A stretch of DNA of 64,000 nucleotides from an uncultured Clostridia bacterium (GTDB taxonomy: Bacteria > Bacillota > Clostridia > Christensenellales > UBA1242): assembly GCA_944372505.1 (NCBI GenBank), contig CALVZK010000001.1:321185-385184 (forward strand). The letters are read 5' to 3'. Below the pieces are notes generated by a model, which worked only from the letters and a program-made list of their open reading frames with translations, was not told the origin of the DNA and ran no database searches. Shown one piece after another: positions 1 to 64,000 of this stretch. The position numbers and the translations under genes are program-made. Every line of letters starts with the position of its first letter. Positions within the stretch are counted from its first letter, which is position 1.

Positions 1-380
1 AATTTTCGCATAAATGAGAGTCTTTTCAATTTATTCCCTTCTTTGTCTTGCTTTGCATGCCCTATTTCATGGGCAATAATTGTAAAGGAAGCTATTGAAT
101 TTTTAGATAATGTTGAAGTCGAAAGAAAAAGTTTTTCTCTCCCGTAAGCATCTCCTGCTACAGCACTAATTTGAACTATTTGAAGTTTACCACTAAAATA
201 TTTTTTATTTATGACATTTACAAAATCATACGGCATCAAATTTGACTTTATATAAACTTGATCTAATTCTTTATATCTTGTCATAAATCTTTCATAAGAG
301 AAGTTTGCTACTGCTAAAAGGAAGCAAATTAGTACTGCAAATGCTATAACCGAAATAATTATTATCCATGTAATACTCAT
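1..380 (-). CDS. YugP-type neutral zinc metallopeptidase, 3' end cut by window edge
   Basis: Only the first 126 codons are inside the window. The translation starts MSITWIIIISV with an N-terminal membrane helix (about residues 3-26). It later shows the zincin signature HEIGHAKQD, where the two His and the Glu are the expected zinc ligands and catalytic residue. The order, N-terminal helix then a HEIGH motif about residue 105, matches the membrane-bound YugP-type zinc peptidase family (PF04298). The substrate of this family is not firmly known. The gene lies 40 nt downstream of the PBP gene on the same strand but has its own promoter. It has no Shine-Dalgarno: TAAAAT sits exactly 6 nt before the ATG, so the transcript is probably leaderless. 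The family call is from memory of its motifs. Confidence 0.75.
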   Translation of the reverse strand, partial: MSITWIIIISVIAFAVLICFLLAVANFSYERFMTRYKELDQVYIKSNLMPYDFVNVINKKYFSGKLQIVQISAVAGDAYGREKLFLSTSTLSKNSIASFTIIAHEIGHAKQDKEGNKLKRLSFMRK

Positions 381-386
381 ATTATT

Positions 387-415
387 ATTTTACATAATCC
401 CGATAAAAAAATCAA
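387..415 (-). promoter_or_regulatory. Promoter for the Zn-peptidase gene, predicted leaderless
   Basis: On the minus strand TTGATT (415-410), 17 nt, TAAAAT (392-387), 6 nt, then ATG at 380. The expected +1 coincides with the A of the start codon. Confidence 0.6.
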
Positions 416-420
416 ATAAT

Positions 421-2322
421 TTAAGAAGTAATTAAAACTATAGTACTCCCTTTTGCAATTTCCGTCCCTACTGGAGGTAATTGATTTATTATTATTTCGC
501 CATCTCCATCAATCTCATAATAAATACCTAGATTCTTTAAAATTACCGCACCTTCTGTTAAACTTTTGTCTATCAAATCTGGCATAGTAACATATTCAAT
601 TTTAACATTTTCATCTTGCTTTGGTTCATTTAAATATTCAAATAAGTTTTGAAAAACCTCTTTGCCATAGGGAGCTGCAACAATACTCCCATAATAAGCC
701 CCTGCACTAGGTTCATTGACCATTATATAAACTATATATTTTGGATTGTCTGCTGGGTAGGTACCTATAAAACTTGATATATATTTTCCTTGATCAATTC
801 CTCCCGTTTCTTTGTATTTTTGAGCCGTTCCTGTTTTTCCTCCAACATTATATCCCTCTACAAAAGTGTACTTTCCAGTTTTATTTTCTGCACATTCTAA
901 AAGATAATTTACTTTGCTAGCTGTATCATTACTTATAATATTACTTCTGGAACTAGATTGAATTGATTTTATTATCTCATTATTTTCATCACATACATAA
1001 TCTAAAACATGTGGAGAATTAAAAGTACCTCCATTAACTATTGTTGATACAGCAGTTAAAAGTTGCATAGGGGTAACGGCAATAGCATGACCAAAGCCCA
1101 TTCTGGCCAAGTCTACGTTTTTAACAGATGATTTTGCCATGAGCATACCGCTTGCCTCTCCAGAAATATCAACTCCCGTTTTTTCCCCTAAACCAAATTT
1201 TTCCATGTATTGATAAAATTTATCCACTCCTAATCTTAATGCAAGATCCATAAAACAACAGTTACAAGAATTTGAGAATGCCTCTACTAATGTTTGAGAG
1301 CCATGTCCTAAAGTTTTCCAACATTTAATTTTAACTCCATCAATAATTCTATATCCTGGACAATAAAATTTATCATCTAAAGAAACAAGACCTTCTTCCA
1401 AAGCTGCAGCAACAGTTAATATTTTAAAAGTTGACCCTGGCTCATATATATCTGTAACTGCTTTAACTTTACTTTGTTCAAATAATTCTTCTATATTGTC
1501 TCTAGGAATTTCATTTAAATCAAAACTTGGTTTATTAGATAACGCAAGGATTTCATTTGTCTGTGCATTTAAAATCATTCCTGTAACAGATTTTGCCTTT
1601 TGTTCGTCCATGATTTTTTCTAAAGCTTTTTCAAGTATTAACTCCATATTACTATCAATTGTTAGATGCAAATCGTAACCTTTTTGTGCTGAAATATAAT
1701 ATCTTAAACTTCCCCCTATTTCTTTACCTTGTAGATCACTTTGTACATAGCTACAACCGTCTATTCCCTTTAAATAATCATTATAATATGCTTCTATACC
1801 GCTTTGTCCAACATTATCAATACTGATAAATCCTAAAACTTGAGTTAAAAGATTACCATATGGATAATATCTATTTGATGTTTCTGCTAAATACACTCCG
1901 CTATAATGTTTATTATATATTTTTTCTGCAACTTCTCCATCTACCTGCATCTTAATTAAGACTTCGCTAACAGTTTTATCAGTTATTTTTTGATATATAT
2001 TGCCGAACGTTAAGCCTAATTCACTTGACAGCAAGTATGCAACTTCTGAAGCATTTGTAACTTCTCTTGCTCTAACATATACATTATAAGTTGTATAACT
2101 AACAGCTATAGTATTTCCAGTGCTGTCCAAAATAGAGCCTCTTGGAGCAATTATAGATAAATCCCTTGTCCACTGATCAGTAGCTTTACTCTGTAAAGAT
2201 TTCCCATTAATAATTTGCACAACAAATAACCTAACAACTAATGCACAAAAAATAAAGGATATTACAAGTGTAATTGCTAATATCCTTCTTTTTAATGAAT
2301 ATGTTGTGCTGGTTTTTTGCAA
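421..2322 (-). CDS. Class B penicillin-binding protein with C-terminal PASTA domain (SpoVD/FtsI type)
   Basis: A 633-residue peptidoglycan transpeptidase that cross-links stem peptides at the outer membrane face during division or sporulation. A single N-terminal anchor spans about residues 14-36, followed by a PBP dimerisation domain (about 55-215). The transpeptidase domain has all three active-site motifs: S297-TFK, S352-C-N354 and K496-T-G. One PASTA domain fills about residues 575-633, as in SpoVD and some FtsI/PBP2B homologues. The start codon is TTG: the protein begins MQKTSTTYSLKRR, and its GGAGG lies inside the last two Gly codons of the upstream FtsL-like gene, so translation is probably coupled. 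Position after rsmH and the FtsL-like gene matches the dcw cluster. SpoVD versus PBP2B/FtsI cannot be decided from sequence alone; murE and mraY do not follow. Confidence 0.93.
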   Translation of the reverse strand: MQKTSTTYSLKRRILAITLVISFIFCALVVRLFVVQIINGKSLQSKATDQWTRDLSIIAPRGSILDSTGNTIAVSYTTYNVYVRAREVTNASEVAYLLSSELGLTFGNIYQKITDKTVSEVLIKMQVDGEVAEKIYNKHYSGVYLAETSNRYYPYGNLLTQVLGFISIDNVGQSGIEAYYNDYLKGIDGCSYVQSDLQGKEIGGSLRYYISAQKGYDLHLTIDSNMELILEKALEKIMDEQKAKSVTGMILNAQTNEILALSNKPSFDLNEIPRDNIEELFEQSKVKAVTDIYEPGSTFKILTVAAALEEGLVSLDDKFYCPGYRIIDGVKIKCWKTLGHGSQTLVEAFSNSCNCCFMDLALRLGVDKFYQYMEKFGLGEKTGVDISGEASGMLMAKSSVKNVDLARMGFGHAIAVTPMQLLTAVSTIVNGGTFNSPHVLDYVCDENNEIIKSIQSSSRSNIISNDTASKVNYLLECAENKTGKYTFVEGYNVGGKTGTAQKYKETGGIDQGKYISSFIGTYPADNPKYIVYIMVNEPSAGAYYGSIVAAPYGKEVFQNLFEYLNEPKQDENVKIEYVTMPDLIDKSLTEGAVILKNLGIYYEIDGDGEIIINQLPPVGTEIAKGSTIVLITS

Positions 2323-2324
2323 AA

Positions 2325-3008
2325 TTATCCTCCAAATAAGCCAGCCAAGAAATTACAAAACCTATCAAACCAATTAGACTTTTCTCCTATTGTACTTGGA
2401 GGTAAGGATTCATCAGGTATAGTTTCAAATAAATTTTCCATATTTTGTGAATTTGTCGCATCAAGATTATGAAGATTATTTAAATAGGTTGCTAAGTTAA
2501 TACTATATTGATTTGTTAAACTATCTAATGTTGCTATATTAACTATTCCCCAAACACCAAATAATGCAAACAATAATGAAATTATTAAATACTTAAATTT
2601 TATTTTTTTCACTTTTGGTTTATTTTCTGGTTTTTCTTCTGAAAAAACAAATACCTTTTCTCTTTCTTTATTTGATAAAGTTTCGATAAAATCATAATTT
2701 GGCTTTTCAATTACTGAAGAAGATTTACTTTCTACGTTTTTTAAAGTTTTTTTGTCTTCATCTTCCTTTTCAAATAATTCATTGTTGTTTTTTTCATTTT
2801 GCTTCATTGAAGAAAATGTAGAAGATGAAAAGACATTGATTATAGGAGTTAACGATCTATTTTCTTGTGTCGTTTCAAGTTTTTCAATAGATTTTTCTTG
2901 CGCTTTTGAAAAACTTTCTTCAGACACTTGTTTCTGCTTTAAAAACTGCTCTTTGACCTTTTGCTGTTGTTCTTTTTTTATCTGTTCAAGTAAAATCTTC
3001 TCTCCCAT
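2325..3008 (-). CDS. FtsL-position single-pass membrane protein with long charged N-terminus
   Basis: 227 residues. About 135 highly charged, Glu/Lys/Gln-rich cytoplasmic residues precede one membrane helix (about 139-159), followed by a 65-residue outer part ending in a hydrophobic FCNFLAGLFGG tail. It sits exactly where ftsL lies in dcw clusters, between rsmH and the class B PBP, and FtsL is likewise a small bitopic protein that works with DivIC and the PBP in the divisome. Typical FtsL is only about 100-120 residues with a short N-terminus and an outer leucine-zipper coil; this one has a much longer inside part and no obvious outer heptads. The FtsL assignment therefore rests on topology and context, not sequence. 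AAGGAGAA precedes the ATG. The stop overlaps the ribosome site of the PBP gene. Confidence 0.6.
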   Translation of the reverse strand: MGEKILLEQIKKEQQQKVKEQFLKQKQVSEESFSKAQEKSIEKLETTQENRSLTPIINVFSSSTFSSMKQNEKNNNELFEKEDEDKKTLKNVESKSSSVIEKPNYDFIETLSNKEREKVFVFSEEKPENKPKVKKIKFKYLIISLLFALFGVWGIVNIATLDSLTNQYSINLATYLNNLHNLDATNSQNMENLFETIPDESLPPSTIGEKSNWFDRFCNFLAGLFGG

Positions 3009-3067
3009 AATATATTCTCCTTATGATTTAATTATTCTTTACTAATTAATTAACTCTTAAACATTAT

Positions 3068-4000
3068 TTAAAGTTTTTCTATTACTCTCAATTTTGCAGA
3101 ACTAGATCTTGAATTTAATTTTAATTCTTCTTTACTTGCTTCAATAGGCTTTTTATTAATAAGTTTTATACTTGCATGATGATTGCACATACAAATAGGC
3201 ATTTTGGGAGGACATATGCAATCTAAACTTTCTCTTTTAAAGATATTCTTAACAATTCTGTCTTCCAAACTATGAAATGTTAAAACTGCCCCTCTTCCTC
3301 CACTTTTTAACATATTAATTAGAGATAATAAAGTTTTATCAAGTCCACTTAATTCCTCATTAACTTCAATTCTTATTGCTTGAAAAGTTTTTTTAGAAAC
3401 TCCCCCTTTTCCATAAATAACTTTCTTTGGAAAACTATTCTCTATAATTTCTTTCAATTGCCCAGTTGTTTCAATAGGAGAAATTTTTCTAGCTTTTATT
3501 ATATTTTCCACTATTTTTTTAGCATTTCCTTCTTCGCCATAATTATAGAGAATTTCAATTAATTTATCTTTACCATAAGTATTTACAACGTCCTTCGCTG
3601 TTAACTTCTGTTCTATATCCATTCTCATATCTAAAGTGCCATCATGAATAATGCTGAACCCCCGCTGTGGATTATCAATTTGATATGAACTAACACCAAG
3701 ATCAATTAAAAAGCCATCAATTTTATTAATTCCATTTTCCAATAAAATTTGGTAAGCATTTTTAAAATTTGAATGAATAAGTGTTACATTTTTAAAATTC
3801 TTAAACTTTTCGTTACAATGTCTTATTGCATCAATATCTCTGTCAAAACCATATAGATGCCCCAAATTTGTCAATCTTTTAATTATCTCATAAGAGTGTC
3901 CACCGCCACCTATTGTACAATCTACATAATATCCGTTTTCTTTTATATTTAATCCTTCTATTACTTCGTCAAGTAATACAGGAACATGCTTAAACTCCAT
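3068..4000 (-). CDS. rsmH: 16S rRNA (cytosine1402-N4)-methyltransferase RsmH (MraW)
   Basis: 310 residues, the usual length. RsmH uses SAM to methylate N4 of C1402 in the ribosomal P site. The N-terminus HVPVLLDEVIEGL and the SAM-binding GGGGHS (31-36) are diagnostic, as are LIDLGVSSYQID, the MRM segment after NPQRGFS and the late TFHSLEDRIVK. The family also carries a late Cys-rich stretch, seen here as CICPPKMPICMC. It is preceded by GGAGAATGT before the ATG, 13 nt after the stop of the CvpA-domain gene, and followed by the FtsL-like gene. No mraZ regulator precedes it, which is unusual because mraZ-rsmH pairs are very common. Confidence 0.97.
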   Translation of the reverse strand: MEFKHVPVLLDEVIEGLNIKENGYYVDCTIGGGGHSYEIIKRLTNLGHLYGFDRDIDAIRHCNEKFKNFKNVTLIHSNFKNAYQILLENGINKIDGFLIDLGVSSYQIDNPQRGFSIIHDGTLDMRMDIEQKLTAKDVVNTYGKDKLIEILYNYGEEGNAKKIVENIIKARKISPIETTGQLKEIIENSFPKKVIYGKGGVSKKTFQAIRIEVNEELSGLDKTLLSLINMLKSGGRGAVLTFHSLEDRIVKNIFKRESLDCICPPKMPICMCNHHASIKLINKKPIEASKEELKLNSRSSSAKLRVIEKL

Positions 4001-4013
4001 ACATTCTCCATCG

Positions 4014-6566
4014 TTATTTATTCAATAAAGAGAACACATAACTAAAGTTTATTTTTATGTAATTATCAGGATCAGCGAACAACTCTGTAAGTTCTGCTGA
4101 TGCTGATATTTTATCGGAATATTCCTCTTTTATTGTTTCAGTTAAATTTATAAATAATTCTTTAAATATTCCTTCTTGTGTTTTTCCATACTCTACTCTA
4201 TAAGCATTCTTTTGTAAATTTGTCATAAATGTTGCCATTATATTTTTATCAATATCTGCAATTTTCATTCCTTCAATATAAATGCTGTTGATGTCAATGA
4301 ATGATTTAAATACTTCACAAATTTCTTTTGCTTGGTCTTCATTATTTCCTTCAATCAAAGTCACACTTGTAAAATCGATATTAGTTATCCTTGGAGAAGT
4401 TAATGCGTTTACAACATCTTCTATTTCATTAGCAATATTTTCTTTTAAAGTATTTGTAGTTGAAGAATATAATATAGGTTTGAGAACTTCTTCTACCTGT
4501 TCCTCTGTTAAAGAATTTACTATTGTCTCAATGTCGCCATTTAAAGCAAGGCTTAAATATGATTCTTCTTGTAATGTTGTGTTATTATTAAGATTTATTA
4601 ATAATTGACTAATATACTTAAGTTCTTTTTCCCAACTTTTATATGAATCTAATATACTAAGATCCATAACATCTTTATTTACAGTTTCTACTAAATTATT
4701 TATTACAATATCATGAGTAAAATCTATTTGGTATAATGGTAAAATTATTTCTTGTAATAAGTTGCTATTTTTTGTTAATTCGTTTGCAACAGATTCTATT
4801 TTTTGAACATTATTTAAATTATTATCTGTTAATGTAGAATAAATTCCACTCTCTTTAATACTTTGTAAAGCACCTTTAACAAAATTAAATAATTCTTTAT
4901 AATTCGTTATGTTTACTTCTTCCCCGTTTTGATCAATCAATGGTGAAGAAGGAATAGAAATATTATTTTCTTCTAAAAGTTTATCAATTATTGATTTCCC
5001 ATCTGCCGTTTTAAGAAGTTTAAATTCTCTGACTTCATCTATCAATTGTCCCAAATTACTTGTAACCATTTCTATATCTATATTATTATCTTTCATAACT
5101 AAAATGGTAGGATCACTAATTACTTCAAATATGTCTACAACATCTGACAATTCTGAAAAGTCATCAATTATTTTGACTAATGATGAAGATATTTCATCCC
5201 ATTCCTTTTCAGCCCAATTTGAAGTATCAGTGGCAACTTTTTCTAAATCTTTAGATACTGAATCAAGTGCTAAATTTATAATTGAATTTACACTATCTTT
5301 GACTATGTTTAATTTAAAAACTTGTTTTACCGATTCTGTAAAAGTATTTTTATTCCCCTCTTTTAATAAAATATCAATAAAATTTTCATTAGATGTTTTA
5401 ATTTCATCTAAAATACCATTAGTACTTAAATTTTTAAAAATGTTGAATAAATTTTTTATATCACTTGAAAAGTATTGTGCAATCTCACTATTATTTGCCA
5501 AACTTTTAAGTGATAAAGAAATATCATTCAAAATTGGCTCAACTTTTTCAATATCTTTGATATTATTTATAAAAGAATAATCTTTGTAATTTTCTATTAT
5601 ATTTTGTAATGTGGTTGAAATAACCTTTTCAAATAATTCCCCATCTGCCAACTTATTTACTGCTTTTTCTAAAACTTCGAAATTTGTATTTTTAAAATTA
5701 ACTAATCCATTATAATCATAATATTTTGTTAACTGATATACATAATCAGCTACTTGATATCCATTTTCTATTTCTTGTCTTACCTTTACATCTTTTCCAT
5801 CAATTTTTACTTTTGATAAATAATCAAACATATCGTTATTCAAATTGCTTGCTCCACAAATTTTAAATAATAAATTATTATTTAACCCTGAAACAATTGT
5901 ATCGACTGAAGAAGGCAAAACAGAATCTATTAAATGATCAATTTTTTCAGTTTCATTTATAGAATCATTTTCTCCTTCCGCTAAAACAATTGTTTGTTCT
6001 TCAGCAACAGAAAAATATTGTTTGTCTTTTGTTACTGTATTTAATGTCCCTACAAGAGAGGACAAAGGCATGAATACAAAAATTGCAAATAAGAATGTTT
6101 TAACTAATCCAACGCCTCCGCCAAACAATCTTAATTTTTTTTCATCTTGTTTATATTTCAAACATGTAACTGCTAAAATTTTATAAATTATATAACATAA
6201 AAGTTCTACTACTAACGCTAAAACAATAAAAACAACTATATTAGCAAGTGCAGATGGCAAAGCCGAAAAAAACGAATCCAAATTGGGATTATTTTTTATA
6301 AGCAATGATATATCTTCATTATTTTTCAAAGAATCTACTAATACATTGTTAATGGTTGAAGGAGTACCATTAACATTAATACTTATGTTTAAAATTGCAT
6401 TTGTAATTGGAGGAGTTATAAAAAATGCAACAATCATTCCCACAACAGAAATTATTAGGTTAACAACTGACCTTTTTAGTCCTCGCCAAAAACCCATAAA
6501 AAATCCACCTATTAAAATTAATACAAAAGCAATTGAAATTATCCATGCTATTCCACTTGCGCTCAT
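4014..6566 (-). CDS. CvpA-domain membrane protein with very long helical C-terminal region
   Basis: 850 residues. The first 175 resemble the CvpA/colicin V production family: helix 6-26 with GGFFMGFWRGLKRS right after it, a second helix at about 33-52, then two more at about 103-128 and 150-170. CvpA proteins are normally only about 160-220 residues. Here a further 670 residues follow, rich in Asn, Ser, Leu and Lys, predicted alpha-helical, with no recognised domain and no further membrane helix. The gene is the first of the rsmH-ftsL-PBP block, has AAAGGAG before its ATG and a promoter at 6603-6631. Co-transcription with cell-wall genes suggests an envelope role, but the function of the long tail is unknown to me. 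Confidence 0.7.
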   Translation of the reverse strand: MSASGIAWIISIAFVLILIGGFFMGFWRGLKRSVVNLIISVVGMIVAFFITPPITNAILNISINVNGTPSTINNVLVDSLKNNEDISLLIKNNPNLDSFFSALPSALANIVVFIVLALVVELLCYIIYKILAVTCLKYKQDEKKLRLFGGGVGLVKTFLFAIFVFMPLSSLVGTLNTVTKDKQYFSVAEEQTIVLAEGENDSINETEKIDHLIDSVLPSSVDTIVSGLNNNLLFKICGASNLNNDMFDYLSKVKIDGKDVKVRQEIENGYQVADYVYQLTKYYDYNGLVNFKNTNFEVLEKAVNKLADGELFEKVISTTLQNIIENYKDYSFINNIKDIEKVEPILNDISLSLKSLANNSEIAQYFSSDIKNLFNIFKNLSTNGILDEIKTSNENFIDILLKEGNKNTFTESVKQVFKLNIVKDSVNSIINLALDSVSKDLEKVATDTSNWAEKEWDEISSSLVKIIDDFSELSDVVDIFEVISDPTILVMKDNNIDIEMVTSNLGQLIDEVREFKLLKTADGKSIIDKLLEENNISIPSSPLIDQNGEEVNITNYKELFNFVKGALQSIKESGIYSTLTDNNLNNVQKIESVANELTKNSNLLQEIILPLYQIDFTHDIVINNLVETVNKDVMDLSILDSYKSWEKELKYISQLLINLNNNTTLQEESYLSLALNGDIETIVNSLTEEQVEEVLKPILYSSTTNTLKENIANEIEDVVNALTSPRITNIDFTSVTLIEGNNEDQAKEICEVFKSFIDINSIYIEGMKIADIDKNIMATFMTNLQKNAYRVEYGKTQEGIFKELFINLTETIKEEYSDKISASAELTELFADPDNYIKINFSYVFSLLNK

Positions 6567-6602
6567 ATAACACTCCTTTATATTTTTTTAATTTCTAACT
6601 TT

Positions 6603-6631
6603 ATTTTAACATTTTTATATTTTACTTACAA
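6603..6631 (-). promoter_or_regulatory. Promoter of the CvpA-rsmH-ftsL-PBP operon
   Basis: Minus strand TTGTAA (6631-6626), 17 nt, TAAAAT (6608-6603), giving a leader of about 30 nt that contains the AAAGGAG site of the first gene. Confidence 0.55.
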
Positions 6632-7080
6632 TCTTTTTTTAAAAAAATGTTTAAAAGATTGAAGTTAAAAATTAAATTCAAATTTAAAAATAAATTAAAT
6701 CTTTCATTTGTAATTTTATTTTCTCGTCGCTTTCATTTTTCTCTTAAGAATAATAGACAAAATAATTATCTTTTAAACAAAATTTTAAATTTAAAATCTA
6801 AAAATTTAGATATTTATCGACATATTAACAAAATATTATGTAAAGATAGTATTGCAGACTTTTGTTAAAATTTATTTATGAAAAGAAATTTGCTTTTTAT
6901 AATTGGTTTACTAATATTAATAGCCTTTGTTTGGCTTGTTACCTCTATCGGGATTAAGTATAATAAAACAAAATCTCCCCCGATTTATTACCAAAATCAT
7001 AACTATATTATAAGATTAATTGACATTAAGCATTAAAATCAAAACTTTAAATAATTTTAAAATTTATGACTAGTAATAAA
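6632..7080. other. Intergenic stretch without a confident gene
   Basis: Extremely AT-rich sequence between two divergent genes. One Lys/Asn/Phe-rich frame at 6647-6868 lacks a ribosome site and looks like low-complexity chance coding. The 52-codon frame at 6878-7036 is listed separately. No hairpin terminator or RNA gene was seen. Confidence 0.5.
6878..7036 (+). CDS. Possible 52-residue membrane peptide
   Basis: The frame reads MKRNLLFIIGLLILIAFVWL and then a polar tail rich in Tyr and Asn. It has one clear hydrophobic helix (about residues 4-24) with positive residues in front, as for a small bitopic peptide. Against it: no Shine-Dalgarno, no promoter at leaderless spacing, and chance hydrophobic frames are common in AT-rich DNA. 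Treat as a candidate only. Confidence 0.25.
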   Translation: MKRNLLFIIGLLILIAFVWLVTSIGIKYNKTKSPPIYYQNHNYIIRLIDIKH

Positions 7081-7090
7081 TTTTATAATG

Positions 7091-7119
7091 TTGCAAAATA
7101 TACAAAATTATGATAAAAT
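7091..7119 (+). promoter_or_regulatory. Promoter of yycJ, predicted leaderless
   Basis: TTGCAA (7091-7096), 17 nt, TAAAAT (7114-7119), CCTTAC, then ATG at 7126. There is no Shine-Dalgarno, and +1 is expected at the A of ATG. Confidence 0.6.
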
Positions 7120-7125
7120 CCTTAC

Positions 7126-7908
7126 ATGAGAGTTATTAATTTATCCTCTGGAAGTGATGGAAATTTAACTTACATTGAATCTGATCAACAAAAAATTTTG
7201 CTTGATGATGGTTTATCATGTAATGAAACTACAAAAAGATTAGAAATAATTGGAATGAAACCTTATCAAATAAATGCGATTATTATATCTCATGAACATA
7301 GCGATCATATAAAAGGAATAGATTTATTTTCAAGTAAATACAATATACCGGTTTACGCACATAGCGAAGTTTGGACAACCCTTGATGATAAATTAAAAAA
7401 AGTTAGTAGCAAAAATAGAAAAATTTTTGATGGGAAATTTTCTCTTTGTGACATTGATATTGATCCTGTAGAAGTTCCTCATGATGTAAAATGTTTTGGT
7501 TTTAGTTTTAACAACGATGATAAAAAAATAAGTGTAATTACCGATTTGGGTCATTTAAACGAAAAAATTTTAAACTCTATTAGCGAAAGTCAAATTGTCT
7601 ATTTGGAAGCAAATTATGATAAAGATATGCTATACAATGGTACAAAATATCCTTTATCTTTAAAAAGAAGAATAGACGGACCAAATGGACATTTATCAAA
7701 TTTAGACAGTGCCAAAGCTATAGAGTTTTTAACACAAACAGGGACAAGACAAGTTGTTTTATCTCATTTAAGCAAAGAAAACAATACCCCTTCTTTTGCA
7801 TATAATTTTATTACAAAAGAAATATTAAAAAATGGGATTGTGGAAGGTAAAGATATTAGAATAGATGTTGCAACTCCAAACATTGGTGTGTTTTTTAGAT
7901 TAAAATAA
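7126..7908 (+). CDS. yycJ: YycJ/WalJ-type metallo-beta-lactamase fold hydrolase
   Basis: 260 residues, the usual family length. The dinuclear metal motif H56-E-H58-S-D60-H61 is intact. The N-terminus VINLSSGSDGNLTYIE and the late VVLSHLSKENNTP are typical of YycJ/WalJ, a predicted 5'-3' exonuclease-like MBL protein often encoded with the WalRK two-component system and linked to coordination of replication and cell wall. No walRK genes are nearby. It is divergent from the envelope operon. The start has no ribosome site and appears leaderless. Confidence 0.88.
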   Translation: MRVINLSSGSDGNLTYIESDQQKILLDDGLSCNETTKRLEIIGMKPYQINAIIISHEHSDHIKGIDLFSSKYNIPVYAHSEVWTTLDDKLKKVSSKNRKIFDGKFSLCDIDIDPVEVPHDVKCFGFSFNNDDKKISVITDLGHLNEKILNSISESQIVYLEANYDKDMLYNGTKYPLSLKRRIDGPNGHLSNLDSAKAIEFLTQTGTRQVVLSHLSKENNTPSFAYNFITKEILKNGIVEGKDIRIDVATPNIGVFFRLK

Positions 7909-7993
7909 ATATCAATTATACTTTTATCAATAAAAAATATATCATTAATTTATTAAAATTATTATATATTAATCTAAAAATTTAAAATAGGTA

Positions 7994-8022
7994 TTGAATT
8001 TTATTATAAAACGTGATAAAAT
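7994..8022 (+). promoter_or_regulatory. Promoter of the 652-residue repeat-tailed protein gene
   Basis: TTGAAT (7994-7999), 17 nt, TAAAAT (8017-8022). +1 is near 8029, leaving a 20-nt leader with GGAGGG before the ATG at 8049. This is a leadered counter-example to the leaderless genes nearby. Confidence 0.5.
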
Positions 8023-8048
8023 ATAATAGAAAACAAATGGAGGGAATT

Positions 8049-10007
8049 ATGTCTAAATTATTTGATACCATTATAAAAAATTTATTTCAAGAAAGAGGTA
8101 GAGGGCTTGAAGAAGATGTTGTTGAAGCTTTTAATAATCTGAACAAAGACACAGACATTTATTTAGAATATACTAATCCTAATAAAGCTCCAGTATCAAG
8201 AGCCTTTCTATTAGATGTTACAAAATCTTTGAAGGAAGGTTTTATGTACAATGTTGAGCAATTCAGAAATAAAGAACATGAAGATCTTCTAAAAGATTTT
8301 GAATCTCAAAGAGAATTTTTAAAGGAAAATTCTAAATCTAAAGGATTCCTAAAAAAAGAGAAAAATGATCCTTTTGATGCTTTTGTTGAATTAAAATCTT
8401 CCGATTTTGATTTTGAACCTTTTATAACAGCATTAAAAACAGTTCAATCAGACAAAACTTCTGATATTAGTTTCCCTGCAAAACTAGTCTGTGCTATAAT
8501 TGAAGCCAAAACTTCCATGGAGCTTACTACTTATAATTTAAATAAAATGTATGAAATAGAAAAACAATTAATTCCTTATATTTATGCTTATGCAAATAAG
8601 CATGGAAATACAACACACTTGGAAATTCAAAACGAAATATTTTCATACTTTGGACTTAACAATAATCCTTCTAAAACACGCAATTTTAAGGCGAGAGATT
8701 ATTTAAGAGGTCTTTCTATTAATTATTTAATCAAAACACACACTCAAAATGACCCTATTAAAAATACAGATGTAGAAGGAAATTCTTTAGAGTATGGACT
8801 AAAAACAGTTTATCCAAATGGTGAATTGGGGAAAATATTTATTCAACAAGACCAAAAAGAAAATATTCCAAATAATTTAAATATAACTCAATTAATAAAA
8901 CAAGGTCAAATCGTAGAAAATTCTAATGGAAAAATGAATTTTACACATAGATCAAAATATCTTCAACAAGCTCTTATAAATATCCATAAAAAATTAAATA
9001 GCAATAATCCTATAAGTAACAATAATGATTTTTTAACTACAGCGGTGGCATATTTGATTCTCGCAAAAGAACTTAAAGTAGAAGATATTGGAGATTTTAT
9101 AGGTATAGCACTTGCCGATCCTATTACAGAAATCGCAAAAACTTTATCAAAAAACGAAATTGAAGAGCTCTCTAATAAAGCTTATGAGTTGGCAAACTCA
9201 ATTTCAAAAGAAGAATTAGACAAAGAGATAGAAAAACCTAAAACTTTAGTTTTGGTAATTCCAACAGCACAAAATGAGAATGAAGCAAATGAAGCTTCAA
9301 ACCAAGAAAATATAGAAAATTCCAACGGAGAAAACAAAAATAATCAAAAATCAAATGAGGCTCCAAATTACATTGTTAAAAACCTGAAAAAATTTTACAG
9401 TTGTCTAATTCCAAAGCTTATATCAAATATGACTAAAACTTTGGATAAATATAAAGATTTACAAAATATATTAAATGCTAAAGGAAAACTTGACTCTAAG
9501 CGTAAGACAAGATATGAAAAATATCTTAATCTTTATGGAAGTGTTGAAAATATGGAAAAACTCATCTCCGAACTTAAAAGTATTGCTTACGACTTTATTA
9601 AAATAGAAAAATATATGCTAAAAAGTCTAAAAAGTGGAAAAGAATTCCCTGAAATAGAAGAAAAAATCAAAAAAGCAATGCATTTAGCAGATGAAAATTT
9701 AAAAAAATTTGAAGGTTATTATAATTTAGTAAAAAGTTATGACAACACTAAAATAATAAAACTAGCAAATATTTTAGAAATTAAAGATAAAGATAATAAA
9801 ACTGATGCAGATAATGCTTTGATTCAAGGAGTTTTAAGATATTATTTGCCTCCAAAGACAAAAACAAAACAACCAAAAATCCCACAAACTGAAAATCCTG
9901 GAACTGAAAATCCTGGAACTGAAAATCCTGGAACTGAAAATCCTGGAACTGAAAATCCTGGAACTGAAAATCCTAAAACTGAAAATCATGGAGAAAAAGA
10001 AGATTAA
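8049..10007 (+). CDS. Unknown 652-residue protein with C-terminal TENPG repeats
   Basis: Not recognised. It starts MSKLFDTIIKNLFQERGRG, chosen because GGAGGG lies 5 nt before this ATG; upstream in-frame codons have no site. There is no signal peptide or membrane helix, so it is predicted cytoplasmic. The sequence is mostly helical and charged, with a low-complexity Asn/Glu linker (about residues 408-440) separating two helical halves. The C-terminus carries the five-residue unit T-E-N-P-G in tandem from a 15-nt DNA repeat, and ends in an acidic tail. There is no cell-wall sorting signal after the repeats, so they are not a wall spacer of the usual kind. It stands alone, followed by a bidirectional terminator. 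Confidence 0.75.
   Translation: MSKLFDTIIKNLFQERGRGLEEDVVEAFNNLNKDTDIYLEYTNPNKAPVSRAFLLDVTKSLKEGFMYNVEQFRNKEHEDLLKDFESQREFLKENSKSKGFLKKEKNDPFDAFVELKSSDFDFEPFITALKTVQSDKTSDISFPAKLVCAIIEAKTSMELTTYNLNKMYEIEKQLIPYIYAYANKHGNTTHLEIQNEIFSYFGLNNNPSKTRNFKARDYLRGLSINYLIKTHTQNDPIKNTDVEGNSLEYGLKTVYPNGELGKIFIQQDQKENIPNNLNITQLIKQGQIVENSNGKMNFTHRSKYLQQALINIHKKLNSNNPISNNNDFLTTAVAYLILAKELKVEDIGDFIGIALADPITEIAKTLSKNEIEELSNKAYELANSISKEELDKEIEKPKTLVLVIPTAQNENEANEASNQENIENSNGENKNNQKSNEAPNYIVKNLKKFYSCLIPKLISNMTKTLDKYKDLQNILNAKGKLDSKRKTRYEKYLNLYGSVENMEKLISELKSIAYDFIKIEKYMLKSLKSGKEFPEIEEKIKKAMHLADENLKKFEGYYNLVKSYDNTKIIKLANILEIKDKDNKTDADNALIQGVLRYYLPPKTKTKQPKIPQTENPGTENPGTENPGTENPGTENPGTENPKTENHGEKED
9888..9992 (+). 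repeat. 15-nt in-frame tandem repeat (TENPG coding)
   Basis: Five exact copies of ACTGAAAATCCTGGA from 9888 to 9962, then two variant copies (9963-9977 and 9978-9992). Exact identity at third codon positions implies recent expansion; the copy number is probably variable between strains. Confidence 0.95.
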
Positions 10008-10010
10008 AGT

Positions 10011-10045
10011 AAAAAGTCAATATTTAAAGATATTGACTTTTTTTT
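10011..10045. terminator. Bidirectional intrinsic terminator
   Basis: AAAAAGTCAATAT, loop TTAAAG, ATATTGACTTTTT: a 13-bp stem flanked by A and T tracts. It serves the convergent genes ending at 10007 (plus) and 10048 (minus). Confidence 0.85.
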
Positions 10046-10047
10046 GT

Positions 10048-10983
10048 TTAATCTTTTGGAATAGCATACAATATTATTTCTGTTGGATATAATTTTCCAC
10101 CATAATTTCGTAAATAATACTTATAGCAAGGATTAAAACCATCTATAAGTTTTGCAATAGAAACAAAATGTTCATTTTTGTGATAAACAGATATCAATAA
10201 TTTCGGATTATCCTTTATTATATGATTTTTACAGCCAATAAGCGCTTTTTCTTCATCACCTTCAATATCCATTTTTATAGTAGTTATTTTTTCTTTTATA
10301 TCTTTATCTAATGTTATAGAAGGCACTTTTATTTTTCCTTTAGTACCCGTCTTATTAGCGGAACTACTATTTTGATTTTCATTTAAATAAATATATCCGT
10401 TTCTATCGCTAACCGCCTTATTTCTACAAACAATATTTTCAAAATTTAGGAAATTATTTTTTAACTTTTCTATATTACTAGAGGTTATATCATAACAATA
10501 TATCTTCTTGTAACAAAATTTTGAATAGTTAAAAATTAAATCCTCAACTGTGTCCCCTACATAACAGCCAACGTCTACAAAAACCTCATCTTTTAGTTTG
10601 GGTAAAATATCTAAATCAAAATAATAATTATATTTATAATTTATTGATTTATTTAAACAATCAAAATCATAGTTTAGCCAATTATTTAAAATAGCATATA
10701 AAAGAAATCTTGAACTATAATCTTCAAACTTTTCATAAAGCCAAATAAAATCATCAGTAAAATTCTTTAGAACTTCACATTTTTTTCTTATTTCTGTAAA
10801 ATTGTTTTGATCTTCATTTAAACTTCCCCAAAATTGATATTTATGAAAATAACTTTCTAATATTTTTTTTATGTTATTCGGTAATGATTTATATTTAAAT
10901 ATTGTTTCACTATAAAGATTATCAATGTTTTTTGAACTTATATTGTTTATTAAATTATAAAATTTTAAATCAACTATATTCAT
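10048..10983 (-). CDS. FkbM-family SAM-dependent methyltransferase
   Basis: 311 residues. The C-terminal half is an FkbM domain: VDVGCYVGDTVEDL binds SAM, followed by IYCYDITSSN, SITLDKDI and IKMDIEGDEEKALIG. These proteins O-methylate sugars or polyketides, often in glycan loci. The N-terminal 120 residues are helical and unassigned. The start MNIVDLKFYNL is chosen because GGTGGAG lies just before this ATG; the open frame continues upstream but runs into the divergent phosphoribosyltransferase gene. No glycosyltransferase neighbours show the substrate. Confidence 0.85.
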   Translation of the reverse strand: MNIVDLKFYNLINNISSKNIDNLYSETIFKYKSLPNNIKKILESYFHKYQFWGSLNEDQNNFTEIRKKCEVLKNFTDDFIWLYEKFEDYSSRFLLYAILNNWLNYDFDCLNKSINYKYNYYFDLDILPKLKDEVFVDVGCYVGDTVEDLIFNYSKFCYKKIYCYDITSSNIEKLKNNFLNFENIVCRNKAVSDRNGYIYLNENQNSSSANKTGTKGKIKVPSITLDKDIKEKITTIKMDIEGDEEKALIGCKNHIIKDNPKLLISVYHKNEHFVSIAKLIDGFNPCYKYYLRNYGGKLYPTEIILYAIPKD

Positions 10984-11043
10984 AATTTTCTCCACCAATA
11001 TCATAATATTATGTTTTGTGCTTAAAGTTGATATAATTTGAAT

Positions 11044-11072
11044 TTGACAAATTAAAAAAAATGATATATTAT
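11044..11072 (+). promoter_or_regulatory. Promoter of the phosphoribosyltransferase gene
   Basis: TTGACA (11044-11049), 17 nt, TATTAT (11067-11072). +1 is near 11079, leaving a very short leader in which AGAGG is the only ribosome site. Confidence 0.6.
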
Positions 11073-11086
11073 AAAAAAGAGGTAAA

Positions 11087-11671
11087 ATGATGAGAGATAT
11101 ATACAACTTAAATGTGCTGGGATGTAAAAGAAAATTATTAATTGCAACTACTCCAAATGGAATCAAAATTGCTGGATTCAATCCTGTCGGCGATATGAAA
11201 CTTTTAAAAATATGCGCTAAAAATTTAGTAAAACAAATAAAAGAAAAACAAATAGAGTGTGATTTGATATTAACGACTGAATTTAAAGGTTTACCAATAG
11301 CACAAGAAGTAGCCAGAAAGTTAAACAAAGATTATATTTGCTTACGAAAAGAGCCAAAATGCTATATGGGAAATACAACCTCACTGAAAAGCAAAAGTAT
11401 TACTTCTGGAGAAAGTTGTTACTACATTTCGGAAATAGAAAAAGAAAAAATTAATGGTAAAAATATTGTTTTTATAGATGATGTTTTTTCTACTGGTTCA
11501 ACATTTGATGCTATTATTAATTTCTCTAACCAAATAAATTTTAATTTAAATGCCTGTGCTGTAATTTTAAAAGAAGATTTTATTGATTGGAACAAAAATA
11601 ACAAATCTCCTTTTATTTACAAAAATATTCCAGTTTTCTATTGTGGATTTTTGCCTTTGCAAAATAGTTAA
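11087..11671 (+). CDS. Type I phosphoribosyltransferase
   Basis: 194 residues. The PRPP-binding signature VFIDDVFSTGST lies at 128-139, preceded by a lysine/glycine loop (TTEFKGLPIAQEVA, 63-77) typical of purine phosphoribosyltransferases such as Apt or Xpt. It would condense a nucleobase with PRPP in salvage. Base specificity cannot be read from the sequence. There are two adjacent ATG codons (11087 and 11090); AGAGG suits either, the second with better spacing. It is divergent from the FkbM gene with 103 bp between them and followed by tRNA-Leu. Confidence 0.85.
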   Translation: MMRDIYNLNVLGCKRKLLIATTPNGIKIAGFNPVGDMKLLKICAKNLVKQIKEKQIECDLILTTEFKGLPIAQEVARKLNKDYICLRKEPKCYMGNTTSLKSKSITSGESCYYISEIEKEKINGKNIVFIDDVFSTGSTFDAIINFSNQINFNLNACAVILKEDFIDWNKNNKSPFIYKNIPVFYCGFLPLQNS

Positions 11672-11729
11672 TAAATTTATAATAAACAATATGATTATTT
11701 GACTTTCATCAACTTTCATATTGATTTAT

Positions 11730-11815
11730 GCGGAAGTGGCGAAATGGCAGACGCGCAAGTTTCAGGTGCTTGTGGTAGTAATACCGTGTGGGTTCAACTC
11801 CCACCTCCCGCACCA
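11730..11815 (+). tRNA. tRNA-Leu (CAG anticodon), CCA encoded
   Basis: 86 nt with a class II long variable arm. The anticodon stem CAAGT/GCTTG flanks loop TTCAGGT, so the anticodon is CAG. The T arm is GTGGGTTCAACTCCCAC and the 3' CCA is encoded. The acceptor stem has one A-C mismatch (5-68). Confidence 0.93.
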
Positions 11816-11892
11816 AAATATTATTAGTACACATCATCATATTATTTAAAATTATTTAAATAAATTTATTCTTAAGGTTTAAAATAAAATAT

Positions 11893-11922
11893 AAAAAATC
11901 AAGGTCTTAACCTTGATTTTTT
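11893..11922 (+). terminator. Intrinsic terminator after tRNA-Leu
   Basis: AAAAATCAAGGT, loop CTTA, ACCTTGATTTTT, then T residues. It would end the tRNA-Leu transcript. Confidence 0.75.
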
Positions 11923-12136
11923 GATTAATATTTTAGTAATTATTCTTGATTGTGCAAATCAATTATTTTATTAAACTTTATGTTTTATCTTTTTATTTGA
12001 GTATCTAATAAATGGTTTCCACACTTACGCACTTATTACGTTCTGCACTAATTATTAATTACATAATACTAAAAAATTCCACTAAAAGCCATGTTAATTT
12101 TCTAAATATTTTAAATTAACAATTTGACTTTTAATC
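11923..12136. other. Intergenic stretch, nothing recognised
   Basis: AT-rich sequence with no frame over 40 codons with a ribosome site, no convincing hairpin and no RNA gene that I can recognise. Confidence 0.5.
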
Positions 12137-12697
12137 TTATTGCTTATCTTGATAATTATCAATTTCATCTTCTTGATCAAAAGCTTGTCTTAACTCTTGG
12201 TTTTTAAAAATCCCTCTTTCGTTACATTCTGAATATGTTTCATAGAATTCTTCTTCCTGAATTCCATACACATCGTCAAGATTTGTAATATTAAGATATC
12301 CTCCCGCTTTGATAGTCATTGGAACAGGAGCCCCATTTTCTCCCCAAGGAACATCAAATGTTATATCTTCATGTATTTGAATTGCCTCTATGGGAGCGCC
12401 TTTGGGAGCATGTTTACCATCTGAACCTACTTCCAATTCATATCTTTTAATAAATTTAGAATGTGGAACAGCATATTTTTCTCCACTTGGATTTGTTACT
12501 ATCCAGTCAGCTTCACCATTTTCATCTGCTTTAACAACAGCCGTAACTTCCTTAAGACCATTTTTCATGATAGTTTCTATTGGCTGCCCAGGTATCCCTC
12601 TTACTGCTTCTACTCTAGCATATTTTTTGTACCACTTTGGTTCTGCACCACCTTTTAGTTGATCATAAATATATAATTGCATATTTTCAATTTTCAT
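12137..12697 (-). CDS. Small cytoplasmic protein, possibly PGDYG-like
   Basis: 186 residues starting MKIENMQLYIYDQLKGG, chosen because AGGAGGAATT precedes this ATG. The middle reads ADWIVTNPSGEKYAVPHSKFIKRYELE, a pattern seen in small PGDYG-type proteins of unknown function that carry NP-GE-Y and KF--RYE. The C-terminal 30 residues are acidic and probably disordered. No signal peptide or membrane helix. Base composition (GGAGCC and GGAGCG triplets) is richer in G and C than the flanking DNA, which may indicate transfer. It is monocistronic. The family suggestion is tentative. Confidence 0.65.
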   Translation of the reverse strand: MKIENMQLYIYDQLKGGAEPKWYKKYARVEAVRGIPGQPIETIMKNGLKEVTAVVKADENGEADWIVTNPSGEKYAVPHSKFIKRYELEVGSDGKHAPKGAPIEAIQIHEDITFDVPWGENGAPVPMTIKAGGYLNITNLDDVYGIQEEEFYETYSECNERGIFKNQELRQAFDQEDEIDNYQDKQ

Positions 12698-13179
12698 AAT
12701 TCCTCCTAATTTACATAAAGGATAGCACAATATACACAAAAAGTCAATATTTTTTTATTTAATATGCTAATAAGTAAAAATTAATATTTACAATAAGTTT
12801 TTAGAAAATATGAAAAACTAAAATTTCTATAAAAACAGTATCTATAGATTAATGACTTTTCTCATATATTAACGATGAAATTATGTATTAATAAAATTTC
12901 GATTAATATTATAAGGATTTAGTAGAGGTTTATAGTTTAAAACTACTCCTGATTTTGAAAATTTTAGTATTTGAAGTTATATATTAAATTTCAAATGAAA
13001 TTAATACTTTTACAATTATTCCCAATTATAAAATTTCTTTAACAAAAAGAAATTTTATTTGGTGATTTAAACAGTAACACATTAACGGAAATATAAAGCA
13101 CCAAAGAAAGATATAAATTTTTATAATTCATAATAAAAACTAATATTGACAAAGTTTGTGTTGCAATAAAACAAAATAA
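12698..13179. other. Intergenic stretch, possibly decayed DNA
   Basis: About 480 bp with no credible gene on either strand. It leads directly into the truncated MATE gene, so it may hold unrecognisable decay of that gene's first half. Confidence 0.4.
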
Positions 13180-13755
13180 AAAGAAAGAGCAATTTCAAAA
13201 ATTGACTATTTTATTTTTAATTTGGTAGTATCAAGAATTGGCGAAAATGAATATGCTGTTCATACTTTATTTATACAATTAAGCGACAATCTTCAATCTT
13301 TCGTTCAAGGATATAGCGATGGCTTTACTATAACAATAGGGAAAATTTGTAACAATAAAGAAGAAATGAATAAAACTATGAAAGTATTTAAAAAAATATT
13401 TATCTATTCATCGCTGATTATAAGTTTTTTAATTACAATTATAAGTATTTGTTCAATTTTTATTTCTTTCAAAGACCCTAATTTGATCAAATTATCATTT
13501 GAGATATTGCCATTTTTAATATTAACTTCCATTCTAATTACAATTGCTAGTTATTATTTTTCTTATCTTCGAGGTACAAGACAATTTAAATTTTTAGCAT
13601 TTAGAAATCTAATTTCATCTATTTTAAAATTAAGTTTAGCAATTGGATTATCTTTTACAATATTAGGAATATTTGGAGTTTGGAGCTCTTTTGTAATATA
13701 TAACTTGTCTCAATTTATATTATCTTACACTTATTTTAAAAGAAATCAAAGTTAA
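13180..13755 (+). pseudogene. C-terminal remnant of a MATE-family transporter
   Basis: The frame is open from a stop at 13177. It encodes about 190 residues that start inside a protein: YFIFNLVVSRIGENEYAVHT matches the beginning of the second MatE repeat, where full-length transporters (about 450 residues) have already made six helices. Three or four further helices follow (IFIYSSLIISFLITIIS, ILPFLILTSILITI, LSLAIGLSFTILGIFGVW). There is no plausible start or ribosome site; the TTG at 13222 lies within the conserved segment. The first half is absent from the 480 bp upstream. The protein would not form a working antiporter or flippase. Confidence 0.75.
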
Positions 13756-13958
13756 CTTTTTCAAGTTTCTCTTTGTAAACATGCTTCCCCATCTCTAACA
13801 TAAAAAGAATACTACCTATTATGCCCATATAATAAAGTGCTTTGAATTAAAGATTTCTTCTAAATAAAAAATTCAACTAAAAATAAAACTTTACTTTTCA
13901 CGAAATAACAATATTAAAAAATTAAATTATTTTTCTATAATTTTTACTATGTTTTCTA

Positions 13959-14645
13959 TTAATTTGTGCGTGTCTTATATTCCACATTTTTATAAAACTT
14001 TTCTTTCTTTAATAATTTTTTTATTTTCACTTCAAAAGCTTCTTTGTTGTTAGCATAGTATACCATCTTTTTAATAAATCTTTTGTTTTTTTTATCTAAA
14101 ATATAATATTTTACTAAATTTTCACCTCCTATATTCTCGTCTCCAAATCTTTTTACTATTTCTTTATGAATCTCCAATATTTTCTCGTCAAAAGACAAAT
14201 TAGGAAAATTTTTATAAGCGAATTGCCAACCACGCATAATACCTATATTAATATTGGTATCTTTATCTGCATCAGCAACAATTTTACCATATATAGTTTT
14301 AGGTACAACATTTATAGATGTAGAATGTTCTTCACATGCTTCAGCTATTGTTTTTATTTCGTCTTCTTTAAACCACTTTTTCAAATTCTCATCATGTAAT
14401 ACTAACTGCTTTGAGTGATAAGAATGCCTTTCTCTAGAAATGATCATTCCATAATCATGATAAGCTGCTATTGTGTAAACCATATTAATATTTAAACTAT
14501 ATTTTTTATTTAATTTTTTAAAATATTTTAAACTTCGAAAAATAACTGCCTGTACATGATTAATATCGTGTCCTTTATCAAAATACTGATATTTTTGAAT
14601 AATGTTTTTTTCTATATAATTTCTTAATTCAGAATTTGGTTTCAT
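13959..14645 (-). CDS. HD-domain phosphohydrolase behind a leader attenuator
   Basis: 228 residues starting MKPNSELRNYIEKNII, chosen for AAAAGGAG just upstream. HD-superfamily metal ligands are visible: H30 in GHDINHVQAV, H63-D64 in AAYHDYG and D125 or D127 in VADADK. Such proteins hydrolyse phosphate esters of nucleotides or second messengers; the substrate here is unknown. The C-terminal 60 residues are Lys-rich. The gene is preceded by a micro-ORF and a terminator/antiterminator pair (14681-14765), so its transcription is probably attenuated. It is monocistronic. Confidence 0.85.
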   Translation of the reverse strand: MKPNSELRNYIEKNIIQKYQYFDKGHDINHVQAVIFRSLKYFKKLNKKYSLNINMVYTIAAYHDYGMIISRERHSYHSKQLVLHDENLKKWFKEDEIKTIAEACEEHSTSINVVPKTIYGKIVADADKDTNINIGIMRGWQFAYKNFPNLSFDEKILEIHKEIVKRFGDENIGGENLVKYYILDKKNKRFIKKMVYYANNKEAFEVKIKKLLKKEKFYKNVEYKTRTN

Positions 14646-14680
14646 ATTTTTTCTCCTTTTATATACAAACATTTTAGAAA

Positions 14681-14731
14681 ACAAAAAACCCCTTAACAAA
14701 CTTTATCAATTCGTTAAGGAGTAAGCCTTAA
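14681..14731 (-). promoter_or_regulatory. Terminator/antiterminator pair upstream of the HD gene
   Basis: On the minus strand CCTTAAC (14719-14713) pairs with GTTAAGG (14697-14691), followed by GG and TTTTTT: an intrinsic terminator inside the leader. Just before it TTAAGG (14731-14726) can instead pair with CCTTAA (14719-14714) across a 6-nt loop, which would destroy the terminator. The two helices are mutually exclusive, as in classical attenuators. The preceding micro-ORF stops at 14736, so a ribosome on its stop codon would cover TTAAGG and favour termination. Confidence 0.6.
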
Positions 14732-14735
14732 TCTT

Positions 14736-14765
14736 CTACAAATAATTTCCGAGAATTGCTAGCAT
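14736..14765 (-). CDS. Candidate leader peptide MLAILGNYL of the HD gene
   Basis: A 9-residue frame, MLAILGNYL, starting exactly 6 nt after TATAAT (14777-14772) without a Shine-Dalgarno, hence predicted leaderless. It ends 4 nt before the antiterminator arm. The -35 element is poor (AATATG at 17 nt), so promoter strength is uncertain. No run of a single amino acid codon marks an obvious signal. Stalling by a translation inhibitor or general ribosome availability is more plausible than amino-acid sensing. Confidence 0.45.
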   Translation of the reverse strand: MLAILGNYL

Positions 14766-14777
14766 GAAATTATTATA

Positions 14778-15279
14778 TTTCATAAGAATGTTATCATATT
14801 TGTTAATTTAAATCAATTATTTTTATGTTTTTTTTAAAAATTATTGAAATTTAACCATTTCTTTAAAATAAATAAAAACAATAAATTTACGAAAACAAAT
14901 ATAATTATAAATACTAAAAAATAAAACTACAGCTTGACACTATTAAAGGTAATGTTAAAAAAATGTATTTTGATAACGAAGATAAACAAAAATTTTGCAG
15001 GAACAAAAAACACCTTACATACATTTTAAAATGTATAATCTAAACAAATAAAAAAATTAATTTTTTACAATTAAAAATGACTTTTTAAAACTAACCAAAA
15101 CCCCCAAATTATACCATCTCTTTTAGTTATAAAAATGTAAAAACAACAATTATAACATATAACTCAGTTAATAGGAGTTATTTTTAAAATTATTGAATTT
15201 TTATTGAAATTATGAAAAAATCTTTTTATTTTTTTCTGCTCTGTTTAAATTATGTATAATATATTGAATAACTATAGTA
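14778..15279. other. Intergenic stretch without a gene
   Basis: About 500 bp of AT-rich DNA between the HD-gene leader and the promoter of the next gene. Short frames lack ribosome sites and no RNA gene was recognised. Confidence 0.45.
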
Positions 15280-15308
15280 TTGACTTTAATGTTAAAATAT
15301 GTTAAAAT
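15280..15308 (+). promoter_or_regulatory. Promoter of the 188-residue protein gene
   Basis: TTGACT (15280-15285), 17 nt, TAAAAT (15303-15308). A leader of about 16 nt holds AAGGAGAGG before the ATG at 15331. Confidence 0.6.
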
Positions 15309-15330
15309 TATTGTGTAAGGAGAGGATTAT

Positions 15331-15897
15331 ATGATTAATTATAAGTCCAAATTAACTAAAACAAGAATGGAAATTTTTGAAATTTCATTAGAGCTTAAAA
15401 GAATGTTTGATCAAGCAATGAAAAGTGATGATGAAAAATTTATAAAAAATGTCATTAAAACCATAAAAAAAATACAAAAGAAGTCTTACAAAGTTATTAA
15501 TAGAAAAAATCTAGATAACTACCATGGTGGTACACATAGATGTTATCCAGGAGGAGAAGTTGATTTATATAGACCACATACTGATAAGCAAAATGTCATC
15601 GATTTTATAGATTATTTTTTCATAAATAATTGCTCTTCTGCTGATGAATTTAATAAAAAATATTCTTATAAACTACACGAACATGAAGAAGGCATGTCTT
15701 TTGGTATTGCCGATTATTCTTGCACAAAATATCCAAAACAATTTTTTAACGCAAATTGTTGGGAAAATATATTAAAAAATAAGGCTAAAGAATTGTTAAA
15801 TCTTATAGATGAACCCGATCTAGATCAAAATATGATAAATAAAATAAATAGTGAATATGGAGCTAAAGAAAAATTTGAAGATAAAGAAATGATTTAA
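15331..15897 (+). CDS. Unknown 188-residue soluble protein
   Basis: Not recognised. The N-terminal third is a Lys-rich helical stretch (residues 1-60). The middle has a His/Cys/Tyr-rich segment (YHGGTHRCYPGGEVDLYRPH, about 64-83, and HEHEEGMSFGIADYSC) that could bind a metal or form an active site. No signal peptide or membrane helix. It has its own promoter, a strong AAGGAGAGG site and a strong terminator, so it is a real single-gene unit. No neighbour suggests a function. Confidence 0.75.
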   Translation: MINYKSKLTKTRMEIFEISLELKRMFDQAMKSDDEKFIKNVIKTIKKIQKKSYKVINRKNLDNYHGGTHRCYPGGEVDLYRPHTDKQNVIDFIDYFFINNCSSADEFNKKYSYKLHEHEEGMSFGIADYSCTKYPKQFFNANCWENILKNKAKELLNLIDEPDLDQNMINKINSEYGAKEKFEDKEMI

Positions 15898-15925
15898 TAA
15901 AATTTTATAATGATTATAAACTAGG

Positions 15926-15959
15926 CCCAAAAGTTAAATAAAATTACTTTTGGGTTTTT
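15926..15959 (+). terminator. Intrinsic terminator
   Basis: CCCAAAAGT, 11-nt loop, ACTTTTGGG, then TTTTT. It ends the 188-residue protein transcript. Confidence 0.9.
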
Positions 15960-16400
15960 ATTTGAAATAAAAAAGATTTCAAAAATTTCGACTACAACAT
16001 TTGTAATAATAAAATTTTTAATTTTTTAATGGTAAAACAATATTATTTTATAAGATCTAAATCTATAAATTTAAAACAAATATTTATAGAAATTTATTAA
16101 ATAAAAATGAGAACAAAATTAATGTTTTTTAACTTTTGTAGATATAATCTTTTGAACTATCAGCCAAAACCCATTAAATTCGCCTCATTCATTTTGTAGA
16201 GATAAAAAAAAATAAAAATAAAATAAATTTAATAAAATGGGAAAAGTAAAAATCGCTATAATTCTTATAAATAAAGACTTACAGCGATTTTTTAAAATAA
16301 AAATGAAAGCAAATTTTGCTCCCAAATTTGGTAAAAAAGTGTGTTTAAACTATCAACTGAAATTACTTAAATTCGCTTCGCTCATAACTCGGTGAAAGCA
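15960..16400. other. Non-coding stretch with diverged short repeats and one hairpin
   Basis: No gene. A hairpin AAATCGCT (16250-16257) / AGCGATTT (16273-16280) with A and T tracts on both sides could be a bidirectional terminator. Two diverged copies of a roughly 48-nt segment beginning AACTATCA lie near 16155 and 16348 and share TTAAATTCGC. They look like remnants of an old short duplication. Confidence 0.4.
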
Positions 16401-16424
16401 AAAAAAAGAAGTGTTTTAAACACT
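16401..16424 (-). terminator. Terminator of the tRNA-Ile-like remnant
   Basis: Minus strand AGTGTT-TAA-AACACT followed by TCTTTTTTT, directly after the CCA end of the remnant. Confidence 0.6.
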
Positions 16425-16430
16425 CCTCTT

Positions 16431-16513
16431 TGGTAGAGATGAGTGGACTCGAACCACCGATCCCCACCTTTTGAACGGAGCCAAAGGCGGAGTGATTGAT
16501 GTTAAGGGTGGTG
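16431..16513 (-). pseudogene. tRNA-Ile 3'-half copy with a 34-nt insertion at the anticodon
   Basis: Positions 16431-16470 match the 3' end of the intact tRNA-Ile (16607-16646) at 39 of 40 bases, including encoded CCA, T arm and the 3' side of the anticodon stem. The 5' side of that stem (CACCACCCT, 16513-16505) is also kept. The 3 nt GAT anticodon between them is replaced by 34 nt (16471-16504). The acceptor 5' strand and D arm are missing, replaced by hairpins. It cannot form a normal tRNA. Confidence 0.8.
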
Positions 16514-16566
16514 CCACCCTGGCAAAGCATCGCTTTGCGCTTGCCTACGGCAAGCATAAGGTGGGG
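16462..16566. repeat. Hairpin array enclosed by a 9-bp inverted repeat
   Basis: CCCCACCTT (16462-16470) and AAGGTGGGG (16558-16566) are perfect inverted copies. Between them lie three back-to-back perfect 7-bp hairpins: AGGGTGG-TG-CCACCCT (16505-16520), GCAAAGC-ATC-GCTTTGC (16522-16538) and GCTTGCC-TAC-GGCAAGC (16539-16555). It is GC-rich in an AT-rich genome and would fold as a multibranched RNA on either strand. Nature unknown; it could be a miniature mobile element or a structured RNA. Confidence 0.75.
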
Positions 16567-16571
16567 AAAAT

Positions 16572-16598
16572 AAAAAAGAGTGAACTATCCGTCCACTC
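16572..16598 (-). terminator. Terminator after tRNA-Ile
   Basis: Minus strand GAGTGGAC-GGATA-GTTCACTC (8 bp with one G-T pair) then TTTTTT, 8 nt past the CCA end of tRNA-Ile. Confidence 0.7.
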
Positions 16599-16606
16599 GT
16601 AACCTT

Positions 16607-16683
16607 TGGTAGAGATGAGTGGACTCGAACCACCGACCCCCACCTTATCAGGGTGGTGCTCTAACCGGCTGAGCTACATCTCT
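16607..16683 (-). tRNA. tRNA-Ile (GAT anticodon), CCA encoded
   Basis: 77 nt. Acceptor AGAGATG/CATCTCT, anticodon stem CACCC with loop CTGATAA (GAT), T arm CGGTGGTTCGAGTCCACTC and an encoded CCA. It would read ATT and ATC. A rearranged partial copy lies just downstream on the same strand. Confidence 0.95.
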
Positions 16684-16882
16684 ATATATTCTACATATCC
16701 TATTAGGAAATGTAGTTCTCAACCCAAAAGTTTTCTTGAGGGAAAATGATTAACTTTTAGATTGCACTTTTGATTATACTTAATTATTTATTGATTGTCA
16801 ACATTTTTTATAAATTATTTTTTTATTATTTTCAATGATAAAATTTATGCTATAATTGTATGTGATAAGGATTAATGAAAAT

Positions 16883-17266
16883 ATGAACAACGTTAATATT
16901 AATTTATTATTAGATAAACTTTCAAAATCTAATTTTAGAAATAAATTTCATCTATCTGTCAAAGATATAAATTATATAAAAGATAAAGGTCTAAATAAAA
17001 TCGAACAGCATGCATTTTCTTTTATATCTTCAAGATTATCACCTGCAAATATTTTAAATGATGGTAAACAAACTCCATTTAAAGGACACCCTGTCTTTAT
17101 AGCGCAACATGCCTGTGCTTGTTGTTGCAGAGAGTGTCTATATAAGTGGCACAAAATTCCTAAAAATAGATCTTTAAACTTAAATGAACAAAATTTTATA
17201 GTAAAATTGTTAATGGCTTGGATTACTAAAGAATATAAGTCATTTTCGAAAAATAATGTTTTATAG
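16883..17266 (+). CDS. DUF4186 family protein
   Basis: 127 residues. The sequence shows the DUF4186 hallmark: DGKQTPFKGHPVFIAQHACACCCRECLYKWHKIP (about 60-93) with H76, C78, C80, C81, C82, C85 and H90, likely a metal site, after an N-terminal KFHLSVKDINYIKDKG segment. The biochemical function of this family is unknown to me. The start is uncertain: ATG 16883 has AAGGA 11 nt upstream, while an in-frame GTG at 16862 lies 5 nt after TATAAT (16851-16856) and could be a leaderless start giving 134 residues. A terminator follows. Confidence 0.85.
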   Translation: MNNVNINLLLDKLSKSNFRNKFHLSVKDINYIKDKGLNKIEQHAFSFISSRLSPANILNDGKQTPFKGHPVFIAQHACACCCRECLYKWHKIPKNRSLNLNEQNFIVKLLMAWITKEYKSFSKNNVL

Positions 17267-17280
17267 TTATATTGCCCGAA

Positions 17281-17305
17281 AATGATAGTTTAATTATCAT
17301 TTTTA
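17281..17305. terminator. Terminator between convergent genes
   Basis: AATGATA-GTTTAAT-TATCATT with A residues before and TTTT after. It lies between the DUF4186 gene and the end of the MBL operon and is usable from both sides. Confidence 0.65.
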
Positions 17306-17323
17306 TTAAACTTGCTAAATTAA

Positions 17324-18442
17324 TTATGCCCACGACAGAGGACAACTTCTGTTATTTTTAAACCAATCCCATTCTTTTAAAATTTTATTACTATTAGAAC
17401 AATTAACAACTATTTTTTCTTTTTCTATTTCAAACACTATATTCCCATTCATTGACTTATAATTCCATGAAGAACCATCCAAATTATCTATCATTGTTGT
17501 TATGTAAACCTTATCTGTATATTTAGATATATTATTTATTAATTGTTGACTTGGAAATTGATTCTCAGTGTTATCTGTATATTCAGGGCTTCCAGCACAA
17601 CAACAAACTACTAAATATTGAGGTTTTATAACCTCAAGCAATTTTTCTGTCGTTGATGTAGGAGATCCATGGTGACCAGCTTTGAATAAAACACATTGAG
17701 GAAGTGGTTCCCCTATACTGTTATAATAATCAACTAAATGCTCTTCCCCTTCTTTTTCTAAATCCCCAGTGAACAAATAGTGATTTTCTCCTTGATTTAT
17801 CATCAAGCAAACGGAATAATTATTTTCGTCACTGCTTTTATTTTCATAATAATAATTATACATAATTTCTAACTGAACACCTTTGGAAATTTCATATGTG
17901 CGTTTTGCTCCATTTTCTTCATTGTAGCATTGTAAAGCAGTATAATGTTTAGTCCCTTGACTAACTTTTTCCTCCCTAAGAGCATAATAATTTTTAAGTA
18001 TTTGAGTCTCTTTTGAACCTGTTTTGTTTGTTAACGGAAAATCAATTATCATGTCCACATCATAATAGTTTAATATTCCTATATATTTGTTATTTCCTAC
18101 AAATGCCGAAATATGATCTTGGTCAGAGTGTGTAGCTATTACATATTCAAGTTTCCCGTCATTTACAAAATTATCCAAATATGAAATTATTGTAGGGGCA
18201 CTATTTTCTCTAGAACCTGCATCTATCAAAATATCGACATCTCCACTTTTTATGTATATACAATCTCCTGCATATTGATTTCCTAGTTCTAGAAAATGAA
18301 TACTTAATTGACCATCGGTTAAAATTGGAATTTTGTCAGATGACGGCTTTTCTATTTGCAAAAATGCTAAAAACCCAATACCGAATCCTATTACAAAAAA
18401 TATTATTATTCCTATAATAGAGAAGATAGATTTAGTTTTCAT
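17324..18442 (-). CDS. Membrane-anchored ComEC/Rec2-like metallo-beta-lactamase hydrolase
   Basis: 372 residues. One N-terminal anchor (about 7-30) is followed by an MBL domain starting LSIHFLELGNQYAGDCIYIK, with T104-HSDQDH (105-110) as the metal motif, LFTGDLEKEGE and FKAGHHGSPTS. This order is that of the hydrolase domain of ComEC/Rec2, found here without the competence membrane channel. It is probably a surface-exposed phosphodiesterase or nuclease; the substrate is unknown. The ATG at 18442 is chosen because GGAGG lies 5 nt upstream. The start overlaps the last 11 nt of the upstream gene, implying coupling. Confidence 0.85.
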   Translation of the reverse strand: MKTKSIFSIIGIIIFFVIGFGIGFLAFLQIEKPSSDKIPILTDGQLSIHFLELGNQYAGDCIYIKSGDVDILIDAGSRENSAPTIISYLDNFVNDGKLEYVIATHSDQDHISAFVGNNKYIGILNYYDVDMIIDFPLTNKTGSKETQILKNYYALREEKVSQGTKHYTALQCYNEENGAKRTYEISKGVQLEIMYNYYYENKSSDENNYSVCLMINQGENHYLFTGDLEKEGEEHLVDYYNSIGEPLPQCVLFKAGHHGSPTSTTEKLLEVIKPQYLVVCCCAGSPEYTDNTENQFPSQQLINNISKYTDKVYITTMIDNLDGSSWNYKSMNGNIVFEIEKEKIVVNCSNSNKILKEWDWFKNNRSCPLSWA

Positions 18443-18785
18443 TCTCAACCTCCTCAATTATAATAGTGCGATATCTTTCAACCCCCCTAAACCTTATATT
18501 TTGTATAGAATATTTTATATAGTATTGACCCGCTTCATTAAAATTTATATTGTTTTCTGTTTTTACATTGTCTGATATATCCTTACCAAAAGCAATTATT
18601 GTAACACCTTCATCTTTGTATGTTTGACCTAATCTCAAAGTTATCGTAGTATTGCCATTAATAAAAAATTTATCATTTTTACAAATCAATTTACAGGTAA
18701 AATAACCTAGAAATCCTGAAATTATTACAATAATCAAAAAGACAATAAGTATTTTCTTTTTAGTTTTTATTTTATTTTTTACCAT
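18432..18785 (-). CDS. Membrane-anchored DUF5011/Ig-like domain protein
   Basis: 117 residues: a Lys-rich start, one membrane helix (about 11-31) and an outer beta-sandwich domain. The pattern TITLRLGQTYKDEGVTIIAFGKDISDNV with a later AGQYYIKYS matches DUF5011-type Ig-like modules, normally adhesion or spacing units of larger surface proteins; here it stands alone. GAGGAG precedes the ATG, 11 nt after the stop of the transglutaminase-like gene. Its end overlaps the ComEC-like gene, so the two may act together on the cell surface. Confidence 0.75.
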   Translation of the reverse strand: MVKNKIKTKKKILIVFLIIVIISGFLGYFTCKLICKNDKFFINGNTTITLRLGQTYKDEGVTIIAFGKDISDNVKTENNINFNEAGQYYIKYSIQNIRFRGVERYRTIIIEEVENEN

Positions 18786-18796
18786 AAACTCCTCAA

Positions 18797-20563
18797 TTAT
18801 ATTTTATGAATACTCTCTATTTCTTGTAAACTTTGGGCTTCTCTTTGAGAAACATCTTGCATCTTTCTTTCAACAAAATCATCTAAATTTTGATCCTTTA
18901 AATCATAAATTTCGCCGATTTTACCAAAAACTGCCTTAAAAGCTTGATTGTTTATGGAAGGAACATTAAATGCTAAATTATATGTGTTTTCTAATGATTT
19001 TAAATACAAATCATTATCATCTAAAATTAATTTTTCTAAATTATTTTTTAATCTCTTTAAATTAGGAATATAATAATTTTCATTTGCAAAATTTTTTATA
19101 TAATCTCGCAGACACAAATGTTCTTGGTTAAGTTCTTTTTCTTTAAAAAATTGTTCATATTCATGTTTTTTTAATGACATTAATTTACATAATAAAACGA
19201 TATGCTTTTCTTCATCAAAAGCATTAAATCCGCGACGGTTAATCAAATCCAATGTAACATCTATTAAAGGTTCACTTCTAAAAAAGGCAATGTCGTTGGG
19301 ACAAAAATATGTTTGAATTTCAGGATGTTTTGCACAATAAAAATCAAATAAACATTCTTCTTTGTTTCTTTTATCTATTTCATTTTTTATTATTTTTTCC
19401 TTTAATTCCCTTTTATTATCACTTATTTCGCCAATACATTCTGTAGAAAGTAATCCGGTTTCTTCCCACAATTTATAATATAACTGTAAAAACCTAGAAT
19501 ATTTTTGTGGCGAATCTGGATTTAACACCATTTCATTTAATGTTAATAAATTTTGACGCATTAAATCAAAACACCCTAAAGATAAGATATGATTTATATC
19601 CTGATAGTTTTTTTCGTCATTATTAAGATATTTTTTACATAAATTTTCCAATGTTTTTTTGTAACTTGGATTACTTAATAAAAGATATGTGTTCAACGGA
19701 TTAGATACATGAAACAAAACTTTAAGAGATTTTTGTCTTGCCACTTCATTCGCAGTTAATAAACAATATTTAGCACCACCATGTTTGTTTTCGCTTTTTG
19801 CAGAATCCCAACATGGATCGGCATAAAAAATTCCATCTATATTATATTTTTCATCCTTTAATTTTACTAATATATTGGAATGTCCTCCAATATAACCTAA
19901 GTTTTCGTTAAATACATCTAATCCTTGTTCGTAGATGGTAATTTCGTCTCTGGTAGAAACTCTATCACAAATTGCTTTCATAAGAGAAGAATATCCCCCA
20001 CATACAATTTTGCCTCCTAATAAAACTGGAGCCCAATTGCTCGTTGTTTGATGAGCATAATCTCCTCCTTCGTTATAAACAAATCCTGAAACAATTTCAT
20101 AAACAAACATAAATTTTTCAAATGGTGACAATTTTTCTTTTTTATTACCATTTAATAGAGTTAATTTATTTATATCATTAACTATATCTTCTAAAATTTG
20201 ACTTGATTTTATTTGATCATCTAGTGAATATTTATATAAAAAATTTTTTTGTCCAACCTTAAAAGGAATATTTTTATTTGTCAAAAATTTTTCGATTTCT
20301 TTTAGCATTTTATTTTCTTCAGTATCTAAAAATACACCATCTTCACTTAAATAATTTATATCCAAACAAAAAAAATGCTTTTCTAAATCTGAATAATTTA
20401 TATCAGTCAAAAAACTTTTTATCAAATTTAAGCTGAAATTAATTTGTCCTTCTTTTATAAAATTCAATACAAATTTTTTTGATTTATGTTCCCCTAATTC
20501 TTTTATTTCCCTTTTTAAATCATTTAACTGATCTTCGTCTTTAATTTCTCTTATATTTTCCAT
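18797..20563 (-). CDS. Transglutaminase-like cysteine protease-fold protein
   Basis: 588 residues. A papain-like transglutaminase core lies at about 150-255: C188 in GGKIVCGGYSSLMKAIC, H228 in GYIGGHSNILVKL and D249 in FYADPCWD form the expected Cys-His-Asp triad. The flanking 150 N-terminal and 330 C-terminal residues are helical and unassigned. There is no signal peptide, so it is probably cytoplasmic although its two operon partners are membrane anchored. Members of this fold hydrolyse or cross-link amide bonds. It is first gene of a three-gene operon and has no Shine-Dalgarno; a consensus promoter places +1 at the ATG. Confidence 0.8.
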   Translation of the reverse strand: MENIREIKDEDQLNDLKREIKELGEHKSKKFVLNFIKEGQINFSLNLIKSFLTDINYSDLEKHFFCLDINYLSEDGVFLDTEENKMLKEIEKFLTNKNIPFKVGQKNFLYKYSLDDQIKSSQILEDIVNDINKLTLLNGNKKEKLSPFEKFMFVYEIVSGFVYNEGGDYAHQTTSNWAPVLLGGKIVCGGYSSLMKAICDRVSTRDEITIYEQGLDVFNENLGYIGGHSNILVKLKDEKYNIDGIFYADPCWDSAKSENKHGGAKYCLLTANEVARQKSLKVLFHVSNPLNTYLLLSNPSYKKTLENLCKKYLNNDEKNYQDINHILSLGCFDLMRQNLLTLNEMVLNPDSPQKYSRFLQLYYKLWEETGLLSTECIGEISDNKRELKEKIIKNEIDKRNKEECLFDFYCAKHPEIQTYFCPNDIAFFRSEPLIDVTLDLINRRGFNAFDEEKHIVLLCKLMSLKKHEYEQFFKEKELNQEHLCLRDYIKNFANENYYIPNLKRLKNNLEKLILDDNDLYLKSLENTYNLAFNVPSINNQAFKAVFGKIGEIYDLKDQNLDDFVERKMQDVSQREAQSLQEIESIHKI

Positions 20564-20569
20564 AATATT

Positions 20570-20598
20570 ATTATAATAAATTTAAAAAGATATTTCAA
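20570..20598 (-). promoter_or_regulatory. Promoter of the transglutaminase-like operon, predicted leaderless
   Basis: Minus strand TTGAAA (20598-20593), 17 nt, TATAAT (20575-20570), AATATT, then ATG at 20563. No Shine-Dalgarno. Confidence 0.7.
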
Positions 20599-20679
20599 TA
20601 CTTTTAATTATCTTTTGTTTTGTATAAATCCGCACTCAAAACATTGTTTTATCATATAGAATATTGTTATGGAGGTAAT

Positions 20680-21711
20680 ATGGCTAACGAAGATTTTTAC
20701 ATAGGAGCTAATGACGAACATGGAGTAAATCCCCCCACGGCTGGAAAAAGAACTCCCGTTTTACCAGGCTTAAACAGAGAAGTTTATGAAAATGAATTTA
20801 ATAGAGCCGCAAAAAACAGTTTTATTGAAGCTTGTATGAGGCAAGATTTTTCTGTATTCGATGTTAAACCGGAACAACAAGATGTTTCTATTTCTGAAAG
20901 AGTAAGAAGAATTAACTCTCAAAATTTAACTTTACTAGTAACTTTTGCTTATAATGCTTTTGGCACAGAATTTAATTCTGCTTCAGGCGTAGAAGTTTAT
21001 TATTCTACCACAAATCCCCAAGCCAACCAAAGTAGAATCTTAGCAAACGACATTTATAACCAAATAATCCAAGGAACTGATCAAAATGGACGAGGAGTAA
21101 AAACTATAAATGTTGGAGTACTTTCAAGTGTTAACTGCCCTTCAGCATTAATTGAGGCAGGCTTCATGACAAACTTAAAAGAAGCAATGTTAATGTTAAA
21201 TCCGCTTTTTCAAACAGAAGTAGGCGAAGAAGCTTGTAAGGGCGTTTGTGATTATCTGGGGGTAGAGTATTTGCCTAGAGATAACTTAAATAATTATCCA
21301 CTATTAAAACTAGGAAGCAGAAATAATTTTGTATATTTGCTCCAATTTATTTTAAAAGAAAACTATGGGTATAACATTTCAGTTGACGGAATTTTTGGTA
21401 ATAATACATTAAATATAGTTCAATCATTTCAAAAAAACAACGGCTTGACAATAGATGGTTTAGTTGGAAATAATACTTGGAGAACACTTCTAGATCTTCC
21501 TCCTTATCCTTTACTTAAAGAAGGTTCTAGAGGGGCTTATGTAACGTTTTTGCAACAATTGCTTGAAAGCAATCTCATTCCTGTTTCAGGTATTGATGGA
21601 ATTTTTGGAAACAATACATTAAAAGCAGTTAGAACATATCAACAAGAAAAAGGACTTGATGTAGATGGTATTGTAGGGAATAAAACCTGGAATGCCTTAA
21701 CAAATATGTAA
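20680..21711 (+). CDS. Amidase_3-like protein with two peptidoglycan-binding domains
   Basis: 343 residues from the ATG after GGAGGTAAT. The N-terminal 195 residues follow the N-acetylmuramoyl-L-alanine amidase (Amidase_3) plan: NDEHGVNPPTAGKRTP with H14, REVYENEFNRAA with the second acidic ligand, SGVEVYYSTTNPQANQS, and PSALIEAGFMTN with catalytic E159. The usual SIHxNA metal motif reads VTFAYNAFG, with A90 where the zinc His should be, so activity is doubtful. Two PG_binding_1 repeats follow (about 206-271 and 277-341), each with VDGIFGNNT or IDGIFGNNT and VGNxTW. No signal peptide is visible. A terminator follows. Confidence 0.85.
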   Translation: MANEDFYIGANDEHGVNPPTAGKRTPVLPGLNREVYENEFNRAAKNSFIEACMRQDFSVFDVKPEQQDVSISERVRRINSQNLTLLVTFAYNAFGTEFNSASGVEVYYSTTNPQANQSRILANDIYNQIIQGTDQNGRGVKTINVGVLSSVNCPSALIEAGFMTNLKEAMLMLNPLFQTEVGEEACKGVCDYLGVEYLPRDNLNNYPLLKLGSRNNFVYLLQFILKENYGYNISVDGIFGNNTLNIVQSFQKNNGLTIDGLVGNNTWRTLLDLPPYPLLKEGSRGAYVTFLQQLLESNLIPVSGIDGIFGNNTLKAVRTYQQEKGLDVDGIVGNKTWNALTNM

Positions 21712-21720
21712 GTGAAAATA

Positions 21721-21744
21721 AAGGTCATAATTTGACCTTTTTTC
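21721..21744 (+). terminator. Intrinsic terminator
   Basis: AAGGTCA-TAATT-TGACCTT followed by T residues, just after the amidase-like gene. Confidence 0.85.
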
Positions 21745-21791
21745 TTGTCTGCATAAATTTTTTATGATATTCTTATATTAAAGGAGAATAT

Positions 21792-22502
21792 ATGAAAGTT
21801 TTAGTTGTAGGCAATGGTCTAACATGGACTAAAAGACCAAATACAAATTTTATTTTAAATGATGAAATATTGATAGATACACCCCAAGGTTCTACAAAAG
21901 CCATGAAAGATATAATAGATTATGAGAAAATTAAATATATTTTAATTACTCATTTTCACTCTGATCATTTTACAGATATTCATATTATTGTAGATATTAT
22001 AAATAAACGAAATAATAAAGAAAAAGTCTCAATAATAGCACCAAAATCTTTTTTTAAGAGATTAAAAAATATAATGAAAAGTTTAGAAGTTAAAAGTCAT
22101 ATTAATTACCTAAAAAATCACTTCAATGTAATAGAATTAAAGGGAAATGAAAAATTAAAATTAGACAAGTATATATTTGAATCTTTTACAGTTATACATA
22201 AAGTATCTATTGCCTTGGGATATTCAATTACCGATACAACAGAAAACAAAACGGTTGGATTTAGTGGCGACACCTGTATGTGCGAAGGACTAGAAAAAAT
22301 AATTGATAAAAGTTCTACAATTTTTATTGAATGTTCATGTACACAAAAAAGTAATAAACATTTATCTGTTCAAGAAAATATTAATTTAAGACAAAAATAT
22401 AAGAATAAAAATTTTTATTCTATACACGTTACAGATGATATACTTAAAAATTATAAGGAAATATTATCCATTCCTGAATGTAATGAAAACATTATAATTT
22501 AA
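21792..22502 (+). CDS. Metallo-beta-lactamase fold hydrolase (RNase Z-like)
   Basis: 236 residues. TH54-F-H56-S-D58-H59 is the metal motif (THFHSDH). Later GYSITDTTENKTVGFSGDTCMCEG supplies the SGDT element seen in RNase Z-like and related MBL proteins. It is shorter than RNase Z (about 300) and no tRNA-binding exosite is evident, so it is more likely a generic MBL hydrolase than the tRNA 3' processing enzyme. AAAGGAGAA precedes the ATG. It is a single gene with a terminator shared with the convergent neighbour. Confidence 0.82.
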   Translation: MKVLVVGNGLTWTKRPNTNFILNDEILIDTPQGSTKAMKDIIDYEKIKYILITHFHSDHFTDIHIIVDIINKRNNKEKVSIIAPKSFFKRLKNIMKSLEVKSHINYLKNHFNVIELKGNEKLKLDKYIFESFTVIHKVSIALGYSITDTTENKTVGFSGDTCMCEGLEKIIDKSSTIFIECSCTQKSNKHLSVQENINLRQKYKNKNFYSIHVTDDILKNYKEILSIPECNENIII

Positions 22503-22503
22503 A

Positions 22504-22535
22504 AGCAAGGCTTTATATTTTTGCCTTGCCATTTT
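22504..22535. terminator. Terminator between convergent genes
   Basis: GCAAGGC (22505-22511) pairs with GCCTTGC (22523-22529), followed by CATTTTT. It lies between the ends of two convergent genes. Confidence 0.75.
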
Positions 22536-22960
22536 TAATTTCCATCTTTTTCATCTAGTGGTATAAAATAACTTTCCTCACTATAAAAATTTTCTATATG
22601 ATCTTTCAATGCGTTTATATAATTTAAAAAATTACAATGTTCGTCATATTTATCTATGAAACAAACTTTTCTGGCAGTTGAAAAAGCTTTGCACTCTCCA
22701 GAATTTTTTAACTCTAATTTATCTATTGTTATTAAACTGCCAAATTCTTTTTTAAATGTTAAATAATCAATTTTCTCTCCTGTAATTTGAGCTAATTTAA
22801 TAAAAAATTCAAAAACATCATTAGCTTCAATATCCGTTGAAACATTTTCTGAATCTACTGAAAAACTTATTTGCCCATAAACATTACCTGTTTCCATTCT
22901 TTTGTACTGGATATTCCCCTTATCTGAAAAATTTAACATAAAAGTCAATATATCAAACAT
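22535..22960 (-). CDS. Unknown 141-residue protein
   Basis: Not recognised. A small acidic soluble protein starting MFDILTFMLNFSDKGNIQYKR, with mixed alpha/beta character and three Cys. There is no signal peptide. AGAGGT lies before the ATG. It stands between two plus-strand genes; small acidic proteins of this kind are sometimes immunity or antitoxin partners, but no toxin gene is adjacent and this is not claimed. Confidence 0.65.
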   Translation of the reverse strand: MFDILTFMLNFSDKGNIQYKRMETGNVYGQISFSVDSENVSTDIEANDVFEFFIKLAQITGEKIDYLTFKKEFGSLITIDKLELKNSGECKAFSTARKVCFIDKYDEHCNFLNYINALKDHIENFYSEESYFIPLDEKDGN

Positions 22961-23042
22961 TTTTATACCTCTAAATTAGGATAACACATTTTTTATTATT
23001 CGTCAATATCCAATATTAAAATATAATATTTGCAATAAAAAT

Positions 23043-23071
23043 TTGACAATTATCAACATATGTTATAAAAT
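23043..23071 (+). promoter_or_regulatory. Consensus promoter, predicted leaderless
   Basis: TTGACA (23043-23048), 17 nt, TAAAAT (23066-23071), ATGGAT, then ATG at 23078. +1 is expected at 23078. An in-frame ATG at 23072 would lie upstream of +1 and so outside the transcript. Confidence 0.7.
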
Positions 23072-23077
23072 ATGGAT

Positions 23078-23479
23078 ATGAAAAATGATGATTCCAAACA
23101 ACAATACAATTCTAACTTTCATAATTGGTTTTTAAGAGGCATAAAATATCTTGAAAGCGAAAAATATATTTGTGCTAATATCTATTGCGATGAAGATGAA
23201 TTCTCTTGCGAACTTGTTGGCACAGACAAGTTAATTAAAGATGAAGATGGTTGGAACTTTGATGAAAACAAAGTTTATGAAAGAAAAAATCCTTTTGTTA
23301 TTTGTAAATCAGATATTCCCGCAAAAGAAATTATAAAATGTTTTAAAAATACCTTAAATCGCGAATTAAAAAATCCTCAAACAAAAAAACTTTTGAATGG
23401 AAAAATTCTAACTTATGGATTAATAGATGGCGAACTATTCTTTGCAAATTCAAAAGATAATTATGAAAAAGGAATTTAA
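23078..23479 (+). CDS. Unknown 133-residue acidic protein
   Basis: Not recognised. Starts MKNDDSKQQYNSNFHNWFLRG. It is acidic and soluble, with several Cys (YICANIYCDEDEFSC), and alpha/beta in pattern. The start at 23078 rather than the in-frame ATG at 23072 is chosen because the promoter places +1 there; there is no Shine-Dalgarno for either. A terminator follows directly at its stop codon. It is a single-gene unit with no functional hint from neighbours. Confidence 0.65.
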   Translation: MKNDDSKQQYNSNFHNWFLRGIKYLESEKYICANIYCDEDEFSCELVGTDKLIKDEDGWNFDENKVYERKNPFVICKSDIPAKEIIKCFKNTLNRELKNPQTKKLLNGKILTYGLIDGELFFANSKDNYEKGI

Positions 23480-23500
23480 AGACCTAAAGGTCTTTTTTCT
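23478..23500 (+). terminator. Intrinsic terminator overlapping the stop codon
   Basis: AAAGACC-TAAA-GGTCTTT followed by TTTT; the stem begins within the stop codon of the preceding gene. Confidence 0.85.
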
Positions 23501-23531
23501 TTATTTTAATTAAATAAAAATTATTTATATA

Positions 23532-23560
23532 TTGAAAAATATAATAAATTTTGTTATAAT
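23532..23560 (+). promoter_or_regulatory. Promoter of the PAP2 gene with leaderless micro-ORF
   Basis: TTGAAA (23532-23537), 17 nt, TATAAT (23555-23560), 6 nt, then ATG at 23567. That ATG opens the micro-ORF MVCK, whose TGA overlaps the PAP2 start as ATGA (23578-23581). Confidence 0.6.
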
Positions 23561-23566
23561 TTTATT

Positions 23567-23581
23567 ATGGTGTGCAAATGA
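23567..23581 (+). CDS. Candidate four-residue leaderless micro-ORF (MVCK)
   Basis: ATG GTG TGC AAA TGA starts at the predicted +1 and ends on the ATG of the PAP2 gene. It could deliver ribosomes to a gene that lacks a Shine-Dalgarno, by termination-reinitiation. Very short, so chance is possible. Confidence 0.35.
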   Translation: MVCK

Positions 23582-24309
23582 AAAAAAATAATGAAAAATC
23601 TGTTAAAAAAGAAAAGTTTAAATTCTTCAAAGATATATCATATGCAATTATTCCCTTTATAATTTTTGTAGTTATTTTATTAGTATCTTACTTTGGTAAT
23701 CAATTAATTTATCAACTTAGAGGAATTCCAGGGTCAAATTATCCTGAAATAGATATTGACAAAAAAATTCCACTAATTTCATGGTTTGTATACTTTTATT
23801 ATTTAACCTTCCCTCTTGGACTTGTCACTTTTTTCTATGTTGCTTACAAAGACAAAAAATCTCTTTATAATATTTTTTTAACTCTTTGTATTTCTTTTGC
23901 TATTTCGGGACTAATCTATCTTGTAGGACAAACTGAATTTACAAAGCCTGATTTTACTCCTGTAACTTTTACAGATAAGCTCGTTGTATGGACATGGGGT
24001 TCAACAAATCCAGTCAATTGTTTCCCCTCTCAACATTGCTTTATGGCATTTGCTGTTATGATTGCAGTTTGTTCAAGTAAAGGTTTAAATATTTTTTATA
24101 GAATAATCTCTTTTATAATTTCGATTTTTATTATATTATCTACAGTTTTTATTCGTCAGCATTTTTTACTCGACATGGTGGCATCTTTTGATATAATGTT
24201 TATTGTATTTGGTCTTGTATGTTACTTTAAATTAGGTTCAAAGTTAGAAAAACATTATCAAAAAAAGAAAAATAAAAAATTAATTAAAAAAATTACAAAA
24301 AATCATTAA
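23578..24309 (+). CDS. PAP2-superfamily membrane phosphatase
   Basis: 243 residues from ATG 23578 (an in-frame GTG lies 6 nt earlier). Six hydrophobic segments and PAP2 active-site pieces are present: CFPSQHCF with H153 and RQHFLLD with R193, H195 and D199. The form FPSxHcf is that of the inositolphosphotransferase/AUR1-like branch more than classical undecaprenyl-pyrophosphate phosphatases. It probably dephosphorylates or transfers a phospholipid or isoprenyl phosphate head group at the membrane. There is no ribosome site; translation may be coupled to the micro-ORF in front. The Lys-rich C-terminus is cytoplasmic. Confidence 0.85.
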   Translation: MKKNNEKSVKKEKFKFFKDISYAIIPFIIFVVILLVSYFGNQLIYQLRGIPGSNYPEIDIDKKIPLISWFVYFYYLTFPLGLVTFFYVAYKDKKSLYNIFLTLCISFAISGLIYLVGQTEFTKPDFTPVTFTDKLVVWTWGSTNPVNCFPSQHCFMAFAVMIAVCSSKGLNIFYRIISFIISIFIILSTVFIRQHFLLDMVASFDIMFIVFGLVCYFKLGSKLEKHYQKKKNKKLIKKITKNH

Positions 24310-24406
24310 TCTGGACAGAAGTAACTTTGCAATTTTTTTAAAAATTAATTGACAAAATATTAAGTAAAATATAATCTAATTAGGTAGAATTAAATTAGAG
24401 GTATTT

Positions 24407-25909
24407 ATGGTTACTTTAATTATTTTAGATGGATTTGGTATAAGCAAAAAAAAGTTTGGAAATGCTATAAAAAGTGCTGGAACTCCTTACTTAGATAAAC
24501 TTGTAAATAAATATCCAAATGGAAAACTTTTAGCTAGTGGAAATGCTGTAGGATTGCCAGAAGGACAAATGGGTAATAGTGAAGTTGGACACCTGACATT
24601 AGGTGCTGGTCGTATTATTTGGCAAGATTTATTAAGAATTGATAAAGATATAGAAACCGGTAATTTTTTTGAAAACAAAAAATTAATAGATGCAATTAAT
24701 TATGCATTAAAAAATAATTCATCTCTACATCTTATGGGTTTATTGTCTGATGGAGGAGTTCATTCTCATATTAATCACTTATTTGCTATTATTGACTTAG
24801 CCAAGAAACTGGGACTAAAAAAAGTTTTTATCCATGCTTTTTTAGATGGTAGAGATACTTATCAAAAAAGTGCATTAAAATATATCGAATTATTGCAAAA
24901 TAAAATTACCAATACAAATTATTCTATTGCTTCATTATCTGGAAGAATTTATGCAATGGATAGAGAACAAAGATATGAAAGACTCAAAAAAACATACGAT
25001 GTTTTAGTATATGGAAAAAACTTTAAAAATGAAAATATTAATTCTTTGATAGAAGAAAGCTATAATAAAGGAATATATGATGAATTTTTTGAACCTGTAC
25101 TTTTAAATAAAGATGCTATAATTAAAGATGGTGACAGCGTTGTATTTTTTAATTTTAGATCGGATAGAGCAAGAGAACTGACTTCTGCGCTTACAAACAA
25201 AAATTTTAATTATTTTAAAACAAAAAAATATAAAAAATTATTTTTTTCTCCTATGGAAGAATATTCAAGTGATTTCAAAGATCTAAATGTATTGTATCCA
25301 CCAATTGAAATAAAAGATAATTTATCTGCAATTATTTCTGAAAATAACCTTAAACAATATCATATTGCTGAGACAACAAAATATGCACATGTAACATTCT
25401 TTTTTAATGGAGGAATTGAAAAAACATACAACGGTGAAGACAGACAACTTATAGAAAGTGTTAATACTCAAGATTTTTCGTATTATCCTAAGATGCGTGC
25501 AATAGAAATAACAGAAAAAACTCTTGATGCTATTGCTAGCAATAAATATGATTTTATACTAGTTAATTACTCAAATCCTGATATGATCGGACATACTGGT
25601 AATTTTGAAGCAACTAAACAAGCTATTACATGCGTAGAAAAACAAGCATATGCTATTGCACTCGCAACATTAATGGCTGGAGGAGACTGCATTATAACCG
25701 CAGACCATGGAAATGCTGAAGAAATGATAGATGAAAAAGGCAATAAAATTACTTCACATACTTGTAATCCTGTTCCTGTTATTTTAATTAGCGAAAAATA
25801 TAAAAATATTAAATTAAAAAAAGGAAAAACTATAGCCTCAATTGCTCCAACAATTTTAAAACTATTGAATTTAAAAAAACCAGAAACAATGACCGATCCA
25901 TTATTTTAA
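24407..25909 (+). CDS. gpmI: 2,3-bisphosphoglycerate-independent phosphoglycerate mutase
   Basis: 500 residues, close to the usual 510. It interconverts 3- and 2-phosphoglycerate in glycolysis using two Mn ions and a phosphoserine. Visible are VTLIILDGFG, the phosphorylated Ser58 in GQMGNSEVGHLTLGAGR, HAFLDGRDT, FFNFRSDRARELT, KYAHVTFFFNGG, VNYSNPDMIGHTG and TADHGNAEEM, which together supply the catalytic residues. GAGGT lies 5 nt before the ATG. It stands alone, apart from other glycolytic genes, and is followed by a strong terminator. Confidence 0.98.
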   Translation: MVTLIILDGFGISKKKFGNAIKSAGTPYLDKLVNKYPNGKLLASGNAVGLPEGQMGNSEVGHLTLGAGRIIWQDLLRIDKDIETGNFFENKKLIDAINYALKNNSSLHLMGLLSDGGVHSHINHLFAIIDLAKKLGLKKVFIHAFLDGRDTYQKSALKYIELLQNKITNTNYSIASLSGRIYAMDREQRYERLKKTYDVLVYGKNFKNENINSLIEESYNKGIYDEFFEPVLLNKDAIIKDGDSVVFFNFRSDRARELTSALTNKNFNYFKTKKYKKLFFSPMEEYSSDFKDLNVLYPPIEIKDNLSAIISENNLKQYHIAETTKYAHVTFFFNGGIEKTYNGEDRQLIESVNTQDFSYYPKMRAIEITEKTLDAIASNKYDFILVNYSNPDMIGHTGNFEATKQAITCVEKQAYAIALATLMAGGDCIITADHGNAEEMIDEKGNKITSHTCNPVPVILISEKYKNIKLKKGKTIASIAPTILKLLNLKKPETMTDPLF

Positions 25910-25914
25910 AAAAT

Positions 25915-25942
25915 AAAAGAGAGAAGCTTTTCTCTCTTTTTT
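25915..25942. terminator. Bidirectional terminator after gpmI
   Basis: AAAAGAGAGAA-GCTT-TTCTCTCTTTT, an 11-bp stem between convergent genes. Confidence 0.85.
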
Positions 25943-26507
25943 AATATTTTGATCTTAACTCGTTTATTATAACATTTTCTTTATAAACTCCTAATTTACA
26001 ATCATATACAATAAACTCTACAATAATATTATATAACTCGTGATCTACAATATAAGACAATATTTTTGAAATACCAGGTATTTTCCACAACTTCTCTTCC
26101 TCTAATGAACAATGCAAGTTATATTGTGGATTTTCATAAATATTCCTTTGCGTAGCATCACTATCCGTTCTTGCTGATAAATCAACAATATCAACGATTC
26201 CTCTTGTAACCTTAATATCGCCTACTAAAATAATATCATCTTTAAATTCATTATATGAAACATCTATCAAAACTTCATTTTCAAAATTCGGCAAAAGACT
26301 TTTTATTTGTGCAAAGTTTTCTACAAAAAAGAATTTCCCATGAGCTTTGTTAATTGTTCTTAAAACATATTCTTTTGAAGGATATTTTTTTATGAAATTT
26401 AATATTCCTTCTTCATCATCAGTAGTAAATATATCAAAAGGAAAATGATTTAATTTAAGCATTTTAATAGTTCTTAAACTATCTTTTTTATCTTTTATTT
26501 CTAACAT
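25941..26507 (-). CDS. Unknown 188-residue soluble protein
   Basis: Not recognised. It starts MLEIKDKKDSLRTIKMLKLN after AAGGGTG. The pattern is alpha/beta: an N-terminal segment FPFDIFTTDDEEGILNFIKKYP, a middle beta run (EVLIDVSYNEFKDDIILVGDIKVTRGIVDIVDLSAR) and a C-terminal helix-strand unit. No signal peptide or membrane helix. The middle resembles the core of ATP-grasp-like or ligand-binding folds only vaguely, and I do not assign it. Confidence 0.65.
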   Translation of the reverse strand: MLEIKDKKDSLRTIKMLKLNHFPFDIFTTDDEEGILNFIKKYPSKEYVLRTINKAHGKFFFVENFAQIKSLLPNFENEVLIDVSYNEFKDDIILVGDIKVTRGIVDIVDLSARTDSDATQRNIYENPQYNLHCSLEEEKLWKIPGISKILSYIVDHELYNIIVEFIVYDCKLGVYKENVIINELRSKY

Positions 26508-26589
26508 TGAACACCCTTAATCTTTTATTTTTTAATCTATAAACATTTTATCATAACATAATGAAATTTGCTAATATTTTGTAAATTTT

Positions 26590-27258
26590 TTAATATGAAA
26601 AATTGCTCAATGTTCCAAAACTTATAATTTTATAACCATCTTCATCAATTTCTAAAAGAGAAGAAATATATCCTAAATTATTTGCAGAATACCCCGCAAA
26701 TACTTTTTGTAGCACCATTAAAAAAGTCTTATTAAGTTGTATATTGTAATAAGGCAAAATAGTATTAACAGAACTTATATTTAAAGAACAATCTTCTTGA
26801 CAACTTGAATTTGATCCATCTAAATATAGTAATTCTCCTTGATAATCAATAACAACTTTTTCCCCTTCATAAAATGCGTCTATATTCGGATTAAAGTTGT
26901 CACTATTAAATATTTCTTTAATTTCACCATCTTTTATAGAAAAAATTTCGTAAAAACTATAACCACCACTTCCACCGCTTAAAACACTATAAAAAATTTG
27001 CTCTAGCCCATTATTTAGAAAATTATAAACATAAACATTTGGATCATAACCGGAATCATGTTTTGGATAAATATATAATGTTTCTTCTAAAGTTTGTACC
27101 CTTATTTCTATATTTTCTTTAAAATTTTCTCCTTCATAAATAATTTTTACTTCACTTGGAATATTATTTTTAACAAGAAAATAATATTCATCACATTTAG
27201 ACAAATTTACAGGAGAAATCATAGTTAATAATGCTAAAAAAATAGATTTCCATTTCAT
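26590..27258 (-). CDS. Secreted protein of unknown function
   Basis: 222 residues. The N-terminus MKWKSIFLALLTMISPVNLS is a signal peptide. The Cys at residue 23 (NLSKCDEYY) is not in a proper lipobox because Lys precedes it. The mature part is beta-rich, with repeated Tyr/Gly segments (SVLSGGSGGYSFYEIFSIKDGEIKEIFN), suggesting a small beta-propeller-like or sandwich fold such as in sensor or surface proteins. There is no Shine-Dalgarno. GATAAT lies exactly 6 nt before the ATG, so it might be leaderless, although the -35 is weak. Confidence 0.65.
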   Translation of the reverse strand: MKWKSIFLALLTMISPVNLSKCDEYYFLVKNNIPSEVKIIYEGENFKENIEIRVQTLEETLYIYPKHDSGYDPNVYVYNFLNNGLEQIFYSVLSGGSGGYSFYEIFSIKDGEIKEIFNSDNFNPNIDAFYEGEKVVIDYQGELLYLDGSNSSCQEDCSLNISSVNTILPYYNIQLNKTFLMVLQKVFAGYSANNLGYISSLLEIDEDGYKIISFGTLSNFSY

Positions 27259-27329
27259 AAAGTTATTATCTGTATACTGAGTTTTTTAATACATATAATT
27301 AGAAAAAAATAATTACTTACTATTTTTTT

Positions 27330-28061
27330 TTATTCATTTATTGCGCCGCTATAATATTCTTCGTTTTCAATAAAAGTTCTCTTTATACAGTTATCTTTTA
27401 TACTAAATATTCCGTCAATTCCCACAATAACATTATTAATCAACTTACAATTTACAAAATTAAAATTGTTTTCTAACTTTTCATTAGAGATTATATCATT
27501 GGAAGAAGGTTTACAACTTCCACAAGGATGGTTATGGGCTATAATCGCCCCATTAGCTCTATAAGTGGTTATAAAAAGTGCAATTTCTTCTAAATTAACT
27601 GTAACCGAACTTAAGTTTCCCTTCCCAATACATCTTGTACCAACAACCACTCCATTTTTGTTTATAGCAATAATATGCAATTCTTCCTGAAATTTAAATC
27701 TAAGTAAAGATTCTACAAAATTATAAATTTCACCAAAAGTAGAAATTTTTTCTTGTTTAGCTGCCTTTTCTTCTGTATATCGATAAAAAATATTAAGTAA
27801 TAGGTTTAATTTTTTGCTGATTTTATTCCCATTCCTTCAACTTTTACTAAATCATAAATAGGTGCTTCTAATACAGTTGGAATATTCTTATATCTATCCA
27901 ATAATCTATGTGCGAGAAGATTTACATCTCCTCTTGGAAAAACATAAAACAAAATAAATTCTAACGCTTGAACATTACTCAAATTTTCTATTCCGCCACT
28001 AAAGACTGTCTCTATTAATCTTTCTCTATGTCCCAAATGAACATTTTTTATTATTCTTCAT
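27330..28061 (-). pseudogene. radC homologue broken by two homopolymer frameshifts
   Basis: Joined frames align along the whole length with the intact RadC homologue at 42657-43430. The order is a start MKNN, a helix-hairpin-helix part (GHRERLIETV to VEGMGIKSAK), a linker, and a JAMM domain HNHPCGSCKPSSND with all metal ligands. Two breaks occur, both in A6 runs on the coding strand. At 28044-28049 one A too many separates ATG 28061 from GHRERL. At 27810-27815 one A too few gives a premature TAA at 27806. Both could be sequencing errors or phase-variable tracts; as read the gene is broken. Confidence 0.8.
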
Positions 28062-28130
28062 GAGTAAAATTTTATTGTATTTTATATAAAAAGTCAAATT
28101 ATTGTTTTATATATAAAACAAACTTAATAA

Positions 28131-28156
28131 AAAAAGCAAGTGATTACTTGCTTTTT
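28131..28156. terminator. Terminator at the end of the VirD4-like gene
   Basis: AAAAAGCAAGT-GATT-ACTTGCTTTTT, an 11-bp stem flanked by T on the minus strand, overlapping the stop codon of the VirD4-like gene. Confidence 0.85.
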
Positions 28157-30182
28157 AAAAATCAAATGAATTAGATGATTTTAACACAATTTGATTTCTC
28201 ATATTTACATCGTAATAAATTTTTTGTATGTCTAATTTTTTAGATAAAGCTACTGGATCTTGTGCTGGCATTTTTTCCATACATTTTGTAGCGTAGAAAG
28301 GTGTCATAACATCTTTCATAATTTCTTTTCTAAATATTTTTGCAACAACCGTCCATTTTGGCAATTGTCTTAATTCCTGTTTATCTAATAACGGTTTTCT
28401 TGTCCTTTGAACAGAAGTTGAAATATTTTCGCCAGCATCTGTATCTTTAGTTGATCTAGATCTATTTTCTTCTTCATGGAACACAGTTACTTCACCACAT
28501 GCTTCTGAAAATGCTTGTATAGTAGATGGATCTTCTGATCCTAAAAATACTTCCATTTGGAAATTTCCTCTAATGTTTTGCGCTTCGTCTTGTCCATATT
28601 TTATATCTAATTGTTTATATGATTGAAGTACAATTTCAAAGAAAATATTTCTAGAACGAGATACTGTTACCATTGTACCAAATTTAGGTACAGCTGGCAT
28701 ATTTCCAAATTCATCAAGAATAAAATATACTGGCCTTTTTAATTTCCCTGTTTTTTTAGATTTAGGATCATAAGTTCTATTTGCTACGTCAACTAAAACT
28801 TTATATAACTGACTTATACACAAAACACCAAGTGGATGACGCTCTGTTTTATGATCTGGAATTCTAATAAAAAATGCAGTAGGTCTTTCAGGAATATCTT
28901 CAAAGTTAATATCAGTTCCGCTTGTCATGTAAAAAATACCCTCATCTCCTAAAATATTACCTATCGAAGAACCTAATGTAGCGATGAAAGATCTTTGAGT
29001 TACAGGACTGGCAAGACACACGCTACTCATTAAATCTTTAACATTGCTTTGAACGGGATCTCTACCTTCAGAAAATTTTGTAAGTGTTTTTAAAGTACTT
29101 TCTCGATCACCTGCAGGATCTCTTAACATACAAATTTTATAAAGATTGAATAAATTAAATTTTTCAAGGGTCATGCCTAATCTTGGATCTCGGCTATCTT
29201 CTAACATACCTTGCATAATACCTAAAATTAAATCACGACAACCATCAGGCCATGTTTTATCTTTACAATTTGGATCATCAGGTATTAAAGACAATGCTAT
29301 ATTTTTTAAGTTTGACTTTGCTTCATCTTCTAATTGAATACGTTTAGATTCAAGTTCATCTTTTAGAATATCATTATTAGGAAATGCTTTTCCCTCAAAC
29401 CCATACCAAGTATCTCCATAAGTTATCCCCGAAAGTTGTGCATTATCAAATACTCTATAACCCATTTCTTGTGGAGTACATTTGCTAAATTTTTTTACTT
29501 CTTTTGCTAAATTCCCTGCTCTTTCATAAGTTTTATATGCTATTTCCATAGGATTCCATAAAGATGAAGCATATGGATTATCAAGGTTTAAAACTACTAT
29601 ATTATACCCTTCTTTTTTTAATATTTCAGCATTATCAGTGTATAATTCCCCTTTAGGGTCTGTCATAACTAAACTAGGTTTTTGCCCTGAATGAGCTAAA
29701 ATTCTAACTGTTGGATTTGCAAAAATTTGAGTTTTACCAGTTCCAGTAGTACCTAAAACAAGTGCATGCGTTTCTGGCTTCATATTTACTTCAAAACGTC
29801 CACCAACTTCTTTATTTCTAAAAACAAATCCTGTCTTATTTAAAGAAGGTAACGCATTCCAAGTTGTAGCAATAAGTTCAGGATCATTACGCAGTCTTTC
29901 AGGAGATATAAATTTTGAATCAAAATTTATATCAGTTTCCTTTCCTTCTGCTGTCTTACCAACATTAGTATATTCACTTGAATTTTTTCTTGGGAAAATG
30001 CCTATTATAAATCCTAAAAAAGCACCAATTCCTAAACCAGCAAAAGCATATGTAGTTGTTAAAGCTTGTACAAAGGATATTTCTTCTTCAGAAGTAAATT
30101 TACCTATTGCAGTACCAGCAAAAAAACCTAACGCACCAAGTATGATCATTAAAATTAACGCTAACTTTAACTTTTTTTTCAT
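28155..30182 (-). CDS. VirD4/TraG-family coupling ATPase
   Basis: 675 residues. Two N-terminal membrane helices (about 6-24 and 45-63) precede a hexameric AAA-type motor domain. Walker A is G144-TTGTGKT-T151; Walker B is FILDEFGNMP near residue 485. SRSRNIFFEIVLQSYKQL and the FLGSEDPST segment are typical of VirD4/TraG type IV coupling proteins, which feed DNA or protein into type IV secretion channels. No relaxase, VirB4 or channel subunit is in the window, so it is an orphan here. GAGGAG precedes the ATG. Upstream on the same strand lie a small anchored protein and a SecB-like protein. Confidence 0.9.
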   Translation of the reverse strand: MKKKLKLALILMIILGALGFFAGTAIGKFTSEEEISFVQALTTTYAFAGLGIGAFLGFIIGIFPRKNSSEYTNVGKTAEGKETDINFDSKFISPERLRNDPELIATTWNALPSLNKTGFVFRNKEVGGRFEVNMKPETHALVLGTTGTGKTQIFANPTVRILAHSGQKPSLVMTDPKGELYTDNAEILKKEGYNIVVLNLDNPYASSLWNPMEIAYKTYERAGNLAKEVKKFSKCTPQEMGYRVFDNAQLSGITYGDTWYGFEGKAFPNNDILKDELESKRIQLEDEAKSNLKNIALSLIPDDPNCKDKTWPDGCRDLILGIMQGMLEDSRDPRLGMTLEKFNLFNLYKICMLRDPAGDRESTLKTLTKFSEGRDPVQSNVKDLMSSVCLASPVTQRSFIATLGSSIGNILGDEGIFYMTSGTDINFEDIPERPTAFFIRIPDHKTERHPLGVLCISQLYKVLVDVANRTYDPKSKKTGKLKRPVYFILDEFGNMPAVPKFGTMVTVSRSRNIFFEIVLQSYKQLDIKYGQDEAQNIRGNFQMEVFLGSEDPSTIQAFSEACGEVTVFHEEENRSRSTKDTDAGENISTSVQRTRKPLLDKQELRQLPKWTVVAKIFRKEIMKDVMTPFYATKCMEKMPAQDPVALSKKLDIQKIYYDVNMRNQIVLKSSNSFDF

Positions 30183-30299
30183 ATAAACTCCTCAATTTAT
30201 TATATCTTAATAAAAATAAAAGATACTTTCTAATTTTAGAATAATGATTTTGGTTTAAAATGTCAAATTATTTATATTATTATCAATAAAATCAACTTA

Positions 30300-30653
30300 T
30301 CAAGAATTTTTATTTTTGTTTTTCTCTTTTAAAATCACTCCATTATCACAAATTAATTTAGATTCATGAAATATTTCAATTCTAATTTTATATCCCATTT
30401 TTCCACTTTTACAAACTATGGTATAAAGTTTTTCATTTAACTTTAAATCAATTTTTTCTCCGTTAATCAAATCCGGATAAGAAACTTGTGCTAAAAGTTT
30501 TTCGTCTTCGTAAACTTTAATGTTACTACCTATATTTTTAACAATTATATTTTTGTCTTCTATCTTGAAATCATAGGTTTTTTTCATAAGAAAAAATGAA
30601 ATAATCACAAATATCACAAGAACACAAACTAACGCAATCATTGCATACAACAT
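30300..30653 (-). CDS. Small membrane-anchored protein
   Basis: 117 residues. One N-terminal helix (about 2-23) is followed by a beta-rich cytoplasmic or outer domain of short strands (DFKIEDKNIIVKNIGSNIKVYED) resembling a small sandwich. Not recognised as a family. AAAAGGAGAAG precedes the ATG. It lies 12 nt after the SecB-like gene and upstream of the VirD4-like gene, on the same strand, so probably one transcript. Confidence 0.7.
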   Translation of the reverse strand: MLYAMIALVCVLVIFVIISFFLMKKTYDFKIEDKNIIVKNIGSNIKVYEDEKLLAQVSYPDLINGEKIDLKLNEKLYTIVCKSGKMGYKIRIEIFHESKLICDNGVILKEKNKNKNS

Positions 30654-30665
30654 ATCTTCTCCTTT

Positions 30666-31061
30666 TTACTGTGGAAATTGTACAACTGGAGCAGTTACCA
30701 TAGGTCCAATTTGAGAATGTAAAGTTAATTCTGACATAATACAAGCAATATGACCAGCAAGTACCCTACCTACAGGACTTGTTTTGAAAAATTCTACAGG
30801 ATCGTCAAGACTATCGTACTCCGAAGTATTTACAATTACTTCCAATCCTATTGCCACTTCAATTGAAAAAATACAACTTGGTTCTGGTTTAACATTTCTT
30901 TTTAATATAACTTTAATTGCATCTGAGCGTAATCTTTCAATTTTCATTTCATCCCAAACACGCATATTAACTGTTGCATTTGGTTGTGGCTCTCCAAGTC
31001 TTTCATAATTAACCTGCTCAATTATAGGTTTAAAGTTCATATTTCTAATAACATTTGCCAT
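30666..31061 (-). CDS. SecB-like chaperone fold protein
   Basis: 131 residues. The end SPVGRVLAGHIACIMSELTLHSQIGPMVTAPVVQFPQ and the strand pattern (SCIFSIEVAIGLEVIV) follow the SecB fold: long antiparallel strands, then a helix preceding a hydrophobic GP--- VQF tail. Canonical SecB (about 155 residues) keeps export substrates unfolded and is mostly proteobacterial; SecB-like proteins in Gram-positives often chaperone toxins or phage proteins. AAAAGGAGA precedes the ATG. No SecA contact tail is visible. The fold assignment is by eye and moderate. Confidence 0.55.
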   Translation of the reverse strand: MANVIRNMNFKPIIEQVNYERLGEPQPNATVNMRVWDEMKIERLRSDAIKVILKRNVKPEPSCIFSIEVAIGLEVIVNTSEYDSLDDPVEFFKTSPVGRVLAGHIACIMSELTLHSQIGPMVTAPVVQFPQ

Positions 31062-31141
31062 AAAAATCTCCTTTTATATGTTTTTATTATATCACAATTA
31101 AAAGGAGATATCAATAAATTTTGAACTTATAAATTACTATT

Positions 31142-31528
31142 TTACTTCATATATAAAAATTTTTCTTTCATAATGTCAATTCTTATTTTTTCAACAATGA
31201 TAGCAATTAGTTCGCTATTGGTAAACTTAAATTTATTAGTATAAACTATTACATTATAAAAATCATTTAATCCAAGAAGACCACCACAACTGTAGGCTTT
31301 ATCTATAGCAGCCCTAATAGAACGCTCAACTATATTTGCTTTAACATTAAATATATTTGCTACTTGAGGATAGAGTTTTTTTGTTATCAATTTAAGTAAA
31401 CTTCTATCATTATAACATAAAATAATTGCTTGTCTCATATAATCAAAACCTAAACTTCCTGGATTAATTTTTAAACACATTAAAATAGTGGTACATAAAT
31501 CTCTAACCCTTACCTCTTCTGTCAACAT
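31142..31528 (-). CDS. Stand-alone Spo0A C-terminal DNA-binding domain protein
   Basis: 128 residues. The whole protein corresponds to the Spo0A effector domain (PF08769): SLGFDYMRQAIILCYND, then TKKLYPQVANIFNVKANIVERSIRAAIDKAYS (49-80, the helix-turn-helix) and TNSELIAIIVEKIR (103-116). The phosphoacceptor receiver domain that normally precedes it is missing, so it cannot be controlled by a phosphorelay in the usual way. The start MLTEEVRVRDL is chosen because AGGAGT lies just upstream. It lies next to a SecB-like gene on the same strand. Confidence 0.88.
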   Translation of the reverse strand: MLTEEVRVRDLCTTILMCLKINPGSLGFDYMRQAIILCYNDRSLLKLITKKLYPQVANIFNVKANIVERSIRAAIDKAYSCGGLLGLNDFYNVIVYTNKFKFTNSELIAIIVEKIRIDIMKEKFLYMK

Positions 31529-31603
31529 TTCTACTCCTATGGACATAATATACCACAAAAATTTATTTTTGTAAAATATTTTACAAAATTTTTTAATATT
31601 CTT

Positions 31604-32218
31604 TTAAGTCTTTACAATAATGTGAATTTCAAAGTTTATGTTTGGATAAATTATTGTTATTTCACAATCTTCTTTAACAAGAATCATAAAAGCCATATCA
31701 TAGTTGATTTCCCCATTTGTAATAAAATAATTAAAAAACTGATTATTTATTTGCGAACCTAAATAATCGTATAAGATTACTTGAAATTGACAATTATTAT
31801 TAGTAACAAATAAGGTATTATCAAAATAATATCCCCCGACTATATCTACTATTTCAAAATAATAATCTTTTCCATAAACAAAAACATTGATAGTTTTGGT
31901 AGAAAACTCATTTTCTGTTGAAGCTTGAATAGTAATTTTAACACTTCCTCTATTTAGAGCAATTATAGAATTATTTTCTATTTTAATAATTCCATTATCT
32001 TCATATATAAAATCAACATTTGCTTCTTCGTCAGAGATAGCATAAAAGTTATCGTATCTATCTCCCACAAAGATTGAAATATCTTCAGCCTCTATAATTA
32101 AATTTTGTTTTGCTTGAGTGTTATCATTTTTCAAAACGAAAAATAATAGCAATGCTATAATACTTGCCACTAAAACAAATGATGAAATTATTATTGTAGA
32201 CAATGTCTTTTTGCTCAC
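31604..32218 (-). CDS. Membrane-anchored protein with bacterial Ig-like domain
   Basis: 204 residues from a GTG start (MSKKTLSTIIISSF). One N-terminal helix (about 8-29) is followed by an outer beta-sandwich: ISIFVGDRYDNFYAI, IIKIENNSIIALNRGSVKITIQAS is the BIG_2-like signature, where a constant value ends in a repeated -GSVKITI- strand. A second beta domain of about 100 residues follows, unassigned. It is likely a surface-displayed or lipid-proximal structural protein. There is no Shine-Dalgarno; TAAAAT sits 6 nt before GTG. Confidence 0.72.
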   Translation of the reverse strand: MSKKTLSTIIISSFVLVASIIALLLFFVLKNDNTQAKQNLIIEAEDISIFVGDRYDNFYAISDEEANVDFIYEDNGIIKIENNSIIALNRGSVKITIQASTENEFSTKTINVFVYGKDYYFEIVDIVGGYYFDNTLFVTNNNCQFQVILYDYLGSQINNQFFNYFITNGEINYDMAFMILVKEDCEITIIYPNINFEIHIIVKT

Positions 32219-32224
32219 AAATAA

Positions 32225-32253
32225 ATTTTATCAAATTTAGTCGAATTTAACAA
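32225..32253 (-). promoter_or_regulatory. Promoter of the Ig-like protein gene, predicted leaderless with GTG
   Basis: Minus strand TTGTTA (32253-32248), 17 nt, TAAAAT (32230-32225), TTATTT, then GTG at 32218. Confidence 0.6.
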
Positions 32254-32344
32254 CTTTTTAGTTATTTTTTATTATTTTATCAAATAAATATACAATATTT
32301 TGAACATTAATTTGTCTAGGATTAAAATTTAATTCTATTTATTA

Positions 32345-33088
32345 TTATTGTTCTTTAGACTTTGAATTTTTGTCATCATCTAAACTATTTATATTTTGCT
32401 GTTTTTTTATTTTTATTTTTTTCCTAACTAATTCATAAATAACCATAAATAAAACATATACTGCAACAAAAATAGGCATTAAAACCCAAACGGTTAATGG
32501 TGTTCCAGAAAGAATAGGGTCATATATATAAAATGAATCTCTAATATCTAAAACCGATATAAGAAAGGCTCCTAAAGTAATATATGCTAAAAATCCTACA
32601 ACAAGGTTCCATGATTTTTTATAATCTGGGACAAACCAACCAATAGTACACATTAAAATACATAAATATAAACTTACAGTATGATGCATTAATCCTGAAA
32701 TCGTTTTCCCATAAAAAATCGACGTGCTCTGTCCTATAAAATCTGGGTAAATTAATGTTGCTACACAGCCTACAAATGCTAAATAAAATACGAAATGCAA
32801 AACATTATTATTTTTTTTGCCCAATAATGTCGTCAATGCCAAGACCAAACTACTCATTCCACAAAATGTATTTGGAATTAAATATGCCCAGTTTTTGTTA
32901 GATAAAACAATCTCTATTCTATTCCATAAAATTAATGCTAACAAAATTCCGCCTATACATTTTACTACTATATCTTGATATTTCTCTTTTTTTACATATT
33001 TTTTTATTAAAATGATTGATATTATAGATATTACAATACAAACAGCAAGATATGTAAAATGTTGCCAACCAAATACTTTTGGGTTCAT
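32345..33088 (-). CDS. YwaF/TMEM164-like integral membrane protein
   Basis: 247 residues with about six to seven helices and a charged C-terminal tail. The sequence PNTFCGMSSLVLALTTLLGKK and GLMHHTVSLYL, with conserved His and Cys in the membrane, follow the YwaF (TIGR02206, TP0381-like) family of unknown function, related to TMEM164. TTTAGGAGGACATT precedes the ATG. It is the first of a series of minus-strand genes, but the next gene has its own promoter. Confidence 0.72.
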   Translation of the reverse strand: MNPKVFGWQHFTYLAVCIVISIISIILIKKYVKKEKYQDIVVKCIGGILLALILWNRIEIVLSNKNWAYLIPNTFCGMSSLVLALTTLLGKKNNNVLHFVFYLAFVGCVATLIYPDFIGQSTSIFYGKTISGLMHHTVSLYLCILMCTIGWFVPDYKKSWNLVVGFLAYITLGAFLISVLDIRDSFYIYDPILSGTPLTVWVLMPIFVAVYVLFMVIYELVRKKIKIKKQQNINSLDDDKNSKSKEQ

Positions 33089-33147
33089 AATGTCCTCCTA
33101 AACAAATTATACTTAAATTATTCAATAATATACAAATATAATAACAA

Positions 33148-33173
33148 AAAATATAGGTAAAAACCTATATTTT
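33148..33173 (-). terminator. Terminator after tRNA-Asn
   Basis: ATATAGGT-AAAA-ACCTATAT with extra A-T pairs, followed on the minus strand by TTTTTTG. It ends the tRNA-Asn transcript. Confidence 0.75.
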
Positions 33174-33177
33174 AATT

Positions 33178-33252
33178 TGGCTCCCCAGGTAGGATTCGAA
33201 CCTACGGCCTATCGGTTAACAGCCGAGCGCTCCACCACTGAGCTACTGGGGA
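33178..33252 (-). tRNA. tRNA-Asn (GTT anticodon), CCA encoded
   Basis: 75 nt. Acceptor TCCCCAG/CTGGGGA, discriminator G, encoded CCA, anticodon loop CTGTTAA (GTT), T arm GTAGGTTCGAATCCTAC. Confidence 0.96.
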
Positions 33253-33397
33253 ATATTTCTTATATTTGCATTTTTTAATTGCAGACATATAATATCAAAA
33301 ATTATTTATAATGTCAACGATTTTTTTAATTTTTTTTTATTATTTTAAAATAAAGTTAAAGTCTTAATTTCACAAAATTGGGTTTTAAAGAATATTA

Positions 33398-34478
<1,081 letters not shown>

Positions 34479-34540
34479 ACCAAAATAAAATATAAAAATT
34501 TAAAAGAAACTAAAATATAATTAAAATAATAAAATTAACA

Positions 34541-34575
34541 AAAAAAAGTAAAATATTTTAAAGATTTTACTTTTT
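34541..34575. terminator. Bidirectional terminator
   Basis: AAGTAAAAT-9 nt-ATTTTACTT with A and T tracts, between the collagen-like gene and the end of uvrA. Confidence 0.8.
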
Positions 34576-34579
34576 TTAC

Positions 34580-37411
34580 TTATTTTAATAATTTTTTTAA
34601 ATATTTTCCTGTATATGATGAATCATTTTTAGCCACTTCTTCTGGTGTGCCATGCGCAATAATTTTTCCGCCACCATCTCCTCCTTCTGGACCCAAGTCT
34701 ATAATATAATCTGCAGATTTAATTACATCTAAATTATGTTCAATTACTACAACAGTATTCCCTGCTTCAACCAATCTATTAAGAATATTTATTAATTTTT
34801 TTACATCATACATGTGTAGTCCAGTAGTCGGTTCATCTAAAAGATAAATAGTTTTACCTGTTGATTTTTTTGATAATTCACTTGCAAGTTTAACTCGTTG
34901 TGCTTCTCCACCAGATAGCGTAGTAGCGCTTTGTCCTAACTTTATATAATCAAGCCCAACATCATGCAATGCTTTAACCTTGTTATAAATAGAAGGAATG
35001 TTTTCAAAAAATTTTAATGCTTCTTCAACTGTCATATCCAAAACTTGGGCAATGTTTTTACCTTTATAATGTACTTCAAGAGTCTCCCTATTATATCTTT
35101 TACCCTTACAAACCTCACACGGAACCGAAATATCAGGCAAAAAATACATTTCTATTTCTTTTATACCAGCTCCCTCGCATGCTTCACATCTACCACCTTG
35201 AACGTTAAAACTAAATCGCCCAGCGTTATAACCTTTTGCTTTTGCTTCAGGAGTGGCAGCAAATAATTGTCTAATAAATGTAAACATTCCCACATAAGTT
35301 GCAGGATTAGACCGTGGTGTTCTTCCTATTGGAGATTGATCAATGTTTATTACTTTATCAAGCTTGCCTATATTTTCAATACGTGTAAAATTTCCTTCAT
35401 CTAATCTAGAATTATTTAACTTATTAGATAAATGCGGATAAATGATATTATTTAGCAACGAAGATTTTCCACTTCCTGATACCCCTGTTATACAAGTAAA
35501 TACACTTAAAGGTATTTCTACATCTATATTTTTAAGATTGTTTTCTTTTGCACCAATAACTTTTAAGAATTCTTTTGCTTTTTTTCGTATTGATGGTACT
35601 TCTATTTTTTCTTCCCCTCGCAAAAATTTGGCTGTTATCGAATTCCCATTTTTTATTAAGTCTTCAAAAGTTCCATTGCCTACAATTTCTCCACCGTGGA
35701 TTCCGGCAAAAGGACCTACATCTACTATCCAATCAGCACTTTTTATTGTATCTTCATCATGTTCTACAACTATAAGGGTGTTTCCTAAATCTCTTAAATT
35801 TTTTAAAGTAGAAATTAATTTGTCATTATCCCTCTGATGAAGTCCTATTGATGGTTCATCAAGAATGTACAAAACGCCTGCAAGTCCACTACCTATTTGC
35901 GTAGCAAGTCTTATTCTTTGTGACTCGCCTCCAGATAAGGTCTCTGCAGATCGCGATAATGTCAAATACTCAAGTCCAACATCTTGTAAAAACTTAAGTC
36001 TTGCTTTTATCTCTTTAAGAATACTTTTGGCTATTTCCGTTTTTTCTTTACTTAAATTTAGATCATCAAAATAATTGACTAATTTCCCCACAGACATTTC
36101 ACATACATCAGATATATTTTTCCCTTTGATTTTTACACTAAGAGCACTTTCATTTAATCTTTTTCCATGACAAACAGGACAAGTTATTTCTTTGACAAAC
36201 TTACCTATTTCAAATCTTATAAACTCACTTTTGCTTTCTGCTAGTCTTCTCTTTAAATTATTAACAATTCCTTCGAAAGATAATGCTCTTTTACCATTAA
36301 AATGCTCAAAAGTTTTATTTTTTGTTTCATTTTCATATAAATCAAGTTTTTCTCCATTATTACCATATAACAAAATATTTAATTGATTTTTAGGTAACTT
36401 TTCAACTGGACAAGTTAAATCAATATTGTATTTTTTGGCTAATGCTAAAAAATATTTTTCGGCAAGCCCACCAGAATCAATACGCCAACCAGTTGCATTA
36501 AAAGCTCCTTCTTTAATGGAAAGATGGCTATCTTTAAGAATTAAATTTTCTGATACATCAGAATATACCCCTAGTCCCGAACATTGTGGGCATGCTCCAT
36601 AAGGAGCATTAAAAGAAAATAGTCTTGGCGTTACTTCTTCCAAAGTCCAACCACAATATGGACAAGAATAGTTTGTACTATAGAGGTTTTCTATTCCATC
36701 TTTCTCCACTATAACCAAACCTTCCGAAAGTTTTATTGCAGTTTCAATACTATCAGTAAGTCTTGATTTAGCATTGTCTTTTAAAACAATTCTATCAATT
36801 ACCACTTTTATATCATGCTTAATATTTTTGTCCAAAATTATATCTTCATCAAGAGAAAAAATGTTTCCGTCAACTTGTACTCTAACATATCCGGATTTTT
36901 TTAAACTTTCAAATTGTTTAATGAAAGAACCTTTTTGTCCCCTTACAATAGGAGCTAAAATTGTTAATTTGCTTCCATTTTCGAATTGCACTATGCTATC
37001 AACAATTTGATCAACTGTTTGTTGTGTAATTGGTTTGTCACAATGAGGACAATATGGAACACCTACTCTAGCATATAATAATCTTAAATAATCATAAATT
37101 TCAGTAACAGTTCCAACAGTAGATCTAGGATTATGATTTGTTGTTTTCTGATCTATGGATATTGCTGGACTTAAACCATCTATAGATTCTACATCTGGCT
37201 TTTGTGCTTGTCCTAAAAATTGCCTTGCATAAGAAGATAAACTTTCTATATATCTCCTTTGTCCTTCTGCAAAAATAGTCCCAAATGCCAAACTAGATTT
37301 CCCAGAACCACTTACACCAGTAAAAACTATAAGTTTATTTTTAGGAATTTCTAGATCAATATTTTTTAAATTGTTTTCTTTTGCCCCTTTAATAATAATT
37401 GTTTCTTTCAT
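34580..37411 (-). CDS. uvrA: Excinuclease ABC subunit A
   Basis: 943 residues, the normal length. UvrA dimers scan DNA for bulky lesions and load UvrB in nucleotide excision repair. Two ABC ATPase modules are present: Walker A G32-VSGSGKS, signature LSGGESQRIRLA, second Walker A GVSGSGKSS, signature LSGGEAQRVKLA, and DEPSIGLHQRD / DEPTTGLHMYD Walker B. Two zinc fingers, CPYCGWTLEE..CPQC and CEACEGAG..CEVCKGKRY, are intact. GAGGAAT precedes the ATG, 36 nt after the stop of uvrB, so the two form an operon. Confidence 0.98.
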   Translation of the reverse strand: MKETIIIKGAKENNLKNIDLEIPKNKLIVFTGVSGSGKSSLAFGTIFAEGQRRYIESLSSYARQFLGQAQKPDVESIDGLSPAISIDQKTTNHNPRSTVGTVTEIYDYLRLLYARVGVPYCPHCDKPITQQTVDQIVDSIVQFENGSKLTILAPIVRGQKGSFIKQFESLKKSGYVRVQVDGNIFSLDEDIILDKNIKHDIKVVIDRIVLKDNAKSRLTDSIETAIKLSEGLVIVEKDGIENLYSTNYSCPYCGWTLEEVTPRLFSFNAPYGACPQCSGLGVYSDVSENLILKDSHLSIKEGAFNATGWRIDSGGLAEKYFLALAKKYNIDLTCPVEKLPKNQLNILLYGNNGEKLDLYENETKNKTFEHFNGKRALSFEGIVNNLKRRLAESKSEFIRFEIGKFVKEITCPVCHGKRLNESALSVKIKGKNISDVCEMSVGKLVNYFDDLNLSKEKTEIAKSILKEIKARLKFLQDVGLEYLTLSRSAETLSGGESQRIRLATQIGSGLAGVLYILDEPSIGLHQRDNDKLISTLKNLRDLGNTLIVVEHDEDTIKSADWIVDVGPFAGIHGGEIVGNGTFEDLIKNGNSITAKFLRGEEKIEVPSIRKKAKEFLKVIGAKENNLKNIDVEIPLSVFTCITGVSGSGKSSLLNNIIYPHLSNKLNNSRLDEGNFTRIENIGKLDKVINIDQSPIGRTPRSNPATYVGMFTFIRQLFAATPEAKAKGYNAGRFSFNVQGGRCEACEGAGIKEIEMYFLPDISVPCEVCKGKRYNRETLEVHYKGKNIAQVLDMTVEEALKFFENIPSIYNKVKALHDVGLDYIKLGQSATTLSGGEAQRVKLASELSKKSTGKTIYLLDEPTTGLHMYDVKKLINILNRLVEAGNTVVVIEHNLDVIKSADYIIDLGPEGGDGGGKIIAHGTPEEVAKNDSSYTGKYLKKLLK

Positions 37412-37447
37412 AATATTATTATTCCTCTTTTTTTATCTCCTAGCACT

Positions 37448-39406
37448 TTATTTTTTGTTTTTATCTAATCTTTTTCTTAATGTTTGAATTTGATTTCTTA
37501 ATTCTATTGCACGTTCAAAATCAAGAGCACCTGAAGCTATCTTCATCATTGCAGTTAATTTTTCGATTTCTGCCGGTATATCTTCTAATTTTATTTTTTT
37601 ATCATCAATCTTCTTTGTTATTTCAAGTGAATTTTTAATTTCCTTTACAATAGTTTTAGGTATAATGCCAAATTTCTTGTTGTGATTTTCTTGAATCTCT
37701 CGTCTTTTTAATGTTATATCAATAGCTCTTTTCATAGAATCGGTAATTACATCAGCATACATAATGACTCTACCATTACTATTGCGCGCTGCTCTACCAA
37801 TTGTTTGTATCAATGCTCCTTCACTACGTAAAAATCCTTCTTTATCGGCATCTAAAATCGCAACTAATTCGACTTCTGGCATATCGAGTCCTTCCCTTAA
37901 CAAATTAATGCCAACTAAAACGTCAAACTCTCCTTTTCTTAGTCCATTTATAATCTCAACTCTTTCCATTGTATCAATTTCTGAATGCATGTATTTACAT
38001 TTAAAGCCATGTTCTTGAAGATAAAGTGTTAAACTTTCAGCCATTTTCTTTGTTAAAGTTGTTACTAAAACTCTTGAATTATTTTCTATAGTTTCTTTTA
38101 TTTGTTTCATTAAATCTTCAATTTGATTTTTTATGGGTTTTACTTCTACTACAGGATCTAATAATCCCGTTGGTCTAATCACTTGCTCCACAACTTGTCC
38201 CGCTCTTGACAATTCATAATTACTAGGCGTAGCAGATACATATAAAACTTGTTTTAATTTACTATTAAATTCATCAAAAGTTAAAGGTCTATTATCTTTT
38301 GCCGCTTCTAGACGGAATCCATATTCTACCAAAGACTGTTTTCTCGCCTTGTCTCCATTGTACATTGCTCTTATTTGAGGTAAAGTCATGTGACTTTCAT
38401 CAATTATAGTTAAAAAATCTTTTGGAAAATAATCAATTAATGTGTATGGAGCTTCTCCAGGCTGTCTTCCATCAAAATATCTAGAATAATTTTCAATACC
38501 ACTACAATAACCAACCTCTTTCATCATTTCTTCATCATATGCAACTCTTTGTCCTATTCTTTCTGCTTCTATAAGTTTTCCCTGCTTTTCAAAATCTTTT
38601 ATTGCAATTAATCGGTCTTTTTCAATCTCCTCCAATGCCTTATCCATTCTTTCTCTTCCAACAGCATAATGAGTTGCAGGATATATTGCCACATATTTTA
38701 ATTCATTTAATAAATTTCCAGTAATAGGATCAAAATTATAAATTTTTTCTATTTCATCACCAAAAAATTGAATTTTAACAGCAAGCTCTGATTGATTGGC
38801 AGGGAATATATCTAATATATCTCCCTTAACTCTAAAAGTAGATCTTTTAAAATCTAAGTCATTTCTTGTATATTGTATATCTATTAACCTAGAAATAACG
38901 TCGTCTCGGTCTATGATATCTCCCTCTCTCAAAGAAATATGAAGATTATAATATTCATTTGGATTTCCCAATCCATATATACAAGATACAGAAGCTACTA
39001 TAATTACATCGTTTCTCTCTAAAATTGATGATGTCGCACTAGATCTAAGTTTATCAATTTCATCATTAATTGACATATCTTTTTCTATGTAAGTATCAGT
39101 AGAAACAATATATGCTTCTGGCTGATAATAATCATAATAAGATACAAAATATTCAACTCTATTATTTGGAAAAAATTCTCTAAATTCATTACATAATTGT
39201 GCGGCTAAAGTTTTATTGTGTGCAATAACTAATGTGGGCTTTTGCATTTTTTTTATTAAATTGGCCATAGTGAAAGTCTTGCCACTACCTGTGACTCCTA
39301 ACAAAACTTGCTCTTTCAACCCCTCTTTAAAGCCATCTTCTAATTTATTTATTGCCTGTGACTGATCACCTGCTGGTTTATATTTCGAAATAAGTTCAAA
39401 ATCCAT
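37448..39406 (-). CDS. uvrB: Excinuclease ABC subunit B
   Basis: 652 residues. Damage-verifying helicase-like subunit of nucleotide excision repair that hands DNA to UvrC. Visible: Walker A GVTGSGKT (37-44), the beta-hairpin [62 protein letters not shown] and QTIGRAARN (motif VI), and a C-terminal UVR helix pair ([21 protein letters not shown]). CGGAG lies before the ATG. uvrC is not in the window. Confidence 0.98.
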
Positions 39407-39459
39407 TTTTTCTCCGTTTATTCCTAATTTATTATAACACCATTTTTTAAAATATAAAA

Positions 39460-39828
39460 CTATTTAAAGATTGCTTTAAGTATTAAACCAAACACAAAAC
39501 TGACGATTGCTAAAAAAATACTTCTTAATACAAGCATATAAAGGGATTTTTTTGCCTTTTTAGCATCAATTAAATATGTTTGCCCTTTTTTTTTCAATTT
39601 AACGCAATAGAAATAACCATTTTTACTATCAGAGATAACAAAATCAATATAATTTTGCAAAGACAAACTTGCCATAATTTCATCAATTTCATTTATAGAT
39701 AAAACAATTTTTTTGCAAACATCTTTAGCAATATCATGTGGAGAAATTAAGCATGTCTTTTTGCCAGAGCATACTTTACATAAATATTTTAGAACAATTT
39801 TTTCTTTACGTTCAGGCAAATCTGTCAT
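39460..39828 (-). CDS. Small protein with N-terminal helix domain and C-terminal membrane helix
   Basis: 122 residues. The first 90 look like a winged-helix-type domain ([28 protein letters not shown]...[17 protein letters not shown]), followed by [33 protein letters not shown], a C-terminal membrane helix. The protein at 42353-42727 shows the same layout and similar spacing (EKIVLKYL / [27 protein letters not shown] / CISIKYDDNNTYCLCVL), so they are paralogues. No Shine-Dalgarno; AATAAT lies 6 nt before the ATG, a weak leaderless candidate. Function unknown; a membrane-tethered DNA-binding protein is possible. Confidence 0.65.
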
Positions 39829-39967
39829 TTAAAAATTATTTGCATTTAAACCTATATTTATACTTTATATTATTTTAATAGAATTATATTTATCTTTATA
39901 AAAACTATAAAAATTAAAATTATTAAAATAATTTTCTTAGGATTTTATGAAATTATTAAAAAAAACA

Positions 39968-39995
39968 TTGACAATTTTATAAAATATAGTATACT
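39968..39995 (+). promoter_or_regulatory. Consensus promoter of asnA
   Basis: TTGACA (39968-39973), 16 nt, TATACT (39990-39995). +1 is near 40002, giving a leader of about 255 nt that contains the attenuator described below. Confidence 0.75.
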
Positions 39996-40016
39996 AAAAA
40001 TATAAATGAGGAAAAA

Positions 40017-40073
40017 ATGATTAAATTTATTAATAATAACAACAATAATCTTGAACTTAAAATACATTTTTAA
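40017..40073 (+). CDS. Asparagine leader peptide of asnA
   Basis: An 18-residue peptide, MIKFINNNNNNLELKIHF, with GAGG 5 nt before the ATG. Residues 6-11 are six consecutive Asn (AAT AAT AAC AAC AAT AAT, 40032-40049). It lies directly after a consensus promoter and before an intrinsic terminator followed by asparagine synthetase. Leader peptides rich in the amino acid made by the operon are the hallmark of ribosome-mediated attenuation (compare his, trp and leu leaders). This is a strong candidate for the Asn sensor of asnA. Confidence 0.85.
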   Translation: MIKFINNNNNNLELKIHF

Positions 40074-40150
40074 ATGGATTTTCTTTTTATTGTTGTAAAA
40101 TAAATTAAATTATTAAGCACTTTCTGAAAATTCATGAAAGTGCTTTTTTT
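40074..40150 (+). promoter_or_regulatory. Attenuator: terminator and alternative pairing ahead of asnA
   Basis: Terminator: AAGCACTTTC (40115-40124), 11-nt loop, GAAAGTGCTT (40136-40145), then T to 40150. Alternative pairings: 40074-40083 (ATGGATTTTC) can pair with 40126-40135 (GAAAATTCAT) in the terminator loop over 10 bp with one G-T, enclosing the terminator's left arm; 40087-40096 is an exact 10-nt complement of the Asn codons 40039-40048. Stalling on the Asn codons would leave 40074-40083 free; a ribosome at the stop codon (40071-40073) would cover it and allow termination. Confidence 0.75.
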
Positions 40151-40165
40151 AAAAAAGGAGATATT

Positions 40166-40219
40166 ATGAAAATTATCAATGCCGTAGCGGGCGAATACGT
40201 TATTTTTATTATTAATTAA
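40166..40219 (+). CDS. Second small frame between attenuator and asnA
   Basis: 17 residues, MKIINAVAGEYVIFIIN, with AAGGAG 5 nt before ATG. It lies between the terminator and asnA. The context AAGGAGA..TATTATGAAA is nearly the same as that of asnA itself, as if the initiation region had been duplicated. Two Asn codons, one just before the stop. It may be a translational leader or a non-functional relic. Confidence 0.5.
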   Translation: MKIINAVAGEYVIFIIN

Positions 40220-40255
40220 TTGTTTATTTATATTAAATTTAAAAGGAGAAATATT

Positions 40256-41251
40256 ATGAAATACATAAAGGAAAAATATATAAAACTAGACATATTAGAA
40301 AAACAAAAATATATCAAATTAATAAAAGATAAATTCGAAAAATTATTATCAAAAAAATTAGATTTAACGAGAGTTTCTGCTCCATTATTTGTTACAAAAG
40401 AAAGTGGACTACAAGATGATTTAAGTGGAATAGAAAGAAAAGTTACATTTGACATATTGAAAGATGGGAAAGAGTTGGAAGTTGTACAATCTTTAGCAAA
40501 ATGGAAAAGATTTGCTTTAAAAAAATATCAATTCCCTATTTATAAAGGAATCTACACAGACATGATAGCAATTAGACGTGATGACAAGATGGATGAAATT
40601 CATTCAATTTATGTAGACCAATGGGATTGGGAAAAAATTATTAAAAAATCAGATAGAAATTTAGATTTTTTAAAAAAGACCGTACAAAAAATAGTTATGG
40701 CAATCATTGAAACAGAAAAATATATCAAAATTAAAGGATTCCCAGGAATAGACTTAAGTTCAAAAGTCTTTTTTATAACAAGTCAAAGCTTATTAGATAT
40801 GTATCCCGATAAAACTGAAAAAGAACGTGAATATTTAATAACAAAAAAATACAAAACTGTTTTTATAATGAAAATAGGACCTATACTCTCAAATGGAAAA
40901 CCTCATGATTCAAGGGCCCCAGATTACGATGATTGGAATTTAAACGGAGATTTGCTCTTCTATCACGAAGTTTTAGATATTGCACTTGAAATATCAAGCA
41001 TGGGGATAAGAGTTGACAAAACTAGTTTAATTAAACAGCTTGAAATTTCTGATAAAAAAGAAAGATTAAAATATGATTATCATAAAATGATTTTACAAGA
41101 TCAATTACCACTTACAATTGGTGGCGGAATTGGACAAAGTAGACTATGCCAATTATTATTAGGGAGAATACATATAGGAGAAGTACAGGCTTCTTATTGG
41201 GATAAAGATACACTTTTGAAATGTAAAAAAGAAAAAATCGAATTACTTTAA
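40256..41251 (+). CDS. asnA: Aspartate-ammonia ligase (asparagine synthetase A)
   Basis: 331 residues, essentially the length of E. coli AsnA (330). It makes asparagine from aspartate, ammonia and ATP through an aspartyl-AMP intermediate and has a class II aminoacyl-tRNA synthetase fold. Signatures: TRVSAPLFVTKESGLQDDLSGIERKVTFDI, SLAKWKRFALKKYQF, YVDQWDWEKII, GPILSNGKPHDSRAPDYDDWNLNGDLLF and PLTIGGGIGQSRLCQLLL. The ATG at 40256 is chosen because AAAAGGAG lies upstream; an earlier in-frame start would only add hydrophobic codons. Regulated by a leader with Asn codons and a terminator. Confidence 0.97.
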   Translation: MKYIKEKYIKLDILEKQKYIKLIKDKFEKLLSKKLDLTRVSAPLFVTKESGLQDDLSGIERKVTFDILKDGKELEVVQSLAKWKRFALKKYQFPIYKGIYTDMIAIRRDDKMDEIHSIYVDQWDWEKIIKKSDRNLDFLKKTVQKIVMAIIETEKYIKIKGFPGIDLSSKVFFITSQSLLDMYPDKTEKEREYLITKKYKTVFIMKIGPILSNGKPHDSRAPDYDDWNLNGDLLFYHEVLDIALEISSMGIRVDKTSLIKQLEISDKKERLKYDYHKMILQDQLPLTIGGGIGQSRLCQLLLGRIHIGEVQASYWDKDTLLKCKKEKIELL

Positions 41252-41316
41252 TAAATTTAATCTTTCCTATTTATTTCTTAATTCAATTGTGATATAATAT
41301 TTTCTAGGAGAACAAA

Positions 41317-42294
41317 ATGCAAAACCAAAACACAAGTTTAGAAAATCAACAATCTATAGCATATCAAACAAATTTACAAGAATTCAAAAATATTGATAAA
41401 AAACGCAAAAGATTGTCCTGTATTTCTGGGTGTAAATCACTGATTAAAGATTTAAACAGACAAATAGATTTAGATTTTATTAAAGAAAGCGAAGAAATTG
41501 AAGGCAATTTTAACAATTATATTATGAAATTGTTAAAAAAACCTGAAATAAAAATAATTCACGCTTTACCAAAAGAAGCTCTTTTTGTTGATAAGGCAAA
41601 TTCAAATACAGAACAACAAAGTGAAATTTTAAAAGGAATTTTTAAAAAAACATCAATATATGCACTATACGAACCACTACAATTACAAATAAAATTAAAT
41701 CTTAAAAATCATCTTTATTCTTTGGAAAAAATATTTGACAAAGCAAAAAAATCAAAGTTAAAAAGACATAAAACAGGTAAATTTGATCCTTTAACTCATG
41801 CGGATATATTAGAAACAAATCTTTATCTCGACGAAAAAGAGGATATACTTTCTGAATTCGGGAGATATAGATCCCCTTATACGGGTTCATTTACAAATGT
41901 TAAAGGAGCTACATGGGTTCCTGTTAGTAATGCACGTGTTAGCGAAAGCATGGATGCTCTACTAGAATGGTATAATAATCAATCAATAAATTTACATCCG
42001 ATAATTAGAGCTGCCATTTTACATGCTGAATTTATACGAATACATCCTTTTGCAGATGGAAATGGTAGAACTGCAAGATTATTAATGAATTATGAACTAA
42101 TTAGAAATGGTTATCCATCTGTAATCATTAAAGCTAGAGATAAAGATCGATATTTTAATGCATTAAACACAGCAATAATTACAAAAGATGTAACAGATTT
42201 AGTTAAATTAATAGAAGAAGCATGTAATGAAACTGCAGATAAATATTTAGAAATAATAAAGTCAAAAAAAGAATTTGAAAAAGAAAACGAATAA
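41317..42294 (+). CDS. Fic-domain AMP-transferase-type protein with N-terminal inhibitory motif
   Basis: 325 residues. The active-site loop H243-PFADGNGRTAR254 has all Fic residues (catalytic His, Asp and Arg), so it should transfer AMP or another NMP to hydroxyl groups of a target protein. An inhibitory helix motif [S/T]xxxE[G/N] occurs as S58-EEIE-G63 in the N-terminal part, which makes it a self-inhibited class II Fic protein. The central helical part (100-190) is variable. AGGAG lies before the ATG. Target unknown; there is no separate antitoxin gene, which agrees with the built-in inhibitor. Confidence 0.93.
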   Translation: MQNQNTSLENQQSIAYQTNLQEFKNIDKKRKRLSCISGCKSLIKDLNRQIDLDFIKESEEIEGNFNNYIMKLLKKPEIKIIHALPKEALFVDKANSNTEQQSEILKGIFKKTSIYALYEPLQLQIKLNLKNHLYSLEKIFDKAKKSKLKRHKTGKFDPLTHADILETNLYLDEKEDILSEFGRYRSPYTGSFTNVKGATWVPVSNARVSESMDALLEWYNNQSINLHPIIRAAILHAEFIRIHPFADGNGRTARLLMNYELIRNGYPSVIIKARDKDRYFNALNTAIITKDVTDLVKLIEEACNETADKYLEIIKSKKEFEKENE

Positions 42295-42317
42295 AACTCG
42301 CTTCGGCGAGTTTTTTT
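42294..42317 (+). terminator. Intrinsic terminator with UUCG loop after fic
   Basis: AAACTCGC-TTCG-GCGAGTTT then T residues, a very stable UUCG tetraloop hairpin overlapping the fic stop region. Confidence 0.9.
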
Positions 42318-42352
42318 GTATAAAGTATATATGCTTGTGAAAAAATATATAT

Positions 42353-42727
42353 ATGTTAGAACAAAAATCTAAACTGGTTTTAAAATTTTTAATACAAGAA
42401 TGCCCAAATGGCTCTTACAAAATCATAGAGGCTAAGGATATAATTTCATCAATGCCAATAAAATATAAAATGGATTATGAGGCATTTGATAATATTTTAT
42501 CATATTTAGAAAGACAAGATTGTATTTCAATTAAGTATGATGATAATAATACTTACTGTCTTTGTGTACTGCCACTAGGTTATGAAATATTTGAAAATGA
42601 AATAAAAAATAAAAAAGAGGATAAAAAATCCTCTAATCTATGGTTAATTTTAATAATTAATCTATTAATTTCTTTTGCGGGAGCTGTTTTGGGGACAGTG
42701 ATTGCACATATTCTAATCCCTCTTTAA
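42353..42727 (+). CDS. Small protein with N-terminal helix domain and C-terminal membrane helix (paralogue)
   Basis: 124 residues. Same layout as the protein at 39460-39828: an N-terminal helical domain (KSKLVLKFLIQECPNGSYKIIEAKDIISSMPIKYKMDYEAFDNILSYLERQDCISIKYDD) and a C-terminal membrane helix (LWLILIINLLISFAGAVLGTVIAHILIPL). The two copies flank asnA and fic in opposite orientation. No clear ribosome site. Its 3' end overlaps that of the convergent radC gene by 71 bp. Function unknown. Confidence 0.62.
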   Translation: MLEQKSKLVLKFLIQECPNGSYKIIEAKDIISSMPIKYKMDYEAFDNILSYLERQDCISIKYDDNNTYCLCVLPLGYEIFENEIKNKKEDKKSSNLWLILIINLLISFAGAVLGTVIAHILIPL

Positions 42728-43430
42728 AAACTCTTGTGTGCCTATCATTTGTCATGCTATAAATACCATCTATTCCAACAATGACCGAATCAGCTAGCTC
42801 ACAACCAGAAAATTTAAATTTGCCTTTAAGATCTTCAAAAGAATTTTTGTCTTGAGCGGAAGGGATACAAAGTCCATTTGGATGATTGTGAACAACAAAT
42901 ACAGCGCTAACTTTATAAGTAGAAATAAATAAAGCAATTTCTTTTAGATTTAAACTAACAAAATTGTTAGTTCCTTTTCCATACCTTCTACCATTAATAA
43001 TTTCTCCCGCATTATTAACTCCAAAAATATAGAGCTCTTCTTCTTGTTTGTAACGCAAAATTTGTTCAAGGTGATCATAAAACTCTCCAATTGTTTTGAT
43101 GCCTTGTTTATTAAAAGTTTTTTCAAAAGAATAGTAAAAAAAGATTTCAAGTAGGGAGTGCAACTTTTTAGCAGAAGCATCTCCCATACCTCTAACCTGT
43201 TTAAGATCTTCGATGGAAGCCTCTAAAATAGTAGGGATATCATTAAACCGTTCAAGAAGCCTATGGGCAAGAGGGTTAACATCCGCTCTAGGGAAGATGA
43301 AGAAAAGAATATATTCCATAATTTGGATTTTACTCAATCCTTCAAGTCCTACCATAGAGACAGTATCTATTAATCTCCCCCTATGCCCATCATGGATACT
43401 TTTGTTTGAAAAAGTTTTTGATTCTTTCAA
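42657..43430 (-). CDS. radC: RadC-family JAMM-domain protein
   Basis: 257 residues from a TTG start after AAGGAGAA. An N-terminal helix-hairpin-helix-like part (VRGMGDASAKKLHSLLEI) is followed by a JAMM/MPN+ metal domain, H181-N-H183-PNGLCIP-S191-AQ-D194, complete for zinc binding. RadC proteins are widely distributed but their enzymatic role is unresolved; they are often carried on mobile DNA. The usual DHIIVG near the end reads ADSVIVG. It overlaps the convergent neighbour. A broken relative lies at 27330-28061. Confidence 0.88.
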   Translation of the reverse strand: MKESKTFSNKSIHDGHRGRLIDTVSMVGLEGLSKIQIMEYILFFIFPRADVNPLAHRLLERFNDIPTILEASIEDLKQVRGMGDASAKKLHSLLEIFFYYSFEKTFNKQGIKTIGEFYDHLEQILRYKQEEELYIFGVNNAGEIINGRRYGKGTNNFVSLNLKEIALFISTYKVSAVFVVHNHPNGLCIPSAQDKNSFEDLKGKFKFSGCELADSVIVGIDGIYSMTNDRHTRVFKEGLEYVQSLSPKQLPQKKLID

Positions 43431-43446
43431 GATATTCTCCTTAAGT

Positions 43447-46400
43447 TTATGTTATAATCTTATTTTTATCTATTTTTTGTGAATCTGTTAAAGCTTCAAC
43501 TACTATAGTTCTATTAAAGAACAATGAATAAATAACTTCCTTTTCTTTTTCAGTTAATTCGTCAACACGCGTGCTGGTAATTGCCCCGTTAAATCCGCCC
43601 AGATCATTAATGGTAAGTTTCCAAGTTTTAGTGTGATTATCTTCTGTGATTGAATTTGTGACAATCATATCAACTTCTTTAGTAGAATAACTAATATCTA
43701 CAATAGATTGTTTTTTTAATTTCATTGCATAAAAAGGTATTCGCCCTAGTGTTCCATTTGCCCCATCTATTCCGTTATATCCAATTCCAGTATACCCAGA
43801 ACCAGAAAATCCTTGAGTATTACCTGCAGTCCCTTTCACACCTTTAGTACCTGCCTCAGTATTATAATATTGAAAAAGATTTAATTCTGCTCCAGCTTGT
43901 TGAATACCATCAACTCCTCTTACATACCAAGTGCTTCCACCGGCACCACCATTGCCACCATCACCAACTTTCAAAATACCGAAATTCTTAATAGTAGTAA
44001 GATTTGCTTCTTGATCGTCTGTTTCTGCTATTTTATATGTTTGAATACCCCATCCATTACTTCCATTGTCTCCTTTACTACCATTCCCATCAGGATTTGT
44101 TGCATTTCCACCATTTTTACCATCCTGACCATTCAAAGCAACAATTGTCCCATAATTATTTGCATTAGTAGATATACTTGAATAATATAAGGTCAAGTTC
44201 CCTTCATATTTACTATTGATACTTACATAGCTATCAATATTTTTCATCGATGAACGTGTATTAATTAATGCTGCCGAATCCAATTGGTAATCTAAAACAC
44301 TACCATATAATTTTAAATTATTCATAACTGGCTGTTTAGTGCTTTCTTCTGTAACAAAATAACTTTTCCCATAAGTTTCATTTAATATTAATAAATCTTT
44401 TATGAAAGGTGTTTTAGCACTACTTGTACCAACATTATTAAATAAAGTATTATATAACGATAAGTAATATCCATTACCAATAATATTTATATTTAAATTC
44501 CAAGTAACTGGCTCGAAATCTTTAATGGAAATATCTTGAGTAAAAATTATAGGTTGTGCAGAAAGTGGTGCACCATTTGTTTCTATTTTAATTAATAATT
44601 TACCATCTTCACTAACAAAATCCTTTTCTTGACGTTCATCTTTGTTGCTTATAGTAACAGATTCATTTTCTGCCATGCCTGCTGAAGAATACTCATCTAA
44701 AACTTTTGATGTTATACATATTGTATCATTATCTTTTAACTTATCTTTGTCTGATAGCAACATTTTTATTTGAATTAATTCATTGTCTGAACCTTTATCA
44801 ATAATAAATAAGTTTGCATCATTCTCTGTTAATTCTATTTTATTAAATTCTGAGCCTTCTATTTTTAAGTTTTGAGAAACCAAATTATATTTGTTAAATT
44901 CTGTTTCTGTCCATTCGTAATTATTTTGGAGGGTATTAGTTTTCCAAGAAGAATAATATCCACTTTCTTCATACGTATTTTCTACAGAATAATTAGAATT
45001 TACAATTATTAAGTTTGAATTAGAAGAAATTAAATTTTCATTTTTTCTCATTTCAATCATGCTAACATTTTCATCAATCAATGTTCTATCCACTTCTGTA
45101 ATAATTCCCTTTAAAGTGTCAATTGTATCCGATAAAATTCCTTCAGTCATAATATAATCAATTCCATTAGTACTATATTTATAATACTCCTTTTCTTCAT
45201 CCCAAACTAATTCTTTTGTAATGTCTGTCTTGTTAAATAAATAATATTTTGTTTCGTTTCCAGTTAATTCTTTATAACCATAAATAATATTTTCTCCACT
45301 AGAATCTGCAAATGTTAGATAAGTTCTATTCGATAAATCATTTAAAAATATATAATTCTCAGAAGTAGAATTATTTTTAGAATCATGAACAATAGTATAA
45401 TTCATAATTTGTATAGAAGGTTCTGATGATTCTACGTATTCTTGGCTACCTTCTGGTTTTACAAGTTTTTTATAAAATACAATATAACTTATTGTGTTTT
45501 TTATAATTGTGGTACCTTCACTTTCAATAGGATATTCCGATTCAACCTTTTCTACATATAAGTATCCATCTTCGGCGTACTTTTTATAAATTGTGTTTAT
45601 TAAGCCTTCAATTTCATTATTATCATTATTAGTTAATTGCCCTTCAACATAATATCTCTCATTTTTGTCTTTTATTACAATTCCAAAAGAAGAATTATCT
45701 CCTATCACATCTTTGCTTGAAATTCTATATGAAGAATTAATATTTAATGAGAATTCCACATTCCCTGTTGCCTTTATTGGTGTTTCTGATCCTGACTCGG
45801 AAGAAAGCGGATAACTTATTGACATGTCGCCTTCAGCTTCTGCAGACAAATCTATTTCAACCGATCTTTGTGACGACTCCCCATAAGGGATGTAATTAAT
45901 ATTTAATTTTCCATTTAAAATTTGATTATAAGAAATGATTATTGAATTGTATTGAGTATAAGTTTTTACCGTATATTCAAAGTTATTAACACCCTTATAA
46001 ATTTTAATACCATTAATTTCATAATATGTTAAATCATTTAAAATATTTTCATTATTTTGATCAATCTTTAATTCATATCCATAATTTCCATTTCCGTAAT
46101 TCTCTACTAATTGTTTAATAATACCTTTATCGGTGTCAATTTCACTTATATATTGCTTGAAATTAATTGTCGCTTTTGTATTTGTATCTGTATAAGATTG
46201 TGTTTCAATTGGAATATTTGTATCAATGATAACTGAATTACTGAAATCATTTTGATAAGCTTTAGAAGATGCCATATAATCCTTAACATCTTGGAAATTA
46301 AACTCTTCTGTTAAACTTGATATACTAAAGGTTAATATAGAATTATCAATTGATATATCATAAATTTCTTCCCCAATTTGAATGTTTGACAAATTCGTTG

Positions 46401-49400
46401 TCCATGGATTAGCGTTAGAATTATCATACCCTAAAAGAATTGTGTTTCCATTTAAAATAATTGTATCAGCATTTAATATTCCTAAATTAAATGAAATAGA
46501 ATGACTAGCTTGGATAATTTCTTTATTAACATTATCTTCCATTATGATTGCATTATCTATAGTCTCGTTTTGTAGATTTTTAGCAACTAATGATGATTTT
46601 AAATTAGAAATTTTATTTGTTATTTCATTTAGTGATACATTATTCAAAGTAAAACTAATTTCTAAGTTATTACTTTCATTTGTTGAGAAGGAATAATCAT
46701 CTCCTGAATAACTAATTGTCCATTCACCTGATTGAATATCTTCAGTATAATTGTATTCAGCAACTAAATTATCATTTAAATACAATCCAAAATTTTCTGA
46801 CAAAATTGATTCTATTGTTAAAGAAACTTGGCTGTTGTAAATAACATTTGATTTTTCTTCACTATCATTATACCAACTAGAAACTTCATTACCATAACTT
46901 ATAGAAACATTCCCTGTATGATCTCCGCTACTTGCATTATGTGTAAATGTTCCGGATTTACCTCCACCAAAGGTTATGCTTGTTTCTACTGGTGCCCCTT
47001 GAATTTGCTGACTATATAATGTCTTCCCGGAAAATTTATCTGTCAATATTTCTAAATTATCTATTAAATATTGTTTTGTACTATTAGATTTATAAGAAGC
47101 AATAGTTTTACCCTCACATTCTAATTTATAATCCGCATTTTTTATTTTTGAATCATAAAGTAATGTTATAGTTCTAGTCTCATCCGAAATAGATTCAGTT
47201 TTGTCATTAAAAGATAATTTATCACCCCAGCCCCAAGAATTAATTTTACCCTTAAGACCCTCTATTATAGATTGATAGTCAGAAGCATCCTTAGAAACAT
47301 TAAAAGAAATTGTTAACTTTCCATCATCTTCATCAGCGCTACTTCCAAAAGTTAAGTTATAAGAATTGCCATTTAAAATTATATTATTTAACTGATTTGT
47401 TTCAATAACCCAATTAGTTTGTTTAGAATCAAATTCGGTATTTGTGTTAACAGGCTTCAAACTTCCAAGCCTAGTTTTTATATTTGTATTTGGAACATAA
47501 ACAAACATTTCATACTCTTTATCATAATATAGATAGATGTATTCACTTTCTTCTTCAGAATTTTCCACTTTTTCAGGATTTTCCACGCAGAATTTATAAA
47601 CTTTATAATTAGATTCTTTTCCATTAGGTAGTATGATTTTTACACTTTCCTCTTCTAACAGGCTATTAGTTGTTATACCTGAAATTCTGATACCTAAAGA
47701 TTTATTATCAGTGTAAACATAACTAATATCATTAGGATCAAATTCAAGTGGTTCAGAATAGTTACAATTAACAGAAACATTAATGTCCCCCTGAAGCCCA
47801 TTCTCGTCATCAGTAAAAATTCTGACAGTTAACTTTGTTTTAGATATCCCATTTTCTACTATTTTTTCTACTTTTTGAATTGCATTACTAAGAGTAGTTT
47901 TTATTGTAACATTTTCATTATTGATAGTTTTATAAACATTTGCCTTATAATCATTTATATTCCCAGTATATAATAAATCTTCAGAGATTATTTCAATTAC
48001 ACCAGAATAAATACCTGCCTGTAAAATATTGTTTATATTGTTTGAATTTGCCAAATAGTAACTTTGTCCGGCCACTTTAATTTCATCATAATCTGTTCTT
48101 TCTTCTCCATTTGCGCTTCTAGTTGTTTCTTTTAAATCATTCAATGATGTTTCAATACTACTCCTAGATATTGCACCAATATCTTCTTGTCCCTTTGATT
48201 TTTGATCATGATAATTATGAGAATATTTAGAATCGGCATTATTATAGTCTATTATATATATATCCTCTATTCTCTCTATTTTCTCTTTGCCTTCTTCTAC
48301 AATGGTTTTCCCTATTTCTGTAGTTATACCATCTTTATATGATAATCCTGCAAATAAGAAAGATAGTGCAGCAGCAGATGCCGCCAAACTGACTAGCAAA
48401 GCTGAAATAGGAAAAGGTACTATCACTACCATGGTAAATCCATAACCAGCATTATAGTTTGCAGTTATTTTACTATAAACTTTTACTACTAATCTTGTTG
48501 GAACCCCGTTAGAATCGTAGGCACTTACTGTCACATCATTGGTTTCGCCTATTTCTGGAATTATATTAGTTAAATTAAATTTATAAGATTGATTTAATAC
48601 TGAAAATTCATTAGCTACAACAGCAATTGCTTCTCCATCTACACGTACTCTTTCTGTTGATACTGAAAAAGGTTGGGTTATTTGTTTTGAAATATTTTCC
48701 CATTTTTGTTCGAGGAATATTTGATTTTTGTTTGCTGAAGCGCCATTTTCAAAAATGTTTTCATCTTCTATTACAGTAATGTTATTTTGTCCTTCGCTTT
48801 CTAAATAATACCCTATTCCATAAGCCCAAACATTTTTATAAGAAGATTGATACATTTGAAGTTTATCTGTTACATCATTATTATCAGTATCTACCCATCT
48901 AAACGCAAATTGTGCGTTTACTCCAAGTGCCTCAACAGCCCCTTCATTGTAACAATTAGAGATTGATGAGATTGTATTTTCACTTCCATTATTGCCTACT
49001 CCAATAATGCCTCCGGCATAAGATTTCCCATTTAGAGTAGCATCAGTCGCTCCATTTGACTTATTCCCTGATTTAACCATACCGGAATTATAAGAGTTAG
49101 AAATTGTACATACGTTGTCATCTTTTTCACTTCCCCAGCCAACGATACCTCCAGTATAGTAATTTGCTATATAAGTAGATAAAGAGGTACTTGTTGCATA
49201 TCCATTGAGTACACTAGTGGCATTGTAACTATACTCTATATTTCCTCCTCTAAATATACCTACTAACCCTCCTACGGCAGAATAAGGCACTGACGGTTCA
49301 TCTTTTGTTATTAAATCTGGACTTAAAACAATTGTTAACGGTCCATAATTTGAACTAAACTTAATTTGTGAATCTCCTTCAACATAGCCTGCTAATCCAC

Positions 49401-52400
49401 CAATAGTAGAATTTCCATCCACACTAATGTTAATTGAAGTTAAATTAGTGACTGCGTATACTTTTGAATTTGTTAAAGTACTTGTAAGTGCCCCTAAATT
49501 ACTTGATGAGCCTGTTATATTACCAGAAAGAGTTATATTAGATACAGTACTATCTGTTATTGTTTTTGCAAGAACTGGATTTCCATTAATAGTGCTATCT
49601 GTAAGTCTGAGATTTTTAACAACAGAATTCCCTTGAATACCATTGAAAAGTGTATTTATTAAACCTGATATAGTCTTTCCATTACCATCAAAAATTCCAG
49701 AATAATTACCTGTTGTAACATCTTCCCCTTCTATTGTTTTTGTATTCTCAGGATATAGAGAATTCCATGAATTATTAAATTGCGTTGCTGACAAATCTAT
49801 ATCATACAATAATACAAAATTTGTGGTACTTGTTATATTTTCTATAATACTTAATATACCTGCATTCGGGATCAAAAAGTAAAATGAATTATTCCCAGCA
49901 TCAGCTGTTGTAGCAAAATTTCGCAGTCTTTTATAAGAAACTTCTTCTACATAATCATCATATATAGTAGACGAAATATTATTGTTGAATATGGAATTTG
50001 TGTCAGTTTTTACACCTTTATTTTGACCTGTCTTAATGCTTTTTACTATTGCATATGAAGACAATTTCATAAAATTATACTTTAATGTTGGATAACCATA
50101 ATTGTAATCAAAATTAGATTCGGCATAAATTCCTAAATCCTTATAAATTTCTAAATCCTTAGACATCAATGTTTCAGTATTTATTTTTACTTTTTTAAGT
50201 TCTGCCTCATCTAAATCACGTTCTACAATTAAATCGTCTATAGCATTATAATCATAATAACAATTTGTTAATGAAGAACCTCTACCAAACACACCAATAT
50301 TAAAAAAGGTGTCAGCACTTGTCATTTTATCTGCTGTTGTATAATCGTTCCAGTCAATTTTTGATATAGAATAACAATTAGAAATTGTTGCTTGGCTGTT
50401 TCCATTAGCAAAAGCATACATATTTATATCTATATAGGTAATAACACTACCTGTTGAATAAACATTATCTATTATTTTATTTTGTTGTGTTGTTGTAGAA
50501 CTACCCGAAACGGTTGAATTAACAAGTCTTGCTATACCATAAACACCACTTTCATCCTTTTGAGTAGAAGTATTGGCTCTATAAGTTAAGTCTAATGCAG
50601 TTGAAGAGTTAGTTATTTTTCCACTACTCATCTGAGCTACAATACCACCGATTGTTATGGCTTTTTCCCCTCCTACATTGATTTTACCTTTCACTTGTAC
50701 TGCATATATTTGTGTATTGTCACACATCAAATTTGCAACACCTGCAAGATTTGTTTCAGCATTATCTTCTAAGTTTTCATTATTTATATCAACGTTCAAA
50801 ACTAGTCCCGACACAAATGAGTAGCCATTAAGACTTTCAATAAAGGATACCTTTGAATTGTTATAATTTATCTCATAACTATCACCAATTATAGCTATGT
50901 TATTAATTATATCGTTATTAATGGTTTCGTCCTCTAAATATAATTGACTAGGAATATCACTATTGTTTAGAATATAATATTTAATTCCATTGAATGATAT
51001 TGCATCTTTTGGCAAACCTCCATTAGATTCTATAGAATCAGGTTTTAATTTGTGCCCTGAAGCAATTGTTTCGCTATCATTTAGGTTGTCTAAAATAATA
51101 CCTGCTAAAGATTTTTTAATTTTTTCTCTTTCAGTTTCCTTTCCACCACCTGTATAACCAAGATAGGAAGAAGTAGAGTAATTGTAATAACTTACATCTG
51201 TGCCATTTTTGTCTTCTGTTAAAGTCACAGCATAACTATAATAATTTAGACTTATATTCTTTTCATTGCCTGTTATCGTACTATTTCCAAACAAAGCATG
51301 TGCTGATTGTTCTGTTTCAATATATCGAGCATTATGAGAAGTCATCAAAGAATAATTCTTCTCAATTGTTATCTTGTTAATTGCATCAGTATTAAAAATT
51401 TGCCCAACAATGCCTCCAAAATAGTAAGAAGTTAACGAATTAAACTCATTATTGTCATATTGTACAAAAACATCTCCATAGTTATAAGTGCTTGTAATGG
51501 ATAAATTTAAATTATTGCTACTTTGTGAGTCTGCAAATTTGCCAATAACTCCACCTGCATTAACATTAGAAGCATTACTATTTTCTCCTAAAATCTTTAA
51601 TGCGCCTCCAAAAGACGTTCCCAAAATTTCTAAGTCACAAGAATTAAGTAGATTTCCAACAACACCGCCGAAGTTTATATTTTTTATACTTGAGAAAACT
51701 GCACCATCATATCGTAACAGCCCATTAGACTGAGACTGTATTGATGCTTTACTAATAATATTTTTTTCATTTATTCCTCCTAAAATTCTACCAACAAGTC
51801 CTCCAATATTTGCTGTAGAAGTATCTGCTGTATTTGCTGTAGAAGTATCTGCTGTAGAAGTATCATTCTCCTTTAAAATTAAGATATTGGCATTTGAAGT
51901 AATTGCTCCTAATATTTTAAGTTTTATTGTTTGAGTTGAACTTGCTGTAGTAGGTACAATAGCCGATCCTATTATAGAGCCAACATTAATGTTATTCCTT
52001 TCATTGTTAACATCATTTGAAGTTATAGTTCCTTGTTGTTTAAGCTGAATTGAATCTCCGCCTAAATATGTATTGTTGCTATTAAATATTTTATCATTTA
52101 TATATATTCTTTCATTTTGACTTAAAGTAAAATCAGTTCCGTTTACATAACCTATTATACCTCCAACATTAGCTGAAGTAACTATAACAGGACTGATGTT
52201 TTTCGATAAAGAATAATCATCAAACTTATTTATATCAAGTATTTGATTGTTATTTTCAGAAGTTTCTCTGCCAACAACTTCAAAATTTACTTTACTAATA
52301 TTTCTTATTTCTATTCTTCCGTTTGTAATTTTCCCTGCAAAACCACCGGCATTTAAATGATTTATTCCTCCTTTCTCTACAAAAAGTCCACCTTGCAAGT

Positions 52401-55400
52401 TGGCCCCTGTAAAATCAGTTTGTCCTATGCTTGAATCAACAATTTCTCCTACAATAAGACCTGCATTAATATTAAGTCCAGTTGAAGTAGTATTTATATG
52501 TAAAGCAGTCGATGTACTTATATCTTTACCAAGATATGGCCCAATATAATTTATATCATTTGCTTTCCCTATAAATCCTCCAATATTTATATTGGCTTTA
52601 TCCCCTACATTGGTTATTGAAATTTTCTGATATTGTGTATTATTAGTAGCGGTTGATAATTTGTTTATGGATTGAAGTGTGATTCTTAATTCGAGAGAAG
52701 ATAAATTGTTGGTTTTCTCTCTGCTAACATTTCCAAAATATGCACCAACATTTACATTTGAATTTTTGCCATTATAATTAATGAAATTAGCAGCTGTGTT
52801 TATTTGTATTCCATCTACATACATAATAGAGGAAGAAGAAGATTGTACTAAACTTCCACTAATAAGACCTACATTTTGTGCAGAATTATTAATAGTTAAA
52901 ATATAATCAGTCGAAAGTATGAAAGAATTGATTCCTTCACCACCTGTATTAACAATTAGATTATTTATATTAGTATTACTTATATTCGGAGCTACAAGCC
53001 CAATTGAAGATGAAGATGCATTAGAATCTACTTCTACACTACTTAAAACATTTAATGTGAGTCCAGAAATATTTGCCTGATCTATTCCGCCTGCAACAAA
53101 TAATCCCCCTTGATTATCTGTTAATTTGATTACTTTATTATTATCATTATTTGATTTGCCTATATAATTTACTGTTAAATTATTAACAGAAAAACCTGGA
53201 CTTACAGAGGTTATGAAGTTCTTGGAAGATATTATTTTAATATAATTACCATTGTAGAACCCCCCTACTAATCTTCCTCCAAAATTTTCAATTGGACTAT
53301 ATTGATTATTAGTAAAAGTTTTGTTGTATTCATCTAGATTTACGTCCCCATACTCAGTTCCACCTTCTGTTGCTAATCCTCTCACAATTACAGTAATATC
53401 TGAATTTCCACTCATCATTCTGAATACATCCGCAACATTGTATTGATCAAGATATATAACGTTTGATGTTTTTTGATATCTAATAGATGGGAACAATTCA
53501 CTTGTAGAATGAACCCAATTTTGATTTTGCCAAGCACCCGATCCTAAAAATGCAGTTCTTGTTTCTATAGAGCCTACAGCACTAGACGTAAAGTTGAAAG
53601 GAGATTGGATTGCATAGATTAAATTATTGTTGAATAAATTACTATTTTCTGAAGAAATATTTCCAAATAAATTTAACTTAACATATAAATCATTAACTAA
53701 ATAATATCCTTCATAAACACCTACAGAAGCTAATTTTATACCTGTGCTATCTCCCCCAGATAAATTTTCTTCTTTTGCTTGAACAAAAATCAAATACGAA
53801 GAATAATTTGTTTCGGTAAGATTTACTTCCGTCCAAGTATTATTTTCAGTATTTTTAACAAAAGCACTACCTAAAATCAAATTTGATTGTAAAGAGAATG
53901 ACATGTTTGTTATAGAACCAAGAGCTATATCCGTATTGGTAGTATAATCATAGCTTGTAAAAACATTAAAAGCGTTAACCGACATTAAAGCAACCCTAGG
54001 ATTAGTCCCTTTAATAACACCTATTACACCTGCAGAATTAACATTCGTTTGGGACTGAACTGTAGATTTAGCTCTCACATCACCAGTAGCATATACTTCA
54101 TTAATAAAATATTTTGTATAAGCACTATCAGCCATCAAATCCGCATCAGCATTATATCCTGTTGTACCATCAAGTTCCATTCCTCCTATAATGCCCCCTG
54201 CATATAATGATGTAGGGCTTATAACATTAATTTTAGAATAAGATATTTGTAATTTACCGCTTCCAACATAACCAACAATTCCTCCAATATATACTTGAGA
54301 ATAATTTGTCGAACTATCAAAGAATAAATCTGTTGCTCCTCTTTCAATACCTGAAACAGAATTTGAACTATAAATAGAAGATAAATTATTTTCTATAGAA
54401 GATTGTGTAGACTTGTTATATTGGACATATAGTCTACTTAAACTACCAAAAGATTGTCCTACAATACCACCAGCAAAATACTTCATAGATAATATCTTTG
54501 AAGAATTATTATTTGTTGAGCCAGTGATATCAATTCCTACATCATTTAAATGAGTTTGATAACTTGTAAGTCCAAAAGCTCCACCTGCAATTTCTGCTCT
54601 AATTTTAACAATACCAGAAACTCTTATATTATTAATTGAATAATTTTCTGCTTGGTTTATATTAAAACTAGTTGATTCTGAAGAATAATTATCAACGAAT
54701 CCTATTACCGAACCAGCATATGAATATTTAGATAAATTATTAATAATAATTGAAGATTGAACAGAAGTACTGAAATTCAAACTATTTTTAAGATCATTTC
54801 TTGTTGAATACAAATTACTCATATCATAGTAATTGTTTGTACTTATTGCACTATATTGATTTGTAGAAACATTAGGATCTGTAATCGAAATATTTTTAAT
54901 TATATTGTTTCCAAAAGCTAATCCAGCAAGAGTACCGGCAAAATTATATCCATTAATATTGCCTGTTTGAGACATTGTTATATCAATATTGATTAATTTT
55001 GCATCTTTAATATAACCAGCTAAACCACCAACAATTACAGAATTGCTTCCAACCACTTGATTTATTTGTAAGCCTAAATTTGTTATAAGAGGTGAATAAG
55101 ATCCCTTGGTTTCCAAAGAAGAGAACAATCCAAAAGCAACTCTATTTGAATCAGTTGTAAGTGAAATACCTGTAATATTAAAACTATTTCCGTATAATTT
55201 ACCAGCAAACGCCTTATTAGCAGAAGGCAAAACTGAAATATCTGTAATTGCACTCAAGTCTATGTCATTAACTAGTCTATAAGTTCCCCAAATCATACTA
55301 TTATTATAGTTTTGTTGAACATTTGTTGACTGAGATGTCCCCATAACTTCAACAAAGTCTTGAGCATCAACGATTAAAATAGGGTTTAAAGTGCTACCTA

Positions 55401-58400
55401 AAGCAGTATTAATTTCTCTAGAACCATCACTTAGTTGTAAAATTGAATATTGCAAAATATATTTACCCTGCTCATTTTCTCCTGTTATTCCTTCATATCC
55501 ACTATCTTCACTTAAATAATATATGTATCTATGGGAATAAGCAATTTGATTAGCTTCAATTAAAGTTGGGCCATCTTCATCCATTCTCCAAATACCATCA
55601 GTATCACCGCTTGCTATTGCAAAACCATAGAAATAAGAAGTATCAGCAGGATCTTTAACTGCTACAGCCCCAGTTGAATACTGAGTTTCTGTTGTAGAAT
55701 TAAATTCATCTACAGACTGATATAAATCTTTATTAAAATAATAACAATTTGTATACTGTCCATTAGCTAATAAGTTTCCTTCGGAATCAACACCGGAGAA
55801 ATTCATTTGATTATACATTGAATTTCTTATTTGAGAAGCTGAATAACATTCAGTTATTATACCATTATTTTGATATACAAATCCGGAAGCAAGATATACT
55901 TTTACAGAATCTGTTTCATTAGCAATTAAAATATTTGAATAAGAGTCAGATATAACGCCTTCGTTATTGTAAATAAATCCAGCAATTATACCTAATTTTG
56001 ATTTCAAAGAAGAACCTTCTCTAGTGTAATCTTCAGCTCTTTTTTCATTACTTTGAGGTAAATCTGATTTTACACCTTCAACAAAACTACCACTTATTGA
56101 AGCTGTTTCTCCATTATAATTAACAAACCCAGAAGTTGTAAAAGTACTAGTACCTGATTTATTTTCAATATCTAGTTTTGCCACACCGCTTGCACTTATA
56201 GCGCTATTATTATTTAAGACAAAGCCTGCAATATTACCTTGACCAACAATATAGAAAGTTCCAAGTCCTATAGTATAAGAGGAAGTGTAACCAGAAGGTA
56301 TCTCCCCGTTATAAATTTCTTCGCCAAGTTCTATTAAACTCTCTCCACCCACACGTGAATTAGTAATGCTACCACTATTGTTCAAAACAAAACCAGCAAT
56401 ATTTGGAGTCCAAGAAGATTCTCTCCCTACATAAACTTCCTCAGTTGTGTTATTACCATTTATGAATTTAATATTGAAGCCTGTAGGATTATTATGTGAT
56501 GTTGTGCTTTGCTCTAGTAAATTTTCAATATTCCCATAAGCAAGTTTTTCAGATTTATAAGCAACAACTTCGCAATTAGTAACTATACCATTATTTTCTA
56601 TTGCAAGTCCGGCAATATTAATAGTAGTTTGACCTACAAATTTAGAAATATCTAAAGTTAATTGACCTCCATTATAAATATTAATTCTTACGTTTTTGAG
56701 TGTTGTATTTTCTGTAATATTTGTAAACAATGCTAAATTGATTGTACTTGAAGAATAAGAAACATTGAAACTCTTAATATGAATAGTAAAACCATTTCCA
56801 TCTAAACTTCTAATTAAAGAAGTATCAAATGGAGTGAAGTCAGTTAAAATAATATCATTTGTTAAAATATAGTCATCTTCTGAAACATTACTTGAAGAAG
56901 AATATAAACTAGGATTTAAATTTTCAAAATCGTTAGCATTTTCGATCAATAAAGGAATATCAGGATCTGAATAAGCTTCTACGTTAATAGTAAAGTAAGT
57001 ATCTATAATTTTTGTATTTCCACCTGATAATATATAGGTTCTAATGACCATTTGAATGTTACTTGCCTTTTGAAGCCCTGTAACATTAATTATATTTTTA
57101 GATTGGTCGTAAGTAAAACTTACAACTTTAGAGTTAGCAGAGCCATCGCTAGCAAAAGCAGGAACAAATTCGTTGCCATTTACAAAGAAAAGTCTATCTT
57201 TGATTGTTAATTCTTTTACGCCTTGATTTGAATCATATTGATAATTAATGTAAAAATCAGTTGTTGAATCTGCATAAACTTGATTTTGTGCAAATAGATT
57301 TCTCTTTGCTAATAATTCATTTACTTTATTGACAGCCTCAATATCACTAGTGCTATATCCCGTATAAGTTTCAGGAACAAAATTGTATTCTATGTCAAAA
57401 GTTTTTGGAACATTTAACCAAATATCTAAATTATTGTTTTCAGAATTTGAAATATTAATATTTTCTTCATCAATCATAAAATCAACAATTTTTATTGTTG
57501 CACTAGTAGTTTTTACTTCAGTACTACCATTTTGAGTTCTAGAAACAGTGGCAATTACAGAGAAAGAATTGTTCTCATTTATAGTCTTCGCAGTTACAGA
57601 AACAAATATTTGTGCTGTGTAAGTTTTAATTCCACTGGCTTCATCTATAATAGGTTCACTTAAATCAGAAATATTAATACCACTATCATTTCCATCTAAA
57701 GAAAAATTGTTAATATTTTGATCTTGTGGAAGTCTTATTGTTACGGTTGCAATGGACCCTCTAGCAACATAAGCAATATCCTCTCCGTTAATGGTAATTT
57801 CTGCTTCAGTTAAATAACTAATAGTTAAGAAATAATTTACTTCACTAAGTTTTTCTCCTTGACCAGTAAAGAATCTAGCAGTTAACTTAATTACATTATT
57901 TGTATTAACGGTAGTATTAACCCAAATTCTAAAATATAAAGTGCCATTTGCATCTTCTTTTTCTGATTGAGAAGGTCTATAAGTTAAAGATTCCCCTATA
58001 GTCACAATATTGGCGTTTTTATTTGGAGCAAATTGTCTTAATTTGTTTTCATTATTAATGCCAAATTGAGATAACAATTCAAACTTTAAAGCATCATTTA
58101 CACTTGCGCCACTATAAGACAATGTCATATAATCATAATATGCATAATCAGGGTTTACACTTACTTGTAAAACAGAACTTCCTCCTGGAGCAAGAATACC
58201 TGTAGTTTCATTTTCAATAGTATGGACAGTAGTATAACTATTTCCGATATTTGCCCATTGAGATTTAGTTATTAAGTAATTATTTACATCTATATTAGTA
58301 AAATTTTGTTTAGATAAATTTAATTTGAAGCTAGCATTTTCTTTTTGATAGTAACTATTATTGCCACTATTACTAATGAAAGAAACATCAAATGACACAT

Positions 58401-61400
58401 CTTCCATTATTAGAGATTTATAAATTTTAGTAATCTCAAATGTAATTTCAAATGTATAAGTGTAATAACCAGTAGTTTCGTCAAAGGCCTTATTGTCCTC
58501 AACGAATGTTACATAAGTGCCCATAAAAGCATTTTTTGCATCTGTAGTAAGATAATAAATATAATCATAATTATTTGTTTCATCCTCTTTTGATAATGAA
58601 TTTAAAATATTTCCATTCTCATCTCTAATTTGAGGAATAATAGTTTCTTTATCATTTTCAGCAGTAGTAATAACTTGAACTCTTATTACAGCATTTATAG
58701 AAGGAGTAATAGAAAGCCCCCCTTCCGAAACACTAAATTCTATAACCCCATCTGTAGGATTGATTTGGAAACTTCTTCCAAATCTATTATTAATAGCAAT
58801 TTGATAAGAATTTTCGGTATCATCACTGTTTTTAGAATAAATTCTAGGCAATATAGATATTTTACTATCTCCCGATTCGTTGTCAGCATTTACAATTATA
58901 ACATTTTTGTTTGTTTCAATTGATACTAAGTCTTGGCTTTCGCCTACAGAAGTTGCCGTTGCTTCAATTGTAATGTTGTTTTGAATCAATTTATATTCTT
59001 CGGCATTATTTCCTAATATTACTGAAGGTTTTTCATATGTAACGATATAGTTTCTAGTTGTACTTCTTTGTAAATATGATATAGAATTATTAGTCACTAT
59101 ATTTTCTCTTCCTGTAACATCAGTATAAGAAACAATTAGATTAGACATTGAATTTAAAATATCTACATAAAACGTTTTTGAATTTTGAACATCTTGTTTT
59201 GAATACAGATCAATCTGAACTTTTCCTGTGCCAACTATAATTAAATCTGTACCAATAACTTTTAATATATTATTGTTTGATGAAGTTAAGATAAGATTTT
59301 GAATTGATATATTAGCTGTATTTTCAATTAATTCAGTTAAATTTATAGTATTTAATTTTTGCAAATCATTAATAGCACTTTGTGAAAGCCCAGTTAGCCC
59401 CTCTTCTATTCCATAATAGAACAAAATTCCTTCATTATCACTTACTTCTAAAGATTTATAATATCCATTATTATCTTTGTAAGTTACAATTGTCCCTTGT
59501 ATATCTTCTATTTTTTCACTTTGATAAACATCTTTAAAGTAAGGATTCCCATTATTTACATAATTAAGAAAATCTTCTCCACTTTTAATATAGTTGGTAG
59601 ATAAATTGTCTACTATTTTAATTTCACTTCCATCTTCATAATAGTTTACTTTATATTCATTGTCTTGACCATAGTAAGCATTATAATATTCTCCTGATAC
59701 ACTAGAACCACCTATAATGTTACTTGAAATTTCAACAGCAAAGCATCTATCAATAGTTACTGTTCCATTCGTTTGTGCAATTAAAGAATATACATTACTA
59801 CCATCCAAAGGAGAACTTCCTTTAACAAAATTATAAACATAACTTGTTCGAAGAATTGAATTATTTGACGCACTTCCAACCAATCCGCCTATTTTTTGAC
59901 CTTTGAAAGTGTTAACGCCATAAGTAGGCTTTTCTTCTTGCTCTCCAGTTTTTAAGTTATAAAACTCTACCTTACAACCTATGATCGAACTAGAATTTTC
60001 GCCTGCTATACCTCCAACGAATGAAGAACTAGACGCATCGATATTGAGACCTAAAACACTACAATTTATAATTTCTCCGCTGTTAATGCCAACAATACCA
60101 CCAACTTTTTCGGCTGTAGAAGTTAATATACTTGGTTGTATTCCATTAACATCTATTGTGACATTTTCAATTGTGCCCGTATTAGTTCCTGCTACAAAGC
60201 CAGAAGAATTTATAGTTCCATTAAAATTAATATTTCTAATAGTACCACTATTGCTTGCTATGAATGTGGTAGAACCAGACAAGAAAGTAACTGTATTTAC
60301 ACTTCCATTTTCATCATCGAATGCTCTACCCTCTATTCCTCCTGACAAATTTATTGAAGTACCATTAAAAGTCAACTCAATGCTATTCATTAATCTGTAA
60401 TATTTTGTTGGATCGATTGAAATAAATTCTTCCGCTGTATAAATTCTATATGCATGTTCGAAGCTTCGCCCGTCTGCAACATTAATTTTTATTTTTAAAA
60501 GAATTTCATCAAAGTCAATTGCTTTCGCTTCACCACTTTCAAAAGAATTTGAAATAAAATAAGCGTTTGAAATTAGATAATCATACCAAGTCATATTACC
60601 AGAATAAATTTTACCCAAACTTTCAAAAGAAACTGTATATAAAGTTGGATTTTCCTGTTCTGTCTTCAAATAATAAGTGATGTTATTATTATAAATTGCA
60701 TCTTGAGGAATCAAATAAATGTAGCCCGTAGTACCAATAGATAAATTTTTGTTTAAAGACAAAGAAATTCTGTTTTGATCAATATAATCGCCAACTGTAA
60801 CAAGAGCGGTATTAGTATAATCTACTGTTCCATCTTCTTGTGTTATTAAATAAGAAATATTGCTATTTCGAGCATTAGTAGGACTAGAAGAAAGCACAAT
60901 AAATTGTGGATTTGTATCTCCTATTTCAAAATATAATCCCTCATCATCTTTAGCTTCCCATTTTAAACTTTCAACTCTTTGAGCATTTTTAATGTTAATT
61001 GACAAATTCGTCCACATCACATCTTTAAATACAGGAGTCCCAGTAGAATCAATTACTGAAAGTTTATAATGAATTTCTAATATATCGCTGAAACTTGACT
61101 GTCCTTTAAGAGAAGATGAAGCAATATCAAAAGATAATGAATAATCGTTAACAATGATATTTTCAATTAAGTATCTACCGTTTTCCCAAGTTATAGAATT
61201 ACCTGACAAAGAAGCGTTTCCCATTAAGAACTCACCTGTGGAACTTCTAATAGTAGAAACAAATTCAAAGTTTGTTAAATCTATATAAGTTACATTGCTA
61301 TTTTTAAAATCAATGGTAATAGTCTTTCTAGTCAAAGTTTTATCATTTGAAGAAACGGTATCAGAAGAATATAAAGTTATTTCATTATCTGAACTAGGTG

Positions 61401-63756
61401 TTACTGTCAAATTACTTGGAGCGACATAACTTTCAATTAAAACTATTCTTATGATGTTTATATTTCCATTTTCATCTACATTATCTCCATTACCTGCTCC
61501 TGTAAATGTAATTACAGCATATGTAAATCCGACATTAGAGGTAATGATACTTTTGTTATCTGAAGAAAAATAAGCGTATTTACTTACATTTTGATTAGCA
61601 TAAGCCCCATTAATAATCTGGCTAATTCCTGGAGCAGTATTTATTAAGTTTTTAAATTCGTTGATTTGTTCATTTTTTTCTTCCTGTGTTAATTGCTGAT
61701 CGCCTTCTACAATATAATCCAAATCAAAATAATTTACTTTTATTTTAGCAACTGCGTTATTACCATTAGAACTATTATATCTGTATAAAACTGGTACAGT
61801 CGATCCATTTTTTATCATAATGTTCGACAGACTTGAAGTACTTGTATCTGTAGTACCATTTTCAAAATAAATTAAATTATTATTTAAATTATATGTAACA
61901 GAATCTGTAGCATTACTGCCTTGGTCATAGACAACTGCCGCTTCTGTTAAAGGCAAGAATATATTAATATCATAATAATCGCTTACAAGTCCATTTTCAT
62001 GAATAAAACGATATTTATCCAATGCAGTTATACCATAACTATTAGTATTCAATGTTAATAAAATTTTAAAAGTTACACTGTCAGTTGTGTTTGAAACTTT
62101 AATTGGACCATCAATTTTTACATTTTCACTATTAACTTCTAAACTTATACCATCAACATCTGTTTGTCCAAATAAAGTAAATACTTTTTCAATAATTGTA
62201 GATGTAGTATTTTGAGAACTATCTACTCTAAAATCAGCATTTTCAAAAACAAATTGTTCTTGTGAAACAGATTTAACTAGTTCTAATTGAACAGTAGAAG
62301 ATATGTTTGTATTATCGACACTTGTAAATGTAATTGAGACGTTATTTACATTTTGTTGTAACAAATTTGAATGTGCCTTTAGATATATTGTTTTGTAATC
62401 GATGTTTGCATCAGCTCTTGAAATATATGCGCCTTGTTCTTCATCCCAAGTCAAAACAATTTCTTGTATTATATTATTATTTTGTTTGTCTTGATAATAA
62501 ATTTTTACTGGACATTCATTGTTAGGGACTATCGCTTCACCTACACTTCCAATCGCTACTGAAATTGAATACTTATTTGAATAATTTTCGACAGTAGTTG
62601 GTAAAATTTCTATATTAAACATTTTACCAAGCGAATTTAAATATTCACTATAAAGTGTTTGAGCAGAGGTCATTGTATTTTTATTAGCAATTAATTCATT
62701 ATTTTCACCTCTAATTTCAACGTCGTTAACAATTTCTCTTGCTTCAATAATAACAACGTTATCAAAGGTATCAATATTATAGTCATAGTCTTCATATCCA
62801 ATTTCAAAATACAAAGTATAATTTTTATTTATATTTGGCTTTTCTCTATCAATATAAACCTCATAAATTGGATAACCATTTTCATCTTCACTATTTTTAT
62901 TTACAATTAGTGCATCATTTGCTTGTCCAAATTGATCCACTATTACAGAAGTTATAACTAAATCTCCATCATAGTTTAATTTTAGATAACCTGTATAATG
63001 TTCATCTGAAGGCTCATTAGGAACAATTCTAAACGTATTATTGTCTTCATTAATCAAATCAAATTGAGAATTTAAACTATATGACCAAGAAAGGTAAAGT
63101 TCTTGTTCAATTTTATCAATAACCGGTAAAACTACATTAGTAGTAACATTCTTTTCGGTAGTAGCGGTTAATACTATTGTATCAAGTAGATAACTTTGAT
63201 CAATAATTAAATTAGTTCCTTCAATCGTAGCCCCTTCGATTTCGTTTGCTATGGACCAAGTAATTTGTCTTCTAGATAAATTAGATGGTTGAAAAGACAA
63301 TAAGTTTTCTTCGATTAGTGCAACGCTTCCTCCTCTAAGAGCATAGTTTTTTCTAACGACGTTTTCACTTTGATTTTGTGTCATTGATGTAACTTCACTA
63401 TAAACATCAACACTAATTATTTTGGAAACATTACCTTGATTTGTCATCACAACAACTTCACCTTGTCCTTCATTGAGTGCAGTTATAGTAATTTCCCACT
63501 TATTCGAACTAACACTAGTTGCTTTAGCAGAAATAATATTTTCATAACTATTGCTTACACTTGCTGTAACAGATACATTTTTCCCGCCCGATACAGTAGC
63601 AACTACAATTTCTTGGCTTAAATTATCTTTATCATACAAAATTGACACGCTATCGCGTGACAAAGTAAGATCGACTTTTGAACTACCGCAAGCGGCAAGA
63701 ACAGACGCTCCCATAAGTAAGAATAAACTTAATATCCCTACAAGAAACTTTTTCAT
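43447..63756 (-). CDS. Giant 6769-residue repeat-rich surface lipoprotein
   Basis: Signal peptide MKKFLVGILSLFLLMGASVL ends in lipobox LAAC (C23), so it should be lipid-anchored at the outer face. Residues about 30-1130 are Ig-like beta domains. About 1145-1290 and 2290-4950 are rich in GLUG-type turns (GGIVGINSGEI, VGGIAGENSS, GGLAGYIKDAK, IAGFVLNNSG), expected to form a long beta-helix. About 1400-2260 is Ig-like again. A hydrophobic stretch (about 5106-5139, MVVIVPFPISALLVSLAASAAALSF) is followed by 1400 more beta-rich residues and a Gly-rich tail (about 6535-6675). It has AAGGAGG before the ATG and a promoter near 63850. Likely an adhesin or surface structural protein; no enzymatic domain or sorting signal is seen. 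Confidence 0.85.
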   Translation of the reverse strand: MKKFLVGILSLFLLMGASVLAACGSSKVDLTLSRDSVSILYDKDNLSQEIVVATVSGGKNVSVTASVSNSYENIISAKATSVSSNKWEITITALNEGQGEVVVMTNQGNVSKIISVDVYSEVTSMTQNQSENVVRKNYALRGGSVALIEENLLSFQPSNLSRRQITWSIANEIEGATIEGTNLIIDQSYLLDTIVLTATTEKNVTTNVVLPVIDKIEQELYLSWSYSLNSQFDLINEDNNTFRIVPNEPSDEHYTGYLKLNYDGDLVITSVIVDQFGQANDALIVNKNSEDENGYPIYEVYIDREKPNINKNYTLYFEIGYEDYDYNIDTFDNVVIIEAREIVNDVEIRGENNELIANKNTMTSAQTLYSEYLNSLGKMFNIEILPTTVENYSNKYSISVAIGSVGEAIVPNNECPVKIYYQDKQNNNIIQEIVLTWDEEQGAYISRADANIDYKTIYLKAHSNLLQQNVNNVSITFTSVDNTNISSTVQLELVKSVSQEQFVFENADFRVDSSQNTTSTIIEKVFTLFGQTDVDGISLEVNSENVKIDGPIKVSNTTDSVTFKILLTLNTNSYGITALDKYRFIHENGLVSDYYDINIFLPLTEAAVVYDQGSNATDSVTYNLNNNLIYFENGTTDTSTSSLSNIMIKNGSTVPVLYRYNSSNGNNAVAKIKVNYFDLDYIVEGDQQLTQEEKNEQINEFKNLINTAPGISQIINGAYANQNVSKYAYFSSDNKSIITSNVGFTYAVITFTGAGNGDNVDENGNINIIRIVLIESYVAPSNLTVTPSSDNEITLYSSDTVSSNDKTLTRKTITIDFKNSNVTYIDLTNFEFVSTIRSSTGEFLMGNASLSGNSITWENGRYLIENIIVNDYSLSFDIASSSLKGQSSFSDILEIHYKLSVIDSTGTPVFKDVMWTNLSINIKNAQRVESLKWEAKDDEGLYFEIGDTNPQFIVLSSSPTNARNSNISYLITQEDGTVDYTNTALVTVGDYIDQNRISLSLNKNLSIGTTGYIYLIPQDAIYNNNITYYLKTEQENPTLYTVSFESLGKIYSGNMTWYDYLISNAYFISNSFESGEAKAIDFDEILLKIKINVADGRSFEHAYRIYTAEEFISIDPTKYYRLMNSIELTFNGTSINLSGGIEGRAFDDENGSVNTVTFLSGSTTFIASNSGTIRNINFNGTINSSGFVAGTNTGTIENVTIDVNGIQPSILTSTAEKVGGIVGINSGEIINCSVLGLNIDASSSSFVGGIAGENSSSIIGCKVEFYNLKTGEQEEKPTYGVNTFKGQKIGGLVGSASNNSILRTSYVYNFVKGSSPLDGSNVYSLIAQTNGTVTIDRCFAVEISSNIIGGSSVSGEYYNAYYGQDNEYKVNYYEDGSEIKIVDNLSTNYIKSGEDFLNYVNNGNPYFKDVYQSEKIEDIQGTIVTYKDNNGYYKSLEVSDNEGILFYYGIEEGLTGLSQSAINDLQKLNTINLTELIENTANISIQNLILTSSNNNILKVIGTDLIIVGTGKVQIDLYSKQDVQNSKTFYVDILNSMSNLIVSYTDVTGRENIVTNNSISYLQRSTTRNYIVTYEKPSVILGNNAEEYKLIQNNITIEATATSVGESQDLVSIETNKNVIIVNADNESGDSKISILPRIYSKNSDDTENSYQIAINNRFGRSFQINPTDGVIEFSVSEGGLSITPSINAVIRVQVITTAENDKETIIPQIRDENGNILNSLSKEDETNNYDYIYYLTTDAKNAFMGTYVTFVEDNKAFDETTGYYTYTFEITFEITKIYKSLIMEDVSFDVSFISNSGNNSYYQKENASFKLNLSKQNFTNIDVNNYLITKSQWANIGNSYTTVHTIENETTGILAPGGSSVLQVSVNPDYAYYDYMTLSYSGASVNDALKFELLSQFGINNENKLRQFAPNKNANIVTIGESLTYRPSQSEKEDANGTLYFRIWVNTTVNTNNVIKLTARFFTGQGEKLSEVNYFLTISYLTEAEITINGEDIAYVARGSIATVTIRLPQDQNINNFSLDGNDSGINISDLSEPIIDEASGIKTYTAQIFVSVTAKTINENNSFSVIATVSRTQNGSTEVKTTSATIKIVDFMIDEENINISNSENNNLDIWLNVPKTFDIEYNFVPETYTGYSTSDIEAVNKVNELLAKRNLFAQNQVYADSTTDFYINYQYDSNQGVKELTIKDRLFFVNGNEFVPAFASDGSANSKVVSFTYDQSKNIINVTGLQKASNIQMVIRTYILSGGNTKIIDTYFTINVEAYSDPDIPLLIENANDFENLNPSLYSSSSNVSEDDYILTNDIILTDFTPFDTSLIRSLDGNGFTIHIKSFNVSYSSSTINLALFTNITENTTLKNVRINIYNGGQLTLDISKFVGQTTINIAGLAIENNGIVTNCEVVAYKSEKLAYGNIENLLEQSTTSHNNPTGFNIKFINGNNTTEEVYVGRESSWTPNIAGFVLNNSGSITNSRVGGESLIELGEEIYNGEIPSGYTSSYTIGLGTFYIVGQGNIAGFVLNNNSAISASGVAKLDIENKSGTSTFTTSGFVNYNGETASISGSFVEGVKSDLPQSNEKRAEDYTREGSSLKSKLGIIAGFIYNNEGVISDSYSNILIANETDSVKVYLASGFVYQNNGIITECYSASQIRNSMYNQMNFSGVDSEGNLLANGQYTNCYYFNKDLYQSVDEFNSTTETQYSTGAVAVKDPADTSYFYGFAIASGDTDGIWRMDEDGPTLIEANQIAYSHRYIYYLSEDSGYEGITGENEQGKYILQYSILQLSDGSREINTALGSTLNPILIVDAQDFVEVMGTSQSTNVQQNYNNSMIWGTYRLVNDIDLSAITDISVLPSANKAFAGKLYGNSFNITGISLTTDSNRVAFGLFSSLETKGSYSPLITNLGLQINQVVGSNSVIVGGLAGYIKDAKLINIDITMSQTGNINGYNFAGTLAGLAFGNNIIKNISITDPNVSTNQYSAISTNNYYDMSNLYSTRNDLKNSLNFSTSVQSSIIINNLSKYSYAGSVIGFVDNYSSESTSFNINQAENYSINNIRVSGIVKIRAEIAGGAFGLTSYQTHLNDVGIDITGSTNNNSSKILSMKYFAGGIVGQSFGSLSRLYVQYNKSTQSSIENNLSSIYSSNSVSGIERGATDLFFDSSTNYSQVYIGGIVGYVGSGKLQISYSKINVISPTSLYAGGIIGGMELDGTTGYNADADLMADSAYTKYFINEVYATGDVRAKSTVQSQTNVNSAGVIGVIKGTNPRVALMSVNAFNVFTSYDYTTNTDIALGSITNMSFSLQSNLILGSAFVKNTENNTWTEVNLTETNYSSYLIFVQAKEENLSGGDSTGIKLASVGVYEGYYLVNDLYVKLNLFGNISSENSNLFNNNLIYAIQSPFNFTSSAVGSIETRTAFLGSGAWQNQNWVHSTSELFPSIRYQKTSNVIYLDQYNVADVFRMMSGNSDITVIVRGLATEGGTEYGDVNLDEYNKTFTNNQYSPIENFGGRLVGGFYNGNYIKIISSKNFITSVSPGFSVNNLTVNYIGKSNNDNNKVIKLTDNQGGLFVAGGIDQANISGLTLNVLSSVEVDSNASSSSIGLVAPNISNTNINNLIVNTGGEGINSFILSTDYILTINNSAQNVGLISGSLVQSSSSSIMYVDGIQINTAANFINYNGKNSNVNVGAYFGNVSREKTNNLSSLELRITLQSINKLSTATNNTQYQKISITNVGDKANINIGGFIGKANDINYIGPYLGKDISTSTALHINTTSTGLNINAGLIVGEIVDSSIGQTDFTGANLQGGLFVEKGGINHLNAGGFAGKITNGRIEIRNISKVNFEVVGRETSENNNQILDINKFDDYSLSKNISPVIVTSANVGGIIGYVNGTDFTLSQNERIYINDKIFNSNNTYLGGDSIQLKQQGTITSNDVNNERNNINVGSIIGSAIVPTTASSTQTIKLKILGAITSNANILILKENDTSTADTSTANTADTSTANIGGLVGRILGGINEKNIISKASIQSQSNGLLRYDGAVFSSIKNINFGGVVGNLLNSCDLEILGTSFGGALKILGENSNASNVNAGGVIGKFADSQSSNNLNLSITSTYNYGDVFVQYDNNEFNSLTSYYFGGIVGQIFNTDAINKITIEKNYSLMTSHNARYIETEQSAHALFGNSTITGNEKNISLNYYSYAVTLTEDKNGTDVSYYNYSTSSYLGYTGGGKETEREKIKKSLAGIILDNLNDSETIASGHKLKPDSIESNGGLPKDAISFNGIKYYILNNSDIPSQLYLEDETINNDIINNIAIIGDSYEINYNNSKVSFIESLNGYSFVSGLVLNVDINNENLEDNAETNLAGVANLMCDNTQIYAVQVKGKINVGGEKAITIGGIVAQMSSGKITNSSTALDLTYRANTSTQKDESGVYGIARLVNSTVSGSSTTTQQNKIIDNVYSTGSVITYIDINMYAFANGNSQATISNCYSISKIDWNDYTTADKMTSADTFFNIGVFGRGSSLTNCYYDYNAIDDLIVERDLDEAELKKVKINTETLMSKDLEIYKDLGIYAESNFDYNYGYPTLKYNFMKLSSYAIVKSIKTGQNKGVKTDTNSIFNNNISSTIYDDYVEEVSYKRLRNFATTADAGNNSFYFLIPNAGILSIIENITSTTNFVLLYDIDLSATQFNNSWNSLYPENTKTIEGEDVTTGNYSGIFDGNGKTISGLINTLFNGIQGNSVVKNLRLTDSTINGNPVLAKTITDSTVSNITLSGNITGSSSNLGALTSTLTNSKVYAVTNLTSINISVDGNSTIGGLAGYVEGDSQIKFSSNYGPLTIVLSPDLITKDEPSVPYSAVGGLVGIFRGGNIEYSYNATSVLNGYATSTSLSTYIANYYTGGIVGWGSEKDDNVCTISNSYNSGMVKSGNKSNGATDATLNGKSYAGGIIGVGNNGSENTISSISNCYNEGAVEALGVNAQFAFRWVDTDNNDVTDKLQMYQSSYKNVWAYGIGYYLESEGQNNITVIEDENIFENGASANKNQIFLEQKWENISKQITQPFSVSTERVRVDGEAIAVVANEFSVLNQSYKFNLTNIIPEIGETNDVTVSAYDSNGVPTRLVVKVYSKITANYNAGYGFTMVVIVPFPISALLVSLAASAAALSFLFAGLSYKDGITTEIGKTIVEEGKEKIERIEDIYIIDYNNADSKYSHNYHDQKSKGQEDIGAISRSSIETSLNDLKETTRSANGEERTDYDEIKVAGQSYYLANSNNINNILQAGIYSGVIEIISEDLLYTGNINDYKANVYKTINNENVTIKTTLSNAIQKVEKIVENGISKTKLTVRIFTDDENGLQGDINVSVNCNYSEPLEFDPNDISYVYTDNKSLGIRISGITTNSLLEEESVKIILPNGKESNYKVYKFCVENPEKVENSEEESEYIYLYYDKEYEMFVYVPNTNIKTRLGSLKPVNTNTEFDSKQTNWVIETNQLNNIILNGNSYNLTFGSSADEDDGKLTISFNVSKDASDYQSIIEGLKGKINSWGWGDKLSFNDKTESISDETRTITLLYDSKIKNADYKLECEGKTIASYKSNSTKQYLIDNLEILTDKFSGKTLYSQQIQGAPVETSITFGGGKSGTFTHNASSGDHTGNVSISYGNEVSSWYNDSEEKSNVIYNSQVSLTIESILSENFGLYLNDNLVAEYNYTEDIQSGEWTISYSGDDYSFSTNESNNLEISFTLNNVSLNEITNKISNLKSSLVAKNLQNETIDNAIIMEDNVNKEIIQASHSISFNLGILNADTIILNGNTILLGYDNSNANPWTTNLSNIQIGEEIYDISIDNSILTFSISSLTEEFNFQDVKDYMASSKAYQNDFSNSVIIDTNIPIETQSYTDTNTKATINFKQYISEIDTDKGIIKQLVENYGNGNYGYELKIDQNNENILNDLTYYEINGIKIYKGVNNFEYTVKTYTQYNSIIISYNQILNGKLNINYIPYGESSQRSVEIDLSAEAEGDMSISYPLSSESGSETPIKATGNVEFSLNINSSYRISSKDVIGDNSSFGIVIKDKNERYYVEGQLTNNDNNEIEGLINTIYKKYAEDGYLYVEKVESEYPIESEGTTIIKNTISYIVFYKKLVKPEGSQEYVESSEPSIQIMNYTIVHDSKNNSTSENYIFLNDLSNRTYLTFADSSGENIIYGYKELTGNETKYYLFNKTDITKELVWDEEKEYYKYSTNGIDYIMTEGILSDTIDTLKGIITEVDRTLIDENVSMIEMRKNENLISSNSNLIIVNSNYSVENTYEESGYYSSWKTNTLQNNYEWTETEFNKYNLVSQNLKIEGSEFNKIELTENDANLFIIDKGSDNELIQIKMLLSDKDKLKDNDTICITSKVLDEYSSAGMAENESVTISNKDERQEKDFVSEDGKLLIKIETNGAPLSAQPIIFTQDISIKDFEPVTWNLNINIIGNGYYLSLYNTLFNNVGTSSAKTPFIKDLLILNETYGKSYFVTEESTKQPVMNNLKLYGSVLDYQLDSAALINTRSSMKNIDSYVSINSKYEGNLTLYYSSISTNANNYGTIVALNGQDGKNGGNATNPDGNGSKGDNGSNGWGIQTYKIAETDDQEANLTTIKNFGILKVGDGGNGGAGGSTWYVRGVDGIQQAGAELNLFQYYNTEAGTKGVKGTAGNTQGFSGSGYTGIGYNGIDGANGTLGRIPFYAMKLKKQSIVDISYSTKEVDMIVTNSITEDNHTKTWKLTINDLGGFNGAITSTRVDELTEKEKEVIYSLFFNRTIVVEALTDSQKIDKNKIIT
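51812..51865 (-). repeat. 15-nt in-frame repeat inside the giant gene
   Basis: GCTGTAGAAGTATCT (plus strand) at 51812-51826 and 51836-51850, with a one-base variant at 51851-51865 and a 9-nt partial unit between. It codes DTSTA units. Exact copies suggest slippage and possible length variation in multiples of three. Confidence 0.85.
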
Positions 63757-63842
63757 AATGCCTCCTTGATTAATATCTGTAAAAATTAGATATTTTAAAC
63801 ATATATAAGCGAAATTTAGTGTAAAGTCTTTAATATATAAAA

Positions 63843-63872
63843 ATTATAACTTTTTTTTAACAATATTGTCAA
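63843..63872 (-). promoter_or_regulatory. Promoter of the giant lipoprotein gene
   Basis: Minus strand TTGACA (63872-63867), 18 nt, TATAAT (63848-63843). +1 near 63836 leaves a leader of about 80 nt ending in AAGGAGG before the ATG at 63756. The rest of the leader and 63873-64000 show nothing else. Confidence 0.65.
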
Positions 63873-64000
63873 ATAAATATAAAGTTATTTTATATATAAT
63901 ATAAAATTAAAATGCTTAACCAATTGCATATTTTAAAAGCATTTAACTAAACAACAAGAATTGTGAAATTACAACTATCAAAACCTTGCAATTTTTACAA

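Follow-up and report, generated by a model that had tools for sequence, protein, structure and literature searches.

A putative asparagine-codon leader-peptide attenuator upstream of asnA and related leaders in a Clostridia lineage

The leader-peptide model of transcription attenuation is set out in the abstract of PMC1183508. The leader described below shares with trp and his attenuators a codon-rich short open reading frame (ORF) and a terminator, and it is predicted to use mutually exclusive RNA pairings with ribosome position as the signal. Within the Firmicutes, bacilli have histidine leader peptides ahead of hisS paralogs, a case of leader-peptide control that includes tRNA synthetase genes and concerns another amino acid (His versus Asn here; PMC2965389). 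Listeria and Staphylococcus aureus likewise have leader peptides, in attenuators for Ile/Leu, which differ in their branched-chain amino acids and in their genes (PMC5864092, PMC5794164). By word count, the string 'asparagin' is absent from the main text of PMC2965389 and from PMC1262725, as is 'asnA' from PMC2494555, and PMC5009743 contains both 'asparagine codons' and 'leader peptide'. The original prediction for this locus knew of no described asparagine leader-peptide attenuator, and we found none for Asn or Gln in the open-licence PMC literature, a body of text without most subscription journals. T-box leaders, too, respond to the charging state of tRNA and regulate genes for tRNA synthetases. 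They bind tRNA directly, without a leader peptide, and none was found at the poly-Asn loci scanned here.

Here we analyzed a window, meaning the whole 64,000-nucleotide stretch of DNA, from an uncultured Clostridia genome of 1.23 Mb. Upstream of asnA lies what is very probably a transcription attenuator in which a translating ribosome senses the supply of charged tRNA(Asn). By sequence, it has a short ORF after a promoter, a run of cognate codons and a terminator before the gene. It differs from trp/his attenuators in its codons (Asn here, Asn/Asp or Gln in sister loci), in an antiterminator that covaries with the terminator loop and not with the 5' arm, and in a second conserved ORF after the terminator. 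Because the loop appears to be targeted in place of the 5' arm, we class the asnA leader as a variant of the trp/his type. Asparagine, and probably glutamine too, would thereby join the amino acids sensed by leader peptides.

The asnA leader of the window

The original prediction had placed a promoter, an 18-codon frame with a Shine-Dalgarno sequence and six Asn codons, a terminator hairpin with a T tract, two complementary strands and an asparagine synthetase gene in this region, and each was recovered base for base at its position. ORF2, between the terminator and asnA, was absent from its list. The features, all on the forward strand, are as follows:

39968–39995 (+): promoter, TTGACA–16 bases–TATACT, a consensus match only (11 of 12)
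40017–40073 (+): ORF1, leader peptide MIKFINNNNNNLELKIHF followed by a stop codon; from sequence and counterparts in relatives
40032–40049 (+): six Asn codons, the proposed sensor
40074–40083 (+): putative antiterminator strand ATGGATTTTC; from terminator-loop pairing and swap tests
40087–40096 (+): anti-Asn-codon strand, the exact complement of 40039–40048
40115–40150 (+): predicted intrinsic terminator; from sequence and paired changes in relatives
40166–40219 (+): ORF2, MKIINAVAGEYVIFIIN followed by a stop codon, with Shine-Dalgarno AGGAG; kept at 11 of 13 clear asnA leaders
40178–40195 (+): AATGCC-GTAGCG-GGCGAA element within ORF2
40256–41251 (+): asnA, aspartate–ammonia ligase; PF03590 and TIGR00669 above cut-off

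The −35 (TTGACA, 39968–39973) and −10 (TATACT, 39990–39995) hexamers are separated by a spacer of 16, and ORF1, whose translatability is judged by sequence, has 18 codons and an upstream Shine-Dalgarno GAGGA. Its Asn codons read AAT AAT AAC AAC AAT AAT. The terminator stem consists of 10 perfect base pairs (40115–40124 with 40136–40145) followed by a T tract, and encloses an 11-base loop (40125–40135), of which 40126–40135 can pair with 40074–40083 over 10 bp with one G-U. A simple terminator scanner with a loop limit of 8, against 11 here, reported no site in the leader stretch. The nearest listed ORF upstream of the leader is on the opposite strand.

Six-Asn ATG ORFs of 8–60 codons arose in none of 4,000 dinucleotide shuffles of 39830–40256, and no second ATG ORF of this length with at least five consecutive Asn codons occurs on either strand of the 64 kb. 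The leader as a whole folds just slightly better than its shuffled versions (z −1.92, with 10 of 200 as good); the strong evidence for the leader is comparative.

Leaders in relatives and at other genes

AsnA was found in 23 of 197 genomes of the window's family, and the upstream sequence was inspected for all 23. A short ORF with 5–8 Asn codons, followed by a terminator, precedes the gene in 13 of them, the window included (L001 and L003–L014); in L006 and L012 a single non-Asn codon breaks the run. Two further loci carry variants (NNNNSNNN in L021, NNNANN in L015), two are doubtful (L017 and L022), five have no poly-Asn leader (L016, L018, L019, L020 and L023), and L002 falls outside this judgement, with merely 24 bases before its ATG. 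The Asn run is thus kept together with the terminator in relatives, as attenuation would have it. A leader pattern search matched 13 of the 197 genomes and its reversed control three (G056, G073 and G192). Of the matches to this pattern and to the ORF2 motif described below, L034 and L125 were rejected as lying within coding sequence. Among the best 80 of 588 confirmed AsnA relatives from named genomes, one had the leader (L038) and four a T-box-like motif by a simple pattern. Five leaders (L004, L005, L006, L009 and L014) have a second hairpin between the first terminator and ORF2, and in L004 it is this second hairpin, and not the first, that carries a T tract; these are possibly tandem terminators. 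Within the window's genus, asnA is absent from all 17 other genomes listed, so that either a gain together with the leader or losses elsewhere could account for its presence in the window genome alone.

A first covariance model, built from 11 leaders, matched 37 of the 197 family genomes at E ≤ 0.1. Inspection found a poly-Asn leader in 33 of these 37, some runs being mixed with Asp codons; the remaining four were a false match (G161), an ambiguous one (G187) and two Gln leaders (G035 and G192). The inspected set excludes G047:C2:223485-223607; matches opposite in strand to known leaders (G094, G164 and G061) were set aside, L167, L168 and L172 were rejected on inspection and L171 is ambiguous. 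Besides asnA, the genes behind these leaders encode aspartate–tRNA(Asn)-type ligases (L144, L145 and L149 above the cut-off of the NCBIfam PRK05159 model; L027, L148, L150, L151, L154 and L164 by sequence resemblance), bacterial aspartyl-tRNA synthetases (L143, L146 and L152 by NCBIfam; L153, L155, L156 and L157 by resemblance) and GatC (L158 by NCBIfam; L159, L166, L169, L170 and L173 by resemblance); the sequence of L165 stops before its downstream gene. A second model, built from 29 leaders, found G118 and G131, both missed by the first. Two genomes belonging to the window's own genus were gained with it, one with gatC downstream (L209, by resemblance) and one with an aspartyl-tRNA synthetase (L210, by resemblance) behind a run of mostly Asp codons (VNVNDDDD). 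At L163, a poly-Asn leader and ORF2 precede a 261-residue protein (891–1673, reverse strand) without a Pfam or NCBIfam match.

The leader thus appears to belong to a regulon that reaches beyond asnA alone, and the regulon genes can feed Asn-tRNA(Asn), directly or via amidation of Asp-tRNA(Asn), which would put several supply genes under one kind of switch. Asparaginyl-tRNA synthetase is above cut-off in 37 of 43 genomes tested, the window genome included, and therefore free asparagine can be charged. No T-box and no poly-Asn leader lies just upstream of the ligase–asnS operon of the window genome; in G012 and G082 a T-box stands immediately before the ligase–asnS pair.

To look beyond the family, 297 genomes were drawn from the order and 331 from the class; these draws overlap, contain family members and were filtered more strictly than the family search. 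They gave L161 and L162 (order) and L211 and L212 (class), of which L161 (E 1.7e-5) speaks most strongly against a leader confined to the family. All four were rejected because they lack a poly-Asn ORF, leaving no convincing leader outside the family in these draws.

At L174, a weak match of the first model, a glutamine synthetase of type III is preceded by a run of five Gln codons (MKKIVFLQQQQQIYAYINI). Relatives of this enzyme occur in 23 of the 197 family genomes, and in seven of the 23 (L186, L187 and L199–L203) it is preceded by a short ORF with 3–5 consecutive Gln codons, then a TTGTTG-type strand, then a hairpin with a T tract; these are likely Gln leader attenuators. Gln-codon leaders also precede MetRS-like proteins that score below methionine–tRNA ligase cut-offs at three places: L214 (identical with the place of L160), L215 and L217. 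A Gln-run pattern matched 17 places in 15 of the 197 genomes, and its control four (G008, G022, G026 and G036). L219–L224 are glutamine synthetase leaders described above, and L228 and L229 repeat L214 and L220. The places inspected were L214, L215, L217, L218 and L227, with L213, L216, L225 and L226 left out; L218 and L227 were rejected, as they appear to sit in coding sequence. A partner-swap test on ten Gln leaders, with the hairpin of L186 mis-picked, was weak (own duplexes −4.7 versus −4.0 ± 0.4; 224 of 5,000 as good), and we therefore make no claim of loop pairing for the Gln leaders.

The predicted antiterminator–loop contact and ORF2

In an alignment of 29 leaders to the model, 95.6% of cells pair, compared with 79.0% in shuffles, and 120 cells are changed on both sides, compared with 29.3, figures that are favored by an alignment fitted to the structure. 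Both-side changes affect 11 of 12 terminator stem pairs and three of nine pairs of the Asn-codon helix. The antiterminator pairing stands outside the covariance model and was tested separately by partner swapping, using 37 of 38 chosen leaders (L154 left out, and L015, L017, L022, L171, L209 and L210 also excluded); the near-duplicates L158/L159 and L148/L164 were both retained, and for L004 the second, downstream hairpin was taken as the terminator. Own duplexes of antiterminator and loop region averaged −9.74 kcal/mol, compared with −6.72 ± 0.32 for permuted partners, and none of 10,000 permutations, which ignore the relatedness of the leaders, was as good. Taken by part, the signal came from the loop (z −9.4; 0 of 2,000 permutations as good), with z −0.9 for the terminator 5' arm (345 of 2,000) and z −1.4 for the 3' arm (160 of 2,000). 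The loop contact noted in the original prediction is the covarying one, the terminator arms being without such a signal. Distant leaders use distinct matched pairs, ATGGATTTTC/GAAAATTCAT in the window, TTGAGTTATT/AATAACTCAA in L156 and GGTTTTTAT/ATAAAAACC in L150, and most asnA relatives have ATGGGTTTC in place of the window's antiterminator strand.

We calculated pairing states of the leader RNA with a ribosome modelled as covering ~15 bases from the A-site codon on. In free window RNA ending at 40136, antiterminator–loop pairing has probability 0.00 and the Asn-codon hairpin (40039–40048 with 40087–40096), which traps 40074–40083, has a computed probability of 0.95. A ribosome placed at Asn codon 1, 3 or 6 raises antiterminator–loop pairing to 0.99, and one at the stop codon leaves it at 0.00. 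Hiding the Asn codons in silico, a check proposed at the outset, replaced the predicted Asn-codon hairpin by antiterminator–loop pairing. A stalled ribosome still gives 0.88–0.93 in RNA ending at 40140, and once the RNA reaches 40144 the terminator prevails in all states calculated (terminator stem −14.2 versus antiterminator duplex −7.6 kcal/mol); the block must therefore be kinetic or steric. Of the 37 leaders, 30 have at least five expected antiterminator pairs in the stalled state and 10 have them in the free state; seven stay below five pairs with the ribosome stalled, and L148 shows no gain.

The ORF2 element comprises an Asn codon followed by a short GC-rich GCC/GGC hairpin. Its motif AAYGCCKTRRCRGGCGA occurs in 13 of the 197 genomes, 11 times at asnA and once before an aspartyl-tRNA synthetase (L027); the thirteenth (L034) is a chance match in coding sequence and was rejected as ORF2. 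The control gave no match among the matches listed. A looser pattern, requiring GGCG fully and GCC in part, was found at 16 of the 40 loci searched and was in frame in all 16. The motif codons are uncommon here: across 200 long ORFs at the loci analyzed, 12.6% of Ala codons are GCC and 23.7% of Gly codons are GGC. L145 has an altered ORF2 peptide with the GCC/GGC complement kept, and L146 has a longer stem, so that ORF2 conservation points to the RNA as well as the peptide. An anti-Shine-Dalgarno sequence follows ORF2 in L004, L005, L006, L009 and L014 (five of the 11 asnA loci with ORF2) and is absent from the window.

Competing readings and the setting of asnA

Under the attenuator model, ample Asn-tRNA would let the ribosome reach the ORF1 stop codon and cover 40074–40083, and the terminator would then end transcription ahead of asnA. 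When Asn-tRNA is scarce, the ribosome would stall at the Asn codons and leave 40087–40096 without a partner, so that 40074–40083 could pair with the loop of the terminator upon its emergence from the polymerase; this capture would delay or prevent closure of the terminator stem, and asnA would be transcribed. Without translation, the Asn codons would pair with 40087–40096, enclosing 40074–40083, and transcription would end. The elements, their conservation, the antiterminator–loop covariation and the predicted pairing states are results of the analysis, and we infer stalling, a kinetic or steric terminator block and a response to asparagine. The original proposal of ribosome-mediated attenuation draws support from the Asn run and terminator of relatives, the lack of a T-box at the loci scanned and the in silico pairing change. 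Against the model count the advantage of the nearly complete terminator in every calculated state, the leaders that pair poorly when stalled or already pair when free, the five asnA genes that lack the leader together with the two doubtful ones, and the ligase–asnS operon of the window genome with neither leader nor T-box just upstream.

Two readings would treat the Asn run as incidental. A chance product of an AT-rich genome would fit the base composition of this DNA and the prevalence of AAT, which supplies 63.9% of the Asn codons across the counted ORFs, and yet the run never appeared in the 4,000 shuffles, mixes AAT with AAC and is kept across many genomes together with the terminator and covariation; since the run is conserved in relatives, we regard this reading as refuted for practical purposes. 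Similarly implausible, in our view, is control of asnA by a T-box that binds tRNA(Asn) or by a riboswitch of some other known class. The family does have T-boxes: of 118 genomes, 98 show a match at E ≤ 0.001 and 56 one above cut-off, and the window genome has five matches. But the window has none at the gathering threshold, and 39400–40400 has none at E up to 5. Nor was any found at gathering in 20 asnA loci or 20 other loci (scans that leave out L002, L021, L027, L159, L164, L165, L170 and L173), so a T-box in the same leader, named beforehand as evidence against attenuation, was not found, and known RNA families gave no credible match in the window leader. Leader-peptide sensing of Asn would operate alongside T-boxes in this Gram-positive lineage.

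The remaining readings concern how the attenuator works. An antiterminator that competes for the terminator 5' arm, with an incidental loop contact, is the mode of trp and his attenuators, but the swap tests place the signal at the loop and found none at the 5' arm (−0.9) or 3' arm (−1.4), which makes this form improbable here and suggests antitermination by terminator-loop capture. A two-tier extension of the attenuator, with the poly-Asn terminator switch as the first step and control of the gene's translation by ORF2 and its hairpin as the second, is conceivable and in our view somewhat unlikely. In its favor, 11 of the 13 clear asnA leaders have the ORF2 motif, which also precedes some aspartyl-tRNA synthetase genes, Asn/Asp codons follow the motif at several loci, and the anti-Shine-Dalgarno of five of the 11 loci could hide the asnA Shine-Dalgarno. 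Against this, the window and the other five loci have no such sequence, the ORF2 hairpin has merely 3–5 bp, and L012 and L013 are without ORF2. Returning to the attenuator as a whole, we tentatively suggest that one Clostridia lineage might control both amide amino acids by leader-peptide attenuators, with Asn leaders on asnA, aspartyl-tRNA synthetases and gatC and Gln leaders on glutamine synthetase III and MetRS-like proteins, with antitermination by terminator-loop capture before stem closure, and with ORF2, an Asn codon abutting a conserved hairpin, as a translational checkpoint. The leader model and the ORF2 motif should be useful for annotating such uncultured genomes.

Downstream of asnA, the window encodes what we take to be a Fic-domain protein (41317–42294, forward strand) and, presumably, a RadC-like protein (42657–43430, reverse strand), each judged by motif. 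A single ORF of 6,769 residues with a lipoprotein-like start occupies 43447–63756 on the reverse strand. The asnA region is flanked by two small proteins (39460–39828, reverse strand, and 42353–42727, forward strand) that are alike in layout and share a hydrophobic C-terminal stretch.
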